Origin: Heliorestis convoluta
Lineage (GTDB): Bacteria > Bacillota > Desulfitobacteriia > Heliobacteriales > Heliobacteriaceae
DNA length: 64,000 nt
Direction of reading: 5' to 3'
Assembly: GCF_009649955.1 (NCBI RefSeq)
Contig: NZ_CP045875.1
Span: 2,089,501-2,153,500, forward strand
A model generated the notes under the pieces. That model saw only the letters and a list, made by a program, of their open reading frames with translations. It did no database searches and was not told where the DNA came from. A program made the translations under genes and the position numbers. Shown here piece by piece: positions 1 through 64,000 of the stretch. The stretch's first letter is position 1; each line of letters opens with the position of its first letter.

Positions 1-765
1 CCTTCTACTTTTGTTCCACCTTCCGGCGGAGATGCTATGGTTAGCGTGCCCCCAATACGAGATGCTCGTTCTATCATCGAGGCAATCCCAAAACCACCTT
101 TATTTAAAGTGCTTATCCCAATTCCGTTGTCATGGATAGACAAGTGCATGCCTTGAGCCTTATAAATAAGCATAATCTGGACTTTGGTGGAGCGAGCGTG
201 ACGAATCGCATTGGTAAGGGATTCATTGATAATAAGCAATAGATCTTCTTTTAACTGTGTTGCCAGTTCTTCCGGTTCTTCACCTTGAATAGAAAAATCG
301 ATTAGAAGAGAAGAGGCTCGACGAAGAAAATGAAGGCGCTCTTGTATCACGTCTGATAAAAGTCCTTTTTCAATTCGAAGAGGTCGGAGATCGTGAACAT
401 AGAGACGAATTTCTAGGATGATCGAATTAAGGTGAGTCATAACACGATCTAGATTTTCCTGTACCTCTGTTTCTTTATTTTTTTCTTTTACTAGAAAGCG
501 AGTATTCTCCAATTCCAGACCAATTCCATAAAGATTTTGAATCACACCATCGTGAAGGTTCTGGGAAATTCGCTCTCGTTCTGCCGAAAGGGTTTGCTGT
601 ACCATGAACAAGACCAAACAAACCAAGCCAGACCATAGGTCCAGCCAAAGTAAGGCGACTAAATCGCAGTCGTAAAGCAAAAATAATTAAGCCCATGGAG
701 AAAAAAGACAGGCCATAGACGAAATAGACAAGAATGACTGTTAGCAATGGAAAGATATCGTGCAT
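1..765 (-). pseudogene. Sensor histidine kinase (HisKA_3/NarL type), broken and cut by the window edge
   Basis: The gene runs leftwards off the window. The downstream frame (about 605 to 1) encodes a dimerisation helix with the phospho-acceptor motif ERERISQNLHDGVIQNLYG and an HATPase domain ending GGFGIASMIERA...GGTLTIASPPEGG, as in DesK/NarX-type kinases. The upstream frame starts at ATG 765 with an AAGGAG site and encodes a hydrophobic N-terminus (YFVYGLSFFSMGL...WLGLFGLVHG) like that of membrane kinases that normally continue through a longer sensor region. The two parts meet out of frame near 600-606, where the sensor middle appears to be missing. I read this as an out-of-frame internal deletion. 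A functional short kinase from ATG 605 is possible, but no ribosome site precedes it. Confidence 0.7.
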
Positions 766-864
766 ACAGAAGGCTCCTTCGTTACACTTAATCATAGCAT
801 GTCCACGATAGAAGCAATTCTGTACGATTCTTTTCTGGACAAATCTACCTGCCTATGCTAACCT

Positions 865-1278
865 CTATGACTGCAAGCCTTCTACTTGCACGACGACGCG
901 ACGATGTCTTGGGCCGTCAAACTCAGCTAGATAAAGACTTTGCCAAGTACCTAGGAGTAACTTTCCTCGATGAATAAGCAAAGTTTCAGAAGCACCCGTT
1001 AAGGTCGTCATCATATGAGCATCAGAATTGCCTTCACCATGGCGATAGCCCTTTTGATATGGAACAAGGCGTTGGAAAATGGTCTCTAGATCATGGACGA
1101 CATCGGGATCAGCATTTTCATTGATCGTGACAGCTGCTGTTGTATGAGGAACAAAAACGACAACTTTGCCTTGACCGATGCCACTTTCTCGAACAATGGC
1201 AGAGACCTCTGCTGTAATATCGGTAAAACAGAGACGCTTTGACGTTTTGACTTGAAATTCTCGAAGATGGTATAGCAA
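865..1278 (-). CDS. YjbQ/UPF0047 family protein (secondary thiamine-phosphate synthase fold)
   Basis: A 137-residue protein of the YjbQ family. Family motifs are present: HTTAAVTINE (residues 45-54), NSDAH (84-88), GTWQ (110-113) and FDGPR (120-124). Some members show weak thiamine-phosphate synthase activity; the physiological role is generally unclear. The start is TTG 1278, placed 8 nt after a strong AGGAGG. It is a single gene between a broken kinase and a divergent HAD gene. A second, more divergent paralogue lies at 59446-59862. Confidence 0.93.
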   Translation of the reverse strand: MLYHLREFQVKTSKRLCFTDITAEVSAIVRESGIGQGKVVVFVPHTTAAVTINENADPDVVHDLETIFQRLVPYQKGYRHGEGNSDAHMMTTLTGASETLLIHRGKLLLGTWQSLYLAEFDGPRHRRVVVQVEGLQS

Positions 1279-1408
1279 GATAAAGTCCTCCTATATATAC
1301 TACTTATATCGCTATTGTACCAGCCTTCGAAGAGTCTGTGAATGATTGACTCAAGGGCGAAAAGAGCCTCGCCATTCCTAGTGATATCTATTTTTGAGGA
1401 GGTAAAAA

Positions 1409-1957
1409 ATGATCATTGGTGTTGACATTTGCAATACCATTGCTAGAGTAAATGAAGCTCTGGCCCTCCACTTCCTTGGTACTTATACGATACCAGAATC
1501 TTTACAAAAGCAAAGGCGCTGGGATCTTCCAGGCTTGACCCCTGACTTTTTTCGTTCTCCAACTGGAATGATCTTTTTAAGTCAGGTGCAACCTTACAAT
1601 GGCGCTGCCGAAGTATTGAGCAGCTTTGTTCGTAGCGGCCATAAAGTCATCTATATTACAGCAAGACCGCAAGAAACAGAACTAGTTACGCGGCGTTGGT
1701 TAAAAGAACATCACTTTCCTTGCGACGAAGTAATTCATAGCGAAGAAAAAGGCCTTGTCTGTATCGAAAAAGAGGTCGACGTTATGATCGAAGATGATCC
1801 CTTCTATGCCCAACAGATTAAAGAAGCAGGTGTCTCGCTTTTTCTTGTAAAGCAACGATATAACGCTACTTTTCCAGCACCCAAAATGGACTGGAAAATG
1901 GCTAGGCTGATATTACCAAAAGCGGTAGGAAAAAATATAAAAAGCGAAAGGAACTAA
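1409..1957 (+). CDS. HAD-superfamily 5'-nucleotidase-like hydrolase (NT5C/YqfW type)
   Basis: A 182-residue cytosolic protein. It opens with the HAD motif I variant IIGVDICNTIA (the nucleophile Asp and the second Asp are replaced or shifted: VDICN). A YITARPQE motif II follows near residue 80, and a C-terminal MIEDDPFYAQQI motif IV. This pattern fits the putative 5'(3')-deoxyribonucleotidase family. The start ATG follows GAGGAGG. It lies 2 nt upstream of a thioesterase gene, so the two are probably co-transcribed. The substrate cannot be read from sequence. Confidence 0.8.
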   Translation: MIIGVDICNTIARVNEALALHFLGTYTIPESLQKQRRWDLPGLTPDFFRSPTGMIFLSQVQPYNGAAEVLSSFVRSGHKVIYITARPQETELVTRRWLKEHHFPCDEVIHSEEKGLVCIEKEVDVMIEDDPFYAQQIKEAGVSLFLVKQRYNATFPAPKMDWKMARLILPKAVGKNIKSERN

Positions 1958-1959
1958 GA

Positions 1960-2364
1960 ATGGATATCAAAGACTATCATTATCAACTAGATTTTCAAGT
2001 ACGAGACTATGAATGTGACTTACAAGGCATTGTGAACAACGCCGTTTATTTAAACTATCTAGAACATGCACGCCATGAATTCATGTATGAAAAAGGTATC
2101 GACTTTGCTGCTTTACATAAAGAAGGCAAAGATTTGGTCGTCGTGCGCATGGAAATCGACTATAAATATTCCCTTACCAGTCGAGATCGTTTTGTTGTAC
2201 GACTCAAGGTAGATCAAGAAAGCCGATTGAAGCTGGCCTTTTTTCAAGAAATATATCGTGTGCCCGATCAGAAACTGATCCTTCAAGCAAAAGTCGTCGG
2301 TGTATGTCTACATAAAGGCAAGCCCGTCGCCGTTCCAGAGATCATTCAAGCACTAAAATCTTGA
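1960..2364 (+). CDS. Acyl-CoA thioesterase, 4HBT/YbgC-type hotdog fold
   Basis: A 134-residue single hotdog domain. The active-site segment reads VRDYECDLQGIVNNAVYLNYLEHAR. The catalytic Asp of many YbgC enzymes lies in the D(x)(Q/Y)GIVNN context, and it is present here. The length is typical for the family. It starts 2 nt after the HAD gene stop, in a probable two-gene operon. Acyl-CoA hydrolysis is inferred from family; chain-length preference is unknown. Confidence 0.9.
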   Translation: MDIKDYHYQLDFQVRDYECDLQGIVNNAVYLNYLEHARHEFMYEKGIDFAALHKEGKDLVVVRMEIDYKYSLTSRDRFVVRLKVDQESRLKLAFFQEIYRVPDQKLILQAKVVGVCLHKGKPVAVPEIIQALKS

Positions 2365-2401
2365 GGAAGGCTATATTATTTTCATAATATCACCGACGAT
2401 T

Positions 2402-2410
2402 TTCGACAAA
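2402..2410 (-). promoter_or_regulatory. Candidate Spo0A box upstream of the receiver gene
   Basis: On the minus strand the sequence reads TTTGTCGAA, identical to the core 0A-box consensus (TTTGTCRAA). It lies 65 bp upstream of the GTG of the single-domain response regulator and just upstream of a TATAAT at 2430-2435. A nine-base match can arise by chance; similar matches occur in insertion-sequence DNA elsewhere in this window. Confidence 0.3.
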
Positions 2411-2475
2411 TTCTTTTATTCGATATAGGTATAATAAAGTAACTTCCTATTACTAGATTGAGATAAAAGAATAAG

Positions 2476-2919
2476 GTGGCGAAAAACAGAGTGAGCAACG
2501 TTCATACAGAGATACTTCCAGAATTACAAGATGAAAAAGCCATCGAGAAAATCTCTATATATTACCACGCTTTATTGGTTGAAGATAATTTTTTTACAGC
2601 ACATCTTACAGAAAAGCTATTGCGTAAATTAGGTCTATTCGTGACAATTGCTAGTAACGGAGTAGAAGCCATAGAAGCGGTCTATGAAAAGGAATTTCAT
2701 ATTATATTTATGGATTATCACATGCCAGTTATGAATGGAGTAGAAGCAACAAAAGCGATTAAAGCATTAAATCATTGCAAAAGCCAATACATACCCATTG
2801 TGGCTTTAACAGCTGTTTTGGAAAGAGAGGAATTCTTTCAAGCTGGCGTAGATGATTACTTGTGTAAACCGGCTAAGCTTGCAGATATTAGAACGATTCT
2901 GGAACGTTGGCTTAGATAA
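2476..2919 (+). CDS. Single-domain response regulator (receiver only)
   Basis: A 147-residue protein: about 30 unannotated residues followed by a CheY-like receiver. Acidic pocket residues sit in LLVEDN. The phospho-acceptor Asp is in IIFMDYHMPVMNG, with conserved Thr/Ala in VALTA and Lys in YLCKPAK. There is no output domain, so it probably works as a phosphorelay intermediate or diguanylate/Spo0F-like carrier for one of the many hybrid kinases nearby. The receiver is most like those attached to hybrid kinases. The start is GTG 2476 (alternative GTG 2491). Confidence 0.85.
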   Translation: MAKNRVSNVHTEILPELQDEKAIEKISIYYHALLVEDNFFTAHLTEKLLRKLGLFVTIASNGVEAIEAVYEKEFHIIFMDYHMPVMNGVEATKAIKALNHCKSQYIPIVALTAVLEREEFFQAGVDDYLCKPAKLADIRTILERWLR

Positions 2920-2953
2920 TCGATTCACTCAAAGTTATGAAAAAACTAAAACC

Positions 2954-2982
2954 TTGACAGAAAACTTGAAATTTGATAAATA
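2954..2982 (+). promoter_or_regulatory. Probable sigma-A promoter of htpG
   Basis: A perfect -35 TTGACA (2954-2959) is separated by 17 nt from TAAATA (2977-2982). It sits about 100 bp upstream of the htpG start, in an otherwise empty intergenic region. Confidence 0.55.
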
Positions 2983-2985
2983 ATG

Positions 2986-3025
2986 AATAGCTCTCGAACC
3001 CTCTCGGTCAAGTGTTAGAGCTATT
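2986..3025 (+). promoter_or_regulatory. Inverted repeat in the htpG leader
   Basis: AATAGCTCT (2986-2994) and AGAGCTATT (3017-3025) form a perfect 9-bp inverted repeat with a 22-nt spacer, directly after the predicted -10 and about 60 bp before htpG. It is not CIRCE (TTAGCACTC-N9-GAGTGCTAA), although the arm length is the same. It could be an operator or an untranslated-leader hairpin. Confidence 0.45.
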
Positions 3026-3084
3026 ATCGTAACCCAAGAAGGTATTGTTCCGTTGGTCAGAACAGGAGAAGGAGGCACTTTACT

Positions 3085-4965
3085 TTGACAGTAAAACAAT
3101 TTCAAGCTGAATCGAAACGATTGCTCGACTTAATGGTGAACTCTATTTATACCCACAAAGAAATCTTCTTGAGAGAACTTATCTCCAATGCCAGCGATGC
3201 AATCGACAAAATTTATTATAAAGCCTTAACAGACGAGTCCATTGATTTTATCAAGGACAACTATTATATTAAATTACAGATTGACAAAGAGAATAGACTG
3301 TTGACCATTTCCGATACAGGCATTGGCATGACCAAAGAAGAAATGGAAGAAAATCTAGGTGTTATTGCCAAAAGTGGATCTTTTGCATTTAAGAGCGAAC
3401 ATGAAATCAAAGATGGCTTTGACATTATCGGGCAGTTTGGCGTAGGCTTTTACTCTTCCTTTATGGTATCAGACATTGTCACAGTCATTAGCAAAGCCTT
3501 TGGAAGCGAAGAAGCTTACAAATGGGAATCAAAAGGTGCAGAAGGTTATACCATCGAAGCGTGTACGAAAGAGACAGTAGGCACCGATATTATTCTCAAG
3601 ATCAAAGAGAGCAGCGACGATGAGAATTATGACGAATACCTAGAAGAATATCGAATTAAATCGATCATTAAGAAATACTCTGACTTTATAAGATATCCAA
3701 TCAAAATGGATATCACCAAGACCAAGCCAAGAGAAGGTACTGAAACAGAGTTTGAAGAATACAAAGAAGAAGAAATCGTCAACAGCCAGGTGCCGATCTG
3801 GAAAAAGAATAAAAGCGAACTAACGCAGGAAGATTATGAAAACTTCTATGCAGAAAAACACTATGGCTTTGATAAACCCATCAAATACATCCACATTAGC
3901 GCAGAAGGCACGATCAGTTATAAAGCCATTTTATTTATCCCGGAAAATATGCCCTATGACTTCTATACAAAAGACTATGAAAAAGGCTTAGAGCTCTACT
4001 CCAACGGCGTACTGATCATGAGCAAATGCGGAGACCTCCTCCCAGATTACTTTAGTTTTGTCAAAGGTATGGTAGATTCAGAAGACTTGTCTCTCAACAT
4101 TTCCAGAGAGATGCTGCAACAAGATAGGCAGTTAAAGCTTATCGCGAAAAATATTAAGACAAAAATCAAAAACGAATTAGAAGAGCTGTTGAAAAACAAC
4201 AGAGATGGCTACGAAAAGTTTTATCAATCTTTCGGTAGACAATTGAAATATGGCATCTACAGTGATTTTGGAGCTAACAAAGAAGTATTAGAAGATCTAT
4301 TGATGTTCTATTCCTCCCAAGAGAAAAAATTGACGACTCTCAGTGAGTATGTTTCCCGTATGCCAGAAGACCAAAAGTACATTTACTACGGCGCTGGCGA
4401 ATCGATTGAGCGGATAGAAAAATTACCCCAGACTGAGGTAGTGACCGATAAAGGCTATGAGATTCTTTACTTTACCGATGATGTGGACGAGTTTGCCATT
4501 CGAATGCTAAGAACTTATAAAGAGAAAGAATTTAAGTCTATATCGAGTGGTGATCTCGGCATTGATGAAGATGATAAGAATCAATCTTCTCAAGTCAATG
4601 AGCAAGAGCACCAAGAACTTTTTGAAGAGATAACGAATATTTTAGCTGGTAAAGTCAAGATTGTTAGAGCCTCTAAAAGGCTCAAGAATCATCCTGTATG
4701 CTTGGCCAATGACGGAGACCTAAGCATAGAGATGGAGAAAATCTTAAGGGCTATGCCAAATCATGAAAATATAAAAGCCGATAAAATCTTAGAAATCAAT
4801 ATCAACCATAGAGTCTTTCAATCCTTGAAAGAAGCAAGCCAAAGCGATAAAGAAAAACTACGATTATACACTGAACTATTGTACAACCAGGCTTTGCTTA
4901 TTGAAGGATTGTCAGTTCAAGATCCCGTAGAGTTTTCTAATAACATTTGCAAAATTATGGTCTAA
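3085..4965 (+). CDS. htpG: Chaperone protein HtpG (Hsp90 family)
   Basis: A 626-residue cytosolic, ATP-dependent homodimeric chaperone. The N-terminal GHKL ATPase motifs are intact: [12 protein letters not shown] (catalytic Glu31, Asn35), DTGIGM (Asp77) and [11 protein letters not shown] (116-126). The middle and C-terminal domains are of normal length, with NISREMLQQ in the middle domain. The start is TTG 3085 after AAGGAGG. Transcription probably runs from the promoter at 2954 and ends at the strong hairpin at 4964. Confidence 0.97.
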
Positions 4966-5011
4966 GCAAAAGCCACTTTCAAGGGCACGTCCTTGAAAGT
5001 GGCTTTTGCTT
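4964..5011. terminator. Bidirectional terminator between htpG and the convergent kinase
   Basis: A perfect 21-bp stem (arms 4964-4984 and 4991-5011, loop GCACGT) overlaps the htpG stop codon. T-rich sequence follows on both strands, so it serves both convergent genes. Confidence 0.9.
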
Positions 5012-5026
5012 GATTTTCTTTTGGCA

Positions 5027-8000
5027 CTAGTGCTTGGGAACTTTATGATTGTAACTGCCTATGGTTCTACGGATATCGCTAATCACTTCATCTAGGTTCT
5101 TATAATCTTCATGGTGAAGAGCTTTTTCAGCTCTTTTTACCTTATCAACAAGTGTTTTCAGTCTTAAATTGGCAGATAAGCCTTTGATTTGGTGAAGGTG
5201 AGCGGCTATCTCTTTTTTACTTCTAGTACCATGATACTTTCTTAGAGAATCTATAAGTTCTTCAAGCATAGCAAGACCATGGCGCATAATATGATCTGCT
5301 TCTTCTAGATCAAGACCTGTTCCGACTATCAGCTTATCTAATAAGTTGCCCCAGTTATCACAATGGGGCAAAGAATTTCCTGGTGCGTATTTATGAATCA
5401 TCGCCATGACTTTGTTGAGGGTTACTGGTTTTGAAAGATAGTCGTCCATTCCAGCTTCATAACAAGCTAGGGCGTCTCCTTTCATTGCATTGGCTGTTAA
5501 AGCAATAATGATTTTTTTCTTCGAATGTTTTTCCTCTTTTCGTATCTGTCGTGTCGCTTCATAACCGTCCATAACAGGCATCTGACAATCCATGAAGACA
5601 ATATCATAATCTTTCTCGATACATGCTTTTACAGCTTCTAATCCGTTATTGACTACATCACAATGAAAACCTTTTTTCTGAAGCAACTTAACAAAAAAAG
5701 CCTGGTTAATGACATTGTCTTCAACAAGCAAAACCAAAGGGGTTTTATTGAGAAAAGCTACTTCTTCCTTTGATGTAACAACAACCTCTTCGGAAGCGAC
5801 GCCCTTTGCAAGCCAGACAGTAAAGGTAAAGGTAGAGCCTTGGCCAAAGACAGTATCTACTTCCATCGTTCCGTTCATGAGCTCAATGATACTCTTACTA
5901 ATCGGAAGGCCAAGGCCAGTACCGCCGTATTTTCGTGTTAAGGAAGCATCGGCTTGCATAAAAGGCTCAAAAATCATAGGCACTGTTTCAGGCTTCATAC
6001 CGATGCCTGTGTCTATAACCCTACATGATAACTGGACCTTCTTTTCTTTCCATTCTTGTACAGTCACGTTAATCTCAACAGAGCCCTTTTCGGTAAACTT
6101 CACTGCGTTGTTCACTAAATTAATCAACACCTGACGCAATCGTAAAGCGTCACCGATCACCCACTGCGGTACAGCAGGGTCCAGTCGTAGCTGCAAATCA
6201 AGTTTTTTCTCTTTCGCTTTTTGTAGAAAGGGAACAATAGCAGCAGTAATCGTTTTATGAAGGTCAAAACTGTATTCTTCTAAAATTAATTTTCCCGATT
6301 CAACTTTGGATAAATCCAAAATATCATCAATAAGAGCCAACAAGGTTTCTGCAGATGTATAAATTTTTTCTACAAAGTTAGATTGTTCCTGAGTAAGTTC
6401 TGTTTCTTGTAACAACTGTAAAAAGCCAAAGAGTCCATTCATAGGCGTTCGTATCTCATGGCTCATATTCGCAAGAAAGCGACTTTTGGCAATATTGGCG
6501 GCTTGAGACTGTTCCATGGCCAGGCGCAACCTATTTTCCGCTTTTTTGCGATCGGTAATGTCAGTATGAGAACCCGCCATTCTATAAGGGATTCCTTTTT
6601 TATCGCGGAGAGCTTCTCCTCGAGCTAAAATCCAACGGTAAGAACCGTCTTTATGTCGAAATCGAAACTCCATCTCATAATGGGTAAGAGTTCCGCTAAG
6701 ATATTGATTGACATAATCTTGAACCAACAATCTGTCATCCGGATGAATTCGCTCTTCAAATGAAGAAAAATGATTGGGTAACTCATAATCGTCATAGCCG
6801 ATTATCTGTTTCCACTTTGGAGAAAGAAAAAGACTGTTATCTCGCAAGTCCCAATCCCAGATGCCATCTTGGGAACCATTCACCGCTAACATAAATTGTT
6901 CGCGACTTCTTTTTAATTCTACTTCTGTTTTATGACGAGTGATTAACAATCCTACTTGACGACCAAAAACTTCAAGGAGGCTTTCTTGGTGGAATGTTTT
7001 ACCAGGTTTTAGAAATAAAAGAAAATTTCCTAAAATAGCACTTTCTTTTTGGATTTTCATAACCACAATGGAGTTTAATTGAAGAAATTGTTCAAGTTGC
7101 TGTAAGATAGAGTTAGAAGAAAATCCTTCTAACAAGTCCCTAAGGGAGGAATAATAGGATACCATAGCGCAACTTTTGCTTGAGCAAAACTGTTCAGATT
7201 GCCATTGCTTTCCGGTGAGAGTACCTATAGATGCCCCTTTTTGTAACAAATCGGGATGACCGGAGACAGCCATGGTGGTAAACTTTTCGCCAGTATTGTT
7301 ATACTCATTGAAGATAACCAGCTGAGCGTCCGTAAGACATAGTAATTGATCGGTAATTTTTTTATAGTTTAGCTCTTCTCCTGACATCTGCATCATATCT
7401 TCTGAAAAAGCCACAATCTTTTCAAGGATGTTTTTTTCTTCGATTTTATCGGTAACATCTCTAGCAGCTGCATAGATCAAATTGTCTTGGGGATTGGATC
7501 GCCATTCGAGATAACGATAGGCACCATCTTTACTACGATAACGATTTACAAAATTTACAACTTGTTTTTGCGCACGAAGCTTTGCGGTAGCAGCTATCGT
7601 CTTATCGATATCATCAGGATGAATAAAATCAAAAATATATTGATTTTCTAACTCTTCAATTGAATAGCCCAATACATCTTCCCAGGCTTTATTCAGCTTA
7701 AGAAAGCGTCCTTCCGAACTGGTAATACATAACAAATCCAAATTAACGGAGAAAAAATTCTCGAAGACCGAAAGCTCTTGTATTTCTTTTGAGATATCGG
7801 TAAAACGGGTTACAAAATGATTTTTTTCCATTGAATAGGCACTTACTCGATACCAACGTTTTGAATAGGGGAAATAGTGCTGTAAATCTTTATGACCCCC
7901 GTGAATTGCAATTTCTCCAAATATAGCAACCCAATCATGGATATCTTCTCGAATGTTTGGATAAATTTCTAAAGCTCTTTTTCCTACAATTTTTTCTCGT

Positions 8001-8145
8001 TGAAGACCTATTAGCTTTTCAAAAGCAGGATTTATATCAAGACATTCAAAATCATAGGCTCGCCATTTTCATTACATATAATCCTGTAGTAGGCATATCC
8101 CACAGGAGATTTTTCCAGAATAGACTTGTAGAAAGGCTCATTCAT
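5027..8145 (-). pseudogene. Hybrid sensor histidine kinase PAS-PAS-GAF-PAS-HisKA-HATPase-REC-HPt, with a frame break in the first PAS
   Basis: The main reading frame (7831 to 5027, 934 aa) holds a PAS (about 20-130), a GAF-like region (135-300), a second PAS (310-430), HisKA with His458 in NMSHEIRTPMNG, an HATPase (LVNNAVKF, DTGIGM, GGTGLGLPIS), a receiver (FMDCQMPVMDG) and a C-terminal HPt (HLHQIKGLSANL). Upstream, from ATG 8145 after GGGAG, a further PAS is encoded. It begins EPFYKSILEKSPVGYAYYRI and continues, one base out of frame near 8055-8062, through FECLDINPAFEKLIG to join the main frame without a stop. Adding one base restores a full-length protein of about 1040 aa. A single-base deletion or a sequencing error explains this better than a start at 7831, which would begin inside the PAS. 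Confidence 0.85.
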
Positions 8146-8316
8146 AGGAGTCCACTCCCTATTTTAATAAAAATCTAAAATAGCCGTAGTTGTTGATCTA
8201 CCACAAGCAAGCCCTTATGCAGAATCTTGTTAAAAATAGCTTTATGATTTAAGATATTATTTTAATTACAAAGTAGCTTATTTCCTGTTGTGAAATAGTG
8301 AATAGATATAGAGAAA

Positions 8317-8355
8317 AAGACCAGATACACCTGGAAGACAAGGGTATCTGGCTTT
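8317..8355 (-). terminator. Terminator of the zinc-ribbon gene
   Basis: CCAGATAC (8321-8328) pairs with GTATCTGG (8344-8351), extended by AAAG/CTTT with a bulge. On the minus strand the hairpin is followed by TCTTTTTCTC, as expected for the gene ending at 8372. Confidence 0.7.
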
Positions 8356-8371
8356 AAAAAAGGCAAATATA

Positions 8372-8734
8372 TTAGCTCACGGGCCACGTATACTTACAGT
8401 CTGCACAATGATTGGCTGCTTTGCCACGCAATATCTTTACCGCAATCGCCCAGGGGAGCAAGACGCCGAAGAAAAGGTAAGGATATATAATAGCAAAAAG
8501 CAAAAAGATTATTGTACCGATAGCAAAAACAAAAAAAGACATAAACTTTTTGCTTACTTCTTTTACGCTTGAACTGCTACACCTAGGGCAGGTTAGAGCA
8601 CCCTTGGGTCTGGAGTCTTGTTTGTCCTTTTCAATGCTTTGATTTTTTTCGAGCGAAAGGCCAGAACCGTTCGCTTTTTCCGTTCTTTTCTCTTCCTTTT
8701 TACCCGTACTTCTCTTTTTTCTAGACAATGTCAC
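8372..8734 (-). CDS. Membrane protein with a split zinc ribbon
   Basis: A cytosolic basic/acidic low-complexity N-terminus (about residues 1-45) precedes a CPRC knuckle, a long hydrophobic segment (FFVFAIGTIIFLLFAIIYPY plus a second stretch) and a C-terminal CADCKY knuckle. The two Cys pairs could form one zinc ribbon around a membrane hairpin, a layout seen in small LITAF-like or zinc-ribbon membrane proteins. The start GTG 8734 is favoured by GAAGGAG 5 nt upstream; an upstream ATG at 8890 would add 52 residues without a clear ribosome site. The function is unknown. Confidence 0.65.
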   Translation of the reverse strand: MTLSRKKRSTGKKEEKRTEKANGSGLSLEKNQSIEKDKQDSRPKGALTCPRCSSSSVKEVSKKFMSFFVFAIGTIIFLLFAIIYPYLFFGVLLPWAIAVKILRGKAANHCADCKYTWPVS

Positions 8735-8954
8735 AACAGCTCCTTCGTATGAGATAGCACTTTCTAGACGAACCTTTAGAACAAAAGTTAATACAATATA
8801 TTTTTCGACAATAACCATTTTAACTCCTGCAAAAAGTGAAAAAGGAGAAACTCTATTTGTGCTATCTGAAAGGATAGTCCGTAAAGACATCGAAAGTACA
8901 GATAGAGAAAAAATAGAAGGAACTAAGAGATTATGAAAGGTGGAGCAAGATTAC

Positions 8955-9443
8955 ATGGAAAAAAACACCAAAAGAATGACCGACTCTTATACAGTCATGA
9001 CTGACCTTGTTTTTCCCAACGATATGAACCATCATCATACCATTTTCGGTGGAAAAGTCATGGCTTATATTGATCGTATTGCAGCCATCTCGGCCATGCG
9101 CCATTGCCACAAAGATGTAGTAACAGCATCAACAGACAGCGTTGATTTCCTCGGGCCTGTAAAAGAAGGAGAGATACTCGTTCTTAATGCCTTTGTATCC
9201 TTTACAAGGCGCACGTCTATGGAAGTCTGTGTTCATGTCTATAGCGAAAATCCAAAGTCAGGGGAGAGGAAGCTAACAACAACAGCCTACCTTACTTTTG
9301 TGGCCGTCGATGATGAAGGACGTCCAACAGAAGTGCCTGTTGTTATACCAGAAACAGAAGAAGAAAAAGCAATCTACTGTGGAGGCGAAGCACGCTGTCG
9401 TGCCCGTATGGCCAGACGGCAAAAATTCAAAGAGAAAGTATGA
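8955..9443 (+). CDS. Acyl-CoA hydrolase, YkhA/BFIT-type hotdog thioesterase
   Basis: A 162-residue acyl-CoA thioesterase. The family signature PNDMNHHHTIFGGKVMAYID is near the N-terminus, followed by STDSVDFLGPVKEGE and a charged C-terminal tail. The length fits single-hotdog members such as B. subtilis YkhA. ATG 8955 sits about 10 nt after AAGGTGG; GTG 8940 is an alternative start. It is convergent with the recombinase gene, and the two stop codons are one base apart. Confidence 0.92.
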   Translation: MEKNTKRMTDSYTVMTDLVFPNDMNHHHTIFGGKVMAYIDRIAAISAMRHCHKDVVTASTDSVDFLGPVKEGEILVLNAFVSFTRRTSMEVCVHVYSENPKSGERKLTTTAYLTFVAVDDEGRPTEVPVVIPETEEEKAIYCGGEARCRARMARRQKFKEKV

Positions 9444-9444
9444 T

Positions 9445-10299
9445 CTAGCTTCCTCTGGTAAGGTAAAGCTTATCGACAGCTCGCTGTTTCTCTTCCTCGG
9501 AAGGTTGGCTGTAGCGCATGATCATATCGGCGCTGCTGTGTCCTGATAAGGCCATCGCCAAGGAAAAATCTTCGCCACTGCGAATCAAAGCGGTAATAAA
9601 AGTATGACGCAATCGATGAGGATGATCGCCGCCATACTTTTTCACAATTCTTTGCACCGTTCTGGCTGTGATTCGACTGTTTCGATTACTGATAAAAAGG
9701 GCTCGATTGTCATCAAGGCGCTCTTCTAAGCTTTTGACAATGGCTCTCCTTGTTTCTGGATTAAGAGGGACTTCTCGGCTTTTGTTTCCTTTACCTTCCC
9801 GAATGATCAATCTTCCTTTTCTTTCACTGATTACAACATCGCTTCGATTCAAAGCGACCAATTCACCCACTCGGATGCCTGTATGTAATAAAATCATAAT
9901 AATGGCATAATCTCGGGCATTTTCACTTCGGTCGGCTTGGCGAATCAAGCGTAACGTATCTAAGCGATCTAAAGACTTAGGCGCGCTTTTTTTATAATCA
10001 ACGGGCTTCACCACACGAATGTCTTCAACAGCTTCCTCTTTGCCGAGCCATTTGCTAAAAGACTTTAGGGCGTGAAAAGCTTTGTTCACCGTAGAAGCTG
10101 ACTTTTCAGCGAACATGAGGGAGTCTATATACTGCTGTACATCAGCTCGGGCATAGCTATAGAGATCGGTACCAGCAGCAAAAAGCCAAGCTTCGAACTG
10201 CTTCAGCTCATACTGATAGGTTCGAACGGTCGTAGATGACTTACTTCGCAAAGCTTCTTCTGTATAATCTTCGATTAGCTTGTTCATTTGAAACACCAC
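9445..10299 (-). CDS. Tyrosine recombinase (XerC/XerD-like)
   Basis: A 284-residue site-specific recombinase. It has an N-terminal SAM-like core-binding domain (about 5-90) and a catalytic domain with the full R-K-H-R-H-Y set: Arg in TGIRVGEL, Lys in EGKGNKSRE, HRLRH, GHSS and the nucleophile Tyr in MRYSQ. No phage or partner genes adjoin it. Upstream lies an array of palindromic 13-16-bp sequences (10487-10588) that could be its binding sites. GTG 10299 or the neighbouring GTG/ATG codons could be the start; GAGGTG precedes. It could be a chromosomal Xer paralogue or the enzyme of a local invertible or mobile element. Confidence 0.9.
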   Translation of the reverse strand: MVFQMNKLIEDYTEEALRSKSSTTVRTYQYELKQFEAWLFAAGTDLYSYARADVQQYIDSLMFAEKSASTVNKAFHALKSFSKWLGKEEAVEDIRVVKPVDYKKSAPKSLDRLDTLRLIRQADRSENARDYAIIMILLHTGIRVGELVALNRSDVVISERKGRLIIREGKGNKSREVPLNPETRRAIVKSLEERLDDNRALFISNRNSRITARTVQRIVKKYGGDHPHRLRHTFITALIRSGEDFSLAMALSGHSSADMIMRYSQPSEEEKQRAVDKLYLTRGS

Positions 10300-10486
10300 T
10301 ACACCTCATTTCTCCTATAAGGGTCAACCAACCTTTGCTTCTCACCTTCAACACAGAAGGAATCATCCCCCCTGTGCTATCGTCTCCTCATTCACTCGCT
10401 TGTCGCTTCGTCGCTCTTACAGACCGTTTCTCTCTAGATACAACATAAAAACAAGAAGCCTCTCAATACAAACTAGTACTACCTGA

Positions 10487-10588
10487 ATTCTACGACATTT
10501 TTTCTTCTTCTTAAAGACCTTTTTTAAGGTCTTTTTTTGCTTTTTTCTCCCCTACAATGTCGTAGAATTAGTATTCTGCGACATTGTA
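10487..10588. repeat. Palindrome array upstream of the tyrosine recombinase
   Basis: ATTCTACGACATT (10487-10499) recurs inverted as AATGTCGTAGAAT (10556-10568) and again direct as ATTCTGCGACATT (10573-10585). The last two form a 36-bp palindrome (10553-10588): TACAATGTCGTAGAAT, spacer TAGT, then ATTCTGCGACATTGTA, with 15 of 16 positions complementary. The array brackets a terminator hairpin. This looks like a protein-binding or recombination site. Confidence 0.7.
10513..10539. terminator. Intrinsic terminator inside the palindrome array
   Basis: AAAGACCTT (10513-10521) pairs with AAGGTCTTT (10526-10534), with a T tract after it on the plus strand and T-rich sequence on the minus strand. No plus-strand gene is close upstream, so its role is unclear. 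Confidence 0.6.
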
Positions 10589-10734
10589 TTTTTCCGACTC
10601 AATTCTTTTAATTTGCAACGATGTAAACGTAGTAAACATACGTAAACACAAATAATAATCCTGATAAATCAAAGATAATATTGAAATTAGCGGGAATATT
10701 AAGTATACTAAATGTAAACATAGGTGAAGGACTA

Positions 10735-11265
10735 TAATTATACGAACCTCCCATGCCCGGTTGGGCACAACCATTTGATGAAAATCAACTTTTTCCTGAT
10801 TACGTTGGGGTTACTACATAGAGGGGACTGGTCATCACGTTTTCCTCCGCTCTGGACTGGTCCCACGCTGTTACCGCCAGCAAGCTGGCGACAGCTGAGG
10901 TCCCAAGTCCCGCTACGGAAAGCGTGATGACCAGTCCCAGAAGATTTTTGCTGATTGCAACTCCCGTTGGAATAGCTTGGAATAACTTCCTTCTATAGGC
11001 AACTACCTATTGTATTTGCATTTGCAATAGGCCCAAACGCAGTCACAACCAGTAAAATGTATCTGGGTCAGGCGTTATGACTTCCTGGAGAGAGGACTTC
11101 AGACCTCAGCCATCGGCAGCTTGCTGCCGCTCATGGCGTGGGATGAGTCCGTTCGGAAGGAATTCATAACGCCTGACCCCACCACAGGGTAGCTATTTTT
11201 GTACGAACCCCCCATGCCCGTCCAGGTACAACCAAAGATAAAAATTGCGTGCCAAACGAAACGTC
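10735..11265. repeat. Structured non-coding repeat element, copy 1
   Basis: A block of about 530 bp without a convincing gene that recurs at 60690-61212. In order: a border with a TGCCC...GGGCA hairpin (10754-10767); TTGGGGTTACT with CATAGAGG; hairpin unit A (10824-10938, 115 nt) whose ends GGGACTGGTCATCACG and CGTGATGACCAGTCCC pair; a 126-nt spacer containing CTATTG...CAATAG; unit B (11065-11179, 115 nt) with ends GGGTCAGGCGTTATGA and TCATAACGCCTGACCC; and a second border with CATGCCCG again. Unit B read on the other strand matches unit A's inner layout: TTCC, GGACT, CCCAC, a CAAG-capped GC stem, TGAGGTC, AGTCC, GGAA. It may be a non-coding RNA, a MITE-like element with hairpin ends, or a REP-type doublet. 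Confidence 0.8.
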
Positions 11266-11298
11266 CCCGTGACACATACAGAAAAAGGAGCTGCTACA

Positions 11299-12198
11299 AT
11301 GGCTGATACCACCTTTTCCGTTCGCATGGAACAAGAAAAGCGAGAAAAACTGCAAGAAATGGTTGATAAAAGCGGTCTTACCACGAAAGAATTTATGGAT
11401 CGGCTTCTTCGGGCCTATGAACAACAAGAGCTACGGCAGACTCTTACAGACCTGCGAGAGCTAGAACAACTGCAATATCATATTGCTAGAATCGAAGAAA
11501 TCTATATCTCTGTCGTCAAGACAGCACAAGATCAAGTGGAACAGGAACATAGAAGAGGTAAAAAGGCAGAGCAGACGGCAGAAGAAGCGCAAAAAGAGCT
11601 AGAAAAAGTTCGCAGTGCCTGTGATAAAGCGGTGCAAGAAGCGCTGAAAGAGGTAGAAAAAGTAAAATCAGAAGCAATCGAAAGGGAAAAAGAAGTAACA
11701 GAAAAAACTGCAAAGCTAGAAGAGGATTTAAAGCGAGCCCTACAAGGGCAAGAACAAGCCAGCCGTTTGGCCACTCTGGCAGAAGAAGCAGCTAGAACAT
11801 CAAAAAAGAAGATAGAAGAACTAAAAGAAAAAGTAAAAATGACAGAAATCTATCAGAACAGAGTGGCAGAACTAGAAAAAACAATAGGGGAGCTGGAAAG
11901 AACCATCCAAGAAGGTGAGGAGGAGAGAGGGAAGCTACAAGAAGCGGTCTTTGCAAAAGAAAAAGCTTTACAAAAAGAGCAACAGGATAGAGAAAAGGAG
12001 ACAAAGGCTCGGGAGCAACAGCTCCTAGATAGACTAGAAAAAAGCCAAGAAAAATCAGACATAGAAAAAGAAAAAGCACTGCTAGAAATGCGCAGAGCTT
12101 TTATAGATGAACTTGAAGTTGTAAGAAAAGAACTTGCCGAAGAGCGCTATCGTGTAGCGCGTCTTCAAGAAGAAAAAGCGCAAATGAAGACTATGTAA
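11299..12198 (+). CDS. Ribbon-helix-helix N-terminus with long coiled coil
   Basis: A 299-residue protein. The first about 45 residues (TTFSVRMEQEKREKLQEMV...TTKEFMDRLLRAYE) look like a CopG/Arc-type ribbon-helix-helix. The rest is almost uninterrupted heptad-rich, Glu/Lys/Gln-rich coiled coil. The architecture recalls KfrA-like or mobilisation accessory proteins, but no clear family is recognised. ATG 11299 follows AAAGGAG by 8 nt, and the leader begins right at the end of the structured repeat. A possible role is a DNA-binding, bundling protein; this is inference. Confidence 0.75.
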   Translation: MADTTFSVRMEQEKREKLQEMVDKSGLTTKEFMDRLLRAYEQQELRQTLTDLRELEQLQYHIARIEEIYISVVKTAQDQVEQEHRRGKKAEQTAEEAQKELEKVRSACDKAVQEALKEVEKVKSEAIEREKEVTEKTAKLEEDLKRALQGQEQASRLATLAEEAARTSKKKIEELKEKVKMTEIYQNRVAELEKTIGELERTIQEGEEERGKLQEAVFAKEKALQKEQQDREKETKAREQQLLDRLEKSQEKSDIEKEKALLEMRRAFIDELEVVRKELAEERYRVARLQEEKAQMKTM

Positions 12199-12208
12199 AA
12201 AAATCGAC

Positions 12209-13396
12209 CTATCCCCTCAGAAAATCAAGCACCTTAATCGGCTCTTTGATTTTCTGAAAGCGAGCAAAATTTCGAATTCGCATCTTGAGTGCATCCGTTA
12301 CTTCGAAACCCTTCGGGATTAACATTCTTCCATGAATATCGACCAATTCCTCTGCTAAGATCATCCCTGGCATCAGATCATCAACCATCACATCGATTAG
12401 GAGAGAATCCCCTTCCGTATATTGACTATAGCCTTCTTGGTTTCCTAACACCGTGGTTACCAGAGCTTTGAGAATGGCTGGATCATACCAACCGCTGCGT
12501 GATCGCATCAAATCTAAAGCGCTATTTAAACCTTTGCCAGCGCGAAGAAGCTCATCGAAGTCAAGAATCACTTTTAAGATTCTTCCTAGCAACGGGATTG
12601 TTGGACCCGATCTCAGATCTAAAGTAGGGACACCTTGCCCGTCAAAACGTTTCTGCTGGAAAGCCACTGCTTCGGCCACATTTTCCAAGCGAGGAATGTG
12701 AGTTAGCAGTCGACGTCCTGCTAAAGGATGTTCATCAAACAAAGCTTTTTCTATGTTATCAAGGGGTAGTCCCTGTTCTTTCTTCTGCATAATATGCGCT
12801 GGAATGGTGACGCAGCCGATCTGAGAAAAAAGAGCAGCCAACTCTACTTCCCAGATACGATCGTGAGGAACTGCCAGCGTTTGAGCAAGTTCCCGTGCTA
12901 GTTTGCGAATAGAGCCTGATAGCTGAAAGGTTTTAGAATTTGAAAGAGATAAGATATCAACAAGTACCTTAATGCTTCCTTTTAAAGTTTTGTCTAGCAG
13001 TTCTCTTTCTGCTGTAACCAATCGGTACTGTTCAATGGCGCCTTCTAGTGATTTGATAAAAATTTCGGGTGGACAAGGTTTGGTAAGAAAGCGGAATATT
13101 TTTCCTTCATTCACTGCATCGATAGATACTTGCATATCAGCATGACCAGTTAACATAATGCGGCTGGTATCAGGATGATTTTTGTGGCAATAGGCTAAAA
13201 ATTCAATGCCATCCATACCTGGCATACGGTAATCAGCAACAACGACGTCAAAGGGACCTGCAGTCTCTATCGCTTGAATGCCTGCTTTTCCACCATCGGC
13301 TGTAAGCACCTGGAAACGATTTCTTAGCTGACGCTTTAAAGCGAAGAGTACATTTTCTTCATCATCTACAAGAAGAACTTTTGGCTTCTCGGTCAT
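12209..13396 (-). CDS. Response regulator with degenerate HD-GYP domain
   Basis: A 395-residue protein. The receiver (about 5-120) has LLVDDEEN, VADYRMPGMDG (phospho-Asp) and FLTKPC. The C-terminal half aligns by pattern with RpfG-type c-di-GMP phosphodiesterases, but the metal ligands are lost: the HD dyad region reads ALFSQIG and the GYP loop reads FDGQGVP. It is therefore probably not a phosphodiesterase and may be a c-di-GMP receptor or scaffold. The start overlaps the end of the HDOD gene by 4 nt, so it is the last gene of a minus-strand signalling operon with 13393-16507. Confidence 0.85.
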   Translation of the reverse strand: MTEKPKVLLVDDEENVLFALKRQLRNRFQVLTADGGKAGIQAIETAGPFDVVVADYRMPGMDGIEFLAYCHKNHPDTSRIMLTGHADMQVSIDAVNEGKIFRFLTKPCPPEIFIKSLEGAIEQYRLVTAERELLDKTLKGSIKVLVDILSLSNSKTFQLSGSIRKLARELAQTLAVPHDRIWEVELAALFSQIGCVTIPAHIMQKKEQGLPLDNIEKALFDEHPLAGRRLLTHIPRLENVAEAVAFQQKRFDGQGVPTLDLRSGPTIPLLGRILKVILDFDELLRAGKGLNSALDLMRSRSGWYDPAILKALVTTVLGNQEGYSQYTEGDSLLIDVMVDDLMPGMILAEELVDIHGRMLIPKGFEVTDALKMRIRNFARFQKIKEPIKVLDFLRG

Positions 13397-14609
13397 GACT
13401 CATCCACATCCTCTGTACAATCAAGAACGTAATCAGTCCACTCTTTCCATCGTGTAGCCTGCCCAGCATCTTTTCGCGCGAGCAAACTGAGAAAAAAAGA
13501 AGCGGTATCTTTGTCTCGTATTAAAAGGTTGGCCACATAGACAGCTGTCACGACAGGTTGGTTTGACCACTCTGTTTCCTTGGAAATTTTACAGGGATTG
13601 TGATGAAAAGCAACAGCATCACCAATCATAGAAGGAAGGCCCCAAAGACCTAAAAGATAAGCACCAACTTCAGCATGAGAAGTCCCTACGATTTTATTTT
13701 CTACTTCGAAAGCATTTTGATTTGAATAAAGCATATGCTCTTTCCATTGTTCCAAAAACCCATCAACTTGTAATAGCACCACTTTCCCTAAATCATGAAG
13801 AAAGCCTGCTACCATGCTTCTTCGCCTCTTTTTTTATTGCCCGTTAGATCTGAGGCAATTCTCTGTGCCAGCAGGCCAACTTGCATACTATGCTGCCAAA
13901 GATAAGAAAGGAAAGCCGCTTTGTCGCTTTTTTCTTCATAAGTCGAGAAAATATGGTGTGTTACAACAAGCGCTCGCAGTGTGTTTAAACCAAGCAAAAC
14001 AGCTGCATGACTGGGATTGGTAACCGGATGGGGAAGTCCCAAAAAAGCAGAGTTGGTAAACTGTAAAATCCGAGCCGTCATTGCCATGTCTTTAGAAATA
14101 ATATGTCCTATTTTCTTGGGAGAGGGGTCTGAACTATCCATTTCATCCATCAGTTGCAGATAAAGAACAGGAAGGCTCGGCAACTGCTTTAAGCCTGTAA
14201 CCAGTCGTAACAGGTGAGGATCTTTTAGGAAATCACGTAACATAAGAGCTTGTTGAATGATATTTTTTAATGCCTTAGGTTCACAAGGCTTGCCTAAATA
14301 CTGGTGCGCTACTTCTAAAGAGCGAAGCGCTTGCTCTCGGTCTGCTTGACCAGAAAGGATGATGCGAACAACCTGGGGGTAGTGATGCTGAACCATTTTT
14401 AATAGTGCTACGCCATCCATGCCAGGCATACGTAAATCACTAATTATGACATCAACAGGCGTAGAAGCTAAGAAGGATAGGGCATCCTGGCCACTGCTAA
14501 CAAAATGCAAAGCCCACTGGTTGCGCATCCCATGGAGCATTCGTTTTAACCCCTGTAATATATTAACTTCATCATCTACAAAGAGCACGACCCCTTGCAA
14601 AGCACTCAC
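13393..14609 (-). pseudogene. Response regulator REC-HDOD, split by an A7 frame break
   Basis: The first frame (14609-13809) encodes a receiver (FVDDEVN, ISDLRMPGMDG, YLGKPCEPK) and the first part of an HDOD domain (LPSLPVLYLQLMDEM...ILQFTNSAFLGLP). The second frame (13815-13393) begins MVAGFLHDLGKVVL, exactly where the HDOD core should continue. The break lies at seven As (minus strand, 13829-13835); an eighth A joins the frames into a normal protein of about 405 aa. It starts GTG 14609, overlapping the kinase stop by 3 nt. It could be an indel, an assembly error, or slippage on the A run. HDOD proteins usually act as signalling scaffolds. Confidence 0.8.
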
Positions 14610-16507
14610 TCCTTGATGCTTTTTTCTTCCGGATCCATGGGCAAGGAAACGATAAAAGTGGTGCCCCAGCCTTCCGTAACATCGACAGAGATGGTGCCTT
14701 TGTGTTTGTTGACCACAATATTATGAGCAATCGTCAGCCCTTGACCCGTTCCTTTTCCAACATCTTTTGTGGTGAAGAAAGGATCAAAGATACGATGAAC
14801 AATTTTTTCATCGATGCCGCCGCCTGTATCGCTAATTAATACTTCAACATTAGATCCGACCTGGCGAGTCTCAATGGTGATCCGTCCTTTTTGGCAGAGA
14901 TCCTTTTTGATCCGTTCTCCAATCGCATGGGTGGCATTGATTAAAATATTTAAAAAAACCTGGTTGATTTCATCAATGGCACAGTAGACATGGGGCAAGG
15001 AAGGGTGGAGTCGCAGATCCATATCAGCTACGTATTTCCATTCGTTTCGTGATATTTCAACGGTACCTGCGAGAGCTTGATTAATATCAGCCATGCCTTT
15101 TTTCTTCACGCCAGGATGGGCAAATCGCTTTAACGATAACACGATTTTACTGACATGTTCAATGCCTTGTAAAGATTGCTCAACGGCTTGCGGAATTTCT
15201 GTAAGCAGATAGGGTAGATCGATTTCTTCACTCTCTTGAAGGGCTTTTCGAGCTTTTCCATGAAGGGAGTCGCACTTTCCATTCTCAGGTACTCTGCAAG
15301 CAACGGTTGCAATAATTTCAAGCATATCTTCTAAGAGGCGGCTCATGTCCTGAAACGCTTCTTGGAGAAAAGAAGTGTTGTCTCCCACGTACTGCATGGG
15401 CGTGTTGATCTCATGGGCAATACCGGACGCGAGTTGCCCTATGGATTCTAGCTTTTGAGACAAAGCAAGTTGTGATTCATTACGTTTTTGTTCTGTAATA
15501 TCACGAAAAACAAGAACATAGCCTTGTAAATCGCCATGGGTGCCTTGAATGGGAGAAGCACTTCCAGAAAGAATGCGTCGAGTTCCATCTTTTTCGAATA
15601 AGATAAAAGGCCAGGGACGATCATAATATTCCTGAGAACCCTTCAAAAAATATTGAAGCAGGGGGTCATAACGTTGGCCCTTTTCTGTCTCGGCATATAA
15701 AATTTCATCTAAATATTTTCCCTCTATCACTGTCTGCTCTTGCCCTAAAATATCTTTGGCAGCTCGATTGATCATTCGAATACGACCGACAGAGTCCGTA
15801 GAAATGACAGCATCACCAATACTTAATAAGGTAACTGCAAGCAGAGATTTATCAGATGCCAACAAAGCTTCTACTTTTTTTCTTTCCTGTACTTCTTGCT
15901 GCATCTCTTCGTTGGCACGCCTTAACTCTAATGTACGTTCTTGCACTCTTTTTTCTAACTCTGCTTCAATAATTTCTCGCTCTTTTAACTCTACAAGAGA
16001 ACGATTGTAAGCCAAGCAACCAAGCAAAGAAATCCGAAACTTTTGCATTACTTGCTCAAATTGCTTTCGTTCCATTTCCGTAATAAGAGTAGGATCGACA
16101 GCAGTAGAATAAAACTTCAATACACCGATACTGTCTAAAGAAAAAAGTATATAAGTGCCTTTATGTATCCCTCTTTCGTCAATCAGCTCTTGAAAGCCTT
16201 CTTCATCTGAGGTAACTAGATCAAAAGAATTGTGACGAAGTCGCTGAAACAAAGGGTGCTCGTAAGAGATATGCTCATGTAGCGGGTAGCAGGTTGGATT
16301 GGCATAGACAAGATGGGCTTTTCCGTCTTTCTTATCAATGATATACTCGTCTTTAACCCACAAAGCAGCATAATCTAAATTCTTAAGAGCCAGAAAACGT
16401 TGAAGGAAAAGATCGCAATTGCGGTGCAAATCAAGGGATTGTCCAATCGACAAGGCCAATTCGTACAGAATATAGATTTGTTTCATTGTATCTTTTTCAT
16501 TCATCAT
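14606..16507 (-). CDS. Sensor histidine kinase GAF-like/PAS/HisKA/HATPase
   Basis: A 633-residue soluble kinase. It has a GAF-like N-terminal region (about 10-160), a coiled coil rich in Glu and Arg (about 165-215), a PAS domain (220-345), a HisKA with the phospho-acceptor in GIAHEINTPMQYVGDN, and an HATPase with NILINATHAI, ISDTGGGI and GKGTGQGLTIAH. It heads an operon with the REC-HDOD and REC/HD-GYP-like genes. The overlapping stops and starts imply translational coupling and probably one pathway. No transmembrane segment is visible, so the signal is likely cytosolic. Confidence 0.93.
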   Translation of the reverse strand: MMNEKDTMKQIYILYELALSIGQSLDLHRNCDLFLQRFLALKNLDYAALWVKDEYIIDKKDGKAHLVYANPTCYPLHEHISYEHPLFQRLRHNSFDLVTSDEEGFQELIDERGIHKGTYILFSLDSIGVLKFYSTAVDPTLITEMERKQFEQVMQKFRISLLGCLAYNRSLVELKEREIIEAELEKRVQERTLELRRANEEMQQEVQERKKVEALLASDKSLLAVTLLSIGDAVISTDSVGRIRMINRAAKDILGQEQTVIEGKYLDEILYAETEKGQRYDPLLQYFLKGSQEYYDRPWPFILFEKDGTRRILSGSASPIQGTHGDLQGYVLVFRDITEQKRNESQLALSQKLESIGQLASGIAHEINTPMQYVGDNTSFLQEAFQDMSRLLEDMLEIIATVACRVPENGKCDSLHGKARKALQESEEIDLPYLLTEIPQAVEQSLQGIEHVSKIVLSLKRFAHPGVKKKGMADINQALAGTVEISRNEWKYVADMDLRLHPSLPHVYCAIDEINQVFLNILINATHAIGERIKKDLCQKGRITIETRQVGSNVEVLISDTGGGIDEKIVHRIFDPFFTTKDVGKGTGQGLTIAHNIVVNKHKGTISVDVTEGWGTTFIVSLPMDPEEKSIKE

Positions 16508-16739
16508 AAAAAACCCCTACGACAACTGTTTTATTCACCAACGCAAGAATTCCATGGTCATAAGAAGATATCTCACCAATGATAATACGTCTGAGGGGTA
16601 TTCGCCTAGAAGCATTCTATTAAGATACAAGGTTACCCAGCAGTTTCTTGGCGCACTATAAGTGCCTCCGGCATTGTTACACTTTACTCATTCTTCGACA
16701 AAGACAAGTGGATCTCCTAGATTGCTTGAAAAATACAAG

Positions 16740-16773
16740 AAAAAAACCTGCAACCAAAAGGCACAGGTTTTAA
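16740..16773 (-). terminator. Terminator of the DUF2512 gene
   Basis: On the minus strand AAAACCTG pairs with CAGGTTTT and runs into a T7 tract. The hairpin begins at the stop codon of the 16770-17132 gene. Confidence 0.75.
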
Positions 16774-17132
16774 GGCATTGTATTTTTCTTTTCTCTAAGA
16801 AAGAGATGAAAAAGTGCATCCCCCAATGTAATGAGAAGTCCAAGCGTTAATAAAGCGAAGATAGGTGTCTGGAAAGCAAAAAAGAAGAGGCTGAAGAGAA
16901 AAGCTATAAAAGCAGCCATAATACCATCACTAACAGAAGCAACAAAATTACCGTTTCGTGGTAATATGACCATGTCTCCAACAAGATAATTGATGGACGT
17001 AGCCAATATACTGAATAGAATGATAAGAAACCAAGGATTATCAACGAATAAACCAAGAGCAACAACAGACGCAACAAAAGTTAGTAAATATTTAAAACCA
17101 AAGCCTTTAACGATATTACTCAGTCTATACAC
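16770..17132 (-). CDS. DUF2512 (YndM-type) membrane protein
   Basis: A 120-residue integral membrane protein with four hydrophobic segments, as in the DUF2512/YndM family of Firmicutes. The typical VGDMVILPRNGNFVASVSDG loop lies between helices 2 and 3. An AGGAGGTG-type site precedes ATG 17132. The function is unknown; in bacilli the family is often found in sporulating species. Confidence 0.85.
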   Translation of the reverse strand: MYRLSNIVKGFGFKYLLTFVASVVALGLFVDNPWFLIILFSILATSINYLVGDMVILPRNGNFVASVSDGIMAAFIAFLFSLFFFAFQTPIFALLTLGLLITLGDALFHLFLREKKNTMP

Positions 17133-17242
17133 CTCCTAATTCATTATTTCATGCTCTGTTGAAGTTTATACGACAGTCCTGGGATAACGGTAAGAAGGGT
17201 AGATTAACCAGATTAACTGCTAAATAACATAAGGAGTAACCA

Positions 17243-17842
17243 ATGGAAAAAGAGAAAAAACTCACAAAGGGATTGGTACAAGTTTACACCGGCACAGGCA
17301 AAGGCAAAACAACAGCAGCCCTTGGACAAGCTTACAGAGCCATCGGTCATGGCTTTCAAGTTTGCTTTATACAGTTTTTAAAAGGAAGCAGTTACGCCGG
17401 TGAATTGTTTACGTCGCAACGCTTACAACCTCATATTGATTTTTATCAGTTTGGGAGGGGTTGTCCTTTTTCCTCTCTCATTCGCAGCGGGTTACGCCAA
17501 TGCAATGGTTGTGGTGAATGCTTTTATAAAGACAACCAAAAAAAAGAAGAGAACAGGGAATTAGCGACAATGGCTATGCAATTTACCAAAGAAGTTTTGA
17601 AAAAAGATAAATACGACCTTCTCGTTCTTGATGAGATTAGCAATGCCTTGCGTTATGACTTTATCGACCCCGCAGAGATCGTAACACTGATTCATAACAA
17701 GCCTTGTCATGTGGAACTTATCTTAACAGGTAGAGGCTTGCCAGCAGAAATCTTAGAAGTAGCCGATCTCGTATCAGAAATTAAAGCAATTAAACACCCC
17801 TTGCAAAAAGGAATCAAAAGTCGTCGAGGAATTGAATACTAA
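17243..17842 (+). CDS. Cob(I)yrinic acid a,c-diamide adenosyltransferase (CobA/CobO/BtuR)
   Basis: A 199-residue cytosolic enzyme that adenosylates corrinoids in coenzyme B12 synthesis or salvage. The P-loop YTGTGKGKTTAALG (residues 16-29) and LVLDEISNAL are diagnostic. A Cys-rich insert (about 75-100: CPFSS, QCNGCGECF) is longer than in E. coli BtuR and could bind metal. The C-terminus KGIKSRRGIEY matches the family ending. No cobalamin riboswitch or other B12 gene is seen next to it, so it is probably a stand-alone salvage gene. Confidence 0.92.
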   Translation: MEKEKKLTKGLVQVYTGTGKGKTTAALGQAYRAIGHGFQVCFIQFLKGSSYAGELFTSQRLQPHIDFYQFGRGCPFSSLIRSGLRQCNGCGECFYKDNQKKEENRELATMAMQFTKEVLKKDKYDLLVLDEISNALRYDFIDPAEIVTLIHNKPCHVELILTGRGLPAEILEVADLVSEIKAIKHPLQKGIKSRRGIEY

Positions 17843-17995
17843 AAGTATTTTTTTCGCATGGTACTGAGAAAAGGATAAGAAAAGCAGGAAAGAGCGCCAA
17901 TAAATAGAATTAATCTAGGTTAGAGAAAGAATAGAATCTAAATAAAAGTAACAACAAACGATAGAATTAGAATTACAAAAATAGGAAGTGTTATA

Positions 17996-19165
17996 TTGGC
18001 CAGTCAAAATGTACACCACCTAGAAAGAGATGGCAAAAAAATTATTCTCATCGGAACAGCACATGTTTCTCCAAAAAGTGTAGAAGAAGTAAAAGAGGTT
18101 ATAGAGCAGTATAAGCCTGACGCGGTCTGTGTAGAATTATGCCAAGCTCGATATCAATCGATTACCGATGCTGATCGATGGAAGAAAATGGACGTTGTTA
18201 AGGTAATTAAAGAAGGCAAGGCGATGATGCTTTTAAGCAACTTGATTTTGTCTTCCCACCAAAAGCGCTTGGCTCGCAAATTCGGAATCAAACCAGGACA
18301 GGAAATGATCCAGGGCATTGAATCAGCGAAAGAAGTGAATGCAACCCTTTGCCTCGCTGATCGAGATATACAAAGTACCATGTTACGGCTATGGAGAAGC
18401 ATGGGCTTTGTCGGTAAAATGCAATTGATGATGCAACTGTTATTCAGCCTTTTTTCTAATGACGATATGACGGAAGAAGAATTAGAGAAGATGAAAGGGC
18501 AGGACATGCTTGCTTCCGTATTGGAAGAATTGTCTCGCTCTTTTCCCCTTTTCAAAACCATTTTGATTGATGAAAGAGATCAATATCTTGCCGAGAAGAT
18601 AAAAACAGCCCCTGGCTCTACGGTGGTAGCTGTATTGGGAGCGGCCCATATACCTGGTGTGAAAAAAGAATTGGATCGTGATCATGATCTGAAAAAACTG
18701 AGTAAAGTACCAGCCTCTTCTTCTGTTGGCAAATACATTGGTTGGGCCATTCCTCTTGTTATTCTTGCCGTTATAGCCTCCACTTTTTCTATTGATCAAG
18801 CTACAGGCATTGATCAAATGATCAGTTGGATCCTCTGGAATGGTTCTCTTGCTGCTCTGGGAACGCTAATTGCACTCGGTCACCCCTTGTCCATTCTGGT
18901 TGCTTTCATGGCGGCACCTATAAGCTCATTAAGCCCTCTGCTTGCAGCAGGATGGTTTGCCGGACTCACAGAAGCAATTCTTCGCAAACCGAAAGTACAA
19001 GATTTTGAGAACATGTCCGAAGATGTTTACTCGCTCAAAGGTTTTTGGCGGAATAAAGTAACGCGCATTTTACTTGTTGTGGTATTGGCCAATATTGGCA
19101 GTTCACTGGGAACAATTATTGGTGGCGCTGATGTTATTAGGCAGTTTATTAATACCGTTTTTTAA
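17996..19165 (+). CDS. TraB/PrgY family membrane protein
   Basis: A 389-residue protein. Its N-terminal TraB/GumN-like domain carries ILIGTAHVSPKSVEEV (near residue 17), AVCVELCQARY and VVAVLGAAHIPGV. The C-terminal half has several hydrophobic segments (about 240-390). The family includes enterococcal pheromone shutdown proteins and is probably protease-like. It starts at TTG 17996 after AGGAAGTG and is monocistronic, with a terminator just downstream. Confidence 0.9.
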   Translation: MASQNVHHLERDGKKIILIGTAHVSPKSVEEVKEVIEQYKPDAVCVELCQARYQSITDADRWKKMDVVKVIKEGKAMMLLSNLILSSHQKRLARKFGIKPGQEMIQGIESAKEVNATLCLADRDIQSTMLRLWRSMGFVGKMQLMMQLLFSLFSNDDMTEEELEKMKGQDMLASVLEELSRSFPLFKTILIDERDQYLAEKIKTAPGSTVVAVLGAAHIPGVKKELDRDHDLKKLSKVPASSSVGKYIGWAIPLVILAVIASTFSIDQATGIDQMISWILWNGSLAALGTLIALGHPLSILVAFMAAPISSLSPLLAAGWFAGLTEAILRKPKVQDFENMSEDVYSLKGFWRNKVTRILLVVVLANIGSSLGTIIGGADVIRQFINTVF

Positions 19166-19171
19166 CCAAAG

Positions 19172-19206
19172 AAGACGATCGCCTCTTGGGGCAGATCGTC
19201 TTTTTC
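19172..19206 (+). terminator. Terminator after the traB-like gene
   Basis: AAGACGATC pairs with GATCGTCTT, followed by TTTTTCTT. It also lies at the end of the convergent cheX gene. Confidence 0.85.
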
Positions 19207-19212
19207 TTGTTA

Positions 19213-19677
19213 TTACGCTCTCTCTTTTAAGTAAATAATTACATCAAACTCACCAATAGAGCTCTTTAATGTCAAGAGTAAAGCTTTCTCGTTGTTCATA
19301 GAAGAAGAGGTATATTGACCGACAAAAATCTGTGGTGGCGCAATATCACAGATATAACTTTTTTGACTCAATTGTGTTAAGGCATTGCCTCCGATGATAT
19401 TGGCCACTTCACCAAGAGCAGAAGAAACAAAGCTGTCGATCTCATCCATTTGCATACCAGCCATGATCTTAACCATTTCCAAAGTCATTGCTTTGGGAAA
19501 GCAGAACAAAATGGTACCGCGAATATCGCCTGTTACACCGAGCAATACACTCGCATCTTTGCTACTTACGATGGCTTCTACTACTTGTAGAGACCCCTTC
19601 TCTGTATCTAAGTCTAGCATCAACTGAAATACTTCTCGAGTGGCGAGATAAAAGGCGTTAACATATTCTGCTTTCAT
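19213..19677 (-). CDS. cheX: CheX-type chemotaxis phosphatase
   Basis: A 154-residue CheX/CheC-like protein that dephosphorylates CheY-P. The catalytic segment is GEVANIIGGNALTQL (ExxN pattern), preceded by VLLGVTGDIRGTILFCFP. The length matches CheX. Its start overlaps the upstream bacteriohemerythrin stop (ATGA), so oxygen or iron sensing and chemotaxis output are probably coupled in one operon. Confidence 0.88.
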   Translation of the reverse strand: MKAEYVNAFYLATREVFQLMLDLDTEKGSLQVVEAIVSSKDASVLLGVTGDIRGTILFCFPKAMTLEMVKIMAGMQMDEIDSFVSSALGEVANIIGGNALTQLSQKSYICDIAPPQIFVGQYTSSSMNNEKALLLTLKSSIGEFDVIIYLKERA

Positions 19678-20096
19678 CGGGAATCGCCTCCCTGCTTAAC
19701 CACGTATCTTCCAATTTTTTGATCCATAGAGGCGACGTGCATAATCAACCAGGTCATGAGCTTGCCACCAAATTCTAAAGCCACCTCTTCGGGATAGCCT
19801 TCTTGCTCAAAGCGTTGCACATATTCTTGAACCGCCCTTTTAAACTCTTCGTGCGCTTCTTTATGCTTTTTGAGATCAGGATAGCCAATCTTCTCTAGGT
19901 AAGATTCTTCGTCATTAAAATGATCGACTACATAGGCTTGCATAAAAGAAATTGTTTCTTTTACGTTTTCTGCTTTTTCTTCCCAAGTTCCTGACTTGCG
20001 CACCGTCTGAATGAATGTAGATACACGGCGAAATAGCTCTTCGTGCTGCTGGTCAATTTCGGCAACGCCAATCTTATACTTATCTTTCCACATCAA
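19674..20096 (-). CDS. Bacteriohemerythrin
   Basis: A 140-residue four-helix di-iron protein that binds oxygen. Ligand motifs are present in order: IDQQHEEL (His, Glu), HFNDEE (His, Glu), HKEAHEEF (two His) and WLIMHVASMDQKIG (His, Asp). It is the first gene of a two-gene unit with cheX and likely works in oxygen delivery or aerotaxis-type sensing in an anaerobe. Confidence 0.95.
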   Translation of the reverse strand: MMWKDKYKIGVAEIDQQHEELFRRVSTFIQTVRKSGTWEEKAENVKETISFMQAYVVDHFNDEESYLEKIGYPDLKKHKEAHEEFKRAVQEYVQRFEQEGYPEEVALEFGGKLMTWLIMHVASMDQKIGRYVVKQGGDSR

Positions 20097-20507
20097 TAAT
20101 GAGACTCCTTTCTCTTTTCCCTATTCTTGCAACTTCTTCTTTATGGAGTACAGGTGCTTTTAACATATAGTTTCTACCACAAGGACACCATTCCTCTTGT
20201 TGAAAAAAATACAATGGGGGTTGCTCTTCTTCTGCTTCTCCTCGTAGATAGGATTTCCCAAATATTTTGGTATAATTTACGAGTTGGCTGTAGAATTTGG
20301 ATTGAATGGGCTATCTCTTTTTCAAGAATTAAAGTTATTAAGTCCTAGCTCTTTTTTATTTAATTATTTTAAAATTAAAGATAAAAAACATACTGACAAG
20401 TATAAAAAAATAATGCTATTATTTTAACATAGCCTATGCCAGCATAAAGATCATCTTTCTTGACTAGGAAAGGAGAAAATTAAAACGAAAGAGCAGGGAA
20501 GGAAAGC
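20097..20507. other. Intergenic region between divergent genes, no supported gene
   Basis: AT-rich 410-bp gap between divergent bacteriohemerythrin and MCP genes. It must hold both promoters. A 73-codon plus-strand frame here has no ribosome site or family likeness and is not called. AGGAAAGGAG sits shortly before the MCP start. Confidence 0.5.
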
Positions 20508-22616
20508 ATGAAACTAAAAATCAAAGAACGATTGCTTCTTTTCATTGTATCTACACTTGTGATTGTCCTAACGACAGCAATCGCAAGCGGAGCCATCATG
20601 ACTCGTCAGATTGTCCAAGAAATTTCGAATGATGAAGTGTTACTTCTAGCTAAAGAGCAGGCTGCAGAAGTCCAGATCTTTTTGGACAAGCCCATGGCGG
20701 AAGCAAGAGCTTTAGCAGAAGCATTAGCAGGGCTTCAACAAAGAGGACAAACCGATCGAGAGACAGCCCATCAAATTATGCAAAGCCTCTTGAAAAAAAA
20801 TGAAGACTACTTAGGCATCTGGACGCTGTGGGAACCAAACGCCTTCGATGGCAATGATCAAGCCTATGTAAATGCACCAGGTCATGATGAAACGGGACGC
20901 TTTATCCCTTATTGGGTAAAAAGTGGCAATCGTATTATCTTACAGCCCTGTGGTAACTACGAGGTACCCGGTGCTGGTGATTACTATCTCATTGCCAAAG
21001 CAACCAAAGAAGAGACCATTATGGAGCCATATGCCTACCTTATAGATGGAGAAGAAGTCACCCTTGTTTCTCTCGTTGTTCCCGTTTTAATAGAGAATCA
21101 ATTTGTTGGAGTTGTAGGAATTGATGTAGCTTTACATACTTTTATTGAAAAACATAGAGCCGTACAAATCTTCAACAGTGGTTCCGTTCATTTGATTACC
21201 CATGAAGGCACTTTTGTATCATTTAGAGATGATTCTTACATTGGTAAAAATATTGCTGACCTTGATGGTGGGCAACATAACGGTGCTATTGAGGCTTTAC
21301 GTAAGAACGAAATTTTTCATAAGGAATTTCATTCTGATCTATTGGGGGAGCAAATTGCTACCCTATACGTACCTTTTACAGTGGGTAACAGTACCACGCC
21401 CTGGTCTTTGGGCGTTATCGTATCACTGAATGAAATCTACGCCAAAGCCAATTATTTGTTGCTTTGGCAGATTGGATTCGGTATTGCTGGTATACTCATT
21501 ATGAGCGCCATTGTCTACTCGGTAGCTCACTTTATAACGAGTCCACTGCGCAATGTCTTACAGGGATTGGATAAAGTGGCCAATGGAGACTTTAGAACAA
21601 AGATGGCAGAAAAAGATTTGGCAAGAAGCGATGAGATTGGCCAAATCGCAGTAGCCGTGGAAACAATGACGCAGAACATGAAAGAAGCAGTAGAAAGAAT
21701 TGCACAAGTAGCAGAGGAATTGTCTGCTTCTGGACAAGAACTATCAGCATCGACACAAACAGTCTCAGCCAATATGGAAGAAGTATCTGCTTCTTCTGAA
21801 GAAATCTCTGCAAGCATGGAGACACTTTCTGCCTCAGCAGAAGAAATCAGTGCTTCTAGCGAGCAAACGGTAACCGCTTTAAAGCAGTTAAATGAAGATG
21901 CCACCACATCTTATTCCAAAGCACAAGAAGTCAATGCTAGAGCCAACGATTTGGTGAAAAAAGCCGGCACATCGCACGAACAAGCGGGCAATATGTATGA
22001 GACTATTAACAGCAAAATGAACCAGGCCATTGAAGAAGCGAAGATAGTAACCGAAATAGCCCATCTAGCTGATTCAATTGCTGATATATCGGCGCAGACC
22101 AATCTTTTGGCCTTGAATGCAGCCATAGAAGCATCTCATGCTGGCGAGCAAGGTCGAGGCTTTGCCGTCGTAGCCGATGAAGTCCGCAAATTGGCCAATC
22201 ATTCCGCCGAATCGGTACAAAACATTCAAAAAGTAACGAAAAAAGTACAACTTTCTATCGAATCACTCGTTACAAGCAGTCAAGAATTAATGAACTTTCT
22301 CAATACACAAGTGAAAACAGATTACGAATCTTTCGTTGGTGTAGGCGCTAAGTACCAAGAAGATGCCGAGACTTTCCATCAAATTGTAACAGAAACATCA
22401 AAGCTAACAAAAGAAGTCTTAGCATCAACAACAGAAGTATCAAAAGCAATAGAACAAGTCACAGAAATGGTGAATCAAGCGAACAAAGGAACCACCGAAA
22501 TCGCCCGAGGTGCTGAGCATACAAGCGAAGCCTTGAATGATGTAAGCAATACAGCCGTCAATCAAGCCCAAATGGCCGATGAGCTTGATAGCTTGGTAAA
22601 GAAGTTTAAATGGTAA
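20508..22616 (+). CDS. Methyl-accepting chemotaxis protein, Cache sensor
   Basis: A 702-residue transducer. An N-terminal membrane segment (about 8-32) precedes a large extracellular dCache-like domain (about 35-315: [18 protein letters not shown]...[11 protein letters not shown]), a second membrane segment (about 320-345), a HAMP domain and an MCP signalling domain. The hairpin tip matches [37 protein letters not shown]-type sequence. A Ser/Ala/Glu-rich heptad stretch after HAMP encodes the repetitive [10 protein letters not shown] pattern. The ligand is unknown; Cache domains usually bind small organic molecules. Confidence 0.95.
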
Positions 22617-22618
22617 GG

Positions 22619-22663
22619 AACAGCCAGAGGGGAGTTGTTAAAGCTCTCTTCTGGCTGTTTTTA
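22619..22663 (+). terminator. Terminator of the MCP gene
   Basis: ACAGCCAGAGGGGAG pairs with CTCTCTTCTGGCTGT (one wobble region), followed by TTTTTAAAA just after the stop codon. Confidence 0.85.
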
Positions 22664-22791
22664 AAATGCCGAAGGTTCTGCCCTTTGCCACAAAACAAGC
22701 AAAAGGGTCAGGCTTTTTCTTACTTTGACAGAAGCAATCGAATGCTGTATCCTCGAAAAAAGCCAAGAAACCAATGACAGGAGGTCTACAT

Positions 22792-23778
22792 TTGAAGAAA
22801 AACCTAGCAGCCTTACTCCTTCTTACCATCTTAACCTTCACATTCACCCTATCGGGATGCACCATCGAAGAGACATCACAAAAAGAAAGACCACCTTCAA
22901 CAGCAGAAAATCAACAAAGCCAAAACACAGCCCCAACAAAGGCCTCGTCTACCGAGGCAATCGAAGAAAAAGAGAACCAACAAAGGGAAACCTCTCCCGC
23001 AGAACGACCAAGCCAGGAACTTACTCTCCACTTTATCGACGTCGGTCAAGGCGATAGTATTCTCATTACCACCCCCAACGGATCGACCTTGCTCATAGAC
23101 GCCGGACCTCAAAGTGCAGGACAAAAAGTGGTAAGTTACTTAAAAAAGGCTGGTATCACTTCTATTGATAAGCTTATCAGCACCCATCCTCATAGCGACC
23201 ATATCGGTGGTATGCAAGAAGTCTTAGCTAAATTTGAGATTGGCCAAATCTACGACCCCGGTCACGTCCATAGCACGCGCACTTTTGAACAGTACTTAGA
23301 GACCATCGACGAGCGGAACATTCCTTTTATCATCGCCGAAAGAGGCATGACAATCGACATAGATCCTCAAGTAGCTATTGAAATCCTGCACCCACCAGAG
23401 CCACAAGAAAGTGCCAACAATAGTTCCATTGCCCTGAAGCTTCAATATGGACAGATAGCAGCTCTACTCACAGGTGATGGCGAAAAAGAAGCAGAAGAAA
23501 TGATGCTTCAATATGCAGGCTCAAGCGTAAAAAGCACCATCTTAAAAGCAGGTCATCACGGCTCTAACACTTCAACCATAGAACCATTCCTCCAAGCCGT
23601 CAACCCGGAAGTAGCCATCATCCAGGTCGGGGTTAACAACCGCTATGGCCACCCTCATCAAGAAGTGCTCCATCGACTCACCCAAAAAGGTATCAAAATA
23701 TATCGCAACGATCTCCATGGTGACGTTGTTCTAACCACAGATGGTCATACTTATACAGTAAGAACAGAAAAAGAGTAA
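22792..23778 (+). CDS. ComEC/Rec2-like MBL-fold hydrolase lipoprotein
   Basis: A roughly 328-residue exported protein. The signal peptide ends in the lipobox LSGC (Cys acylation), followed by a Ser/Thr/Glu/Gln-rich linker. The metallo-beta-lactamase domain begins LHFIDVGQGDSILI and has the metal motif THPHSDHIGG, GDGEKEAEE and ILKAGHHGSNTST. This matches the stand-alone DNA-internalisation-related competence hydrolases. TTG 22792 is 7 nt after AGGAGG and gives the expected KK-plus-hydrophobic signal; ATG 22774 is less likely. It is followed by a DUF3006 gene, the usual partner. Confidence 0.9.
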   Translation: MKKNLAALLLLTILTFTFTLSGCTIEETSQKERPPSTAENQQSQNTAPTKASSTEAIEEKENQQRETSPAERPSQELTLHFIDVGQGDSILITTPNGSTLLIDAGPQSAGQKVVSYLKKAGITSIDKLISTHPHSDHIGGMQEVLAKFEIGQIYDPGHVHSTRTFEQYLETIDERNIPFIIAERGMTIDIDPQVAIEILHPPEPQESANNSSIALKLQYGQIAALLTGDGEKEAEEMMLQYAGSSVKSTILKAGHHGSNTSTIEPFLQAVNPEVAIIQVGVNNRYGHPHQEVLHRLTQKGIKIYRNDLHGDVVLTTDGHTYTVRTEKE

Positions 23779-23790
23779 GAAGGTGAGACC

Positions 23791-24015
23791 ATGGAGTTCA
23801 AAGCAACGATCGATCGCTTTGAAGGATCCTATGCTGTTTTGCTCGTCGGAAAGCGTGACGAGACCTTAGACTGGCCCAAAAGCATGCTACCAACAGACGC
23901 TAGAGAAGGCGACGTTGTATTGATACATCTCACACTAGACAAAAAAGAAAGGCAAGCAAGAGACAAGCGAGTAAAAAGCCTGCTCGACAAGTTAACACAA
24001 AAGAATCAAGGCTGA
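23791..24015 (+). CDS. DUF3006 protein
   Basis: A 74-residue small protein: FKATIDRFEGSYAVLLVG, then EGDVVLIHL and a charged helix (DKKERQARDKRVKSLLDKL). DUF3006 genes commonly follow ComEC-like MBL lipoproteins, as here, 12 nt downstream. The start ATG follows AAGGTGAG. The biochemical role is unknown. Confidence 0.88.
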   Translation: MEFKATIDRFEGSYAVLLVGKRDETLDWPKSMLPTDAREGDVVLIHLTLDKKERQARDKRVKSLLDKLTQKNQG

Positions 24016-24146
24016 GCAAAAGAATTCCTTGGAAAACTAACCATAACTGGAAGGAGACGAAAACAGTTTTTATTCGACTATTTATCTTTTCTACCATACT
24101 TATCCTCTACGGACTTTTCAACTACTGGCTTGCCCGCGTAGGTATC

Positions 24147-25238
24147 TTGGCACTGAGCCGCTATATAACAACACCCTGGCTATGGCTTTATGGAATCACT
24201 TTCTTTACCCTGGCTCTTGCTTATCCCTTGGGGCGATACCTAGAAGGCATTGTGCCATCTTTGGCTTATCCACTTGTCCTTATTGGTGCCTATTGGCTCG
24301 CAGCCATCTTATATATGGCCATGATGTTGATTACCATCGAAATCGCTCGCCTAATCCATCGCTTCCAACCCTTTATCCCCGAATCATGGCTAAATTATGA
24401 AAAAACACCACTCTACCTGGTTTTGGCTGTTCTATCTATGACAGCGCTTCTACTAACCTATGGTTCCTGGAACGCCAAAAACCCGCAAATCACTTCTTAT
24501 GAGATTGCGATTGCCAAAGAAGCTAGCAATGAAGCAGGCTCTTTAGAAGAAATGACAATAGCCGTCGTATCCGATCTGCATCTTGGTACCATCATCCATA
24601 ACGATCGCTTGTTGAAAATGGTAGAAATGGTCCAAGCCTTAGAGCCTGATCTGATCTTATTTCCCGGCGATGTTATCGACGAAGACCCAGGCCCTTTTGC
24701 CAAGCAAGATATGAAAGCAACTTTTGAAAAACTAAGAGCTCCTTATGGCATATACGCTGTACCAGGCAACCATGAATATATCGGGCAGCAATGGGATGAG
24801 ATTTTTGCTTATCTCGAAGAATCGGGTGTCACCGTCTTGCGCGATGAATATAGACGAATTGATGATCTTTTCTACATTGTCGGCAGAGATGACCTTTCTC
24901 GGAAAAACTTCGCTGGAACAGAGCGAAAAAGCCTTGCAGAAGTCATGGAACAGATCGATCCAACATTGCCCATTCTTCTCTTGGATCATCAACCTTTTTA
25001 TTTAGAAGAAGCCGTAGAGCAAGGCGTGGACCTGCAAGTATCAGGTCACACCCATCGCGGTCAGCTATTTCCCTTTAATCTAGTCACCCACTTTATGTTC
25101 GAGACAGACTGGGGTCATCTCGTGAAAGGCGACAGCCACTTTATCGTTTCTACAGGCTTTGGCACCTGGGGTCCACCGATTCGAATCGGCAATCGACCTG
25201 AAGTGGTAGAGATTCGGCTTTATTTTCGAGCCCCGTAA
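24147..25238 (+). CDS. Membrane-anchored metallophosphoesterase (YkuE/YaeI type)
   Basis: A calcineurin-like phosphoesterase with N-terminal membrane helices. Motifs: VSDLHLGTI, FPGDVIDED, PGNHEY, LLDHQP, SGHTHRGQLFP. This set matches enzymes that act on membrane-linked substrates. The reading frame stays open upstream of TTG 24147 and encodes another plausible first helix (FIRLFIFSTILILYGLFNYW). The true start is probably near 24066-24072, where AAGGAG (24051-24056) is followed only by GTT and ATT codons; a start-codon mutation or a rare ATT start is possible. Confidence 0.88.
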   Translation: MALSRYITTPWLWLYGITFFTLALAYPLGRYLEGIVPSLAYPLVLIGAYWLAAILYMAMMLITIEIARLIHRFQPFIPESWLNYEKTPLYLVLAVLSMTALLLTYGSWNAKNPQITSYEIAIAKEASNEAGSLEEMTIAVVSDLHLGTIIHNDRLLKMVEMVQALEPDLILFPGDVIDEDPGPFAKQDMKATFEKLRAPYGIYAVPGNHEYIGQQWDEIFAYLEESGVTVLRDEYRRIDDLFYIVGRDDLSRKNFAGTERKSLAEVMEQIDPTLPILLLDHQPFYLEEAVEQGVDLQVSGHTHRGQLFPFNLVTHFMFETDWGHLVKGDSHFIVSTGFGTWGPPIRIGNRPEVVEIRLYFRAP

Positions 25239-25321
25239 AAAGTTTTTAAGCATCGCAACAAGCGTGAAAAACATCAAAGGATCGTAGACACGATGCCTAC
25301 CCTAAAGGCCTTTTTCTAGTA

Positions 25322-25361
25322 AAAAGCCAGATGACACTTTTTAAAAGGTCATCTGGCTTTA
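25322..25361 (-). terminator. Terminator of the carbonic anhydrase gene
   Basis: AAGCCAGATGAC pairs with GTCATCTGGCTT. On the minus strand it is followed by TTTTT just after the gene's stop. Confidence 0.85.
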
Positions 25362-25369
25362 CAGAACAT

Positions 25370-26140
25370 TTAATCAAAAAAGCGTACTTCACCCGTTTCT
25401 AAAAGATACTTTGCCCCAACAATCTCTACCTTTCCTTGATCAACAAAAGGGCGAAGCGTCGTATTATTAAGTAGTTTTCCTACAACGGTTTCTATGTTCT
25501 TATTAATCGACGCTTCATACAGCAAATCTTCTTGTACACCTTCGCTTTGTGCTTTTTGTACCGAGGGCTGAATCAGCGATAGCAACGTAGTCATAGGGCT
25601 TGCCTCAGGATTTTCAATGGCTTCACAGCAGCTATCGACAGCGGCTATGACGGCACCACAGTTTTCATGACCTAACACAACTATCAGAGGGCTATGCAAA
25701 TGCTCCACAGCATACTCTACAGAAGCCATAGCCACAGCATCAGCCACATTACCAGCAACTCGAATCACAAAAAGATCACCCAAAGCTTGATCAAAAATAA
25801 TTTCAGGTGGCACTCTCGAGTCAGAACAACCAACAATAACGGCAAAAGGCTGTTGACCCTGCTCCTTCAATTGCACACGTTGGTCTTTGCTAACATCCTT
25901 GTCGGTCAATTTATGTTCTATATACCGCTTATTACCCTCTATTAACCGCTTTTTGGACTCTTCGGGTGTTAATGCCGCTTCTGCATTTATATTTTTCCCA
26001 TCTAATAAAGCTAGGGCTGATTCTTCCTTGTCAAAAACAAGAGAGAATCCTGCAAAGGCTACGAGCAGAGCAATGCCTAAAAGGCTAAAGACTACATACA
26101 TTTTCCAAGAACGAGGTCTTTTCCAAATAAAAATCTTCAA
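25370..26140 (-). CDS. Beta-class carbonic anhydrase with N-terminal membrane anchor
   Basis: About 256 residues. The N-terminal hydrophobic segment (YVVFSLLGIALLVAFAGFSL) looks like an uncleaved anchor or a signal, followed by a beta-CA domain. Zinc ligands are Cys and Asp/Arg in GCSDSRVPPE and His/Cys in LGHENCGAV. It catalyses CO2/bicarbonate interconversion, probably outside the membrane. TTG 26140 follows GAGGGAGGGA; ATG 26164 upstream overlaps that site and is less likely. Confidence 0.92.
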   Translation of the reverse strand: MKIFIWKRPRSWKMYVVFSLLGIALLVAFAGFSLVFDKEESALALLDGKNINAEAALTPEESKKRLIEGNKRYIEHKLTDKDVSKDQRVQLKEQGQQPFAVIVGCSDSRVPPEIIFDQALGDLFVIRVAGNVADAVAMASVEYAVEHLHSPLIVVLGHENCGAVIAAVDSCCEAIENPEASPMTTLLSLIQPSVQKAQSEGVQEDLLYEASINKNIETVVGKLLNNTTLRPFVDQGKVEIVGAKYLLETGEVRFFD

Positions 26141-26308
26141 AAAATAGCTCCCTCCCTCAAACAAAAGAAACGTCTGCCTACATTTCTAATCTTTTTACTA
26201 AAATTTTTCTCTCAATGACCAAAAAAAGAATCACCAACCTTTCATAAAAAACTTATGAAGGCGATGGGAGGGTGAGAATCATAAGATTGTATTTTAGCCC
26301 TATATCAC

Positions 26309-26334
26309 ATTGGGGTTACTTCATAGAGGGCCTG
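26309..26334. repeat. Orphan border fragment of the structured repeat
   Basis: TTGGGGTTACTTCATAGAGG here matches 19 of 20 bases of the sequence just before unit A in repeat copy 1 (10805-10824). The hairpin units themselves are absent. It lies directly before a secreted-protein gene. Confidence 0.6.
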
Positions 26335-26354
26335 GGATAACTAACAACAAAAAG

Positions 26355-26888
26355 GTGAACAAAACATTTTTTACTGCAATAACGCTATTTTTATTTGCTC
26401 TTGTTCTTTCTACAAAAGCTTTCGCAGTTGGCGGAGGAGAAATAGCTACAGAGGAGATTCATTTTGAAGAGTCCATAGTTGCTACGGAACAAGAAAAGCA
26501 GATAGAACAATTAAAATTTAATGAAATTGCAATTGAGAGCGAAATCAATGAAATTGATGAAAGTGAACCAACTCTTTTAGGCGTCAATACCTCAAAAAAT
26601 CTGAATCTCTCACTAGGCGAGAAATGGTCAACAAACTTCAAAATGAATAACTGGTTTTCCGATGATCACAACGCATTTAACGTAAAAGTATCGAACGTGA
26701 CCAGTGGCAAATATAAAATCCTGATCAAGGCTACAAATGGCTATAATTACGAAAGCCTTGAATATTCAAAAGGAGCGACTGTTACGATAAGCAATGCACA
26801 AAGTGACGTTACTTACACTGTAATCATCCTGAGCACATCAACCAATAATTTGATTGCAAAAGTTGATATTACAAGTTATATCAAGTGA
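26355..26888 (+). CDS. Secreted protein of unknown function
   Basis: A roughly 178-residue protein. It has a clear signal peptide (NKTFFTAITLFLFALVLSTKAFA, cleavage after AFA), an acidic linker, then a beta-rich region (WSTNFKMNNWFSDDHNAFNVKVSN) that could be a small extracellular sandwich domain. GTG 26355 gives the cleanest signal peptide, with AAAAAGG overlapping it. The family is not recognised. Confidence 0.6.
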   Translation: MNKTFFTAITLFLFALVLSTKAFAVGGGEIATEEIHFEESIVATEQEKQIEQLKFNEIAIESEINEIDESEPTLLGVNTSKNLNLSLGEKWSTNFKMNNWFSDDHNAFNVKVSNVTSGKYKILIKATNGYNYESLEYSKGATVTISNAQSDVTYTVIILSTSTNNLIAKVDITSYIK

Positions 26889-26945
26889 AAAGTATAAATT
26901 TTCTTGCGAATGAGAATACAAAGGCACCTCAATAGGGAGGTTAAG

Positions 26946-27134
26946 ATGAGAAAAGAAGCTTTTTTCATCCAAATTGTCATACCACTATTTGTTGGGAACT
27001 TTATAGCTGGTTTTCTAGGTAAGTATATTACAGACGGAATGATTGACTGGAAGTTCGCTTCATTTTATTCGCTTATATGGAGTCCAATATATTCAATGAT
27101 ATTATGGAAATCTCGTCATAAATTACATCCGTAG
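26946..27134 (+). CDS. Small membrane protein, unknown
   Basis: 62 residues. There are two hydrophobic segments (FFIQIVIPLFVGNFIAGFLG and FASFYSLIWSPIYSMILW) and a basic C-terminus. ATG 26946 follows GGGAGG at good spacing. It probably shares a transcript with the secreted-protein gene before it, ending at the hairpin near 27194. Confidence 0.5.
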   Translation: MRKEAFFIQIVIPLFVGNFIAGFLGKYITDGMIDWKFASFYSLIWSPIYSMILWKSRHKLHP

Positions 27135-27193
27135 GGGATTTATATGAGTAGAATCACCTTGTACCTCCACTCTACACCTACATTAACCAACGA

Positions 27194-27240
27194 AGAGCAG
27201 TTCCCCACACATCGTGGCTGGACTGCTCTTTTTATTTTTG
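27194..27240 (+). terminator. Terminator
   Basis: GAGCAGTTCC pairs with GGACTGCTC (one unpaired base), followed by TTTTTATTTTTG. Confidence 0.75.
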
Positions 27241-27258
27241 TAGAGGACGGTGGCTTTA

Positions 27259-27456
27259 ATGACGAAAAACAGCAACAGCAATCTCCAACTCGACACCATC
27301 CACAACATCGACATCCACGACGGCCTCCGACTACTCCCTGACAACTCCATCGACCTCATCATCGCTGACCCACCGTATGGCATCAGACACTGTAAAAGCC
27401 CTTTGACATGGTTACGTCATGATCTTTTACTACCTTACGTCACGGATTTTTACTAG
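27259..27456 (+). pseudogene. Truncated DNA methyltransferase N-terminus
   Basis: The first about 45 residues (NIDIHDGLRLLPDNSIDLIIADPPYGI) match the start of N4/N6 amino-methyltransferases, including the catalytic DPPY motif. After that the frame passes into unrelated sequence and stops. No target-recognition domain or SAM FxGxG motif is left, so it is a remnant. Confidence 0.7.
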
Positions 27457-27671
27457 GTATTGACTAAAAAGGCTAGGGGATGTCACGATTTTTTACATGG
27501 TCAAAACTATCTTTATGCAGATAAAGAATGACTTCGTCAAACCTTAAACAATAAACAAACATTACACAATAAAAAGAGGTCTAGCTGTCAAAAAAATAAG
27601 AGATCTTTCACCCAAAAGCAGGAATTTGTAAGGGCATGTCGAATTAAGCAGATAATTCCACTTACAAAGGG

Positions 27672-27860
27672 ATGAGGTATATGAGGGAGAAACTGGCGTT
27701 ACTTAGAAAGATAGATAGAAAAAGAAAAGCCATGTACCGAGCTGCCGAATTAGGACAAGCCTATGAAACAATTTACAAACTCTCCTGTGAATTAGATGTT
27801 TTGATTGTGGAATATATGAAAAAATACCAACAGACAGATTTGATGCAATCGGCCTGTTAA
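27672..27860 (+). CDS. Spo0E-like aspartyl-phosphate phosphatase
   Basis: A 62-residue helical protein with the Spo0E-family signature LSCELDVLIVEYMKK (S-x-E-L-D-x-L-I-x-x-Y). Such proteins dephosphorylate Spo0A-P. ATG 27672 or ATG 27681 could be the start; GATGAGG favours 27681. It stands alone among gene remnants. Confidence 0.75.
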   Translation: MRYMREKLALLRKIDRKRKAMYRAAELGQAYETIYKLSCELDVLIVEYMKKYQQTDLMQSAC

Positions 27861-27948
27861 TGATGGCTTACATAGTAATAGATCGAGCATAGAATAAATA
27901 AATCTATGCTCTTTTTCATGCCTATTTTTACGTAAAGGTGGTGTAGCC

Positions 27949-28341
27949 GTGGTTTCTACGAAATACGAAATCTCCAAACAATTCACCATGGAAAGCCCGA
28001 TCACGCCACGAACCCTCGCCATATCCGAAGCCTTTGGTATTTCCTTAGATGATGACCAGACCTTTACCGTTTACGATAACATAGCTATCACCATAACCCC
28101 CGGCGATATCGTCTACATTACAGGCGATTCAGGAAGTGGTAAGTCCATTCTACTACATGAACTAAAACAACGAATCCCTAACGGTATCAGCAACAGCGAT
28201 TTTATCATCAACTCTGACCAACCCATTATCGAAGCTGTCGGCAAAGACCTTGATGAAGCCATGTACTTCTTATCGTTGGTGGGCCTCAACGATGCTTTCA
28301 TCTTCCTCCGAAAATACAGCGAACTAAGCGATGGCCAATGA
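27949..28341 (+). pseudogene. ABC-ATPase/GNAT protein, N-terminal fragment
   Basis: 130 residues with a Walker A (YITGDSGSGKSILL) and ending at the ABC signature ELSDGQ, then stop. The Walker B and D-loop are missing. A GNAT acetyltransferase motif begins immediately after in another frame (28338 on). This suggests an ATPase-acetyltransferase gene that lost its middle. GTG 27949 has a reasonable AAAGGTGG site. Confidence 0.7.
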
Positions 28342-29096
28342 TCAGCCGAGTCGTCCTTCATCCCAAATATCGTGGCATTGGCCTTGGTAAAAAGCTGATA
28401 AAAGATACTCTGCCGTTGACAAACAAGCGATATGTAGCTTTTATTCAGTTTTTCACAGGGCAAGACTATAAGCTAGAAGAAACTATGACCATAGAGTTTC
28501 CCAAGACAGAAAATCGTCGTGCTGATGGAGTTTTTCTTATAAGCAGTACAGAAGGCGAGATAGTCTGTCATATCGAATTTCAAAGCTCTAATGATTCGAC
28601 GATACCTTATCGCACTGTTGACGTAGGTGCAATGAAGCACGAAGAGATTCTTAATCTCAGCAATCCAAAGCTGTATGCTCTATTGCCTGTCGTGGATCGA
28701 GAATATTACCAGTACAAGCCAGAAGAACACTTGAAGAAAAGTACTGAAGTGATTCTTGACAGTACATTATCTTTGGAAGAAAAAAGGAAAGTGCTATTTC
28801 AAGCTAATCTCTTAGCTGGCATAGTTCACGAAGATTCGTTGGTTAAAAAAGTCTTTGCGGAGGTGGATAAAATGATCAATCTTCAAGAGTCATCTACCTA
28901 TCGACGTATTATTAGAGAAGGACAAAAGGATGCATTAACTAAGACTTTAATACGTTTGCTTAATATTAAGTTCGGAAAATTACCAGAGTCATACGTGGAT
29001 CGTATAGAGAAGCAGGAGTATCATGCATTAGAGAATATTGCCGATAAAATATTTGAACTTGATAAACCTGAAGATTTAGACAAATATCTTAATTAA
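28338..29096 (+). CDS. Chimera: GNAT acetyltransferase motif fused to an Rpn-family nuclease/putative transposase
   Basis: 252 residues. The first about 30 (ISRVVLHPKYRGIGLGKKLI) form the acetyl-CoA-binding motif of a GNAT domain, belonging to the preceding broken ABC/GNAT gene. From about residue 35 the protein is an Rpn/YhgA-like PD-(D/E)XK nuclease: RRADGVFLI, HIEFQSS, then a DUF4351-type C-terminus (LIRLLNIKFGKLPESYVDRIE). The Rpn N-terminus (about 20 residues) is missing. The ATG overlaps the previous stop. It is a deletion-made fusion; whether it is expressed is unknown. Confidence 0.75.
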   Translation: MISRVVLHPKYRGIGLGKKLIKDTLPLTNKRYVAFIQFFTGQDYKLEETMTIEFPKTENRRADGVFLISSTEGEIVCHIEFQSSNDSTIPYRTVDVGAMKHEEILNLSNPKLYALLPVVDREYYQYKPEEHLKKSTEVILDSTLSLEEKRKVLFQANLLAGIVHEDSLVKKVFAEVDKMINLQESSTYRRIIREGQKDALTKTLIRLLNIKFGKLPESYVDRIEKQEYHALENIADKIFELDKPEDLDKYLN

Positions 29097-29264
29097 AGCA
29101 TCATAGGTACAGGTAAACTACGGCCTGTGTCTCTCTCTATCTCGACGAGTTCCTTCCTTATTATATATACGTGTATTAACGTACAAAAAATTGCAAAAAA
29201 TGAATATGCAGAGGGAGCAATGGCGAGGGCGTGTTAAACGCTTCTCGTCTTTTTTTGTTTCTTT

Positions 29265-29462
29265 CCAGATGACAACATCGTAATCACCGACCTTCGTCAA
29301 TTCAACGATTATCAGCATTTGCTTACAGCAGGTTTTAGAATCGGCCGTATATGGGCCAATGAAAAGAGTCGACGTGACATTACCCAGCAAGCCGTAAGTG
29401 ATCACGTTAACGCTGCCATTCGTAAGATAGCAACATTATATCGTCGTAAGGAGGTTGCCTAG
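29265..29462 (+). pseudogene. C-terminal gene fragment (VITDLRQ family)
   Basis: An open stretch without a start encodes DNIVITDLRQFNDYQHLL...GFRIGRIWANEKSRRD...DHVNAAIRKIATL before stopping. IVITDLRQ-N-Y resembles the C-terminal region of phage-type nucleotide kinases, but this is a guess. A diverged copy lies at about 34340-34515 and a shorter one at about 35040. Confidence 0.5.
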
Positions 29463-29603
29463 ATTATGTACGAAGTTCATAGTTTAACTTCGCCAGTGAA
29501 TGATATTTTAGATACAGGTAGGAAGAGGGTTAGGTCGTTGGTGAAGCAGGGGAAGAAGTAGGGTTGTTGTAGTTAATCGTTTGAGTTAAGGCTGTATGTT
29601 ATT

Positions 29604-29646
29604 GAAAGAGAAGCCCGTCAGAAATGATTTCTGGCTGGTTTTTAAC
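29604..29646. terminator. Dispersed terminator-like repeat, copy 1
   Basis: GAAAGAGAAGCCCGTCAG with a CAGAAAT-G-ATTTCTG stem and a following GGTTTTT. It belongs to a family of five similar sequences between 29.6 and 42.2 kb. Confidence 0.65.
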
Positions 29647-29691
29647 CAAAAAGGACTGCTTATCGCAGTCCATCTAGACAAGTATTAATTG

Positions 29692-30030
29692 CTATTTTAT
29701 TAAGTGTTCTATTTTAGTTCGTACACTTTTTAATACTTCTGTGTTCACTTTACCAAATCTTTTCCTGATGATTCTTTTTGAAAGTGTATAAACTTTGTCT
29801 GCTCTTACTGCTGATAAAACTTTAAGGGCACCCTCGTCTAAGTCTTTTTGTTCAATCAAGACTGAATAATCAAGGTCTTTTAATTTTGATGTAATAGCAA
29901 CAACAAGAACATCATCGGTTATTTGATTATAATCATCATTTGAAATAATTAGAACAGGACGTTGTTTACTACTTGTTAAGTCACTGAATGGAACTGGAAT
30001 TAAAACAATATCACCTTGTTTATGCATCAT
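29692..30030 (-). CDS. Type II toxin, PemK/MazF family mRNA interferase
   Basis: About 112 residues. The N-terminal motif GDIVLIPVPFSD, QRPVLIIS and VVAITSK, and the C-terminal RADKVYTLSKR, are typical of PemK/MazF ribonucleases. ATG 30030 overlaps the end of the upstream antitoxin gene and has GAGG before it; longer starts (30045) are possible. Together with 30020-30217 it forms a complete toxin-antitoxin operon. Confidence 0.9.
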   Translation of the reverse strand: MMHKQGDIVLIPVPFSDLTSSKQRPVLIISNDDYNQITDDVLVVAITSKLKDLDYSVLIEQKDLDEGALKVLSAVRADKVYTLSKRIIRKRFGKVNTEVLKSVRTKIEHLIK

Positions 30031-30217
30031 TCCAAACCTCATCATCTATATCATTATCCCAAAAATCAATACTACTTTCACTCGCTTTTGTTAAATCTTC
30101 TGATAAACTTTTTTCTTTTTTTGCTTTTAAATATTCAGCAAAGTCTAAGATTTTATTGACTTCTTGCTCTGGAATTTCATCAATAATTTTTAATAGTCGT
30201 TCCTTAGCAGTATTCAT
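30020..30217 (-). CDS. Antitoxin partner of the PemK/MazF toxin
   Basis: About 65 residues. The helical segment RLLKIIDEIPEQEVNKILDFAEYLKAKKE resembles the DUF2281-type antitoxin dimerisation helix. The acidic, Trp-containing tail (DFWDNDIDDEVW) is suited to toxin neutralisation. ATG 30217 has GAGGTGA at 8 nt. It is the first gene of the pair and probably autoregulates. Confidence 0.8.
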   Translation of the reverse strand: MNTAKERLLKIIDEIPEQEVNKILDFAEYLKAKKEKSLSEDLTKASESSIDFWDNDIDDEVWNDA

Positions 30218-30493
30218 GATGTTCTTCACCTCTTTCAATGAATATTTTATCTTACGAAACTCTCGTTGTTAAATAACTAGCCGTTAGCCGTCATGAGCTA
30301 AAGTTGCCTTTTACTGTTAGCCTACCGTAGGCATCGGTCAATCACCTCTTACAGCAATTGTAAACGATAATTCAGTATAAATAAAGTTCAATCGTAGAAG
30401 TCAGCCATTTATCGCCATCCCAATCTTCTCAACAGCGTTAACCTTCAACTTCTGCGAAACACATCCGTACTTCTCCATGAAGTAGTCCAAGTG

Positions 30494-30778
30494 TTAATGC
30501 CCATAAGCTCCTGTATAACCCACGTCATCCCACCGAAGGGCCAGCAGTTCACCAACTCGTAACCCCGTTCCTAGCAATAGTTGAAAAGCGATACACAGTC
30601 TGTCCTCTTTGGAGATGGCAAGGAAAGTCGCCATCTCCGTTGGACTCATATAGGCCATATCGGTGTTTTCGTTGTTATTTTCTTTTCGTGGTTTATGTAC
30701 GGTATTAGCAATGTTGACCGTTACATGACCTTCTTCAACAGCTTTTCGTAAAGCCGACCTAGCTGTAAACAGAATCAA
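30494..30778 (-). pseudogene. Tyrosine integrase fragment (middle part)
   Basis: 94 residues: ARSALRKAVEEGHVTVNIANTVHKPR, then a catalytic-domain start with TGLRVGELLALRWDDV (first catalytic Arg). There is no downstream catalytic box and the N-terminus is missing. A piece matching the next part of an integrase lies 1 kb away at 31821, in an order that a simple insertion cannot explain. Confidence 0.75.
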
Positions 30779-30990
30779 CTAAAGTTATCAAGACCCAGAA
30801 GGCTTATCGTAATAGCTGGACTCGCTTTACCGAATGGCTGGCGAAAGAGAACCCCCCACAAGACTTTTTCTCAACTTTTTAAGCCAATGCAACAGCAATC
30901 GTCAGAGGTCCAAGACGGCCTATGAACATAGGAATGACTGTTGTAGTTAATTGCTTGAGTCGTTTGAGTTAAGGCTGTAGTTATCGCTGT

Positions 30991-31034
30991 AGAAAGAGAG
31001 GCCCGTCAGAAATCATTTTTCTGGCGGGTTTTTA
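30991..31034. terminator. Dispersed terminator-like repeat, copy 2
   Basis: GAAAGAGAGGCCCGTCAG, stem CAGAAA/TTTCTG extended by CCCGT/GCGGG, then TTTTT. The preceding TAGTTAA...GTTTGAGTTAAGGCTGTA is shared with copy 1. Confidence 0.7.
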
Positions 31035-31106
31035 CGTATATGCTGTGAACTATCGCACCCATTAGTTAAACAATTATTTGGCAAAAGTGCAGACTAAAAT
31101 TATTTT

Positions 31107-31679
31107 TTATTCGGCTACTTTATGCCACTTAATATCATCAGTATTGAATACATTTGTATCCTTGGGAAGACCATAGTAAAAAAGTTTTTCCCCATCTTTA
31201 TTAAATGCAGTAGGATTAAGTAAATATATTTGTTTACTAACTGGAAACAAGAAAGTAACACGTTCTCCCATGTTAATTCTCTTACTTTTTACATTAGGCT
31301 CTACACCAACTTCTATATATGAGACTTCTTCATCGTTGGAGATGATACTTATAAAAGTTGCGTCCGTATTTCCTGTTGAGACGTTTAGAACACCAGCTGT
31401 TTGAATTTTATCTGAGCTATATGGTGTATAGGTTGATACATTACTACGATAAAAAAGCCCATCTTTTTCAGTTAATACAGTTCGGTATAACTCTTCCTTG
31501 TCACTTTTAAACAAAAAAATAAAAGATGAACCTACTTTATATTCGCCTATCAACTCTGCATCGTTCTCAAGGAAGGAATGATTTTTAGCAGAACTTACTG
31601 CCGTAAACCTAAATTCACTAATAAAAAATATAAATACGATAACCAATAAAATAGGAAGCGTAATCATTAACTTTTTCAT
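31107..31679 (-). CDS. Membrane-anchored extracytoplasmic protein, unknown
   Basis: 190 residues. A single N-terminal hydrophobic anchor (MITLPILLVIVFIFFISEF) precedes a soluble, probably beta-rich exported domain. No family is recognised. ATG follows GAGGAGATAAGG. It is single-gene, flanked by remnants, so probably accessory. Confidence 0.6.
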   Translation of the reverse strand: MKKLMITLPILLVIVFIFFISEFRFTAVSSAKNHSFLENDAELIGEYKVGSSFIFLFKSDKEELYRTVLTEKDGLFYRSNVSTYTPYSSDKIQTAGVLNVSTGNTDATFISIISNDEEVSYIEVGVEPNVKSKRINMGERVTFLFPVSKQIYLLNPTAFNKDGEKLFYYGLPKDTNVFNTDDIKWHKVAE

Positions 31680-31820
31680 ACCTTATCTCCTCTCTATATA
31701 GTAGACCCCTACAATAATAAAACTCTTGTTCCACTAAACTGCTCGTTAGTTAAATAAATGCTCGTAATCCATCATGAACATAGTAGCTTTTTGCCGATAT
31801 CTTACCGTGAATATAACTTT

Positions 31821-32009
31821 TTATCTCTTACGGCGAAGGTTTGCTTTCGCCAGGAGTTGATGAAACTTCCTCGTAAGATTCCGTTGCAATACGGCTGTTC
31901 CTTTCGACGTTGTAACCACAAAGCCTGTATCTACATTCTGTGAATCGCCACAGAAATATCTAATTTGCCTCCTGTTACGAAAACAGGGTAGGATAGGTAT
32001 ATTTCCCAT
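31821..32009 (-). pseudogene. Tyrosine integrase fragment (late part)
   Basis: About 40 residues (TGFVVTTSKGTAVLQRNLTRKFHQLLAKANL) match the segment that normally precedes the HDLRHT box of phage integrases. The frame then stops. The rest of 31680-32230 shows no supported gene. Confidence 0.55.
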
Positions 32010-32232
32010 ACCAAAAGGGGTAACGAATCAAACGTGGCCAATCTACGAAGTAGCTGGATAAGGGTCTTTTTAGTTTCATAAAAAGAGGGAGGACGGTGTC
32101 TTCCAAGTACAAAATCAGTTAACGCCTCTCTTATTGAAACAGTCGCTTGTAAAGTGGATGAATTTGTCCTAGGATAATACGTATATACTCTTGCCGGAAA
32201 CAATTCACCAGAGAATTACATAGGGGGGAAGC

Positions 32233-32502
32233 ATGAGTGATATGACGAATGGTAAAGCTATCGCTTCACTGGTACTGGGTATATTCTCCATATTATCTGC
32301 TATCTTAGTATCTATAGGACTTATACTTGGTGTTGTTGGCTTAATTCTTGGAATCTGGGGACTACAAGAAATAAAACGTCTTGAACAAAAAGGTAAGAAC
32401 ATTGCAATAGCAGGAATTGTTTGTAGTAGTATCGGTGCTATTCTACCCATATTGGCAGTTATTTTTGCGTATACGGCTTATCTGAACTATACTAATTATT
32501 AA
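32233..32502 (+). CDS. DUF4190 membrane protein
   Basis: 89 residues. NGKAIASLVLGIFSIL...GVVGLILGIWGLQEIKR...KNIAIAGIVCSSIGAILPIL is the DUF4190 two-helix pattern with a small basic loop. The start follows AGGGGGG. The function is unknown. Confidence 0.8.
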   Translation: MSDMTNGKAIASLVLGIFSILSAILVSIGLILGVVGLILGIWGLQEIKRLEQKGKNIAIAGIVCSSIGAILPILAVIFAYTAYLNYTNY

Positions 32503-32595
32503 ACTATTAGGTGTAATTAATAGCTAATGAAAATCCTCACAAAAAAAGATTCTTAAGAAAGGCATCTCCCAATACGAAATCTAATTGGAGGAAAG

Positions 32596-32766
32596 TTGAC
32601 GGAGCTGTGGAAAAGTCTATGGGATAAACCTAAATGCACTATCTGTAGCAAAGAGATCAAGGGTAATGACGTTGGCCGTCCAAGAAATCTACAAACTGGT
32701 CAACGGCAAAGAAATTGTAGGTGTTATCGTCTACGTCTATCCACTACTAGCTTTGGCAGGCCGTAA
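32596..32766 (+). CDS. Short cysteine-containing ORF, possibly a remnant
   Basis: A 56-codon frame from TTG, 4 nt after GGAGG. It encodes WKSLWDKPKCTICSKEIKGND and a CRC knuckle. CxxC plus CxC could form a zinc site. The overlapping frame after 32667 also reads as a plausible 48-aa C-terminal piece, so this region may be two joined fragments. Confidence 0.3.
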   Translation: MTELWKSLWDKPKCTICSKEIKGNDVGRPRNLQTGQRQRNCRCYRLRLSTTSFGRP

Positions 32767-32869
32767 TGTGGTAGCTGGCCTTCACGAAATGACCTCCCTC
32801 ATTTATCAATAGAATAACTGTAGTTGAATATATCCGTCCGACTTTTTGTGCACCATTTTGTCGGTTGTA

Positions 32870-32908
32870 GAAAGAGAGACCCGTCAGAAAATTTTCTGGC
32901 GGGTTTTT
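32870..32908. terminator. Dispersed terminator-like repeat, copy 3
   Basis: AAAGAGAGACCCGTCAGAAA / TTTTCTGGCGGGTTTTT hairpin with T tract. Confidence 0.75.
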
Positions 32909-32934
32909 GCAATAAAATGTTACAGCTTAAATTT

Positions 32935-33645
32935 TCATTCCATCAAGATTTCCAGCATTCTTTTTCTATTCATAAGAAATTCTCTGGTAACACGAAAATG
33001 CTCTGTTTCTTCGTAGGCAATCACAGCGATGCCTTCCTCTGAAAAGTGCATAATCGTTGCGTCAGGATAGGCCATAATAATTGGTGAGTGAGTAGCGATA
33101 ATGAATTGTGAATCCAAACCAACTAAATCATGGATTCGAGAGATCATTGCCATTTGACGAGTAGGAGAAAGTGCAGCTTCTGGTTCATCTAAGATATAAA
33201 TTCCACGACCCATAAAACGGTTCATGAATGTTGCAAAAAACGCTTCACCATGCGATTGATGATGAAGAGACTTGCCACCATACGAATCGATAATGCCAAG
33301 AACATCAACATTTGTAGAGAAATTATAAAAACTTTCTGCTCGTAAAAAGAATCCGTCTCTAGGTTTTTTTGGACTGCGGATTACTGTAAGATAACGGTGT
33401 AAATCTGAATGAGAATCCTGGGTAGAAAAGTTAAAATTCTTCGTTCCACCTTCTGGATTGAAACCAATAGCGACAGCAATAGCCTCTAATAATGTTGACT
33501 TACCTGTGCCATTTTCCCCTACAAAAAAAGTCACTTTAGGATGAAGTCTGATTTCATCTAGTTCTCGAACAGCTGGTAGGGAAAAAGGATATTCCGAATA
33601 TGAAGGTAATTCTTCTTTACGAATCCGAATACTTCGGATATACAT
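32935..33645 (-). CDS. AAA-family ATPase (ABC/SMC-like, YbbE type)
   Basis: About 236 residues. Walker A is in FFVGENGTGKSTLLEA and the signature-like region in HGEAFFATF. Walker B is YILDEPEAALSP and the H-loop IIATHSPIIMAYP. The length fits small stand-alone predicted ATPases of the AAA_23/DUF2813-like type found in defence and accessory regions. ATG 33645 gives the usual MYIRSI start; an upstream start adds 7 residues. No partner gene is seen. Confidence 0.85.
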   Translation of the reverse strand: MYIRSIRIRKEELPSYSEYPFSLPAVRELDEIRLHPKVTFFVGENGTGKSTLLEAIAVAIGFNPEGGTKNFNFSTQDSHSDLHRYLTVIRSPKKPRDGFFLRAESFYNFSTNVDVLGIIDSYGGKSLHHQSHGEAFFATFMNRFMGRGIYILDEPEAALSPTRQMAMISRIHDLVGLDSQFIIATHSPIIMAYPDATIMHFSEEGIAVIAYEETEHFRVTREFLMNRKRMLEILME

Positions 33646-33754
33646 ATCTCGCTTTTCTTCTAGCATCTATGCACCACCAAACAAATTGCAGAAAAAGGAT
33701 TCGATGTATGTACGATTTATTGTAACATATTGGGCTCAGTTTGGCATAAACGTA

Positions 33755-33797
33755 TCGGGTGGACAGGGCGTGAATCGAATATAGAATGTCGCCTCTG
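33755..33797 (-). pseudogene. Copy of the 3' end of the kinase at 38525
   Basis: About 40 bp nearly identical to 38560-38600 (kinase C-terminal TFYIRFTPCPPD) but with no kinase upstream. Confidence 0.7.
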
Positions 33798-33818
33798 AAT
33801 ATTACGGTTCCAGAGAGC

Positions 33819-34020
33819 CGCAATTCCGGTGGTAGTTGAGCCACTTCTCCGGAAAAAATGAGCCTCGAAGAGACGGGCGAAGCCCCTTGCCATTGACAGA
33901 CGGCGGTCTCGAACGGACAATCTAGGTGGCGGTGTTTGTGCGACATTGCTATAAATAATGCCAAGTACCTTAAGGGGCTCATTATCCGGAAGGGTGGCTC
34001 AAACAATCCGGAATAGTTGC
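33819..34020. mobile_element. IS21-like solo ends / MITE remnant
   Basis: TGAGCCAC...TCCGGAA...ATGAGCC (33837-33864) is inverted at 33976-34001 (GGCTCATT...TCCGGA...GTGGCTCA), with further outer similarity (GCAATTCCGG and CCGGAATAGTTGC). The pattern of repeated GTGGCTCA-type ends recalls IS21-family termini. About 110 bp lie between and no transposase is left. Confidence 0.5.
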
Positions 34021-34515
34021 TTGAAGCACGAAGAGTTTCGTAATCTCAGCAACCCAAAGCTGTATGCTCTACTGCCTGTAGTGGATCGAGAATACTATCA
34101 GGACAAGCCAGAAGAACACTTGAAGAAAAGTACTGAAGTGATTCTAGACAGTACATTATCTTTGGAAGAAAAAAGGAAAGTGCTATTTAAGCCAATCTCT
34201 TAGCTGGCATAGTTCACGAAGATTCGTTGTAATTAAAATAACACAGACATAGCTTAAATACGGCCTGTGCCTGTCTCTCTATCTCGACGAGTTCCTTCCT
34301 TATTATATATACGTGTATTAATGTACAGAAAAGTTGCAAAAACCTTCGTCAATTAAACGAATATCAGCATTTGCTTACAGCAGGTTTTAGAATCGACCGT
34401 ATATGGGCCAACGAAAAGAGTCGACGTGACATTACCCAGCAAGCCGTAAGTGATCACGTCAATGCTGCCATTTGTAAGATAGCAACACTCAATCGACGAA
34501 AGGAGGTGGCTTAGT
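34021..34515 (+). pseudogene. Second, partial copy of the Rpn gene and its downstream region
   Basis: 34021-34230 repeats about 200 bp of the Rpn coding region (28638-28840: HEE...NLSNPKLYALLPVVDREYYQ) with a single-base loss near 34193. 34240-34515 then repeats the sequence that follows Rpn (CTCGACGAGTTCCTTCC and the VITDLRQ fragment) with internal deletions. Confidence 0.8.
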
Positions 34516-34975
34516 CATTATTCCGATATGTCTCTAAGAGAGGGTGGATTTTTTTCGAGTAATAGTAAATAATTACAATCCAAGCGAAATACGAAACAAA
34601 AGTCCAACCAATGTTCCATCCATTAAAATACATAACAAGACTAAGATAATGGGCAATGGCTTCACCAGCAGTAAGTGCTGTAGGAAATAACAGAATCAGC
34701 CATAGATGGTTCATAGAACGTCTGATTAGTAAATATCCGAAGTAAGATGCTACGACAGGATAAAGTCCAAGATTAAAAGGCAGGGCACTTATTGAGACAT
34801 GATCATAAATCGGATAAAGGAGCCAGTAGCCCAAAGAAAATCCAAGCTCGTTAAAGAGAAAAGCAACAGCAGAAGCAATTGGGGCAGTCAATAAGACGAT
34901 AAATTTATCTTTTCTGTACAAAAGAAGACCAAATATCCACGGCAAAATAAAGGCAAGAACAATATTTATTATCAT
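34511..34975 (-). CDS. CBO0543-family membrane protein
   Basis: 154 residues with five hydrophobic segments. IINIVLAFILPWIFGLLLYRKDKF and the WTFVSYFAWIVIIYYYSKKIHP ending fit the CBO0543 family of clostridial membrane proteins. The function is unknown. It lies between fragments of the duplicated cassette. Confidence 0.75.
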   Translation of the reverse strand: MIINIVLAFILPWIFGLLLYRKDKFIVLLTAPIASAVAFLFNELGFSLGYWLLYPIYDHVSISALPFNLGLYPVVASYFGYLLIRRSMNHLWLILLFPTALTAGEAIAHYLSLVMYFNGWNIGWTFVSYFAWIVIIYYYSKKIHPLLETYRNND

Positions 34976-35039
34976 GTAAATTAGGTTTTCCTAAGAAAGA
35001 TAATCCATTCAAAAAACTTCTCGCCTTCTTTTGTTTCTT

Positions 35040-35147
35040 TCCAGATGATAATGTATCGTAATCACCGACCTTCGTCAATTCAAGGTGATGTGAGAGAAGT
35101 TCACAGTTTGACTTCGCCAGTGAATGATATTTTGGATACTGGTAGAA
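35040..35147 (+). repeat. Third partial copy of the duplicated cassette
   Basis: TTTGTTTCTTTCCAGATGA...CACCGACCTTCGTCAATTC and GTTTGACTTCGCCAGTGAATG...AGAAAGAG repeat parts of 29255-29320 and 29475-29525. Confidence 0.65.
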
Positions 35148-35185
35148 AGAGAGACCCGTCAGAATAATTTTCTGGCGGGTTTTTG
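35148..35185. terminator. Dispersed terminator-like repeat, copy 4
   Basis: GAGACCCGTCAGAA / TTTTCTGGCGGGTTTTT hairpin, nearly identical to copy 3. Confidence 0.75.
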
Positions 35186-35188
35186 CAA

Positions 35189-35416
35189 TCACACTGAAAT
35201 ATTCTTTAAGCCTAAAAATGCAACAGCAGGGACAGACAATGCAATATCTTTGAGGTAAATTACGTTAATACTTCGAGCAATCATCAACTCAGGCACTTGG
35301 ATAATATGTAACCGTCCTTCAATAACATCTTCTTCAACGACCATACTTGATAATACTGTAACGCCTAAATTGGCCGATACAGCTTGCTTAATGGCTTCTA
35401 AACTGCTGAACTGCAT
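35189..35416 (-). pseudogene. LysR-type regulator, C-terminal fragment
   Basis: 75 residues (SLEAIKQAVSANLGVTVLSSMVVEEDVIEGRL) match the end of a LysR substrate-binding domain. The helix-turn-helix and most of the effector domain are missing. Confidence 0.75.
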
Positions 35417-35547
35417 ATGTATTTGCAGTTATATGGGCTATTTTTAGTTTGTATTTATTGAATGATTATCTTAAGAAACACTTTCTCAAAAGTGAATACT
35501 CCCCTCCACAGTGGGGTATGGTTTGAGGTATTGTTGGCTCCCAAGTT

Positions 35548-35689
35548 TTGGGAGTTTATGTACATGGTCTTTATTTTCAGAGTTCAATAATAGAAGTAAT
35601 AAACTATGGCAGTATCGTTTTGGTAGTAATAGTCTACCTACTGATCTTAAGGAAATTTCAGAGAAATAATAAGATTGAAAAGTCTAAAC
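35548..35689 (+). pseudogene. Small membrane-protein ORF interrupted by IS66
   Basis: A short frame with one membrane segment (YGSIVLVVIVYLLILRKF) and a basic tail runs into the IS66 left end. Joining the target-site duplications restores an uninterrupted end, KIEKSKLKAMA then stop (38448-38475). The start codon is uncertain (TTG 35548). Confidence 0.5.
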
Positions 35690-35776
35690 GTAAGCGTCAA
35701 ACAGTACCCACCTTCCTAATGCAAAAAAATCCCCACCTTGAAAAACAAGATGAGGATTCCGTTAATCTCTAAATTC

Positions 35777-37390
35777 CTATTTTGTTGCTAGACAGCTATT
35801 AGGCAAAGATTCTTTTGACCATGGAAGCAGTTGATCTAGAACCTGTTCATCTTCAGTATCTATGTTGGGCAACTGCTCGAAAAGGTATATCAGATAGGTA
35901 AAAGGATTCAAACCATTCTCCTTGGCTGTTTCAATAATGCTATAAACAATTGCGCTTGCTCGTGCGCCACTAGGAGTGTTACTGAACATCCAGTTCTTTC
36001 TTCCAACTACGAAGGGTTTTAAAGATCGCTCACTGCGATTGTTGTCAATTTCTAGGTTACCATCAAGCAAAAAGCCCTCTAGTTTTTCCCATTGGTTCAG
36101 GCAGTAAGTGATCGCTTGACCAAAGGAACTTTTAGGAAGAACTTTAGTTTCTTGTGTATGAAGCCATGCTAAAAAAGCATCTAGAACAGGTTTACTGCGC
36201 TCTAGACGTTCTTTATAACGTGTTTTAGCATCAACTTCTGCTTCTTTTAAGTCGCCTTCAATAGCAAAAAGTTGATTGCAATATTCTAGTCCTTGTTGGG
36301 CAACGACAGGCTTGGAGGATTTTTGGTTTGGTAGTGCTTTTAAGGCCTCATTGAATTTCCTCCGCGCGTGAGCCCAGCAGCCACAAAGCCTGACATTTTC
36401 CACGAGGTGGTACCCAGAATACCCATCTACGTGCAAAAAGCCTCTAAAATCCGATAAAAACTTTTTAGGATGCTCACCAGCTCGTGTCTCTTGATAGTCA
36501 AAAAGCACGATGGGTGGACCGACTGGCCCTGTGCGGTACAACCACATATAAGAATTGGTCTGCGCTTTCCGACCTGGCTCATGAAGTACCTGCAAGCTCG
36601 TCTCGTCACAATAGAGGTACTTCTGTTGCAACAGGTGGTGGTGCATCCGATCATAAAGCAGACTTAACCATCGGTTAGCGCCGTAAAGAACCCAGTTGGC
36701 CAGATTTTGGCGAGACAAATTAACGCCAAGGTGCAAAAAATGCTGCTCCTGACGGTAAAGAGGCATACCATATGCATATTTTTGGGTCATCACGTAAGCC
36801 ATAACTGATGGAGAGACAAAGCTCTTTTGGAGTACCGGTGCTGGCATGGGTGCAGTGATAACCAGAGGTTTATCTGCATCAGGTGCGTCTTTCTCACAAC
36901 AGCGACAAGAGTAGACATAGCGCACATGCTTGACCACTTTTACCTGGGCAGGAATGATCTTCAACTCTTGCCGTTCTTCTGTGCTCATTTCGTGCAAAGC
37001 ACCACCGCAACAAGCACAATGCTTCTCTTCTTCGGGTAGACGGTATTCAATCGTTTCCACGGGCAGTCCTTCTATGTTAACAACGCGAGAACCCCGCTTT
37101 TTACGGCGTTGATGAGGTTGCACCTCAATGTTTTCTATGGGAGGCTCAACCAGAGGCGCTAGCGCTTCTAGCTCAGTTTCATTAAAAAGAAGCTCCTGCT
37201 GACCTGGAACAGTTCGTTCGCTAGAAGAGCCGTATTGCCGATGGCGATTAAGTTGAATCTGCTCCTTCAGCCAGTTCAATTGAGCCATTAATTCAGCATT
37301 TTGCTGTTCTAGTTGTTTACAGCGATTCTGGAGATATTCAATTGATTCAGTATTGTCAATGCTATTGCTCATACATAGTAATTTCGACAA
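35777..37390 (-). CDS. tnpC: IS66 transposase TnpC
   Basis: 537 residues, full length. It has an N-terminal coiled coil (QNRCKQLEQQNAELMAQL), a Cys-rich zinc-binding segment (CACCGGAL...CRCC), and a catalytic core including YLYCDETSLQVL, HVDGYSGYH, CWAHARRKF and IDNNRSERSLKPFVVGRKNW. No frame break is seen, so it is probably active. Confidence 0.97.
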   Translation of the reverse strand: MSKLLCMSNSIDNTESIEYLQNRCKQLEQQNAELMAQLNWLKEQIQLNRHRQYGSSSERTVPGQQELLFNETELEALAPLVEPPIENIEVQPHQRRKKRGSRVVNIEGLPVETIEYRLPEEEKHCACCGGALHEMSTEERQELKIIPAQVKVVKHVRYVYSCRCCEKDAPDADKPLVITAPMPAPVLQKSFVSPSVMAYVMTQKYAYGMPLYRQEQHFLHLGVNLSRQNLANWVLYGANRWLSLLYDRMHHHLLQQKYLYCDETSLQVLHEPGRKAQTNSYMWLYRTGPVGPPIVLFDYQETRAGEHPKKFLSDFRGFLHVDGYSGYHLVENVRLCGCWAHARRKFNEALKALPNQKSSKPVVAQQGLEYCNQLFAIEGDLKEAEVDAKTRYKERLERSKPVLDAFLAWLHTQETKVLPKSSFGQAITYCLNQWEKLEGFLLDGNLEIDNNRSERSLKPFVVGRKNWMFSNTPSGARASAIVYSIIETAKENGLNPFTYLIYLFEQLPNIDTEDEQVLDQLLPWSKESLPNSCLATK

Positions 37391-37443
37391 ATTCTGCGAA
37401 TATCCTTTTTAAAGACGGCTAAGAGCTGAAAAAACATTTCTTT

Positions 37444-37800
37444 TTATAGGATTGTACGAGCCGTGACCACAGGATGGGCTTGATGCTGTTCGAGTGCAAG
37501 ACCATCGAGCAACCAGCGAAGTTCTCGACGACTAATCTTTGTCGTTTTAGAACTTCCTTCTGTTGGCCATTGAAATTTCCCTCGCTCTAGGCGGCGGTAA
37601 TATAGCCAAAAGCCATTTACTTCCCACTGTAAAATCTTAAGTTTGTCACGTTGGCGATTACAAAAGACAAAGAGACAAGGTGAAAAGGGATCTAGCTCGA
37701 AGACCTCTTTCACGATTACTGCCAAGCCATCGATTGATTTGCGAAGATCCGTAGCACCTGAGGCCAAATAGACCTTTTCGATTGCTGCTTCACTTATCAT
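37444..37800 (-). CDS. tnpB: IS66 accessory protein TnpB
   Basis: 118 residues with the Orf2 pattern VYLASGATDLRKSIDGLAVIV...LFVFCNRQRDKLKIL. It overlaps tnpA by 4 nt and is needed together with TnpC in IS66-type transposition. Confidence 0.95.
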   Translation of the reverse strand: MISEAAIEKVYLASGATDLRKSIDGLAVIVKEVFELDPFSPCLFVFCNRQRDKLKILQWEVNGFWLYYRRLERGKFQWPTEGSSKTTKISRRELRWLLDGLALEQHQAHPVVTARTIL

Positions 37801-38360
37801 GGTACCGTCAGCGCCCTTACTACTTGCCTGAGTAGAACCGAATTGAATCCGGGTCTTACATCGATAATTGCCGGTCCTATCCTGATAGCCAAGCCATTCG
37901 GGCTATCGCGTTCTTTGGAACTGTCACTGTTCGCATTGTCTGTTTTTGTATGGCCAACGTCCATAGCAAATTTTTCTACGTTGTTCTTTATTTCGGATTC
38001 CTTTGCTTCTCTTAGTGTATCCTCTGCACCAGCATTGCTAACAGGCTCTGCAGCATCGGTTCCAACGTCATTTACTTTGGTATTGTCAGTTTCAGTGCAA
38101 AAGAGTCTCATATCTTCAGCTTCTGAATCTTGGGAGCTAACACTGCTTCCGTTATCCTCTTCATTATCACTTATCTCGATTGAAATCCACTGCGTTTTGG
38201 GGTTCGCTGAACTTTCTACGGCTTCAATCTTCTTAAGCCAATAACGCAGTTGATGAGCTTTGACATCATTGGCAGCACACCACTTTGGTATGCTTAGGCC
38301 GCTTGCTCTATAAGCAGCCACTCGTGCTTCCCATTCTTTTTTTAGATGTGCTCTTGACAT
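37797..38360 (-). CDS. tnpA: IS66 accessory protein TnpA
   Basis: 187 residues. The N-terminal helix-turn-helix (WEARVAAYRASGLSIPKWCAAN...LRYWLKKIE) and the C-terminal NGLAIRIGPAIIDVRPGF fit IS66 TnpA. A long acidic linker between them makes it larger than usual. Confidence 0.9.
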   Translation of the reverse strand: MSRAHLKKEWEARVAAYRASGLSIPKWCAANDVKAHQLRYWLKKIEAVESSANPKTQWISIEISDNEEDNGSSVSSQDSEAEDMRLFCTETDNTKVNDVGTDAAEPVSNAGAEDTLREAKESEIKNNVEKFAMDVGHTKTDNANSDSSKERDSPNGLAIRIGPAIIDVRPGFNSVLLRQVVRALTVP

Positions 38361-38524
38361 GAAAAAATCCTCCCCAGGTTGTATTCTTGAGGAAGATTAT
38401 CTCATAAAAGAAGTTGTGCTACCATGTGGGTACTGTTTGACGCTTACGTCTAAACTTAAAGCAATGGCATGAGAAGAGTTATTTGAAGGAGGTTGCCTAG
38501 GGAGAAAGTAACCATACTTCGGAT

Positions 38525-40382
38525 TTAGGAAGTCTCTAGTGCTAAAAAGCTTTCATTTACACTATCGGGTGGACAGGGCGTGAATCGAATATAGAACGTC
38601 GTTCCTTGAGGACTACTCTGAAAATCCATTTTTGCCTTATGGTTTTCTACTACTTTATAGCAAGTGGCAATGCCCAGTCCTGTTCCATTTTTTTTCGTTG
38701 TGAAAAAGGGAGCCCCTATGTTATCCTGGATTTCCTTGGGAATACCTGTTCCTTGATCAGATATTGCAAGAACGACTACATCATCCTCGAAGGATGTTTT
38801 TAAGGTAACCGTACCCTTTTCAGGCATAGAGTCAAGAGCATTTTTGACGAGGTTAAGTAGTAGCTGTCTTATTTCATTTTCATCGAGAACAGTTTTGGGA
38901 ACCGATTGAAGAACAGCAGTAACATACTTGTCTTGTTTATAAGCCTCTGCAGTCAATAAAGGCATTATCCTATTAATAACTTCGTTTACATCCATTTCTT
39001 TTGATTCTCTATTTTTTGTCCGAGCCAACGATAAGAACTCAGTAATAATGTCGTTGGCTTGATCAAGTTCACTCAGCATAAGTTCTACTTGTTTTTTATA
39101 AGGCGATAAATCCTTACGGATCAAGAATAGTTGTAAGAAACCTCTAACAACAGTTAGTGGATTTCTTACTTCATGTCCAATGCCAGCAGCCATTTGACCA
39201 ACCGTATTCAGACGGTCGAGACGACTCATTTCTTTTTCGTATTTATTCTTTTCTGTTATGTCAATGCCCACATATAGAAAACAGGCTTTGCCATTTAACT
39301 GTATCGCTTCTGTTGTTAGCAATACATCACGAGTTTCTCCATTTTTGGCGTTGAAAGATACCAATATATTACGTACAGGTCGGTTTCTGATCAAACGATG
39401 CATGTCTTTTGTTAGAATATTAAATTCATTCTGGCTTTTATTGATGATTTCTTCTCGGCTATATCCTGTTGTGGCTACCCACTCTTTATTTACGTCAACA
39501 TACTTGTAATCGTCGATAGACACAATAGACAAACTTACAGGAACTTTATGAAAAATTTTATAAAAACGTTCTGATGAGAGTTCTAAGTCTCGATAGGGAG
39601 CCGTAATGGTGCTAACAAAAATACCTTTAAATAAGTAATAATAGTAGCAAATCTTGAGCAAATGCCCCAAAACCATAAGATAAGAGTTGACAGAAGTGAA
39701 TACTGCAAAAATAAGCTCCCCTGGTATAGTTATAAGTAAAGCAAGAAAAACATAGCGATCTTTCTCTGTTGACCAAGAATTGAATTTTCTATAACGAAAA
39801 AATAAAGCAAGGGCAAACATGGATGTAATTACAATTTCCATTAAGATTTTAGTTCCTGTTGCTCCTTGTCCGTTAATAAACAATGAAGGCATAGCAGGTG
39901 GGTAAAAAAGGAAAACAGATAAGATTATAGAGAGCAGCAGAGACATTAACAACCAGTTCCATTTGGTTGTTCGAAATATGATGTTTTTAGATATAAGAAG
40001 CAGCACCAATGCTTCAACAAATCTCCCAGCGACCCAAAAACGACTTGATAAATCGTGTTGGTCTAAAGGACTTTGAAAGTAACCAATAAAAGAAATAGTA
40101 TGTATAACATCCATAACCGCAACAACAAAAAAACCAAAGCCGACAAGATGAATTTCAGGAGAAGCTCGGTGGAACAAAATCACTGTAATACATAAAGCCA
40201 GAAAAAGCAAAGAAGATGGCTATTGCTTCTACGGCAGTATGAGCTAAATAATGATGGTTACGCCAAATTAGATGGTCAAATAACCATGAAAATAGCAAGA
40301 TCATCATAATTAACAAAAAATAATGGCGTAGTATATCATAAATATCATTTTTTTCTTTCACAAAGTTAAAAAAATTAGTCAT
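38525..40382 (-). pseudogene. Sensor kinase MASE3-PAS-HisKA-HATPase, split by a homopolymer frame break
   Basis: The main frame (40210 to 38525) encodes membrane helices (MASE3-like, about 1-190), a PAS (about 205-320), HisKA with His in AGIGHEVRNPLTVVRG, and HATPase with NLVKNALDSM, ISDQGTGI and KKNGTGLGIATC. The first helix and the conserved WRNHHYLAHTAVEAIAIFFAF segment lie upstream in another frame (40382-40155). The break is at five Ts (minus strand, 40202-40206); four Ts join the frames smoothly. The full protein would be about 620 aa. Confidence 0.82.
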
Positions 40383-40579
40383 TTTCACTCTCCTGCTATA
40401 GAAATTCATCTTCTTTTTGATTATATACTAAAACCATAGAATAATTTGTCGAATCGTGGTGCATACAAAAATTAGATAGAAATTTAACAAAATTGATCTC
40501 ACAATTATAAAATTTTGTGGGCTATAAGAGGCATCTCCCAATACGAAATTTTATAATTTTTGCTAAGCAAATTTTGTTC

Positions 40580-40960
40580 TTATTCTACAAGAAAAACGAT
40601 TTTCGTTAACAGCTCGCTTTCTGGAACTTCCAGAGGTGAGTTATAGTAAAATTCATAGACTACACCAGTGGGACTATAAGCATTTTCCATTGTCCACTTT
40701 TGCATAGCCTCATAAACAGAGGCCGAATCTTTGTATGGACCTTTATACAGATAGGATACTTGATGACTCGCTGGAATTTCACTAGCTTGGATGTCGCCTT
40801 TGCCACTGAATTGCTTCGACACGGGAACCCCTATCTCTATATCGAGATTATCCATATCCATGTTGTAATAGGCTCCAAAGGGGATACCGGCAGGTTTTTC
40901 TCCAATTTCAAGGAGATGCTGAAAAATAGCTTCATAAGCTTTGCCAAAAAGTGCTGGCAA
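40580..40960 (-). CDS. GyrI-like effector-binding domain protein
   Basis: 126 residues of the GyrI/AraC-effector-binding fold: IPFGAYYNMDMDNLDIEIGVPV, YKGPYKDSASVYEAM and a C-terminal LLTKIVFLVE. The first beta strand usual for stand-alone members is missing and a terminator sits just upstream, so it is probably 5'-truncated or starts at TTG 40960. Confidence 0.75.
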   Translation of the reverse strand: MPALFGKAYEAIFQHLLEIGEKPAGIPFGAYYNMDMDNLDIEIGVPVSKQFSGKGDIQASEIPASHQVSYLYKGPYKDSASVYEAMQKWTMENAYSPTGVVYEFYYNSPLEVPESELLTKIVFLVE

Positions 40961-40987
40961 GTCAATAAAAGGACCAGACCTAACAAA

Positions 40988-41028
40988 AAACCAGCCCTAA
41001 AGCTGCTAGGTACAGCCAGGCTGGTATT
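40988..41028 (-). terminator. Hairpin with T tract upstream of the GyrI-like gene
   Basis: On the minus strand ACCAGCC pairs with GGCTGGT and is followed by TTTTTTG, 30 bp before the GyrI-like frame. It could be an attenuator or the end of a lost gene. Confidence 0.6.
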
Positions 41029-41177
41029 TAGACGATACAGATCATGTTCTTTCTTTCGCAACCATATTATACCACTGATAGGGTTCGTTTGTCACTCATG
41101 GGGGAATTATAAAACGTGTAATGCATTACAGCTTCTGTTATAATTAATGAAAATAGAAATCATTTCGGAGGACTTTC

Positions 41178-42188
41178 TTGGGTATTTTAGAAAAATTACA
41201 TACATTGATTATTTTGCTGGCTGTCCTAGCAGGCTTGTTGTTAGGTCAAGTGGGAATCATAGAAGCAAATGCTGAAAACCTTATTGTTCCTTTCTTGCTT
41301 CTGATGTTGTATGGTCTTTTTTTAACGATTCCTATAAAAGACTTAAAAAAAGCATTTGTAAATTACAGGTTTGCTGGTGTCAGTCTAGCGATTAATTTTA
41401 TTTGGACACCTTTGTTAGCATGGGTGCTTGGTGCGATCTTTCTCTCAGACCATCCGGCCTTATGGATTGGATTCATTATGCTGATGGTAACACCATGTAC
41501 TGACTGGTATCTTGTCTTTACTGGTATCGCAAGAGGAAATCTTTCGCTATCGACAGCAATATTGCCTGTTAATCTAACTTTACAGGTTTTGTTACTACCG
41601 GTATACTTATTGCTTTTTGCAGGCATTATGGAAGCAGTCGATATGTCGATACTAATAGAGAGTATTTTGCTGATCATAGCTCTTCCGTTTTTGTTAGCCA
41701 ATATAACGAGATTTCTGTTCTACAGAGCCAAAAAAGAAAAAATTCTAGAAGAAAAGCTATTACCCTTTTTTAGTACAGGTCAAATATTCTTTCTAAGTCT
41801 AGCCATCTTGTTTATGTTTGCTTCACAGGGAAGATATCTAATTGAAAATATTAGCATGGTCTATACAATACTGGTTCCAATTCTTGTCTTTTTCTTGATC
41901 AACTTTATAGTTAGCCGTATTATTAGCCCTATGTTTAATTTCTCTTACGAAGATTCAGCCAGTTTGACATTGACCACATTGGCAAGAAACTCACCACTAG
42001 CATTAGCTATTGCAGTAACAGCCTTTCCTGATCAACCAATTATAGCTTTAGCTTTAATAGTTGGCCCTTTGATTGAATTACCCTTATTGACAGGTATTTC
42101 TCAAATACTTTTAAGAATTCGTGGTAATAGGAATGAGCCAATCAATGAATCCAATATTGCTAGCGAACAGAGAGACCCATCAGAATAA
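41178..42188 (+). CDS. ACR3-like arsenite/organic-anion exporter (bile acid:sodium symporter superfamily)
   Basis: 336 residues with about ten membrane helices. The signature MLMVTPCTDWYLVFTGIARGNLSLSTA contains the conserved Cys of the arsenic-resistance ACR3 branch, and LARNSPLALAIAVTAFP matches its second half. TTG 41178 follows GGAGG. No arsR or arsC is nearby, so the substrate is uncertain. The last residues (EQRDPSE) are encoded by the dispersed terminator repeat, so the original C-terminus was probably replaced. Confidence 0.85.
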   Translation: MGILEKLHTLIILLAVLAGLLLGQVGIIEANAENLIVPFLLLMLYGLFLTIPIKDLKKAFVNYRFAGVSLAINFIWTPLLAWVLGAIFLSDHPALWIGFIMLMVTPCTDWYLVFTGIARGNLSLSTAILPVNLTLQVLLLPVYLLLFAGIMEAVDMSILIESILLIIALPFLLANITRFLFYRAKKEKILEEKLLPFFSTGQIFFLSLAILFMFASQGRYLIENISMVYTILVPILVFFLINFIVSRIISPMFNFSYEDSASLTLTTLARNSPLALAIAVTAFPDQPIIALALIVGPLIELPLLTGISQILLRIRGNRNEPINESNIASEQRDPSE

Positions 42189-42212
42189 ATATTTTTTGGC
42201 GAGCCTAATTTT
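42165..42212. terminator. Dispersed terminator-like repeat, copy 5 (decayed)
   Basis: AGAGAGACCCATCAGAATAAATATTTTTTGGCGAGC is a diverged form of copies 3 and 4, overlapping the exporter stop codon. Confidence 0.5.
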
Positions 42213-42255
42213 CTTCAAAGAGGATAGCTGCGTTGATGAGGGTAGATTTTTTTCA

Positions 42256-42392
42256 AGTAATTGAACTTGATAAGCCTGAAGATTTAGACAAATAATATCT
42301 TAATTAAAGTAACAGAGGTACAGGTCAACTAAGCCCTGTGCCTCTCTCTATCTCGGCGAGTTCCTTCCTTATTATATATACGTGTATTAACA
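42256..42392 (+). repeat. Third partial copy of the Rpn 3' end and downstream sequence
   Basis: TTGAACTTGATAAGCCTGAA... through CGTGTATTAA repeats 29053-29180 with a few indels, including the last Rpn codons and the CTCGNCGAGTTCCTTCC block. Confidence 0.8.
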
Positions 42393-42512
42393 CGGGATCT
42401 TTGAAGCGTGGGGCACTAAGCCTCGCGTTTCTTTTTTTTCAATTAACACTTTGCGAATTGATAGCATAGTTTGCAACTGGAAGAATCTACCATAAAGAAA
42501 GGGGGAGTATAA

Positions 42513-42650
42513 TTGAACTGGTTTCGTGAATTACCGATTGTTCGCAAAGTTAAGGTAGGACTAATTACAATCGTTTCCATCATGGCTCTAACCGTCATAG
42601 TTGCTGCCATGGGGTTTTTTGTAATTAACCAGAGTCTGCGCATGTTAACA
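42513..42650 (+). pseudogene. Methyl-accepting chemotaxis protein N-terminus, cut by an insertion sequence
   Basis: NWFRELPIVRKVKVGLITIVSIMALTVIV is a typical MCP start and first membrane helix. The frame enters insertion-sequence DNA about 45 codons in. TTG 42513 follows GGGGGAG. No remaining MCP body is seen after the element. Confidence 0.6.
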
Positions 42651-44265
42651 CCCAAAAAGCCCTCTAGCCCTTACGCCACAGGGCTTAGCGAAATTGTCAC
42701 GAAAACGTGAAAATTCCAGAAATCCCGATACAAATTCGACAAAAACCATATTGATTTTCCATCTAGCGGTTCAATTTTCCATGAAAAAAAGGATTCCTCA
42801 GCCCTTTTGCGAAGTGTTTAAGCGCTAACCAAAAACACACAAAGGGAGGAATCCTCTGTGCATAGTTTACCACAAGAACCCGATATGATGGAAGATCATC
42901 TTCGTATTCCTAACAAGAAAAAAAGGAAGAAATCGAACAAAAAGAAGAACGGCAAATGGGTAGGAGATAAGGTTGGTCGTGAGATAGAAGACTTCGCCTG
43001 TTATGCAACAAAAATACACGATTTTTCTCGGATGGCTCACCAAGCAAAAGATAGTCGTAAAAGAGCTCAAATCAAAGCGCCTATCATTTTTATCGTTGTC
43101 TTTTTTGGTGCCTTTTTCAGTATGGTTAGTATGGCGCAGTTAGATCATTGGCTAAAAAGTAAAGTTTTTGCTAGGTTTATTCCTAGTAGATTTCGCTTAC
43201 CCTCCCATGACACAGTTCGAAGAGCACTGCAGAAGTGGGATTTAGATATTCAACGACAGCAACACCAAGAGATTGTAATTTGCTATAAAGAGCAAAAAGG
43301 ACCTAAAAAAGGTAGCATTGATGGTCTGAGAGTTACGGCCATAGACGGCGTTGAACTCTTTCACAGTACCGCCTACAAATGCAAAGATTGTTTGACCCGA
43401 GAAAAACGAGATGGCAGCACAGAGTATTATCATTCTATTGTCGTGGCCCAACAAGTTGGCGGCGGGGCTAACATCATTTATGATTGGGAAATGCGTAAGC
43501 CGAGGGATGGTCAAGATAAAGACGAAGGTGAATCGACAGTAGCTCTACGCTTAATCAAAAGCTTAAAAGAAAAGTACGGAAAAATCACCGATGTATATAC
43601 CTTAGATGCCCTTTACGCCAAAGCTCCTATTATCGAAGCCGCGTTAGCAGCAGGCTCCCATGTTGTGATTCGCATGAAAGATAAGCGTATGCGAATTATG
43701 CAAAGAGGCCATAAAGAGTTTTCTGAGCGTAGCTATGATCATTTTTGGGAAGAGAATGATAGACGAGGCAATTCTATCTATGTGCAAGCCTGGGAGCAAG
43801 AAGGCCTTACAGATTGGGATCAAGTCTCTATACCTCTACGACTCATCAAAATTATCCGTCATACTACGAAAACAATCATAGAAGGCAACGAAAAGGTACA
43901 AGTCACAGATATCACAGAGCAATGGCTTGTCACAACCTATACAAAAACAGAAGTAAAAGTACAAACAATCGCCCGAATTGCTTGTGAGCGTTGGGAAATA
44001 GAAAATGTCGCTTTTCGCAATCTCAAGACTTTTAATCACATAGACCACTGCTTTGTTCATCATCCTGTGGCTATCGAAGCACTGATTAACTTTCAAGTGA
44101 TGGCCTTTAACCTAAAGCGAATGTACTTTTATCATCACTTATCGAATTTTCGAAGTTGGGATATCCAGTTAAGAGAAGTCATCAACGAAATGCGTGAAGC
44201 AGCTCGTTGGGGAAAACTCAATTTATGTCGTTGGCTCTGGAAGTGGGGGCTTTGTGTATTATGAA
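42650..44265 (+). mobile_element. IS4-like insertion sequence (approximate ends)
   Basis: Around one transposase gene, the left side (AACACCCAAAAAGCCC, about 42647) and right side (complement of GGGGGCTTTGTGTATTA, about 44245-44261) show imperfect inverted similarity. A target duplication could not be confirmed. Confidence 0.5.
42858..44264 (+). CDS. DDE transposase, IS4/ISAs1-like
   Basis: 468 residues with a basic N-terminus. The DDE pattern appears as VTAIDGVELF (first Asp), VYTLDALYA (second Asp) and ERWEIENVAFRNLK (Glu, in the Y/RWxIE context of IS4-superfamily enzymes). GTG 42858 follows GGGAGGA. It is full length with no frame break. Confidence 0.85.
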   Translation: MHSLPQEPDMMEDHLRIPNKKKRKKSNKKKNGKWVGDKVGREIEDFACYATKIHDFSRMAHQAKDSRKRAQIKAPIIFIVVFFGAFFSMVSMAQLDHWLKSKVFARFIPSRFRLPSHDTVRRALQKWDLDIQRQQHQEIVICYKEQKGPKKGSIDGLRVTAIDGVELFHSTAYKCKDCLTREKRDGSTEYYHSIVVAQQVGGGANIIYDWEMRKPRDGQDKDEGESTVALRLIKSLKEKYGKITDVYTLDALYAKAPIIEAALAAGSHVVIRMKDKRMRIMQRGHKEFSERSYDHFWEENDRRGNSIYVQAWEQEGLTDWDQVSIPLRLIKIIRHTTKTIIEGNEKVQVTDITEQWLVTTYTKTEVKVQTIARIACERWEIENVAFRNLKTFNHIDHCFVHHPVAIEALINFQVMAFNLKRMYFYHHLSNFRSWDIQLREVINEMREAARWGKLNLCRWLWKWGLCVL

Positions 44266-44437
44266 TCTATTCGGATGGAAGAGGGTGTTGGAGGAGCAAA
44301 AATTGTAAAATAAAAAATCTATCAATTTCTACATAGGGATATTTCAACATGGAATTGGTTAATTTGAACAATTTATAAACGTTTTTCATGGTGATGATTT
44401 GTTGATTATTAATGCTGGACGTTGTGTGTGTATCTAA

Positions 44438-44599
44438 CTAGAGGTTGTTATGAACGTGCGTAGACTCTGATTGTTTAGGGCGATTGATAGCTGAATTAAG
44501 AAGTTCTGGTATTTTTACGCCTTTTTGTTCTTTTGGACTATATCTTTCTATCACTAGCAAGTTAATTGAAATAACTTCTCGCTCTGTTAGATACCGCAT
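44438..44599 (-). pseudogene. Truncated Doc/Fic-type toxin
   Basis: A 53-codon frame starts at ATG 44599, overlapping the antitoxin stop (TAATG). RYLTEREVISINLLVIERY and IPELLNSAINRPKQS match the N-terminus of Doc toxins. The Fic catalytic HxFx(D/N)GN motif is missing, so toxicity should be lost. Confidence 0.65.
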
Positions 44600-44841
44600 T
44601 ATCGCTCAACCAGCTTTTTTAGAGTTTCATCGTATTCTTTCATGTTCTTATCTAAAAGATCAAAAAAATCAGAACTAATGCCTTTGGGTAACTGAACCTT
44701 CTCGCTTTTACGAATAACAATTGTATCACCTTGCTCTTCAACAGAAACGTTGTCACCTTGTTGGAGACCAAGACGATTTAACAATTCAATAGGAAAGGTC
44801 ACACCCAAACTGTTACCGATCTTTGTTAGCTTGCGCTCCAT
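44599..44841 (-). CDS. AbrB/MazE-type antitoxin
   Basis: 80 residues. The swapped-hairpin motif RKLTKIGNSLGVTFPIELLNRLGLQQGDNVSVEEQ is typical of SpoVT/AbrB-fold antitoxins, with a C-terminal helix for toxin binding. It is intact although its Doc-like partner (44438-44599) is truncated, so it may persist as a DNA-binding autoregulator. Confidence 0.88.
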   Translation of the reverse strand: MERKLTKIGNSLGVTFPIELLNRLGLQQGDNVSVEEQGDTIVIRKSEKVQLPKGISSDFFDLLDKNMKEYDETLKKLVER

Positions 44842-45006
44842 TGTATCACCACCATGCTATTTTTCATTATTATAATATGCAAAAACTATAATTGTTATTA
44901 CTGTTATAACACAAGTTGGATAACATCTCTAGGAGCTTGTATTTAGAATGAAATACGAAGCCTGTTAAAGGATTTTTTAGTGAAGATATTCTCAAGAACC
45001 TCCGGT

Positions 45007-45050
45007 GTTGGTCACGAAATTTCTTCGTGTCATAGTAGTACCGTTGCACT
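45007..45050. repeat. Copied fragment of the mntA 3' region
   Basis: TTGGTCACGAAATTTCTTCG...CATAGTAGTA with CGTTG repeats 50079-50115 with small indels, placed before an unrelated terminator. Confidence 0.7.
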
Positions 45051-45052
45051 AT

Positions 45053-45107
45053 AAGAAAGAGTCGCTTCTATCGGTAATGATACCCAAAGAAGCGACTTTT
45101 TCTTGTA
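45053..45107. terminator. Intrinsic terminator
   Basis: GAGTCGCTTC pairs with GAAGCGACTTTTTC, followed by T5. Confidence 0.75.
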
Positions 45108-45149
45108 TAATGGATCGTAAAACCCTAAGAAAAGGAGCAACGACCAGCT

Positions 45150-45749
45150 ATGGCACCATTAGAAGTCCGTCACTTTGGATTGCAACTTCTTGCATTAAGA
45201 AAAGAGAAAAAGCTAACACAAGAACAACTGGCCCAAGAGCTAAATGCAAAATATGGTCACAGTCTCGGCAAGTCGTCCATATCTCACTACGAAAATGGCA
45301 ATCGACTCCCAGAAATCCCTGTCCTCGTCGATCTGGCTGACTTTTTTCAAATAACCCTTGATCAACTGCTTGTCTTACATCCTCTTCGCAAGGAAAAAGA
45401 CCACCAAAACAAAGCCCATGAAAAGGAAGGTCATGAAAACCAAAGTCGCGAAAGCAACATCCATAATAGTCAAACCCATGAAAAAATAAAAGAGAATGAC
45501 CATAGCTTTCATGAAGAAAAAAGCGACTACAAACATGCTCTAGAAAAAATGAAAGAGCAAGAAAAAATTCTTGAAGTGGACCTAGAAAAAATCGTGAATC
45601 AATGGATCCTCACAATAGAAGATGCTCCCTTACTAAAAATAAACAATCATAAACTAGGTACGAAAGATCGAGCCTTAATGATATCAGCTCTAAAAATCGG
45701 CTTTGAACTCGTAAAAAGTCGTAAGGAAGAGCAAAAAGAAAAAGGGTAA
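45150..45749 (+). CDS. XRE-family transcriptional regulator with long helical tail
   Basis: 199 residues. The N-terminal helix-turn-helix (LQLLALRKEKKLTQEQLAQEL...SSISHYENGNRLPEIPVLVDLADFF) is of the Cro/CI type. The middle (about 85-140) is His/Glu/Lys/Asn-rich, probably disordered, and the C-terminal domain is helical with no recognised family. ATG 45150 has AAAAGGAG further upstream. Confidence 0.87.
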   Translation: MAPLEVRHFGLQLLALRKEKKLTQEQLAQELNAKYGHSLGKSSISHYENGNRLPEIPVLVDLADFFQITLDQLLVLHPLRKEKDHQNKAHEKEGHENQSRESNIHNSQTHEKIKENDHSFHEEKSDYKHALEKMKEQEKILEVDLEKIVNQWILTIEDAPLLKINNHKLGTKDRALMISALKIGFELVKSRKEEQKEKG

Positions 45750-45893
45750 AAAAGAACTGAAGCAAAAAACTTTTGGCAGCAGAAGCCTTCTTTTACAGAA
45801 ACGTAGCCGAAAGCCCACGGTTTCAATCGTGGGATGAAGGCGGCACCCGTTTCTGATATTGCAGTACAACATACAAACTGATGCAATATTGAT

Positions 45894-46292
45894 ATGGGAC
45901 AAGAATATAGACGCACACAGACAACAGTATCTTTAATCAACTATCATTTCGTGTTCTGCCCTAGATACAGGCGAAAAGTTTTGGTAAAAGACGTAGATAG
46001 AAGGTTTCGGGAAATCTTACAAGAAGTATGCGACGAAAATGAAGTAAACATTGTTGAGTTAGAAGTAATGCCTGATCATGTCCATCTCTTTGCCAATGCC
46101 CTCCCTTCTATAAGTCCATCGGATATTATGGCAAAAGTAAAAGGAGTGACTTCAAGGAAGCTGCGGCAGGAATTTAAGCACCTGCACCATTTGCCTAGTC
46201 TTTGGACACGTTCTTTTTTCTGTTCCACGGCAGGAAACGTATCCAGTGAAACAATTCAACGGTACATCAAAGAACAAAAAACAAGGGGGTGA
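45894..46292 (+). CDS. tnpA: IS200-type Y1 HUH transposase TnpA
   Basis: 132 residues. It has NYHFVFCPRYRRKVL, the HUH motif MPDHVHLFA and the catalytic Tyr in ETIQRYIKEQK. It is full length and its stop overlaps the tnpB start. Confidence 0.95.
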   Translation: MGQEYRRTQTTVSLINYHFVFCPRYRRKVLVKDVDRRFREILQEVCDENEVNIVELEVMPDHVHLFANALPSISPSDIMAKVKGVTSRKLRQEFKHLHHLPSLWTRSFFCSTAGNVSSETIQRYIKEQKTRG

Positions 46293-47395
46293 TGAAAATT
46301 CAAATCACCGTAAAGGTTAAGTTGGAACCTACAAAAGAACAGTCGGTACAGCTTTTAACGACAACAAGAGAGTACATTCGCCTTGTAAACCAGATTGTAT
46401 CAGACTATGTTTTTGTAGACTCATACTTGAAGTACACCAGCAAAGATGTTGTGGCAGACCTTCCTAGTGCAGTTAAGAATCAAGCCATCAGAGATGCAAA
46501 AAGTGTATTCTCGAAGTACAAAAAGAATGTATTTGATAATTCAAAGCTTGCCCCTGAAAAGCAGAAAGAAGTTAAAGTGCCTGTTCTAAAAAAGCCTGTT
46601 GCTATCTGGAACAATCAAAACTACTCGCTGAAAGGCAACATACTATCTTTTCCGGTATGGATTGATGGCAAATCAAAGCGAATTAGTGTTAAGGTCATTT
46701 TGACTGACTACCAACAAAACCGATTAACGGGTAAGCGAGGTAGTCTTCGCATAACTCAAAAGGCAGGTAAGTACATAGCACAAATAGCCGTAGACCTATC
46801 CATGGAACACCAGCAAACTGGTGCTGTCATGGGTGTGGATTTGGGTTTGAAAATTCCTGCTGTGGCTGTTATAGAAGGCGGTAAAACCAAGTTTTTGGGC
46901 AATGGCAGACAGAACAAATTTGTAAAGCGCAAACATCGGTCTATCCGGCGCAAACTTGGCAAGCTGAAGAAGTTGTCAGCAATCCGTAAACGTCACGATA
47001 AGGAACAGCGCTGGATGAAAGATCAGGATCACAAGATGAGTCGGCAGTTAGTTAATTTTGCAAAAGAAAATGGCGTTGCTACAATTCGCCTAGAAAAGCT
47101 CTCAGGCATTCGCCAAACGGCAAGAACAAGCCGTAAAAACGAAAAAAACCTGCATTCTTGGAGCTTTTATCGGTTAGCATCATTTATTGAGTATAAGGCC
47201 CGTCTTGAAGGAATCAAAATAGAGTTCGTTGATCCTAAACATACAAGCCAGAAGTGTCCGATTTGCGGCCAACTCAATAAAGCAAAGGACAGAAAATACA
47301 AGTGTAAATGTGGGTTCCAAACACATCGAGATCGATTGGGCGCAAGCAACATCATCACTGCGCCTGTGGCCGATGGTAACAGTCGGTCAGCCTAG
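46289..47395 (+). CDS. tnpB: TnpB RNA-guided nuclease
   Basis: 368 residues. RuvC motifs are intact: Asp in MGVDLGLKIPAV, Glu in IRLEKLSGI, Asp in HRDRLGASN. The zinc ribbon is CPICG...CKCG. TnpB proteins are omega-RNA-guided endonucleases and ancestors of Cas12. Start GTG 46289 or ATG 46292. Confidence 0.95.
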   Translation: MMKIQITVKVKLEPTKEQSVQLLTTTREYIRLVNQIVSDYVFVDSYLKYTSKDVVADLPSAVKNQAIRDAKSVFSKYKKNVFDNSKLAPEKQKEVKVPVLKKPVAIWNNQNYSLKGNILSFPVWIDGKSKRISVKVILTDYQQNRLTGKRGSLRITQKAGKYIAQIAVDLSMEHQQTGAVMGVDLGLKIPAVAVIEGGKTKFLGNGRQNKFVKRKHRSIRRKLGKLKKLSAIRKRHDKEQRWMKDQDHKMSRQLVNFAKENGVATIRLEKLSGIRQTARTSRKNEKNLHSWSFYRLASFIEYKARLEGIKIEFVDPKHTSQKCPICGQLNKAKDRKYKCKCGFQTHRDRLGASNIITAPVADGNSRSA

Positions 47396-47520
47396 ACAGC
47401 TTATAGCTCTGGTCTAGGACGGGCTGCTGGCACAGCCCTGAACTTGGGGTCATACTCCGATAGCAGAAAGGCACTTCGGTTTAATCACCCAAGAATCCCA
47501 GCGGCTTTAGCCGTGGGAGT
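47330..47520 (+). ncRNA. Probable omega RNA (reRNA) overlapping the tnpB 3' end and right end
   Basis: TnpB guide RNAs come from the tnpB 3' end through the right-end hairpin. Here GGACGGGCTGCTGGCACAGC and the terminal CCGCTGGG/CCGTGGG-type hairpin could provide the scaffold. The guide would be read from DNA just past 47525. Boundaries are inferred. Confidence 0.5.
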
Positions 47521-47544
47521 GTCAATTAAACTCACTTCACTCAC

Positions 47545-49257
47545 TTAACTCTGTGTACCACGAACTTCTTCTGCATACTGCTCTATCTTCACCATGACAG
47601 CATCATCTTTCATGAGATCTAAAAGCTTCTGGCGTAGTTGGCGATTTTCTAGAATACCTCTACGCACACCCGAAGGCATAGCAGGATCGAGTTCAACAAC
47701 CATGTAAGTAAAAATCAATAAGCCTGCTTCTGTGTCGGCATCCTCCTCGATTCTTTTCCACGCTTCTTCCGTGAGGCAAATACCTTTTTGAGAAGATGTA
47801 GCAAACAAGACTTCTTTTTTGCTAGATAACTTTGAATACATCTTTTCGTAAAGAGAATGGCATCCTTGCATATAAACTTTTGCTTGATAAGCGATCATTT
47901 CCAAGAAAAGCTTTTGAGGCTTCAAAAGAACAGAACCTTCCCTATAATATAGGAAAAAACTCATATCGCCTTCCAAGACTATAGAAGTTATGGCTGCCAT
48001 ATCGTCATCATTGAGATCATCGACGCCAAGGTCGTCGACATCGAGATCACCGACATCGAGGTCATCGTCTAGATCATCACCAACGAGTCCATCGTCATCA
48101 TATTCAATGTCTTCTTCAAGGTCTTTCTCCGCCGCTAAACGATTCATATCATTCAAATCCTTTTCATACTTTGCAACTTCTGCCCGAACCTGTTGCTCAA
48201 TCTCCTCTTTTTGTTCTGGAAAAAGTCGAACTAAGACGGAAAGACCTTCTTCTAGAGGAATATAGCGTTGAATATTGCGCCCTGTGTACTTCAATTCTAA
48301 TAAAATGGTACCAAATTGTCCTTCCACCGTTCCAGGCACATCTGGTGATTCTTTGAAATAATCCATAACCTCATAAGTAGAAGGTTCCAAAAAGACCCAA
48401 GTACTACAAAGGCTTTTAGCAAATTCAACAGGAGAAAAACAAGGACCTTCTTTCTCGATACAAGCCAACTGGGCCAACCTCTCAAGATCACCCTTGTTAT
48501 TAAGCCATTGAATATAAAGTCGTAAGACGCCGATTTGCTTACTACTTTCATAGTTTTTTAACTGTGACAAAAACCAATGATCTCGTTCGGCCACATTTTT
48601 ATCAAAAAGAATTCGCAGAGCCTCTTCCTCAGGTCCGTTCCAATGATGATAGAAAGCATCAAACAACGCTTGTCCTGATAAAAATTGACTCAGTCGTTGA
48701 TACATCTTTTCAGAATCAACGAGAACAGGCATATTGAGAGGTTTAGTTACAATCTCATCAGCCCAGCTTTTGGCTTTCAATGCTTGCTCTCTTGTAAAAT
48801 CACCATGAACAGAGGCAAAAGGCGCCAGGCGTGTTTCGATCAACATAGCTAGCGCTAGAACGTAGATATGATAAGGACAACCTTGTGTTTTACTGTCAAA
48901 AATACTTGCCATGTTCCGTTGTTCACGAAAACCCTTACACAACTCTTCCAAAATATCAGAAGATTGACTTTCTTCAGTGAAACTTTTGTAGTGATCAAGA
49001 TTGTAAGCTAGACGAAAAGACTCAGCTATTTTCAGACTTTCTAAATCACCGCAGACTTCCCAATGCCTCGTTTTTTCATGAACTTCTTCATCCTTAGCCC
49101 TACAATACTTTGCGATTTGCCAGCGCCCTTTATCTTCCAAACGAATACTAGCAAATGGATAAGCCTGAAGAAGCTCCAATGTTTCTTGGTACAAACGGTT
49201 CCAACGATCCTCCGTAATTTGATGAGGCATAAAATTCAAATTAATGTAAATTCCCAC
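47545..49257 (-). CDS. Large cytosolic protein with acidic repeat, unknown
   Basis: About 570 residues; no family recognised. No signal or membrane segment is seen. A Leu-rich helical body (about 1-380) is followed by a strikingly Asp-rich segment (about 390-430, DDDLDVGDLDVDDLGVDDL pattern) that separates it from a C-terminal domain of about 145 residues. GTG 49257 or TTG 49260 follows GAGGAG. It lies next to the IS608 element and toxin-type modules, so an accessory or defence role is conceivable, but nothing in the sequence proves it. Confidence 0.75.
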   Translation of the reverse strand: MGIYINLNFMPHQITEDRWNRLYQETLELLQAYPFASIRLEDKGRWQIAKYCRAKDEEVHEKTRHWEVCGDLESLKIAESFRLAYNLDHYKSFTEESQSSDILEELCKGFREQRNMASIFDSKTQGCPYHIYVLALAMLIETRLAPFASVHGDFTREQALKAKSWADEIVTKPLNMPVLVDSEKMYQRLSQFLSGQALFDAFYHHWNGPEEEALRILFDKNVAERDHWFLSQLKNYESSKQIGVLRLYIQWLNNKGDLERLAQLACIEKEGPCFSPVEFAKSLCSTWVFLEPSTYEVMDYFKESPDVPGTVEGQFGTILLELKYTGRNIQRYIPLEEGLSVLVRLFPEQKEEIEQQVRAEVAKYEKDLNDMNRLAAEKDLEEDIEYDDDGLVGDDLDDDLDVGDLDVDDLGVDDLNDDDMAAITSIVLEGDMSFFLYYREGSVLLKPQKLFLEMIAYQAKVYMQGCHSLYEKMYSKLSSKKEVLFATSSQKGICLTEEAWKRIEEDADTEAGLLIFTYMVVELDPAMPSGVRRGILENRQLRQKLLDLMKDDAVMVKIEQYAEEVRGTQS

Positions 49258-49602
49258 CAACGACACTCCTCGCAAAAAAAGTTGTTACTACCATTTTAGT
49301 TTACCCAAAAGAAACATCCAACAATAAGTTTCCTTCAAAGAAAATAATCGCGCCCTAGAACATGCCACTAGAACACAAAATAGGACAATACCCAAGGGGG
49401 GCTCACCCAGCCAAGGGTCGCACCAAGAAAAAAACCTGAATATTCTGATAAACATACATAGAATTACAACTACGCAACAGCTATGACATGGGCAGTCGAA
49501 GCGTCAACAAGACCGCGCAATAAAATGAATGTTATTTTTATTAGCGAAAGAAAACAAAAAGGTACCTACTGGTAATAAAACCCCAGAAGGTGCCTTTTTG
49601 CT
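49258..49602. other. Intergenic region with one terminator
   Basis: About 345 bp without a supported gene. GGTACCTACTGG and CCAGAAGGTGCC (49561-49594) form a hairpin flanked by A/T tracts, a terminator for the minus-strand hepT gene. Confidence 0.7.
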
Positions 49603-50039
49603 TTATTCACTATCCATCCCTAGATATCGGAAAATATATCGGACATATTTTTCATAATAAGTCAGCACATCTTGAATAGAGCTGTAAACAATATGATCAT
49701 CAATTTTCTGGTACTCATGGACAATGACATTACGCAAACCTGTAGAAGGCGCTATTTTGAGTGCAAACTCTATAGGAAGGACTTCTAATTCACCTAATTC
49801 TATAAATGAGGAGAAGTAATCGACGGTCGGTCCTTTCTTCAGCGCTTTGAGAATCATGTTGTTGATATCAGTTGCCACTTCTACAATCAATTGAATCGTT
49901 CGCTCAACAGCTCTTTTATGAAGGATTTTTTTTTGTACTCATCTTCACTAAGATGTGCACTAATTGCCTCTAGTTCTGCGCAGTAGCCTTTCAGAATGAA
50001 TAACTTTTCCAATATGATTTCTTTTTCTATAAAGGTCAT
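49603..50039 (-). pseudogene. hepT: HepT-like HEPN RNase toxin, frame broken at an A9 run
   Basis: The upstream frame (ATG 50039 after GAAGAGGA) encodes IEKEIILEKLFILKGYCAEL...HLSEDEYKKK. The downstream frame encodes HKRAVERTIQLIVEVATDIN and the HEPN RNase motif RNVIVHEY (Rx4HxY). They join if nine As (minus strand, 49926-49934) become ten, giving a normal DUF86 protein of about 145 aa. A9 is long enough for RNA polymerase slippage, so functional expression is possible. It is paired with mntA just upstream. Confidence 0.8.
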
Positions 50040-50045
50040 TCCTCT

Positions 50046-50459
50046 TCACCCTTCCAAACGTGATTGAAGGTACGCTTTGCGTTGGTCACGAAATTTCTTC
50101 GTGTCATAGTAGTAACGTTGTGCATAAAGACTGTATCGATAGAAATCGCCTTGTTCTTTTTCATAGAGAAGGCGACCTTTGGTGACAACTTCGAACTTCA
50201 TAAGACCTGATGATATTTGCAAGTTGATGAGATCGATTTTATCGGACTGGAAGAGTAGGGCTAAGTCCACAATCAGTTGTAGCTGTTGTTCTGGTGTTAT
50301 CCTTTTATCACTTAGGAATGCTAGATCAATGTCACTTATACCAGGTCGAAAGTGTGCTTGTCCATAACTTCCAATAAGAATAAGTAGCTGTAGGTTATAT
50401 TTCTGAGCTATTTTTTCGATTTGGGGTTTTTGTTTTTTTATTTCAAAGCTATCTGCCAT
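50046..50459 (-). CDS. mntA: MntA-type nucleotidyltransferase antitoxin
   Basis: 137 residues. The minimal nucleotidyltransferase motif LIGSYGQAHFRPGISDIDLAFL (GSxGx..SDIDLA) is intact, followed by IDLINLQISSGLMKFEVV. In HepT/MntA modules this enzyme AMPylates the HepT active site and neutralises it. ATG 50459 follows AAGGAGGG. It stops 6 nt before the hepT start. Confidence 0.93.
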   Translation of the reverse strand: MADSFEIKKQKPQIEKIAQKYNLQLLILIGSYGQAHFRPGISDIDLAFLSDKRITPEQQLQLIVDLALLFQSDKIDLINLQISSGLMKFEVVTKGRLLYEKEQGDFYRYSLYAQRYYYDTKKFRDQRKAYLQSRLEG

Positions 50460-50795
50460 CAAATATACCCTCCTTTTCCCATTCCTATCTATTATTTTAC
50501 TAAAATCTCCAGAAAATTAAAAGAGAAAAACTCTTGGAAGGCTTGATAACATTGCACTTGCCTTTGATGAAAATAAAAGGCAGGTGTTAGACTTGGAAAA
50601 AAGTATGTAAAATTACAGTACTTTATATGATGTCCAGAAATGAAAAAGCAAATCAATTTCCATTATATCCTAAATATTACGTTGATGTGGTATAATAATG
50701 AGATATAGAGTCTCTGTATGAATTAGAATAAGGGTCACCAAAGTCGGCGTCATTTTAATCTTGCACATATCATCTTGAACAAGGGCGGTGAGATA

Positions 50796-51206
50796 GTGGA
50801 TCAAAAGGATATCCGATGGATTCAAAGATTCCACAACTATGAAAAAGCATTGATGCAACTTCAAGAAGCAGTGGAACTGATCAATCAAAGGGAACTTTCA
50901 AGGCTTGAGAAACAAGGCATGATCCAAGCTTTTGAGTATACCCATGAATTAGCTTGGAAGACTTTGAAAGACTTTCTTGAAAACAGAGGAAATACAGATA
51001 TATATGGATCAAGAGACGCAACAAAACAAGCATTTCAGTTAGGTTTGATAGAAAGTGGAGAAGTGTGGATGGAAATGATAAAAAGTCGAAATATAACCAT
51101 CCATACTTATGATGAAAAAACAGCAGATGAAGTGATTTTGCTTATAAGAGATCAGTATTATGAAGAATTCAAAAAACTTAGAAACAGGATGCTTGAGTTT
51201 AAATGA
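50796..51206 (+). CDS. HI0074-type nucleotidyltransferase substrate-binding (HEPN) protein
   Basis: 136 residues, all helical: RWIQRFHNYEKALMQLQEAV, AFEYTHELAWKTLKDFLENRG, SRDATKQAFQLGLI, MIKSRNITIHTYDE. This matches HI0074, the HEPN partner of an MNT-type nucleotidyltransferase. GTG 50796 is the likely start; TTG 50775 would be longer. Its stop overlaps the next gene (ATGA). Confidence 0.88.
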   Translation: MDQKDIRWIQRFHNYEKALMQLQEAVELINQRELSRLEKQGMIQAFEYTHELAWKTLKDFLENRGNTDIYGSRDATKQAFQLGLIESGEVWMEMIKSRNITIHTYDEKTADEVILLIRDQYYEEFKKLRNRMLEFK

Positions 51207-51540
51207 AAAGAGAACAAGAAAAATTGAAATACGGTCTGAAAAATAGTGTGCTAGAAAGCATAATAAACATTCTTTCCCAAAGACCCAAAATTGAAAAAGC
51301 AATTCTTTATGGTTCAAGAGCAAAAGGAAATTTTAAAAATGGCTCTGATATAGACGTGGCTTGATAGGCAAGGAATTAGATATAAGGGAATTGAACAAAA
51401 TTTCTTTATTGTTAGACGATCTATATTTACCCTATAGTATTGATTTATTGATATTTGAAAAAATAGAAAACCAGGATTTGATTGAACATATTAATAGAGT
51501 TGGAATTACAATTTACGAAAAGCGATGCCCTTCTGGATAA
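51203..51540 (+). pseudogene. HI0073-type nucleotidyltransferase, single-base frame break
   Basis: The first frame has ILYGSRAKGNFKNGSDIDVA and stops at TGA 51360-51362. The continuation IGKELDIRELNKISLLLDDLYLPYSIDLLIFEKIE lies one base out of frame. Inserting one T after GTGGCT restores a normal protein of about 112 aa. It is paired with the HI0074 gene. Confidence 0.82.
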
Positions 51541-51569
51541 CCCTGCCAAGGCAGCATTATCCAGAAGGG
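51528..51569. other. Perfect hairpin before the group II intron scrap
   Basis: CCCTTCTGGATAA (51528-51540) pairs with TTATCCAGAAGGG (51557-51569). No T tract follows. Group IIC introns favour sites just downstream of such stem-loops. Confidence 0.6.
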
Positions 51570-51577
51570 GTCGTACC

Positions 51578-51694
51578 GTGCGCCACGCTAAGGGCGCAAG
51601 CATGATGTGGGTGGGAACCCCACCAGGCGATAACAAGTAAGGAGCCCAAACGACAGGTAGGAAGTCGGATTGCTGCATAGTACCAATGAGACGG
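51578..51694 (+). mobile_element. 5' fragment of a group II intron
   Basis: It begins GTGCGCC, the group II 5' consensus, 9 nt after the hairpin. Domain I-like stretches follow (AAGGGCGCAAGC, GGTGGGAACCCCACC stem, GATAACAAGTAAGGAG, GTAGGAAGTCGGAT, CATAGTACCAATGAGACGGC). No reverse transcriptase, domain V or 3' end is present, so it is a truncated 5' end. Confidence 0.5.
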
Positions 51695-51721
51695 CTTCAT
51701 CTTTGTCAGACATTGTGTCGT

Positions 51722-52082
51722 TCAAATTCTTTTTATACCTTCCAAATCAAAGTAGACATTTCTAGCCTTAAATGGTGCGGGGTTGGTGTATGTTAATTTG
51801 AATTTTTCAAAATCACTCATTCTTTTGGGATGATAGTAGGGCTTTTGAAATGTTAATTTTTTATCTCGAATCCAACCAGGAACTTCTAAGTCGAGAATTT
51901 GCAAGTAGTAATCGATTAAAGCTGAAACTACAGTTAAGTATTTTATTTCATGGTCATCACATAGATTTACGTCTACAGTAGTGTAGAGGCTATCAATAAA
52001 ATCTTTATCTTTGGATTTTAAAAATTCTAACAGTTGACGTTTAGAAAACCAGCTATCGACTGCACAAAGCAGTTCGTATAGG
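51722..52082 (-). pseudogene. 5'-truncated gene of unknown family
   Basis: An open frame of about 120 codons without a start: SLYELLCAVDSWFSKRQLLEFL...LEVPGWIRDKKLTFQKPYYHP...PAPFKARNVYFDLEGIKRI. The ending resembles small accessory proteins whose C-terminus reads L-P-W...P-FRxRN, but the family is not named. An in-frame TAG lies immediately upstream. Confidence 0.5.
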
Positions 52083-52096
52083 CTGGTTTTTGTTTC

Positions 52097-52250
52097 CTAA
52101 GAGCAATCCATGATATACTTCTCAATCTCTTCAACCTTTTCAAAATCGAAAATCTTATCGGCAAGTATCTGTAAAGTGTTTGAATCTTGTTTTTCAATAA
52201 GCGCAAGAATTTGTATAATTAATTCTTGATTGTAAACGTATCCAGCCAAC
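52097..52250 (-). pseudogene. Rpn C-terminal (DUF4351-like) fragment
   Basis: YNQELIIQILALIEKQDSNTLQILADKIFDFEKVEEIEKYI resembles the Rpn/DUF4351 tail at 28920-29096 but is too diverged to be a recent copy. No nuclease core precedes it. Confidence 0.55.
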
Positions 52251-52257
52251 AAAAGAG

Positions 52258-52466
52258 CACTTTCAAGGCTTGAGAAACAAGGCATGATTCAAGCTTTTGA
52301 ACATACCTATGAATTGACTTGAAAGACATTGGAAGAATTTCTTGAAAACAGAGGAAATACAGATATATATGGATCAAGAGACGCAACAAAACAAGCATTT
52401 CAGTTAGGATTGATAGAAAGTAGAGAAGTGTGGATGGAAATGATAAAAAGTCGAAATATAACCAGG
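52258..52466 (+). pseudogene. Copied middle part of the HI0074 gene
   Basis: About 205 bp nearly identical to 50893-51099 (TTGAGAAACAAGGCATGATT through AAAAAGTCGAAATATAACCA) with an internal TGA and no ends. It is a decayed partial duplication. Confidence 0.85.
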
Positions 52467-52590
52467 TAAAGGAAAGATAGTACTTGTTATTTCAATGACA
52501 GGATATTGCCATCCTATGGAGAATCTTAACTTTTATGGGGGGCGAAGCTACTAGATTTTTGGTGTATTTTACGCTAAGGTGGGAGCAAAA

Positions 52591-54819
52591 GTGAATATTG
52601 ATGCACTTTACTTTTTTAAGATTATTGCAATCATATCTAGTATCGGTACTTTTATACTCGGGATTTACGCTTATATATCATCCCGGAATAAAGCAGGCGT
52701 CAACGCCTTTGTTGGATTATCCTTTGCAACCAGTATCTATGCTTTGGGATATGCTTTTTTCCTAACGAGTCAATCGGTTCCTGAGTACTTGTTTTGGCTG
52801 AAGTTCCAGTATTTAGTGATTCCGCTGATACCGGTATTGTGGTTGCTCATGAGCTTGTATTATAGCCAGATGGATCGCTATATTAACAAATGGACTCTTA
52901 CGGTTATACTGATCATACCAGTAATTACATACTTCATAATCTATACTAGCCAATTCAGCCATTGGTTTCATGCTGATTTTTCATTTGACAGAACGGGACC
53001 TTTTATCACAGCAGTTATTGGGCATGGCTTCTGGTATTTAATTTTCGTTGGATATTTATATTTATGTTTGCTTCTTGGAAGTTTGATTATGGTCATATTC
53101 CGTAACCAGGTGACCGCTATTTATCGTAGAAACATTAACTATATGCTCATCGGTTTGCTCTTTCCAGTGATTGGGCATATGCTATATTTTACGAAAATCA
53201 GCCCCATCGACTTAGCTCCTATTTTTGTTTGTTTTATGGTGTTTTTTCAGGCAGTTGCCATCTTGAACTTACGCTTTTTTGATTTGGTTCCCATTGCCTA
53301 TGGTAAAGTTTTCGACAGTATTCAAGATGGTGTCATTATTCTTGATTCTGCAGATCGACTGATTGAATTCAATTCGACCGCCGCATCCTTCTTTCCCATC
53401 TTGAATGCTGAAGCCCTGACGCAAAAGGCACCCGATCTACTGAGAGACTATCCTGCGTTGAGAGAGCAAATTATTCGGGTCATCGAAAAAGCCGATATTG
53501 AAGTCGTCGGTGTTGAAGAGCGGTTTTATTTCTACTCTCGTCTATCACCAATTTATAATAATAAGAAGTATGTTGGAAAAGTCATTTTGCTCAGCAATAT
53601 GACCGAAAAAAAGAAAGCGGAAGCCGAACTGAAAAAAGCGAAGGAAATGGCCGAGGAGGCCAATCAGGCAAAAAGTCGTTTTTTGGCCATTATGAGCCAT
53701 GAAATCCGTACACCGATGAATGGAATCTTAGGGATGAATGATCTGTTATTAAAAACCCCTTTAAATGTAGAACAAAGAGATTATGCACTAACCACCCAAG
53801 AATCGACAGAAGTGCTTCTAAGCGTAATTAACGATATTTTGGACTACTCAAAAGTGGAAGCTAACAAACTTGTTCTGGAAAATATCGCTTTCGATCTCAA
53901 TAGAACTGTTCAGAGTGTAATTAAATTTTTTACGAAACAAGCCAGTGAAAAAAATCTGACCCTTTCTGTCGATGTTACACCCCAAATTGATAAAGCTCTA
54001 TTAGGAGATCCCACTCGGTTGCAACAAGTTTTACTCAATCTATTGAGTAATGCCATAAAATTTACCCATTCCGGTCAGATTTGCTGTAAGGTAACGGTTC
54101 AATCGAAAGATGAAAAATCTATGAATATTCACTTCGTAATTGCCGATACTGGCATTGGAATCGATGAAATTCACCTGAATAGCCTCTTTTCTCCCTTCGT
54201 TCAAGCCGATGCCTCAATGAGCCGGAGCTATGGCGGTACAGGTCTTGGGTTAGCCATCTCAAAACAGCTTGTTGAACTGATGGGAGGAGCAATTGGAGCT
54301 ACCAGTAAGAAGGGGGAAGGGTCAACCTTTTTCTTCACCATTCCCTTTGATGTAGCGGAGTCCTTGCCACTTGAAAACAGTGGGTCAACAAGTACACCCT
54401 TGACTGTTGCTTCCGAACCTCCGTTGTGGAAGATTGAGCGCCCTGTTCTTCTTGTTGAAGATAACCGCGTGAACCAGAAGTTGGCCGTTTTTTTGCTGAA
54501 CAAATTGGGATTGACGGTCGCTATTGCTCGTAATGGCCGGGAAGCCGTCGAAGCGGTCCAAGAAAGGGAGTTTGAACTGATTTTCATGGACTGTCAAATG
54601 CCTGAGCTAGACGGCTTTGAAGCAACCCAGCTCATTCGTGAGTGGGAAGCGAACAGTGAGCGGCGGACTCCCATTATTGCCATGACAGCCATGGCTATGC
54701 AAGGAGATCGGCAGAGATGTATTGATTCGGGAATGGATGATTATATCAGTAAGCCGATTAAAATGGAGCAAATCATCACTGTGTTAAAGCAATGGCTTTC
54801 TCCGCAAAGTGAATCTTAG
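52591..54819 (+). CDS. Hybrid sensor histidine kinase, 7TM-PAS-HisKA-HATPase-REC
   Basis: 742 residues. Seven hydrophobic segments form a histidine-kinase 7TM region (about 5-235), then a PAS-like domain (VFDSIQDGVIILDSADRLIEF). HisKA has IMSHEIRTPMNGILG; the HATPase has LLSNAIKFTHSG, DTGIGI and GGTGLGLAISKQL; the receiver has FMDCQMPELDGFEA. No HPt is attached, so phosphate probably passes to a separate HPt or receiver. GTG 52591 follows AAGGTGGGA. Confidence 0.94.
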   Translation: MNIDALYFFKIIAIISSIGTFILGIYAYISSRNKAGVNAFVGLSFATSIYALGYAFFLTSQSVPEYLFWLKFQYLVIPLIPVLWLLMSLYYSQMDRYINKWTLTVILIIPVITYFIIYTSQFSHWFHADFSFDRTGPFITAVIGHGFWYLIFVGYLYLCLLLGSLIMVIFRNQVTAIYRRNINYMLIGLLFPVIGHMLYFTKISPIDLAPIFVCFMVFFQAVAILNLRFFDLVPIAYGKVFDSIQDGVIILDSADRLIEFNSTAASFFPILNAEALTQKAPDLLRDYPALREQIIRVIEKADIEVVGVEERFYFYSRLSPIYNNKKYVGKVILLSNMTEKKKAEAELKKAKEMAEEANQAKSRFLAIMSHEIRTPMNGILGMNDLLLKTPLNVEQRDYALTTQESTEVLLSVINDILDYSKVEANKLVLENIAFDLNRTVQSVIKFFTKQASEKNLTLSVDVTPQIDKALLGDPTRLQQVLLNLLSNAIKFTHSGQICCKVTVQSKDEKSMNIHFVIADTGIGIDEIHLNSLFSPFVQADASMSRSYGGTGLGLAISKQLVELMGGAIGATSKKGEGSTFFFTIPFDVAESLPLENSGSTSTPLTVASEPPLWKIERPVLLVEDNRVNQKLAVFLLNKLGLTVAIARNGREAVEAVQEREFELIFMDCQMPELDGFEATQLIREWEANSERRTPIIAMTAMAMQGDRQRCIDSGMDDYISKPIKMEQIITVLKQWLSPQSES

Positions 54820-54822
54820 ACA

Positions 54823-55273
54823 CTACATCCCTAAATAGCCTTGCAACATCCTTCTTAGCTGCATTTCAAAAAATTGATCATCTTCTTTGCTTCGCTTTTT
54901 TAAACCTCTTGTTCTACCACCACTGCGACGAAACTTTGCTTTCATTTCCCGCTCTTCTAGAAGAAAATCGATCGTGTCGACTTGGAATTCCCGTCCTCCA
55001 GGCTCAGACAACGGCCTTTTTTGCTAGTATCATCGCCGCCAGTCCCCAGTCTTGTGTTATCACAATATCGCCTTTATGCGTCATATTCAAAATTTTCAGA
55101 TCGGCCTCCTGCGAGGCGTTGCCTACGGTGATATGATGATCCGATTGAATATGATGGTTAAAGCTAGCAACAGTCCACAAATCGATCTGATATTCTTTGG
55201 TCAAACGAGTGCATATTTCCATAACGCCTTTGGGGCAGGCGTCAGCGTCTACGATAATTTTAATATTTTTCAC
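54823..55273 (-). pseudogene. YqxD/YaiI (UPF0178) protein, single-base frame break
   Basis: The first frame (55273-55004) has [23 protein letters not shown] and [22 protein letters not shown]. The second (55011-54823) has REFQVDTIDFLLEEREMKAKFRRSGGRTRG and SKEDDQFFEMQLRRML. Together they make a standard protein of about 150 aa if one base is added near 55008-55025. Family members are putative PIN-like nucleases. Confidence 0.85.
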
Positions 55274-55298
55274 TCCTACTACTTTGCTCCAAAGAGAA

Positions 55299-55477
55299 GC
55301 GGAATCTCTACGACTTCAGGTCCACAGGGAGGAGTCACTCAAAAGACTCGTCAAATAAGGATAAATACTCGCCATAGCCTTCCTTTTCAAGATCTTCTTT
55401 CGGTATAAATCGCAAAGCTGCTGAGTTAATGCAATAGCGAAGACCACCCAAGAATTGACAGAAGTGCTTCTAAGCGT
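55299..55477. repeat. Patchwork of copied fragments (msrB 3' end plus kinase piece)
   Basis: 55299-55447 repeats about 150 bp of the msrB 3' region (56507-56659). 55441-55477 then repeats about 35 bp of the hybrid kinase at 53798-53833 (ACCCAAGAATTGACAGAAGT). The two pieces abut or overlap by a few bases. Confidence 0.85.
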
Positions 55478-55647
55478 TAAGAAAAAATATTTCAGGAACA
55501 AGCATTCCAAAGAAGGTAAAAGATGTGATAAAATACAAACAGATGGAACCCAAATAAACCCATAGCAATCAAAGCAACACATAGTAGTAGCGAAAAGAAA
55601 TATAAACTGAACCCCGCCATCAATAAACCAAAAAAGGAGTCTGCTCA

Positions 55648-56502
55648 ATGAAAAAGCAATCAGACACAGCAGAAAGCGAGGTTAGTCGACAAAACAAAGA
55701 CATCGTTCTCAAAGCAGTCGCCGAAACATTCAAAGAAAAAACGCTAGAAATTTTCGGCTTACATACAGCTCCCATCCAACAAATCATGCCTACCGTACTC
55801 CCCGTCGTAGAAGCCAAAGAAAAACGAATCGACTTTGTCTTTCTATTAGCCGACGACACCATGCTCCACCTAGAATTTCAGACCCAAGCACTCAGCGACC
55901 TTAGAAGAATCGCTTTTTACGGAGCCCGAATCGTAGAGCGGCATAACAAACCAGTCCAGACAGTCATCCTATACGCAGGAGACGTAGAAGAATCCATAGG
56001 AGACTTAGAAATGGGCTCACTCACCTACAATGTAACAAACCTATACTTCAAAGGCCACAACGGAGACGAAGAGCTAGCAAGAATCAAGCAAAAAATAGAA
56101 AAAGGAGAAGACCTCGACGACTATGACCAGCTTAAACTAATCTTCCTTCCCTTCATGAAAAGCAAGAAAGACAAAGAAGAAAGAACCATAGAAGCAGTAA
56201 AACTAGCCAAAAACCTAAACTCACCAAATAGCTTCTTTGTAATCGGAGCAATCATAGCAATATCGGATACCTTTCTATCCCAAAGCACCAAAAAAGCACT
56301 GATGGAGGTGTTAAAAATGACAGAAATTGAACAATGGATTCGAGAAGAAGGCCGAGAAGAAGGCCGAGAACAAGGTCGCCAAGAAACCCTACGAGAAAAA
56401 ACCATAGCTGCCCTAAAAGCCGGCCTCGAAGTCACCCTCGTAGCTCAAATCATGGGGCTAGAAATAGAAGAAGTACGGAAGCTGCAAAAAGAATTGGACT
56501 AA
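55648..56502 (+). CDS. Rpn-family recombination-promoting nuclease / putative transposase
   Basis: 284 residues. The PD-(D/E)XK core motifs are RIDFVFLLADDTMLHLEFQTQ (Asp; Glu-x-Gln), followed by FYGARIVERHNKPVQTVILY. The C-terminal Arg/Glu-rich repeats (EGREEGREQGRQE) and a LEIEEVRKLQKEL tail are usual for the family. It is full length, unlike the other Rpn pieces in this window. ATG follows AAAAAGGAG. Confidence 0.85.
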   Translation: MKKQSDTAESEVSRQNKDIVLKAVAETFKEKTLEIFGLHTAPIQQIMPTVLPVVEAKEKRIDFVFLLADDTMLHLEFQTQALSDLRRIAFYGARIVERHNKPVQTVILYAGDVEESIGDLEMGSLTYNVTNLYFKGHNGDEELARIKQKIEKGEDLDDYDQLKLIFLPFMKSKKDKEERTIEAVKLAKNLNSPNSFFVIGAIIAISDTFLSQSTKKALMEVLKMTEIEQWIREEGREEGREQGRQETLREKTIAALKAGLEVTLVAQIMGLEIEEVRKLQKELD

Positions 56503-56550
56503 CCTCCAAAGAGAAGGGAATTTCTACGACTTCAGGTCCACAGGAAGGAG

Positions 56551-57006
56551 TCACTCAAAAGACTCGTCAAATAAGGATAAATACTCGCCATAGCCTTCCT
56601 TTTCAAGATCTTCTTTCGGTATAAATCGCAAAGCTGCTGAGTTAATGCAATAGCGAAGACCTGTCGGTGCAGGACCATCTTGGAAGACATGCCCCAGATG
56701 GGAATCTGCTGTCTGACTTCGAACCTCAGTTCGGATCATAAAATGACTAAAATCTTTGCGCTCTTTAATTTCAGTAGCCTGCAAAGGTTTGGTAAAGCTA
56801 GGCCAACCACAGCCAGAATCGAATTTGTTCTTGGATGAAAAAAGTGGCTTGCCGCTGATAATATCTACGTAGATACCTTCTTGCTTGTGATCCCAATAAG
56901 CATTGCGAAAAGGCGGTTCTGTGCCGTTGTTTTGCGTAACTTGGTATTGCAGGGGGGTTAATTTTTTTAGAGCTTCTTCTTTGTTGAAGAAGTTTTTTCT
57001 TTTTTC
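56551..57006 (-). pseudogene. msrB: Peptide methionine-R-sulfoxide reductase MsrB, lacking a clear start codon
   Basis: The frame is open from 57006 and encodes [57 protein letters not shown] and [10 protein letters not shown], a complete MsrB including the catalytic Cys. After the in-frame TAG at 57007-57009 no ATG, GTG or TTG occurs before the domain begins; the first standard start is far inside at 56784. The start may have been lost, be non-canonical, or be spoiled by an upstream error or truncation. Confidence 0.8.
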
Positions 57007-57248
57007 CTATTGTAAGATAGGCTTGTGTATATGTGAAGCTTTCTCAATGTTGATGACAATGAACAGACAAGAACGCTCTCTTGCATGGGAAATTACAAAG
57101 CAATAATTGAAGTTGAACCTCATTGCTAATCGGAATACAGTAAATCGAATCATTTGCTATCTTGTCAGAATTTGCAGAAAGAGTATACTCAGATTATAGT
57201 GCAAATATGTCAAAAGTGGGTGCCCGCAAATTCTGATGAGGTGAGCAG

Positions 57249-59405
57249 ATGAAAATTGCCATCGTCTACAATCGCGATAGCCAAGCAGTGATTAACCTTT
57301 TTGGCATCCCCAATCGAGAAAAGTATGGTCTGAAGACGATTCATATGATTCGCGATGCTATCAAAAAAGGTGGTTACCAAGTCAAAACATTTGAAGGTGA
57401 CAAGAACTTAATTAGCAATTTAGAAGACTACATGCCCTCGGTGATTTCAGGGGAGCGCCCTGGTCTGGTTTTTAACCTTAGCTATGGCATACAAGGCCGA
57501 GCTCGTTATACTCATGTGCCTGGTATTTTAGAGATGCTAGGTATTCCTTATGTCGGATCAGGGCCAGAAACACAAGCCATTGCCTTAGACAAAGTGGTAA
57601 CGAAAGTTATCTTAATGCACAAAGGGTTGCCAACGCCTCGTTTTTGCGTGCTAGAAAAGCCAGACTCCCCGTTGTCAGAAGACTTGTCCTATCCTTTGAT
57701 AGTAAAGCCAAAAGACGAATCCATTTCTCTTGGTTTGCGCATTGTCTATAACGAAGAAGAGCTACGGGCTGGTGTAGAAAACATTTATGAAATGTTTCAG
57801 GCGCCTACCTTAGTGGAAGAGTACATAGAAGGGCGCGAGATCAATGTAGGTTTGCTAGGCAATGATCCGGTACAAGCCTTGCCGCCCGTAGAGCTCGACT
57901 TTGGCGATGGCGAACAAATTTTTAGCTATGAAGATAAAATGGAAATCAGTGGACGCCAAGTGCGCAAGGTTTGTCCAGCCAATCTATCGATAGAAGAAAG
58001 AGAGCGTTTGCAAAATCTAGCCATTGAAGCTTTTAAAGCACTCGGTTGTTTTGACGCCGCTCGTGTAGATTTTCGCTTGGATCGCGATGGCAATCCGTAT
58101 ATTTTAGAGATTAATTCTTTACCGAGCTTAGGCGAACAGGCTTCCTATGTTTTTGGCGCTTCCCATATCGGTCTAGATTATACGGCCCTTGTCAACAAGC
58201 TGATAGAAGTAGCAGCACAGCGTTACTTTGGCCCTCTTGTCCCTGTCGATGCACGTAACGAAACTTGTAAAGCAAAAAAGTGTTTTCACTATTTAACGAA
58301 ACATCGTGATAAAGCAGAAGAAGAGCTGAAAAGCTGGACCCATCTTGCTAGCAGTACGGACGATCCTGCCGGATTAAGTGCCGTCCTTCGGCGCATTGGT
58401 CAGCGCATGGAAAAGCTTGGCTTAGAACCTGTCGAAGCGTTGACCAACGGTCGTTCAGCTTGGACTTGGCAGACAAAAGCTTCGTTAAAAGGCGGCACCC
58501 TGCTCGTTGTTCCTGTCGACACACCACGGGAACGAGGTGGCTATCCTGTGCCTTTTCGTCGCGATCCAGAATGGCTTTTTGGTGAAGGAATTGCTTCGAG
58601 CCGAGCCGGCCTCCTGTGTGCCTTGCAAGCTTTTGAGGCCTTACGATCGGTCCGCAAGCTACGGACGACACCGCTAGGTCTTTTTGTCTATACCGATGAA
58701 GGAAGAGGGATGCGCTATAGCAGTTCCCTGCTCAAGCAAGCGGCCCAAGAGGCCGGGCAAGTGCTCGTATTACAGCCAGGCTTTCGCCCAGGCAAGGTTG
58801 TCGATGAGCGACGAGGATCTCGAAAATACAGCTTGCTTGTAGAAGGACAGCCACAGCGTATTGGAGCTCGCGGCAAATATTGTGACGTGTTAAGCTGGTT
58901 TTTACAAAAAGCACAAAAATGCGCAACGCTTAGCCAAAGCGATCAAAAGCTATCGGTGGTGGTACAGGAAGTAAAATCAGAGCGTTTCAGTGTTCTCATG
59001 CCGCACCGAGTTTGGGCTACTGTCTATGTCACCTATATGGATGAAAAGCTCGCTGACAAAGCAGAAGAACAATTGCACAAGCTCTTCTCTACCAGTCATA
59101 AAGAGATTCAAGTGTATCTAGAAAAGTTAGAAGAACGGCCGCCTCTACTGAAAACAACGCAAAGCAGTGCCTTGTTGACGCAATTGCAAGATATTGCTGA
59201 GCAATGGAAGCTCCCTTTTGGTGCTGAAGGAGGCTTATTGCCCTCGCCGGCTGGCGTTATTCTGGCAACGGTACCCATCCTATGTGGCATGGCACCAGCA
59301 AGTCGAGATTTATACACGCCTCATGAAGCCATCCCACGTGGTGAACTTTTGCAACGGACATTGCTGCTAACACTTTTTTTACTAAGTACCTCTGAAATAG
59401 GCTGA
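57249..59405 (+). CDS. ATP-grasp (D-Ala-D-Ala ligase-like) fused to an M20-peptidase-like domain
   Basis: 718 residues. The N-terminal half (about 1-335) is an ATP-grasp ligase with [57 protein letters not shown] and [15 protein letters not shown], close to D-Ala-D-Ala ligases. The second half (about 350-718) resembles M20 carboxypeptidases with a dimerisation-type insert. The usual metal-binding H-x-D-T reads VPVDTP and the Glu pair appears as YTDEGRG, so zinc ligands look degraded. It could join or modify a peptide-like substrate. ATG follows GAGGTGAG. It is probably co-transcribed with the YjbQ gene 40 bp downstream. Confidence 0.85.
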
Positions 59406-59445
59406 TCAGAGGGGTCGTTTACGTAGAAAAGGAGGGCTTTGTGCT

Positions 59446-59862
59446 TTGAAATCCTATCGAAAGGAACTTTGGTTTACGACGAAAACGAGAAGGGCTTTTC
59501 TGAACATTACACCGACGATTGAAGAATGCTTAAAGGAAAGTGCGATTCAAGAAGGTTTGCTTCTGTGCAATGCCATGCATATAACGTCAAGCGTTTTTAT
59601 TAATGATGATGAAGCGGGGTTGCATCGTGATTTTGAGCGTTTCTTAGAAAAATTAGCGCCAGAAAAGCCTTATGATCAATATGATCACAACGGCTATGAA
59701 GACAATGCCGATGCACACCTCAAGAGAACGATAATGGGTCGAGAGGTCGTTGTTGCTGTTACAGAAGGCAAGCTTGACTTCGGACCTTGGGAGCAAATCT
59801 TTTATGGTGAGTTCGATGGGATGAGGTCGAAACGAGTCTTGGTGAAGATTGTTGGTGAGTAA
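59446..59862 (+). CDS. YjbQ/UPF0047 paralogue
   Basis: 138 residues. It has the family core [59 protein letters not shown], of the longer-spaced subgroup distinct from the copy at 865-1278. TTG 59446 is 9 nt after AAGGAGGG. It follows the ATP-grasp fusion closely. Confidence 0.9.
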
Positions 59863-59923
59863 TTCACTTTTTCTGTGAAAAGGAAATAAAAAGGTGTAGT
59901 ATTACCAATATCTTTGCAATACG

Positions 59924-59969
59924 AAAAAGCCCTTGCGCTGTACTTAAAAAAGTCGTGCAAGGGCTTTTT
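59924..59969. terminator. Bidirectional terminator
   Basis: AAAAAGCCCTTGC pairs with GCAAGGGCTTTTT, flanked by A and T tracts. Confidence 0.85.
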
Positions 59970-60104
59970 GTTTTTGAAAGTTCTTTCAATACATTTAACT
60001 AAATTTCCATCATCATAATAGAGATAGCTCAAGGACAAAGAAATACTTAAAAGGGATTTTTCACTTTCTGTCGAAACTAACAGGCAATGATAGGAGGTAT
60101 TGAT

Positions 60105-60644
60105 ATGGCTATACTCCCTGCAATTATGAAACGCGAGAGCAAACGATCGTATCTTAACAAAGAAGTACCCCAAGCTATTGTAGAAGAACTACTAGAAGCA
60201 TTGCGTTGGGCACCATCTTGTCGTAATTACCAACCTTGGCGTGTTACCGTTGTGCAAAGCGAAGAAGGTAGAACGAAGTTAGCTTCCGCTTTAGCCCCTG
60301 GAAATGAGTGGGCTGCAAAAGCACCTCTTGCCGTCATCGTATCATCCAATCCCAAAGACGATATGAATCTAGGTGGTAGAGAATATTACCTTTTTGACTG
60401 CGGCCTTGCGGTGCAAAACCTTCTACTTCAAGCCACAGAAGCTGGATTGATGAGTCATCCGACAGCGGGTTGGAAAGAAAAATCAATTCAAGAAGCTTTT
60501 CAGATTTCTGCAGAAGAACGTGTTCTTTGTGTAATATTTATAGGCTATCCTGGCTCGATAGATGACTTGGATGAAGAAACGAAGGCAAAAGACCAAGCAC
60601 CGAGAATTCGGAAGCCCCTGGAAGAATGGGCACGCTTTTTCTAA
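60105..60644 (+). CDS. Nitroreductase-family FMN oxidoreductase
   Basis: 179 residues. Motifs: RESKRSYLNKEVPQAIVEELLEALRWAPSCRNYQPW (FMN phosphate binding), then FDCGLAVQNLLLQATEAGLMSHPTAGW. It is cytosolic and NAD(P)H-dependent; the substrate is unknown. ATG 60105 follows AGGAGG; ATG 60087 is upstream of that site. Confidence 0.92.
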   Translation: MAILPAIMKRESKRSYLNKEVPQAIVEELLEALRWAPSCRNYQPWRVTVVQSEEGRTKLASALAPGNEWAAKAPLAVIVSSNPKDDMNLGGREYYLFDCGLAVQNLLLQATEAGLMSHPTAGWKEKSIQEAFQISAEERVLCVIFIGYPGSIDDLDEETKAKDQAPRIRKPLEEWARFF

Positions 60645-60689
60645 AAGGGACGTTTTTCTGAACTTTTTAGAATAGCGTTGTTATTTGCT

Positions 60690-61212
60690 AACCAATCATG
60701 CCCGGTTGGCAAAGCAGAAGATGCAAATCACTTTTTCTGATTACGTTGGGGTAACTGCTTGCAGGGGCCAGGGCATCACGCTTTCCTCCGCTCTGGACTG
60801 GTCCCACGCTGTTACCGCCAGCAAGCTGGCGACAGCTGAGGTCCCAAGTCCCGCTGCGGAAAGCGTGATGCCCAGGCCCAGAAAGCTTCTACTGATTGTT
60901 ACTCCCATTGGCATTGCTTTGCGTAACTTTTTGCTATGTATACGCAACTGGCTATTGTATTTGCAATAGGATAGGCTCAAACCCAGTCACAACCAGCAAG
61001 ATGTACCTGGGTCAGGCGTTATGACTTCCTGGAGAGAGGACTTCAGACCTCAGCCATCGGCAGCTTGCTGCCGCTCATGGCGTGGGATGAGTCCGTTCGG
61101 AAGGAAATCATAACGCCTGACCCCACCACAAATTATCTATTATCGTACTAACCAATCATGCCCGAGGTTAGGCATAACCAAAGATAATAACTGCCAAACA
61201 AAACGTTCTCGT
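60690..61212. repeat. Structured non-coding repeat element, copy 2
   Basis: Same layout as copy 1: left border CTAACCAATCATGCCCGG, TTGGGGTAACT, unit A (60765-60879, 115 nt), a 129-nt spacer with CTATTG...CAATAG, unit B (61009-61123, 115 nt), right border CTAACCAATCATGCCCG and a conserved tail to about 61212. In unit A the arms are GGGCCAGGGCATCACG and CGTGATGCCCAGGCCC, differing from copy 1 on both sides of the stem. Unit B is nearly identical to copy 1. Confidence 0.8.
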
Positions 61213-61237
61213 ACCACGCACGCGCGTGCCAGCACAC

Positions 61238-61273
61238 AAAAAAAGCACAAGCCACAGGGACTTGTGCTTTTTG
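61238..61273 (-). terminator. Terminator of the alcohol dehydrogenase gene
   Basis: AAGCACAAG pairs with CTTGTGCTT; on the minus strand a T7 tract follows. It sits 70 bp after the gene. Confidence 0.7.
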
Positions 61274-61342
61274 AAACTCTACATCTACGACTTCACAACA
61301 ATAGCTTCTTCAGAGGTCAACTATCCCAACAACAGCTTCACC

Positions 61343-62497
61343 CTACAGCGCATTGCGGAAAATCTGAATTATGTCACTAAGCCTAGCCAGACGAGGATTG
61401 GTAAAGGAGCAAGCATCTTTCATCGCATTTTCAGCCATGATTTGCAGATCTTCTTCCTTAACACCTAGATCAGTAAGTCCTGCTGGAATACCAACATCGG
61501 CAGAAAGCTTACGAATCGCTTCGATAGCTTTATCAGCAGCGTCACGAGTAGACAAGCCTTCTACATTTTCACCCATGGCGATAGCAATATCACGGAAGCG
61601 CTCAGGGCAAGCGATCAAGTTGAAGGACTCCACATGAGGGAGCAAAATGGCGTTACAAACACCGTGTGGCAAGTTGTAGAAGCCGCCGAGCTGATGAGCC
61701 ATGGCATGAACATAGCCTAGAGAAGCATTGTTAAAGGCCATGCCAGCGAGGAACTCCGCATAAGTCATCGCTTCACGAGCTGGATAGTTGGTACCATTGG
61801 CAACAGCCGTACGTAAGTTTGTCGCAATTAACTCAATGGCCTTAATCGCACAGGCATCGGTAATCGGTGTAGCAATGGTGGAGACATAGGCTTCTACTGC
61901 GTGAGTTAAAGCGTCCATGCCCGTTGCTGCAGTCAGTCCAGGTGGCATGCCCACCATCATATCAGGATCATCGATAGAAACGGTTGGAGTAACACGCCAA
62001 TCGACGATAGCCATTTTTACTTTACGAGATGTATCCGTAATTATACAAAAACGCGTCATCTCAGAGGCCGTACCAGAGGTTGTATTGATAGCAATGAGAG
62101 GTAGAATTGCTTTGGTAGACTTATCTAAACCTTCATAATCACGAATGCTTCCACCATTGGTAGCAACCAGAGCAATCGCTTTGGCGCAATCATGAGGAGA
62201 ACCACCGCCAAGCGAAACAATCACATCGGCATTGGCTTCATGCAAAGCTGCTAAACCCGCTTCTACATTCAAGTCCGTTGGGTTGGGCTCAGCACCATCA
62301 AAGATTGAACAGCCGATGCCAGACTTTTCGATCAATGCTTTCATCTGATCGGCAACACCTAGCTTCACCAGATCTTTGTCCGTCACGATAAGAGCTTTGT
62401 TGCAACCTAACGTCTTGATACGCTCACCAGCTACTTGTGCAGAACCTTTCCCCATAAGATTTACAGTTGGCATAAAAAATGCGCGGACTTCAGACAT
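61343..62497 (-). CDS. Iron-containing alcohol dehydrogenase
   Basis: 384 residues. NAD-binding [14 protein letters not shown] (near residue 97) and metal-ligand region [35 protein letters not shown] (two His in the HxxxH...PHG pattern) are intact. It is typical of class III, iron-dependent alcohol/1,3-propanediol dehydrogenases. Its start has TAGGAGGTAG upstream. Confidence 0.96.
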
Positions 62498-62857
62498 GAA
62501 GATCTACCTCCTAGATATTATGCGTGATTTGATAACATAGTTCGATTCTTTTTCTTAATGTATCCAGAAGTGGTGCAAAGAAAACCATGGAAGCAAAAAG
62601 CACGTGAGAAGGCAAAAGATACAGAAAGAAAAAGTAAAGAGAATAGATAGCAATAGCAAATGCTACAAAGAGAGGCGAGGCGGTTCCATATGTACTTGTT
62701 ATTGCATATTATAAATGATTGAATTAAAAGTTCAATAAATTCAATCAATATAGATAATTATAACAATCACAAAGTTACCAGAATTTTTTTATTGTTATAA
62801 AAAGGGCAGGTAGAGAAGTGTGTAGAATAAATTCAACAAAGGGAGGTAATTCAGAAA
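62498..62857. promoter_or_regulatory. Divergent intergenic region with a 10-bp inverted repeat
   Basis: AT-rich, no supported gene. TTATAACAAT (62758-62767) and ATTGTTATAA (62791-62800) form a perfect inverted repeat with 23 bp between, about 60 bp before the YtxH-like gene. It may be an operator for one or both divergent genes. Confidence 0.4.
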
Positions 62858-63079
62858 ATGACTCGCTTTATAACAGGCCTGATCATTGGTTCTTTTCTCG
62901 GAGGTGCAGGCATCTTCGTCGTTACAGGATCGGATCTCGTTCAAGGAGGCAAAGCCGTAGCCCAAGCTGTGCAAGCGACGGTTTCAATCGTAGCAGAACA
63001 TGTCGATGAAGAAACAATGAAAACGATCCAACAAGAAGTACAGGCTAAAGTGCTCGATTCGATTACAAAAAACGAATAA
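62858..63079 (+). CDS. Small YtxH-like membrane-anchored protein
   Basis: 73 residues. A glycine-rich N-terminal helix (FITGLIIGSFLGGAGIFVV) is followed by an amphipathic helical tail (VAQAVQATVSIVAEHVDEET). YtxH-like proteins have this layout. ATG follows GGGAGG. Confidence 0.65.
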   Translation: MTRFITGLIIGSFLGGAGIFVVTGSDLVQGGKAVAQAVQATVSIVAEHVDEETMKTIQQEVQAKVLDSITKNE

Positions 63080-63191
63080 TACGAATCTCCTTAAACATGG
63101 AAATATGCAAAAAAGGATTTTTCCTTCTCTGTGGTGAATATTCATTAGGTCTATTTTTTTGAGACTTTAATGATAGAGAAGGAGTCTTTTT

Positions 63192-64000
63192 ATGTTCAAT
63201 GTTATAAGAACGCAAAAGATTTTGTTGGCTACGTTTTTTTCCTTATGGACTTTTCTTCTTTATGGACCTGTAGTAGAGGCCCATACGCCCATTCCATCAG
63301 ATTCGATTGCTTTAAAAGAAAGTCGACCGGTGACGGCGGGAGCGCAGCTTCACGAATATCTATGGCATACGGAGCATGGACCGGCTAAGATTTTTGTGAT
63401 TGAAGTTGATTTGACTCATCCTTACATACATATTGATACAATGGCTGGCAAAGGTAAAATTACAGAGCGATTGAATGTGACAGCCATGGCTCGTAACAAC
63501 GGCGCTGTGGCGGCGATTAATGGAGATTTCTACAATATGACGGCAGAAGGCTCTCCCATTGGACCGATGGTCATGGATGGGCGTCTCATTACGTCACCGA
63601 TTCGCAACAGTGGTCTTTATGCTTTTGGAATTACAGAAGAATTGAAAGCCTATATTGATAGCTTTACATTTTGGGGGACTGTGAAGGCACCGACGGGCGC
63701 TCTTTTTGAGATATCTGGATTGAACAAGACTTTTTATCGCATGAACCCTGACAACAGTCACGGTTTTACCAATCGTCTTCAACTTTATGATGAATTCTGG
63801 GGCGGCTCGACGCGAGGTCACGATGGTTTGAACCCGCCTACAGAAATGGTTCTCGTCGATGGACAAGTTATCGCTTTTTCTGTTGATGAATACTATCCTG
63901 GGCCTATTAAGACAGGCATGCAGATTTTACGTGGCCATGGCCAAGCAGCTGATTTTTTACTTGAAAACTTTCAAATCGGTGATTTTGTTCAGATTGACTA
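63192..64000 (+). CDS. Phosphodiester glycosidase family (NAGPA-domain) exported protein, partial
   Basis: The reading frame runs off the right edge (about 269 codons visible). A signal peptide (KILLATFFSLWTFLLYGPVVEA) is followed by an exopolysaccharide/NAGPA domain: VDLTHPYIHIDTMAG, MARNNGAVAAINGDFYN, PIGPMVMDGRLI. Members cleave phosphodiester glycosides or act in exopolysaccharide synthesis. ATG 63192 follows AGAAGGAG. Confidence 0.88.
   Translation, partial: MFNVIRTQKILLATFFSLWTFLLYGPVVEAHTPIPSDSIALKESRPVTAGAQLHEYLWHTEHGPAKIFVIEVDLTHPYIHIDTMAGKGKITERLNVTAMARNNGAVAAINGDFYNMTAEGSPIGPMVMDGRLITSPIRNSGLYAFGITEELKAYIDSFTFWGTVKAPTGALFEISGLNKTFYRMNPDNSHGFTNRLQLYDEFWGGSTRGHDGLNPPTEMVLVDGQVIAFSVDEYYPGPIKTGMQILRGHGQAADFLLENFQIGDFVQID

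What the first reader, a model, noticed from the sequence alone, without database searches (positions are those of the whole stretch)
10735..11265. A ~530-bp non-coding repeat present twice, 50 kb apart, with conserved layout
10735-11265 and 60690-61212 match over nearly their whole length without a shared protein frame. Borders (CATGCCCG twice per copy), spacer and tail are all retained. It sits beside a tyrosine recombinase in one case and between a nitroreductase and an alcohol dehydrogenase in the other, so the flanks are unrelated. I do not recognise it as a known RNA family or insertion sequence.
Basis: seen in the sequence. Interest (0 to 1): 0.78.

Follow-up and report, generated by a model that had tools for sequence, protein, structure and literature searches.

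The report
Terminator-seeking palindromic repeat, doubled in Heliorestis
The repeat is one of roughly 55 near-complete copies of a non-coding mobile element built from two inverted copies of a conserved hairpin, and the same hairpin in other Bacillota families lands in transcription-terminator hairpins and duplicates them, so it appears to be an undescribed family of hairpin-targeting miniature mobile DNA.

Summary
The element is 461 bp (10746-11206) and 460 bp (60691-61150). The genome has ~55 near-full copies plus fragments, all intergenic and without a frame. Size and GC fit Heliorestis convoluta HH-T.

Each copy is a left module, hairpin H1, a spacer, hairpin H2 (an inverted relative of H1) and a right module.

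The ~82-nt hairpin core is a real structured family: 27 aligned hairpins give 94.6% of cells paired and 14 pairs changed on both sides, against at most 53% paired in slid controls. There is no Rfam hit. It occurs singly in H. acidaminivorans (13), just after 23S rRNA in a sister genus, and in many copies in several other Bacillota families.

In those families the ~140-bp unit has imperfect terminal inverted repeats. Fifteen of 34 copies tested are flanked by 16-26 bp direct repeats, mostly whole terminator hairpins (null maximum not reached). This is the main evidence of mobility.

Best reading: a non-autonomous palindromic mobile element that integrates at terminator hairpins, dimerised and amplified in H. 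convoluta. The enzyme is unknown; an IS200/RAYT link was tested and not supported. Identical cores in H. convoluta may partly reflect a short-read assembly.

The parts
10746..11206 (+). Copy 1 of the composite element, left end ACCTCC to right end TACGA
   Evidence: Ends set by comparison of many copies; TACGA stands on both sides (10741-10745 and 11202-11206)
10746..10790 (+). Left module with CATGCCCGGTTGGGCA small hairpin
   Evidence: Recurs alone and in tandem 54-bp mini-elements; absent from nine relatives
10824..10938 (+). Hairpin H1 (core 10841-10921)
   Evidence: Fold z -9.2; model match 85.2 bits; 43-nt core without mismatch at 56 places
11065..11179 (-). Hairpin H2, inverted relative of H1 (core 11082-11162)
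   Evidence: Fold z -8.6; model match 95.3 bits on the minus strand
11180..11206 (+). Right module CACCACAGGGTAGCTATTTTTGTACGA
   Evidence: Conserved right end in the other copies
11207..11240 (+). Partial second left module abutting copy 1, with the second CATGCCCG (11213-11220)
   Evidence: Same arrangement after many other copies
60691..61150 (+). Copy 2 of the composite element
   Evidence: about 85% identical to copy 1
60691..60735 (+). Left module of copy 2
60765..60879 (+). Hairpin H1 of copy 2 (core 60782-60862)
   Evidence: Fold z -8.5; 84.4 bits
61009..61123 (-). Hairpin H2 of copy 2 (core 61026-61106)
   Evidence: Fold z -8.9; 95.3 bits
61124..61150 (+). Right module of copy 2, ending TACTA
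61151..61190 (+). Partial second left module after copy 2, with the second CATGCCCG (61157-61164)

Best explanation
It is a copy of a non-autonomous, non-coding palindromic mobile element. SHOWN: a unit with a covarying hairpin core occurs in many intergenic copies in several Bacillota families. Outside Heliobacteriaceae the ~140-bp unit has imperfect terminal inverted repeats and is often flanked by a direct duplication of a terminator hairpin. In H. convoluta two such units stand inverted between a species-specific left and right module, in about 55 near-full copies. INFERRED: a trans-acting enzyme recognises the folded core (as single-stranded DNA or cruciform) and integrates the element at hairpin-forming DNA, cutting the strands at the two feet of the target hairpin so that the hairpin is duplicated. 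The composite form arose in the Heliorestis line by dimerisation and by capture of the left and right modules, and then amplified.
For: Copy number, shared ends and intergenic sites. Covariation: 94.6% of cells paired, 14 pairs changed on both sides, slid controls at most 53%. Outer arms in H. acidaminivorans differ between copies but pair best with their own partner in 9 of 10. Direct repeats of 16-26 bp flank 15 of 34 outside copies, above the maximum of 272 cross-paired controls, and 11 of 14 fold better than shuffles at p<=0.02. Insertion in both orientations (L242, L264). Gaps without the hairpin in H. acidaminivorans. Many copies in six genomes of other families.
Against: No enzyme identified. 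No terminator duplication in H. convoluta or H. acidaminivorans. At least four hairpin sites look inherited from their common ancestor, which could also mean a host function. The identical H1 cores, mosaic spacers and hybrids in H. convoluta may be assembly products. No empty site from a second strain was available, so the duplications are inferred from flanks.
Confidence: 0.65

Rival explanations
1. A host-useful structured RNA or DNA hairpin kept at each site (for example an RNase III or protein-binding site in transcripts, as in rRNA operons), with mobility long past.
For: Covariation; few singletons in hairpins against spacer and left module; four positions shared with H. acidaminivorans in the same orientation; nine of ten sister-genus hairpins lie beside a 23S 3' end, and the rRNA-sense strand folds better in 9 of 10.
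Against: Singletons in H. convoluta are confounded by assembly. Orientation to genes is mixed in H. acidaminivorans. Several sites are empty there. Terminator duplications in other families need insertion.
Confidence: 0.2
2. A REPIN/BIME-type element moved by an IS200-like Y1 (RAYT) transposase.
For: Inverted pair of palindromes, many intergenic copies, as in REPINs (PMC3116915); RAYT-sized Y1 genes exist in several hosts.
Against: The only Y1 gene of H. convoluta is an IS605-type gene; none in hosts G002, G006, G163; no hairpin within the 17 Y1 loci; terminator-long duplications are not expected from single-strand peel-and-paste.
Confidence: 0.06
3. A retro-mobile structured RNA (group II intron-like or SINE-like) copied into terminators by target-primed reverse transcription.
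For: Conserved structured core, preference for terminators, and variable-length target duplications.
Against: No Rfam group II intron match; insertion in both orientations; no tail or 5' truncation pattern. The 5'-truncated 23S pieces that suggested retroposition look like assembly collapse.
Confidence: 0.06

Closest known systems
MITEs and ERIC-type intergenic repeats (review PMC10969869)
   Same: Small, non-coding, many intergenic copies, palindromic, no transposase of their own
   Different: Much longer conserved core with covariation; target duplication is a whole terminator hairpin of variable length; no partner transposon found; doubled into a composite in H. convoluta
REPIN/BIME with RAYT (PMC3116915, PMC2817692, PMC3733652)
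   Same: Palindromes in inverted pairs, intergenic, many copies
   Different: Unit of about 115-140 nt instead of 20-40; no link to a Y1/RAYT gene; terminator-hairpin duplications
Group IIC introns and Tn7 (attTn7)
   Same: Insert at or next to intrinsic terminators (general knowledge)
   Different: No intron core, no genes, and no intron or Tn7 ends; duplication as long as the target hairpin
BOX/RUP/SPRITE repeats of pneumococcus (PMC3049150)
   Same: Modular small interspersed repeats of a Gram-positive genome
   Different: Sequence and modules were not compared here; listed as a lead only

Membership tests
MITE (wide sense) | Short, non-coding, many copies, intergenic | tested here: met
   About 55 near-full copies, all intergenic
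MITE (wide sense) | Terminal inverted repeats | tested here: inconclusive
   Imperfect 15-bp repeats (11/15) in outside copies; not evident in the H. convoluta composite
MITE (wide sense) | Target site duplication | tested here: inconclusive
   Met outside: 15 of 34; not found in H. acidaminivorans or H. convoluta; 5-mer identity 5 of 29, p 0.01, but overall matches p 0.31
MITE (wide sense) | A full transposon with the same ends supplies the transposase | tested here: not met
   None seen in the loci read; whole genomes were not searched for it
REPIN/RAYT | Y1/RAYT gene in the genome, flanked by its repeats | tested here: not met
Known Rfam RNA | Match at gathering score | tested here: not met
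   Window; other loci gave only rRNA and tRNA
Structured RNA or ssDNA motif (new family) | Base-pair covariation beyond chance | tested here: met
   Covariation score 0.410 against 0.160 shuffled and at most 0.093 slid. Quasi-palindrome repair by template switching could also create paired changes.
Group II intron | Intron ribozyme core and intron-encoded protein | tested here: not met
   No Rfam match; no long frame in the element

The most novel reading that the evidence does not exclude
A widespread, undescribed class of mobile DNA whose unknown integrase recognises hairpins on both sides, the element's own folded core and an intrinsic terminator extruded in the target, and whose target duplication is therefore as long as the target hairpin.
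Probability: 0.4. Interest if true: 0.78.

Novelty: new variant of a known kind. Interest (0 to 1): 0.62.

Why it matters
It names a repeat family present in many copies in several Bacillota families and without a match in Rfam for the window copies; the paper searches made here found no description of it. It gives a target rule (terminator hairpin, duplicated on insertion) that can be tested directly, and points to an unknown hairpin-specific integrase. In heliobacteria it also sits in rRNA operons and at likely rearrangement or misassembly points, so it matters for genome assembly and annotation.

Tried and rejected
Retroposition: 5'-truncated 23S pieces with one common 3' end looked like retrocopies, but 16S starts fused to 23S ends, and the short-read Velvet assembly, point to collapsed rRNA operons. 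REPIN/RAYT and IS605 mobilisation: not supported. Phage or plasmid origin: no match. A 5-bp TRYTA duplication in H. convoluta: weak. Terminator targeting in H. convoluta alone: 16 of 48 left flanks against 5 of 36 right flanks, weak by itself. Selection on every H1 copy: kept as possible, but confounded by assembly. The single match in G014 was treated as chance. First impression that the family is confined to Heliobacteriaceae: corrected by the better model.

Full report
1. Observation. Both copies are in the sequence as described. Each consists of two long hairpins, H1 (10824-10938; 60765-60879) and H2 (11065-11179; 61009-61123), joined by a variable spacer. Each hairpin folds far better than shuffles (z -8.5 to -9.2). 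H2 is an inverted relative of H1 (79% complementary over 57 nt). There is no conserved frame and no Rfam match. The genome is one contig of 3,218,981 bases, the published size of Heliorestis convoluta HH-T (PMC7143216).

2. Copies and ends. The own genome holds about 55 near-full copies, many fragments, 64 pattern hits of the left-end motif, and 54-bp mini-elements made of left plus right module, some in tandem. The element proper runs from ACCnnnCATGCCCGG to CTATTTTCGTRYTA. In the window copies the second CATGCCCG belongs to a further partial left module. All 55 copies are intergenic (12 overlap only short ORFs), and 21 of 52 lie between convergent genes. The left module is absent from nine related genomes.

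3. The hairpin family. A model of the core finds single hairpins in H. acidaminivorans (13) and five each in two species of a sister genus. In that genus eight of the ten lie about 30 nt after a 23S 3' end, and a ninth sits beside a truncated 23S end. The corresponding spacer lacks the hairpin in H. convoluta and in a second genus. Over 27 aligned hairpins, 94.6% of cells pair, 14 pairs change on both sides, and slid controls reach at most 53%. The outer arms in H. acidaminivorans differ between copies (0.44 identity) but pair best with their own partner in 9 of 10. The improved model then found the hairpin in many copies in G156, G163, G191, G197, G224 and G449, from several other families of the phylum: 10 of 398 genomes with a match in all, including G000.

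4. Insertion signature. Outside Heliobacteriaceae the unit is about 140 bp, with imperfect terminal repeats CAGCTTGTAGACAAA / TTTGTCGACGGTCTG. In 15 of 34 copies, direct repeats of 16-26 bp flank it; the best of 272 mismatched left/right pairs scores lower. The repeats lie mostly at fixed distances (-26 and +34 from the core). Most are terminator stem-loops: 11 of 14 fold better than shuffles at p<=0.02, and in many the right copy is followed by the T-run. Two copies sit in the reverse orientation (L264, L242). I read this as insertion at intrinsic terminators with duplication of the hairpin.

5. Within Heliorestis. Several H. convoluta copies face gaps of about 60-150 bp without hairpin in H. 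acidaminivorans, so they were gained in one line or lost in the other. Four H. acidaminivorans hairpins lie in gaps that also hold a hairpin in H. convoluta, with H1 in the same orientation (fsa/glpX, ispA, galU/flg, and one gap whose two sides lie apart in H. convoluta, each beside a copy). So the family is old and partly inherited vertically. No terminator duplication remains in either species.

6. Caution on H. convoluta. The genome was assembled with Velvet from 454 GS20 and Illumina GAIIx reads. rRNA operons look collapsed, and some copies share 185-330 bp of identical flank that ends abruptly. The perfect identity of H1 cores (56 places), the mosaic spacers and the hybrid copies may partly be assembly products. 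The other genomes give independent evidence for the core and its pairing.

7. Mechanism. Shown: structure, copy number, and insertion with duplicated terminator in relatives. Inferred: a trans-acting enzyme that recognises the folded element and a hairpin in the target. Not shown: the enzyme, and whether RNA or DNA is recognised. A Y1/RAYT mover was tested and not supported. Template switching at quasi-palindromes could also keep arms paired without selection.

8. Novelty. The family resembles MITE/ERIC and REPIN elements in kind.

Noticed in passing
window 11245-12198: Long coiled-coil-like protein without Pfam match, starting right after copy 1; its likely start is ATG 11300 with a ribosome site, not the TTG at 11245.
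   Followed up: no
window 45800-47530: A complete-looking IS605-type element (Y1 transposase 45894-46292 plus TnpB 46289-47395), the only Y1 gene of the genome; its visible end hairpins do not resemble this repeat.
   Followed up: partly
L132, L134, L136, L138, L146 (G000): 23S rRNA 3' pieces of 191-1112 nt, some fused directly to a 16S start: likely rRNA operons collapsed in the published assembly.
   Followed up: partly
G000 433362/1244979, 883064/2727775, 3122839/3135099/3135868: Copies that share 185-330 bp of identical flank on one side only, ending abruptly: probable misjoins at repeats.
   Followed up: partly
window 11248-11275 and many other sites: Another dispersed short repeat, TGCCAAACGAAACGTCCCCGTGACAC, often next to the left module.
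   Followed up: no
G000 2749821-2749907, 472487-472583, 809463-809559: 54-bp mini-elements (left plus right module without the hairpins), some in tandem.
   Followed up: partly
L232 (G446): Five weak hairpin-model matches, four of them spaced by about 113-124 nt, resembling a tandem array.
   Followed up: no
G002 and G006, 23S rRNA downstream spacers: The hairpin sits about 30 nt after the 23S 3' end in eight loci; a role in rRNA processing is open.
   Followed up: partly
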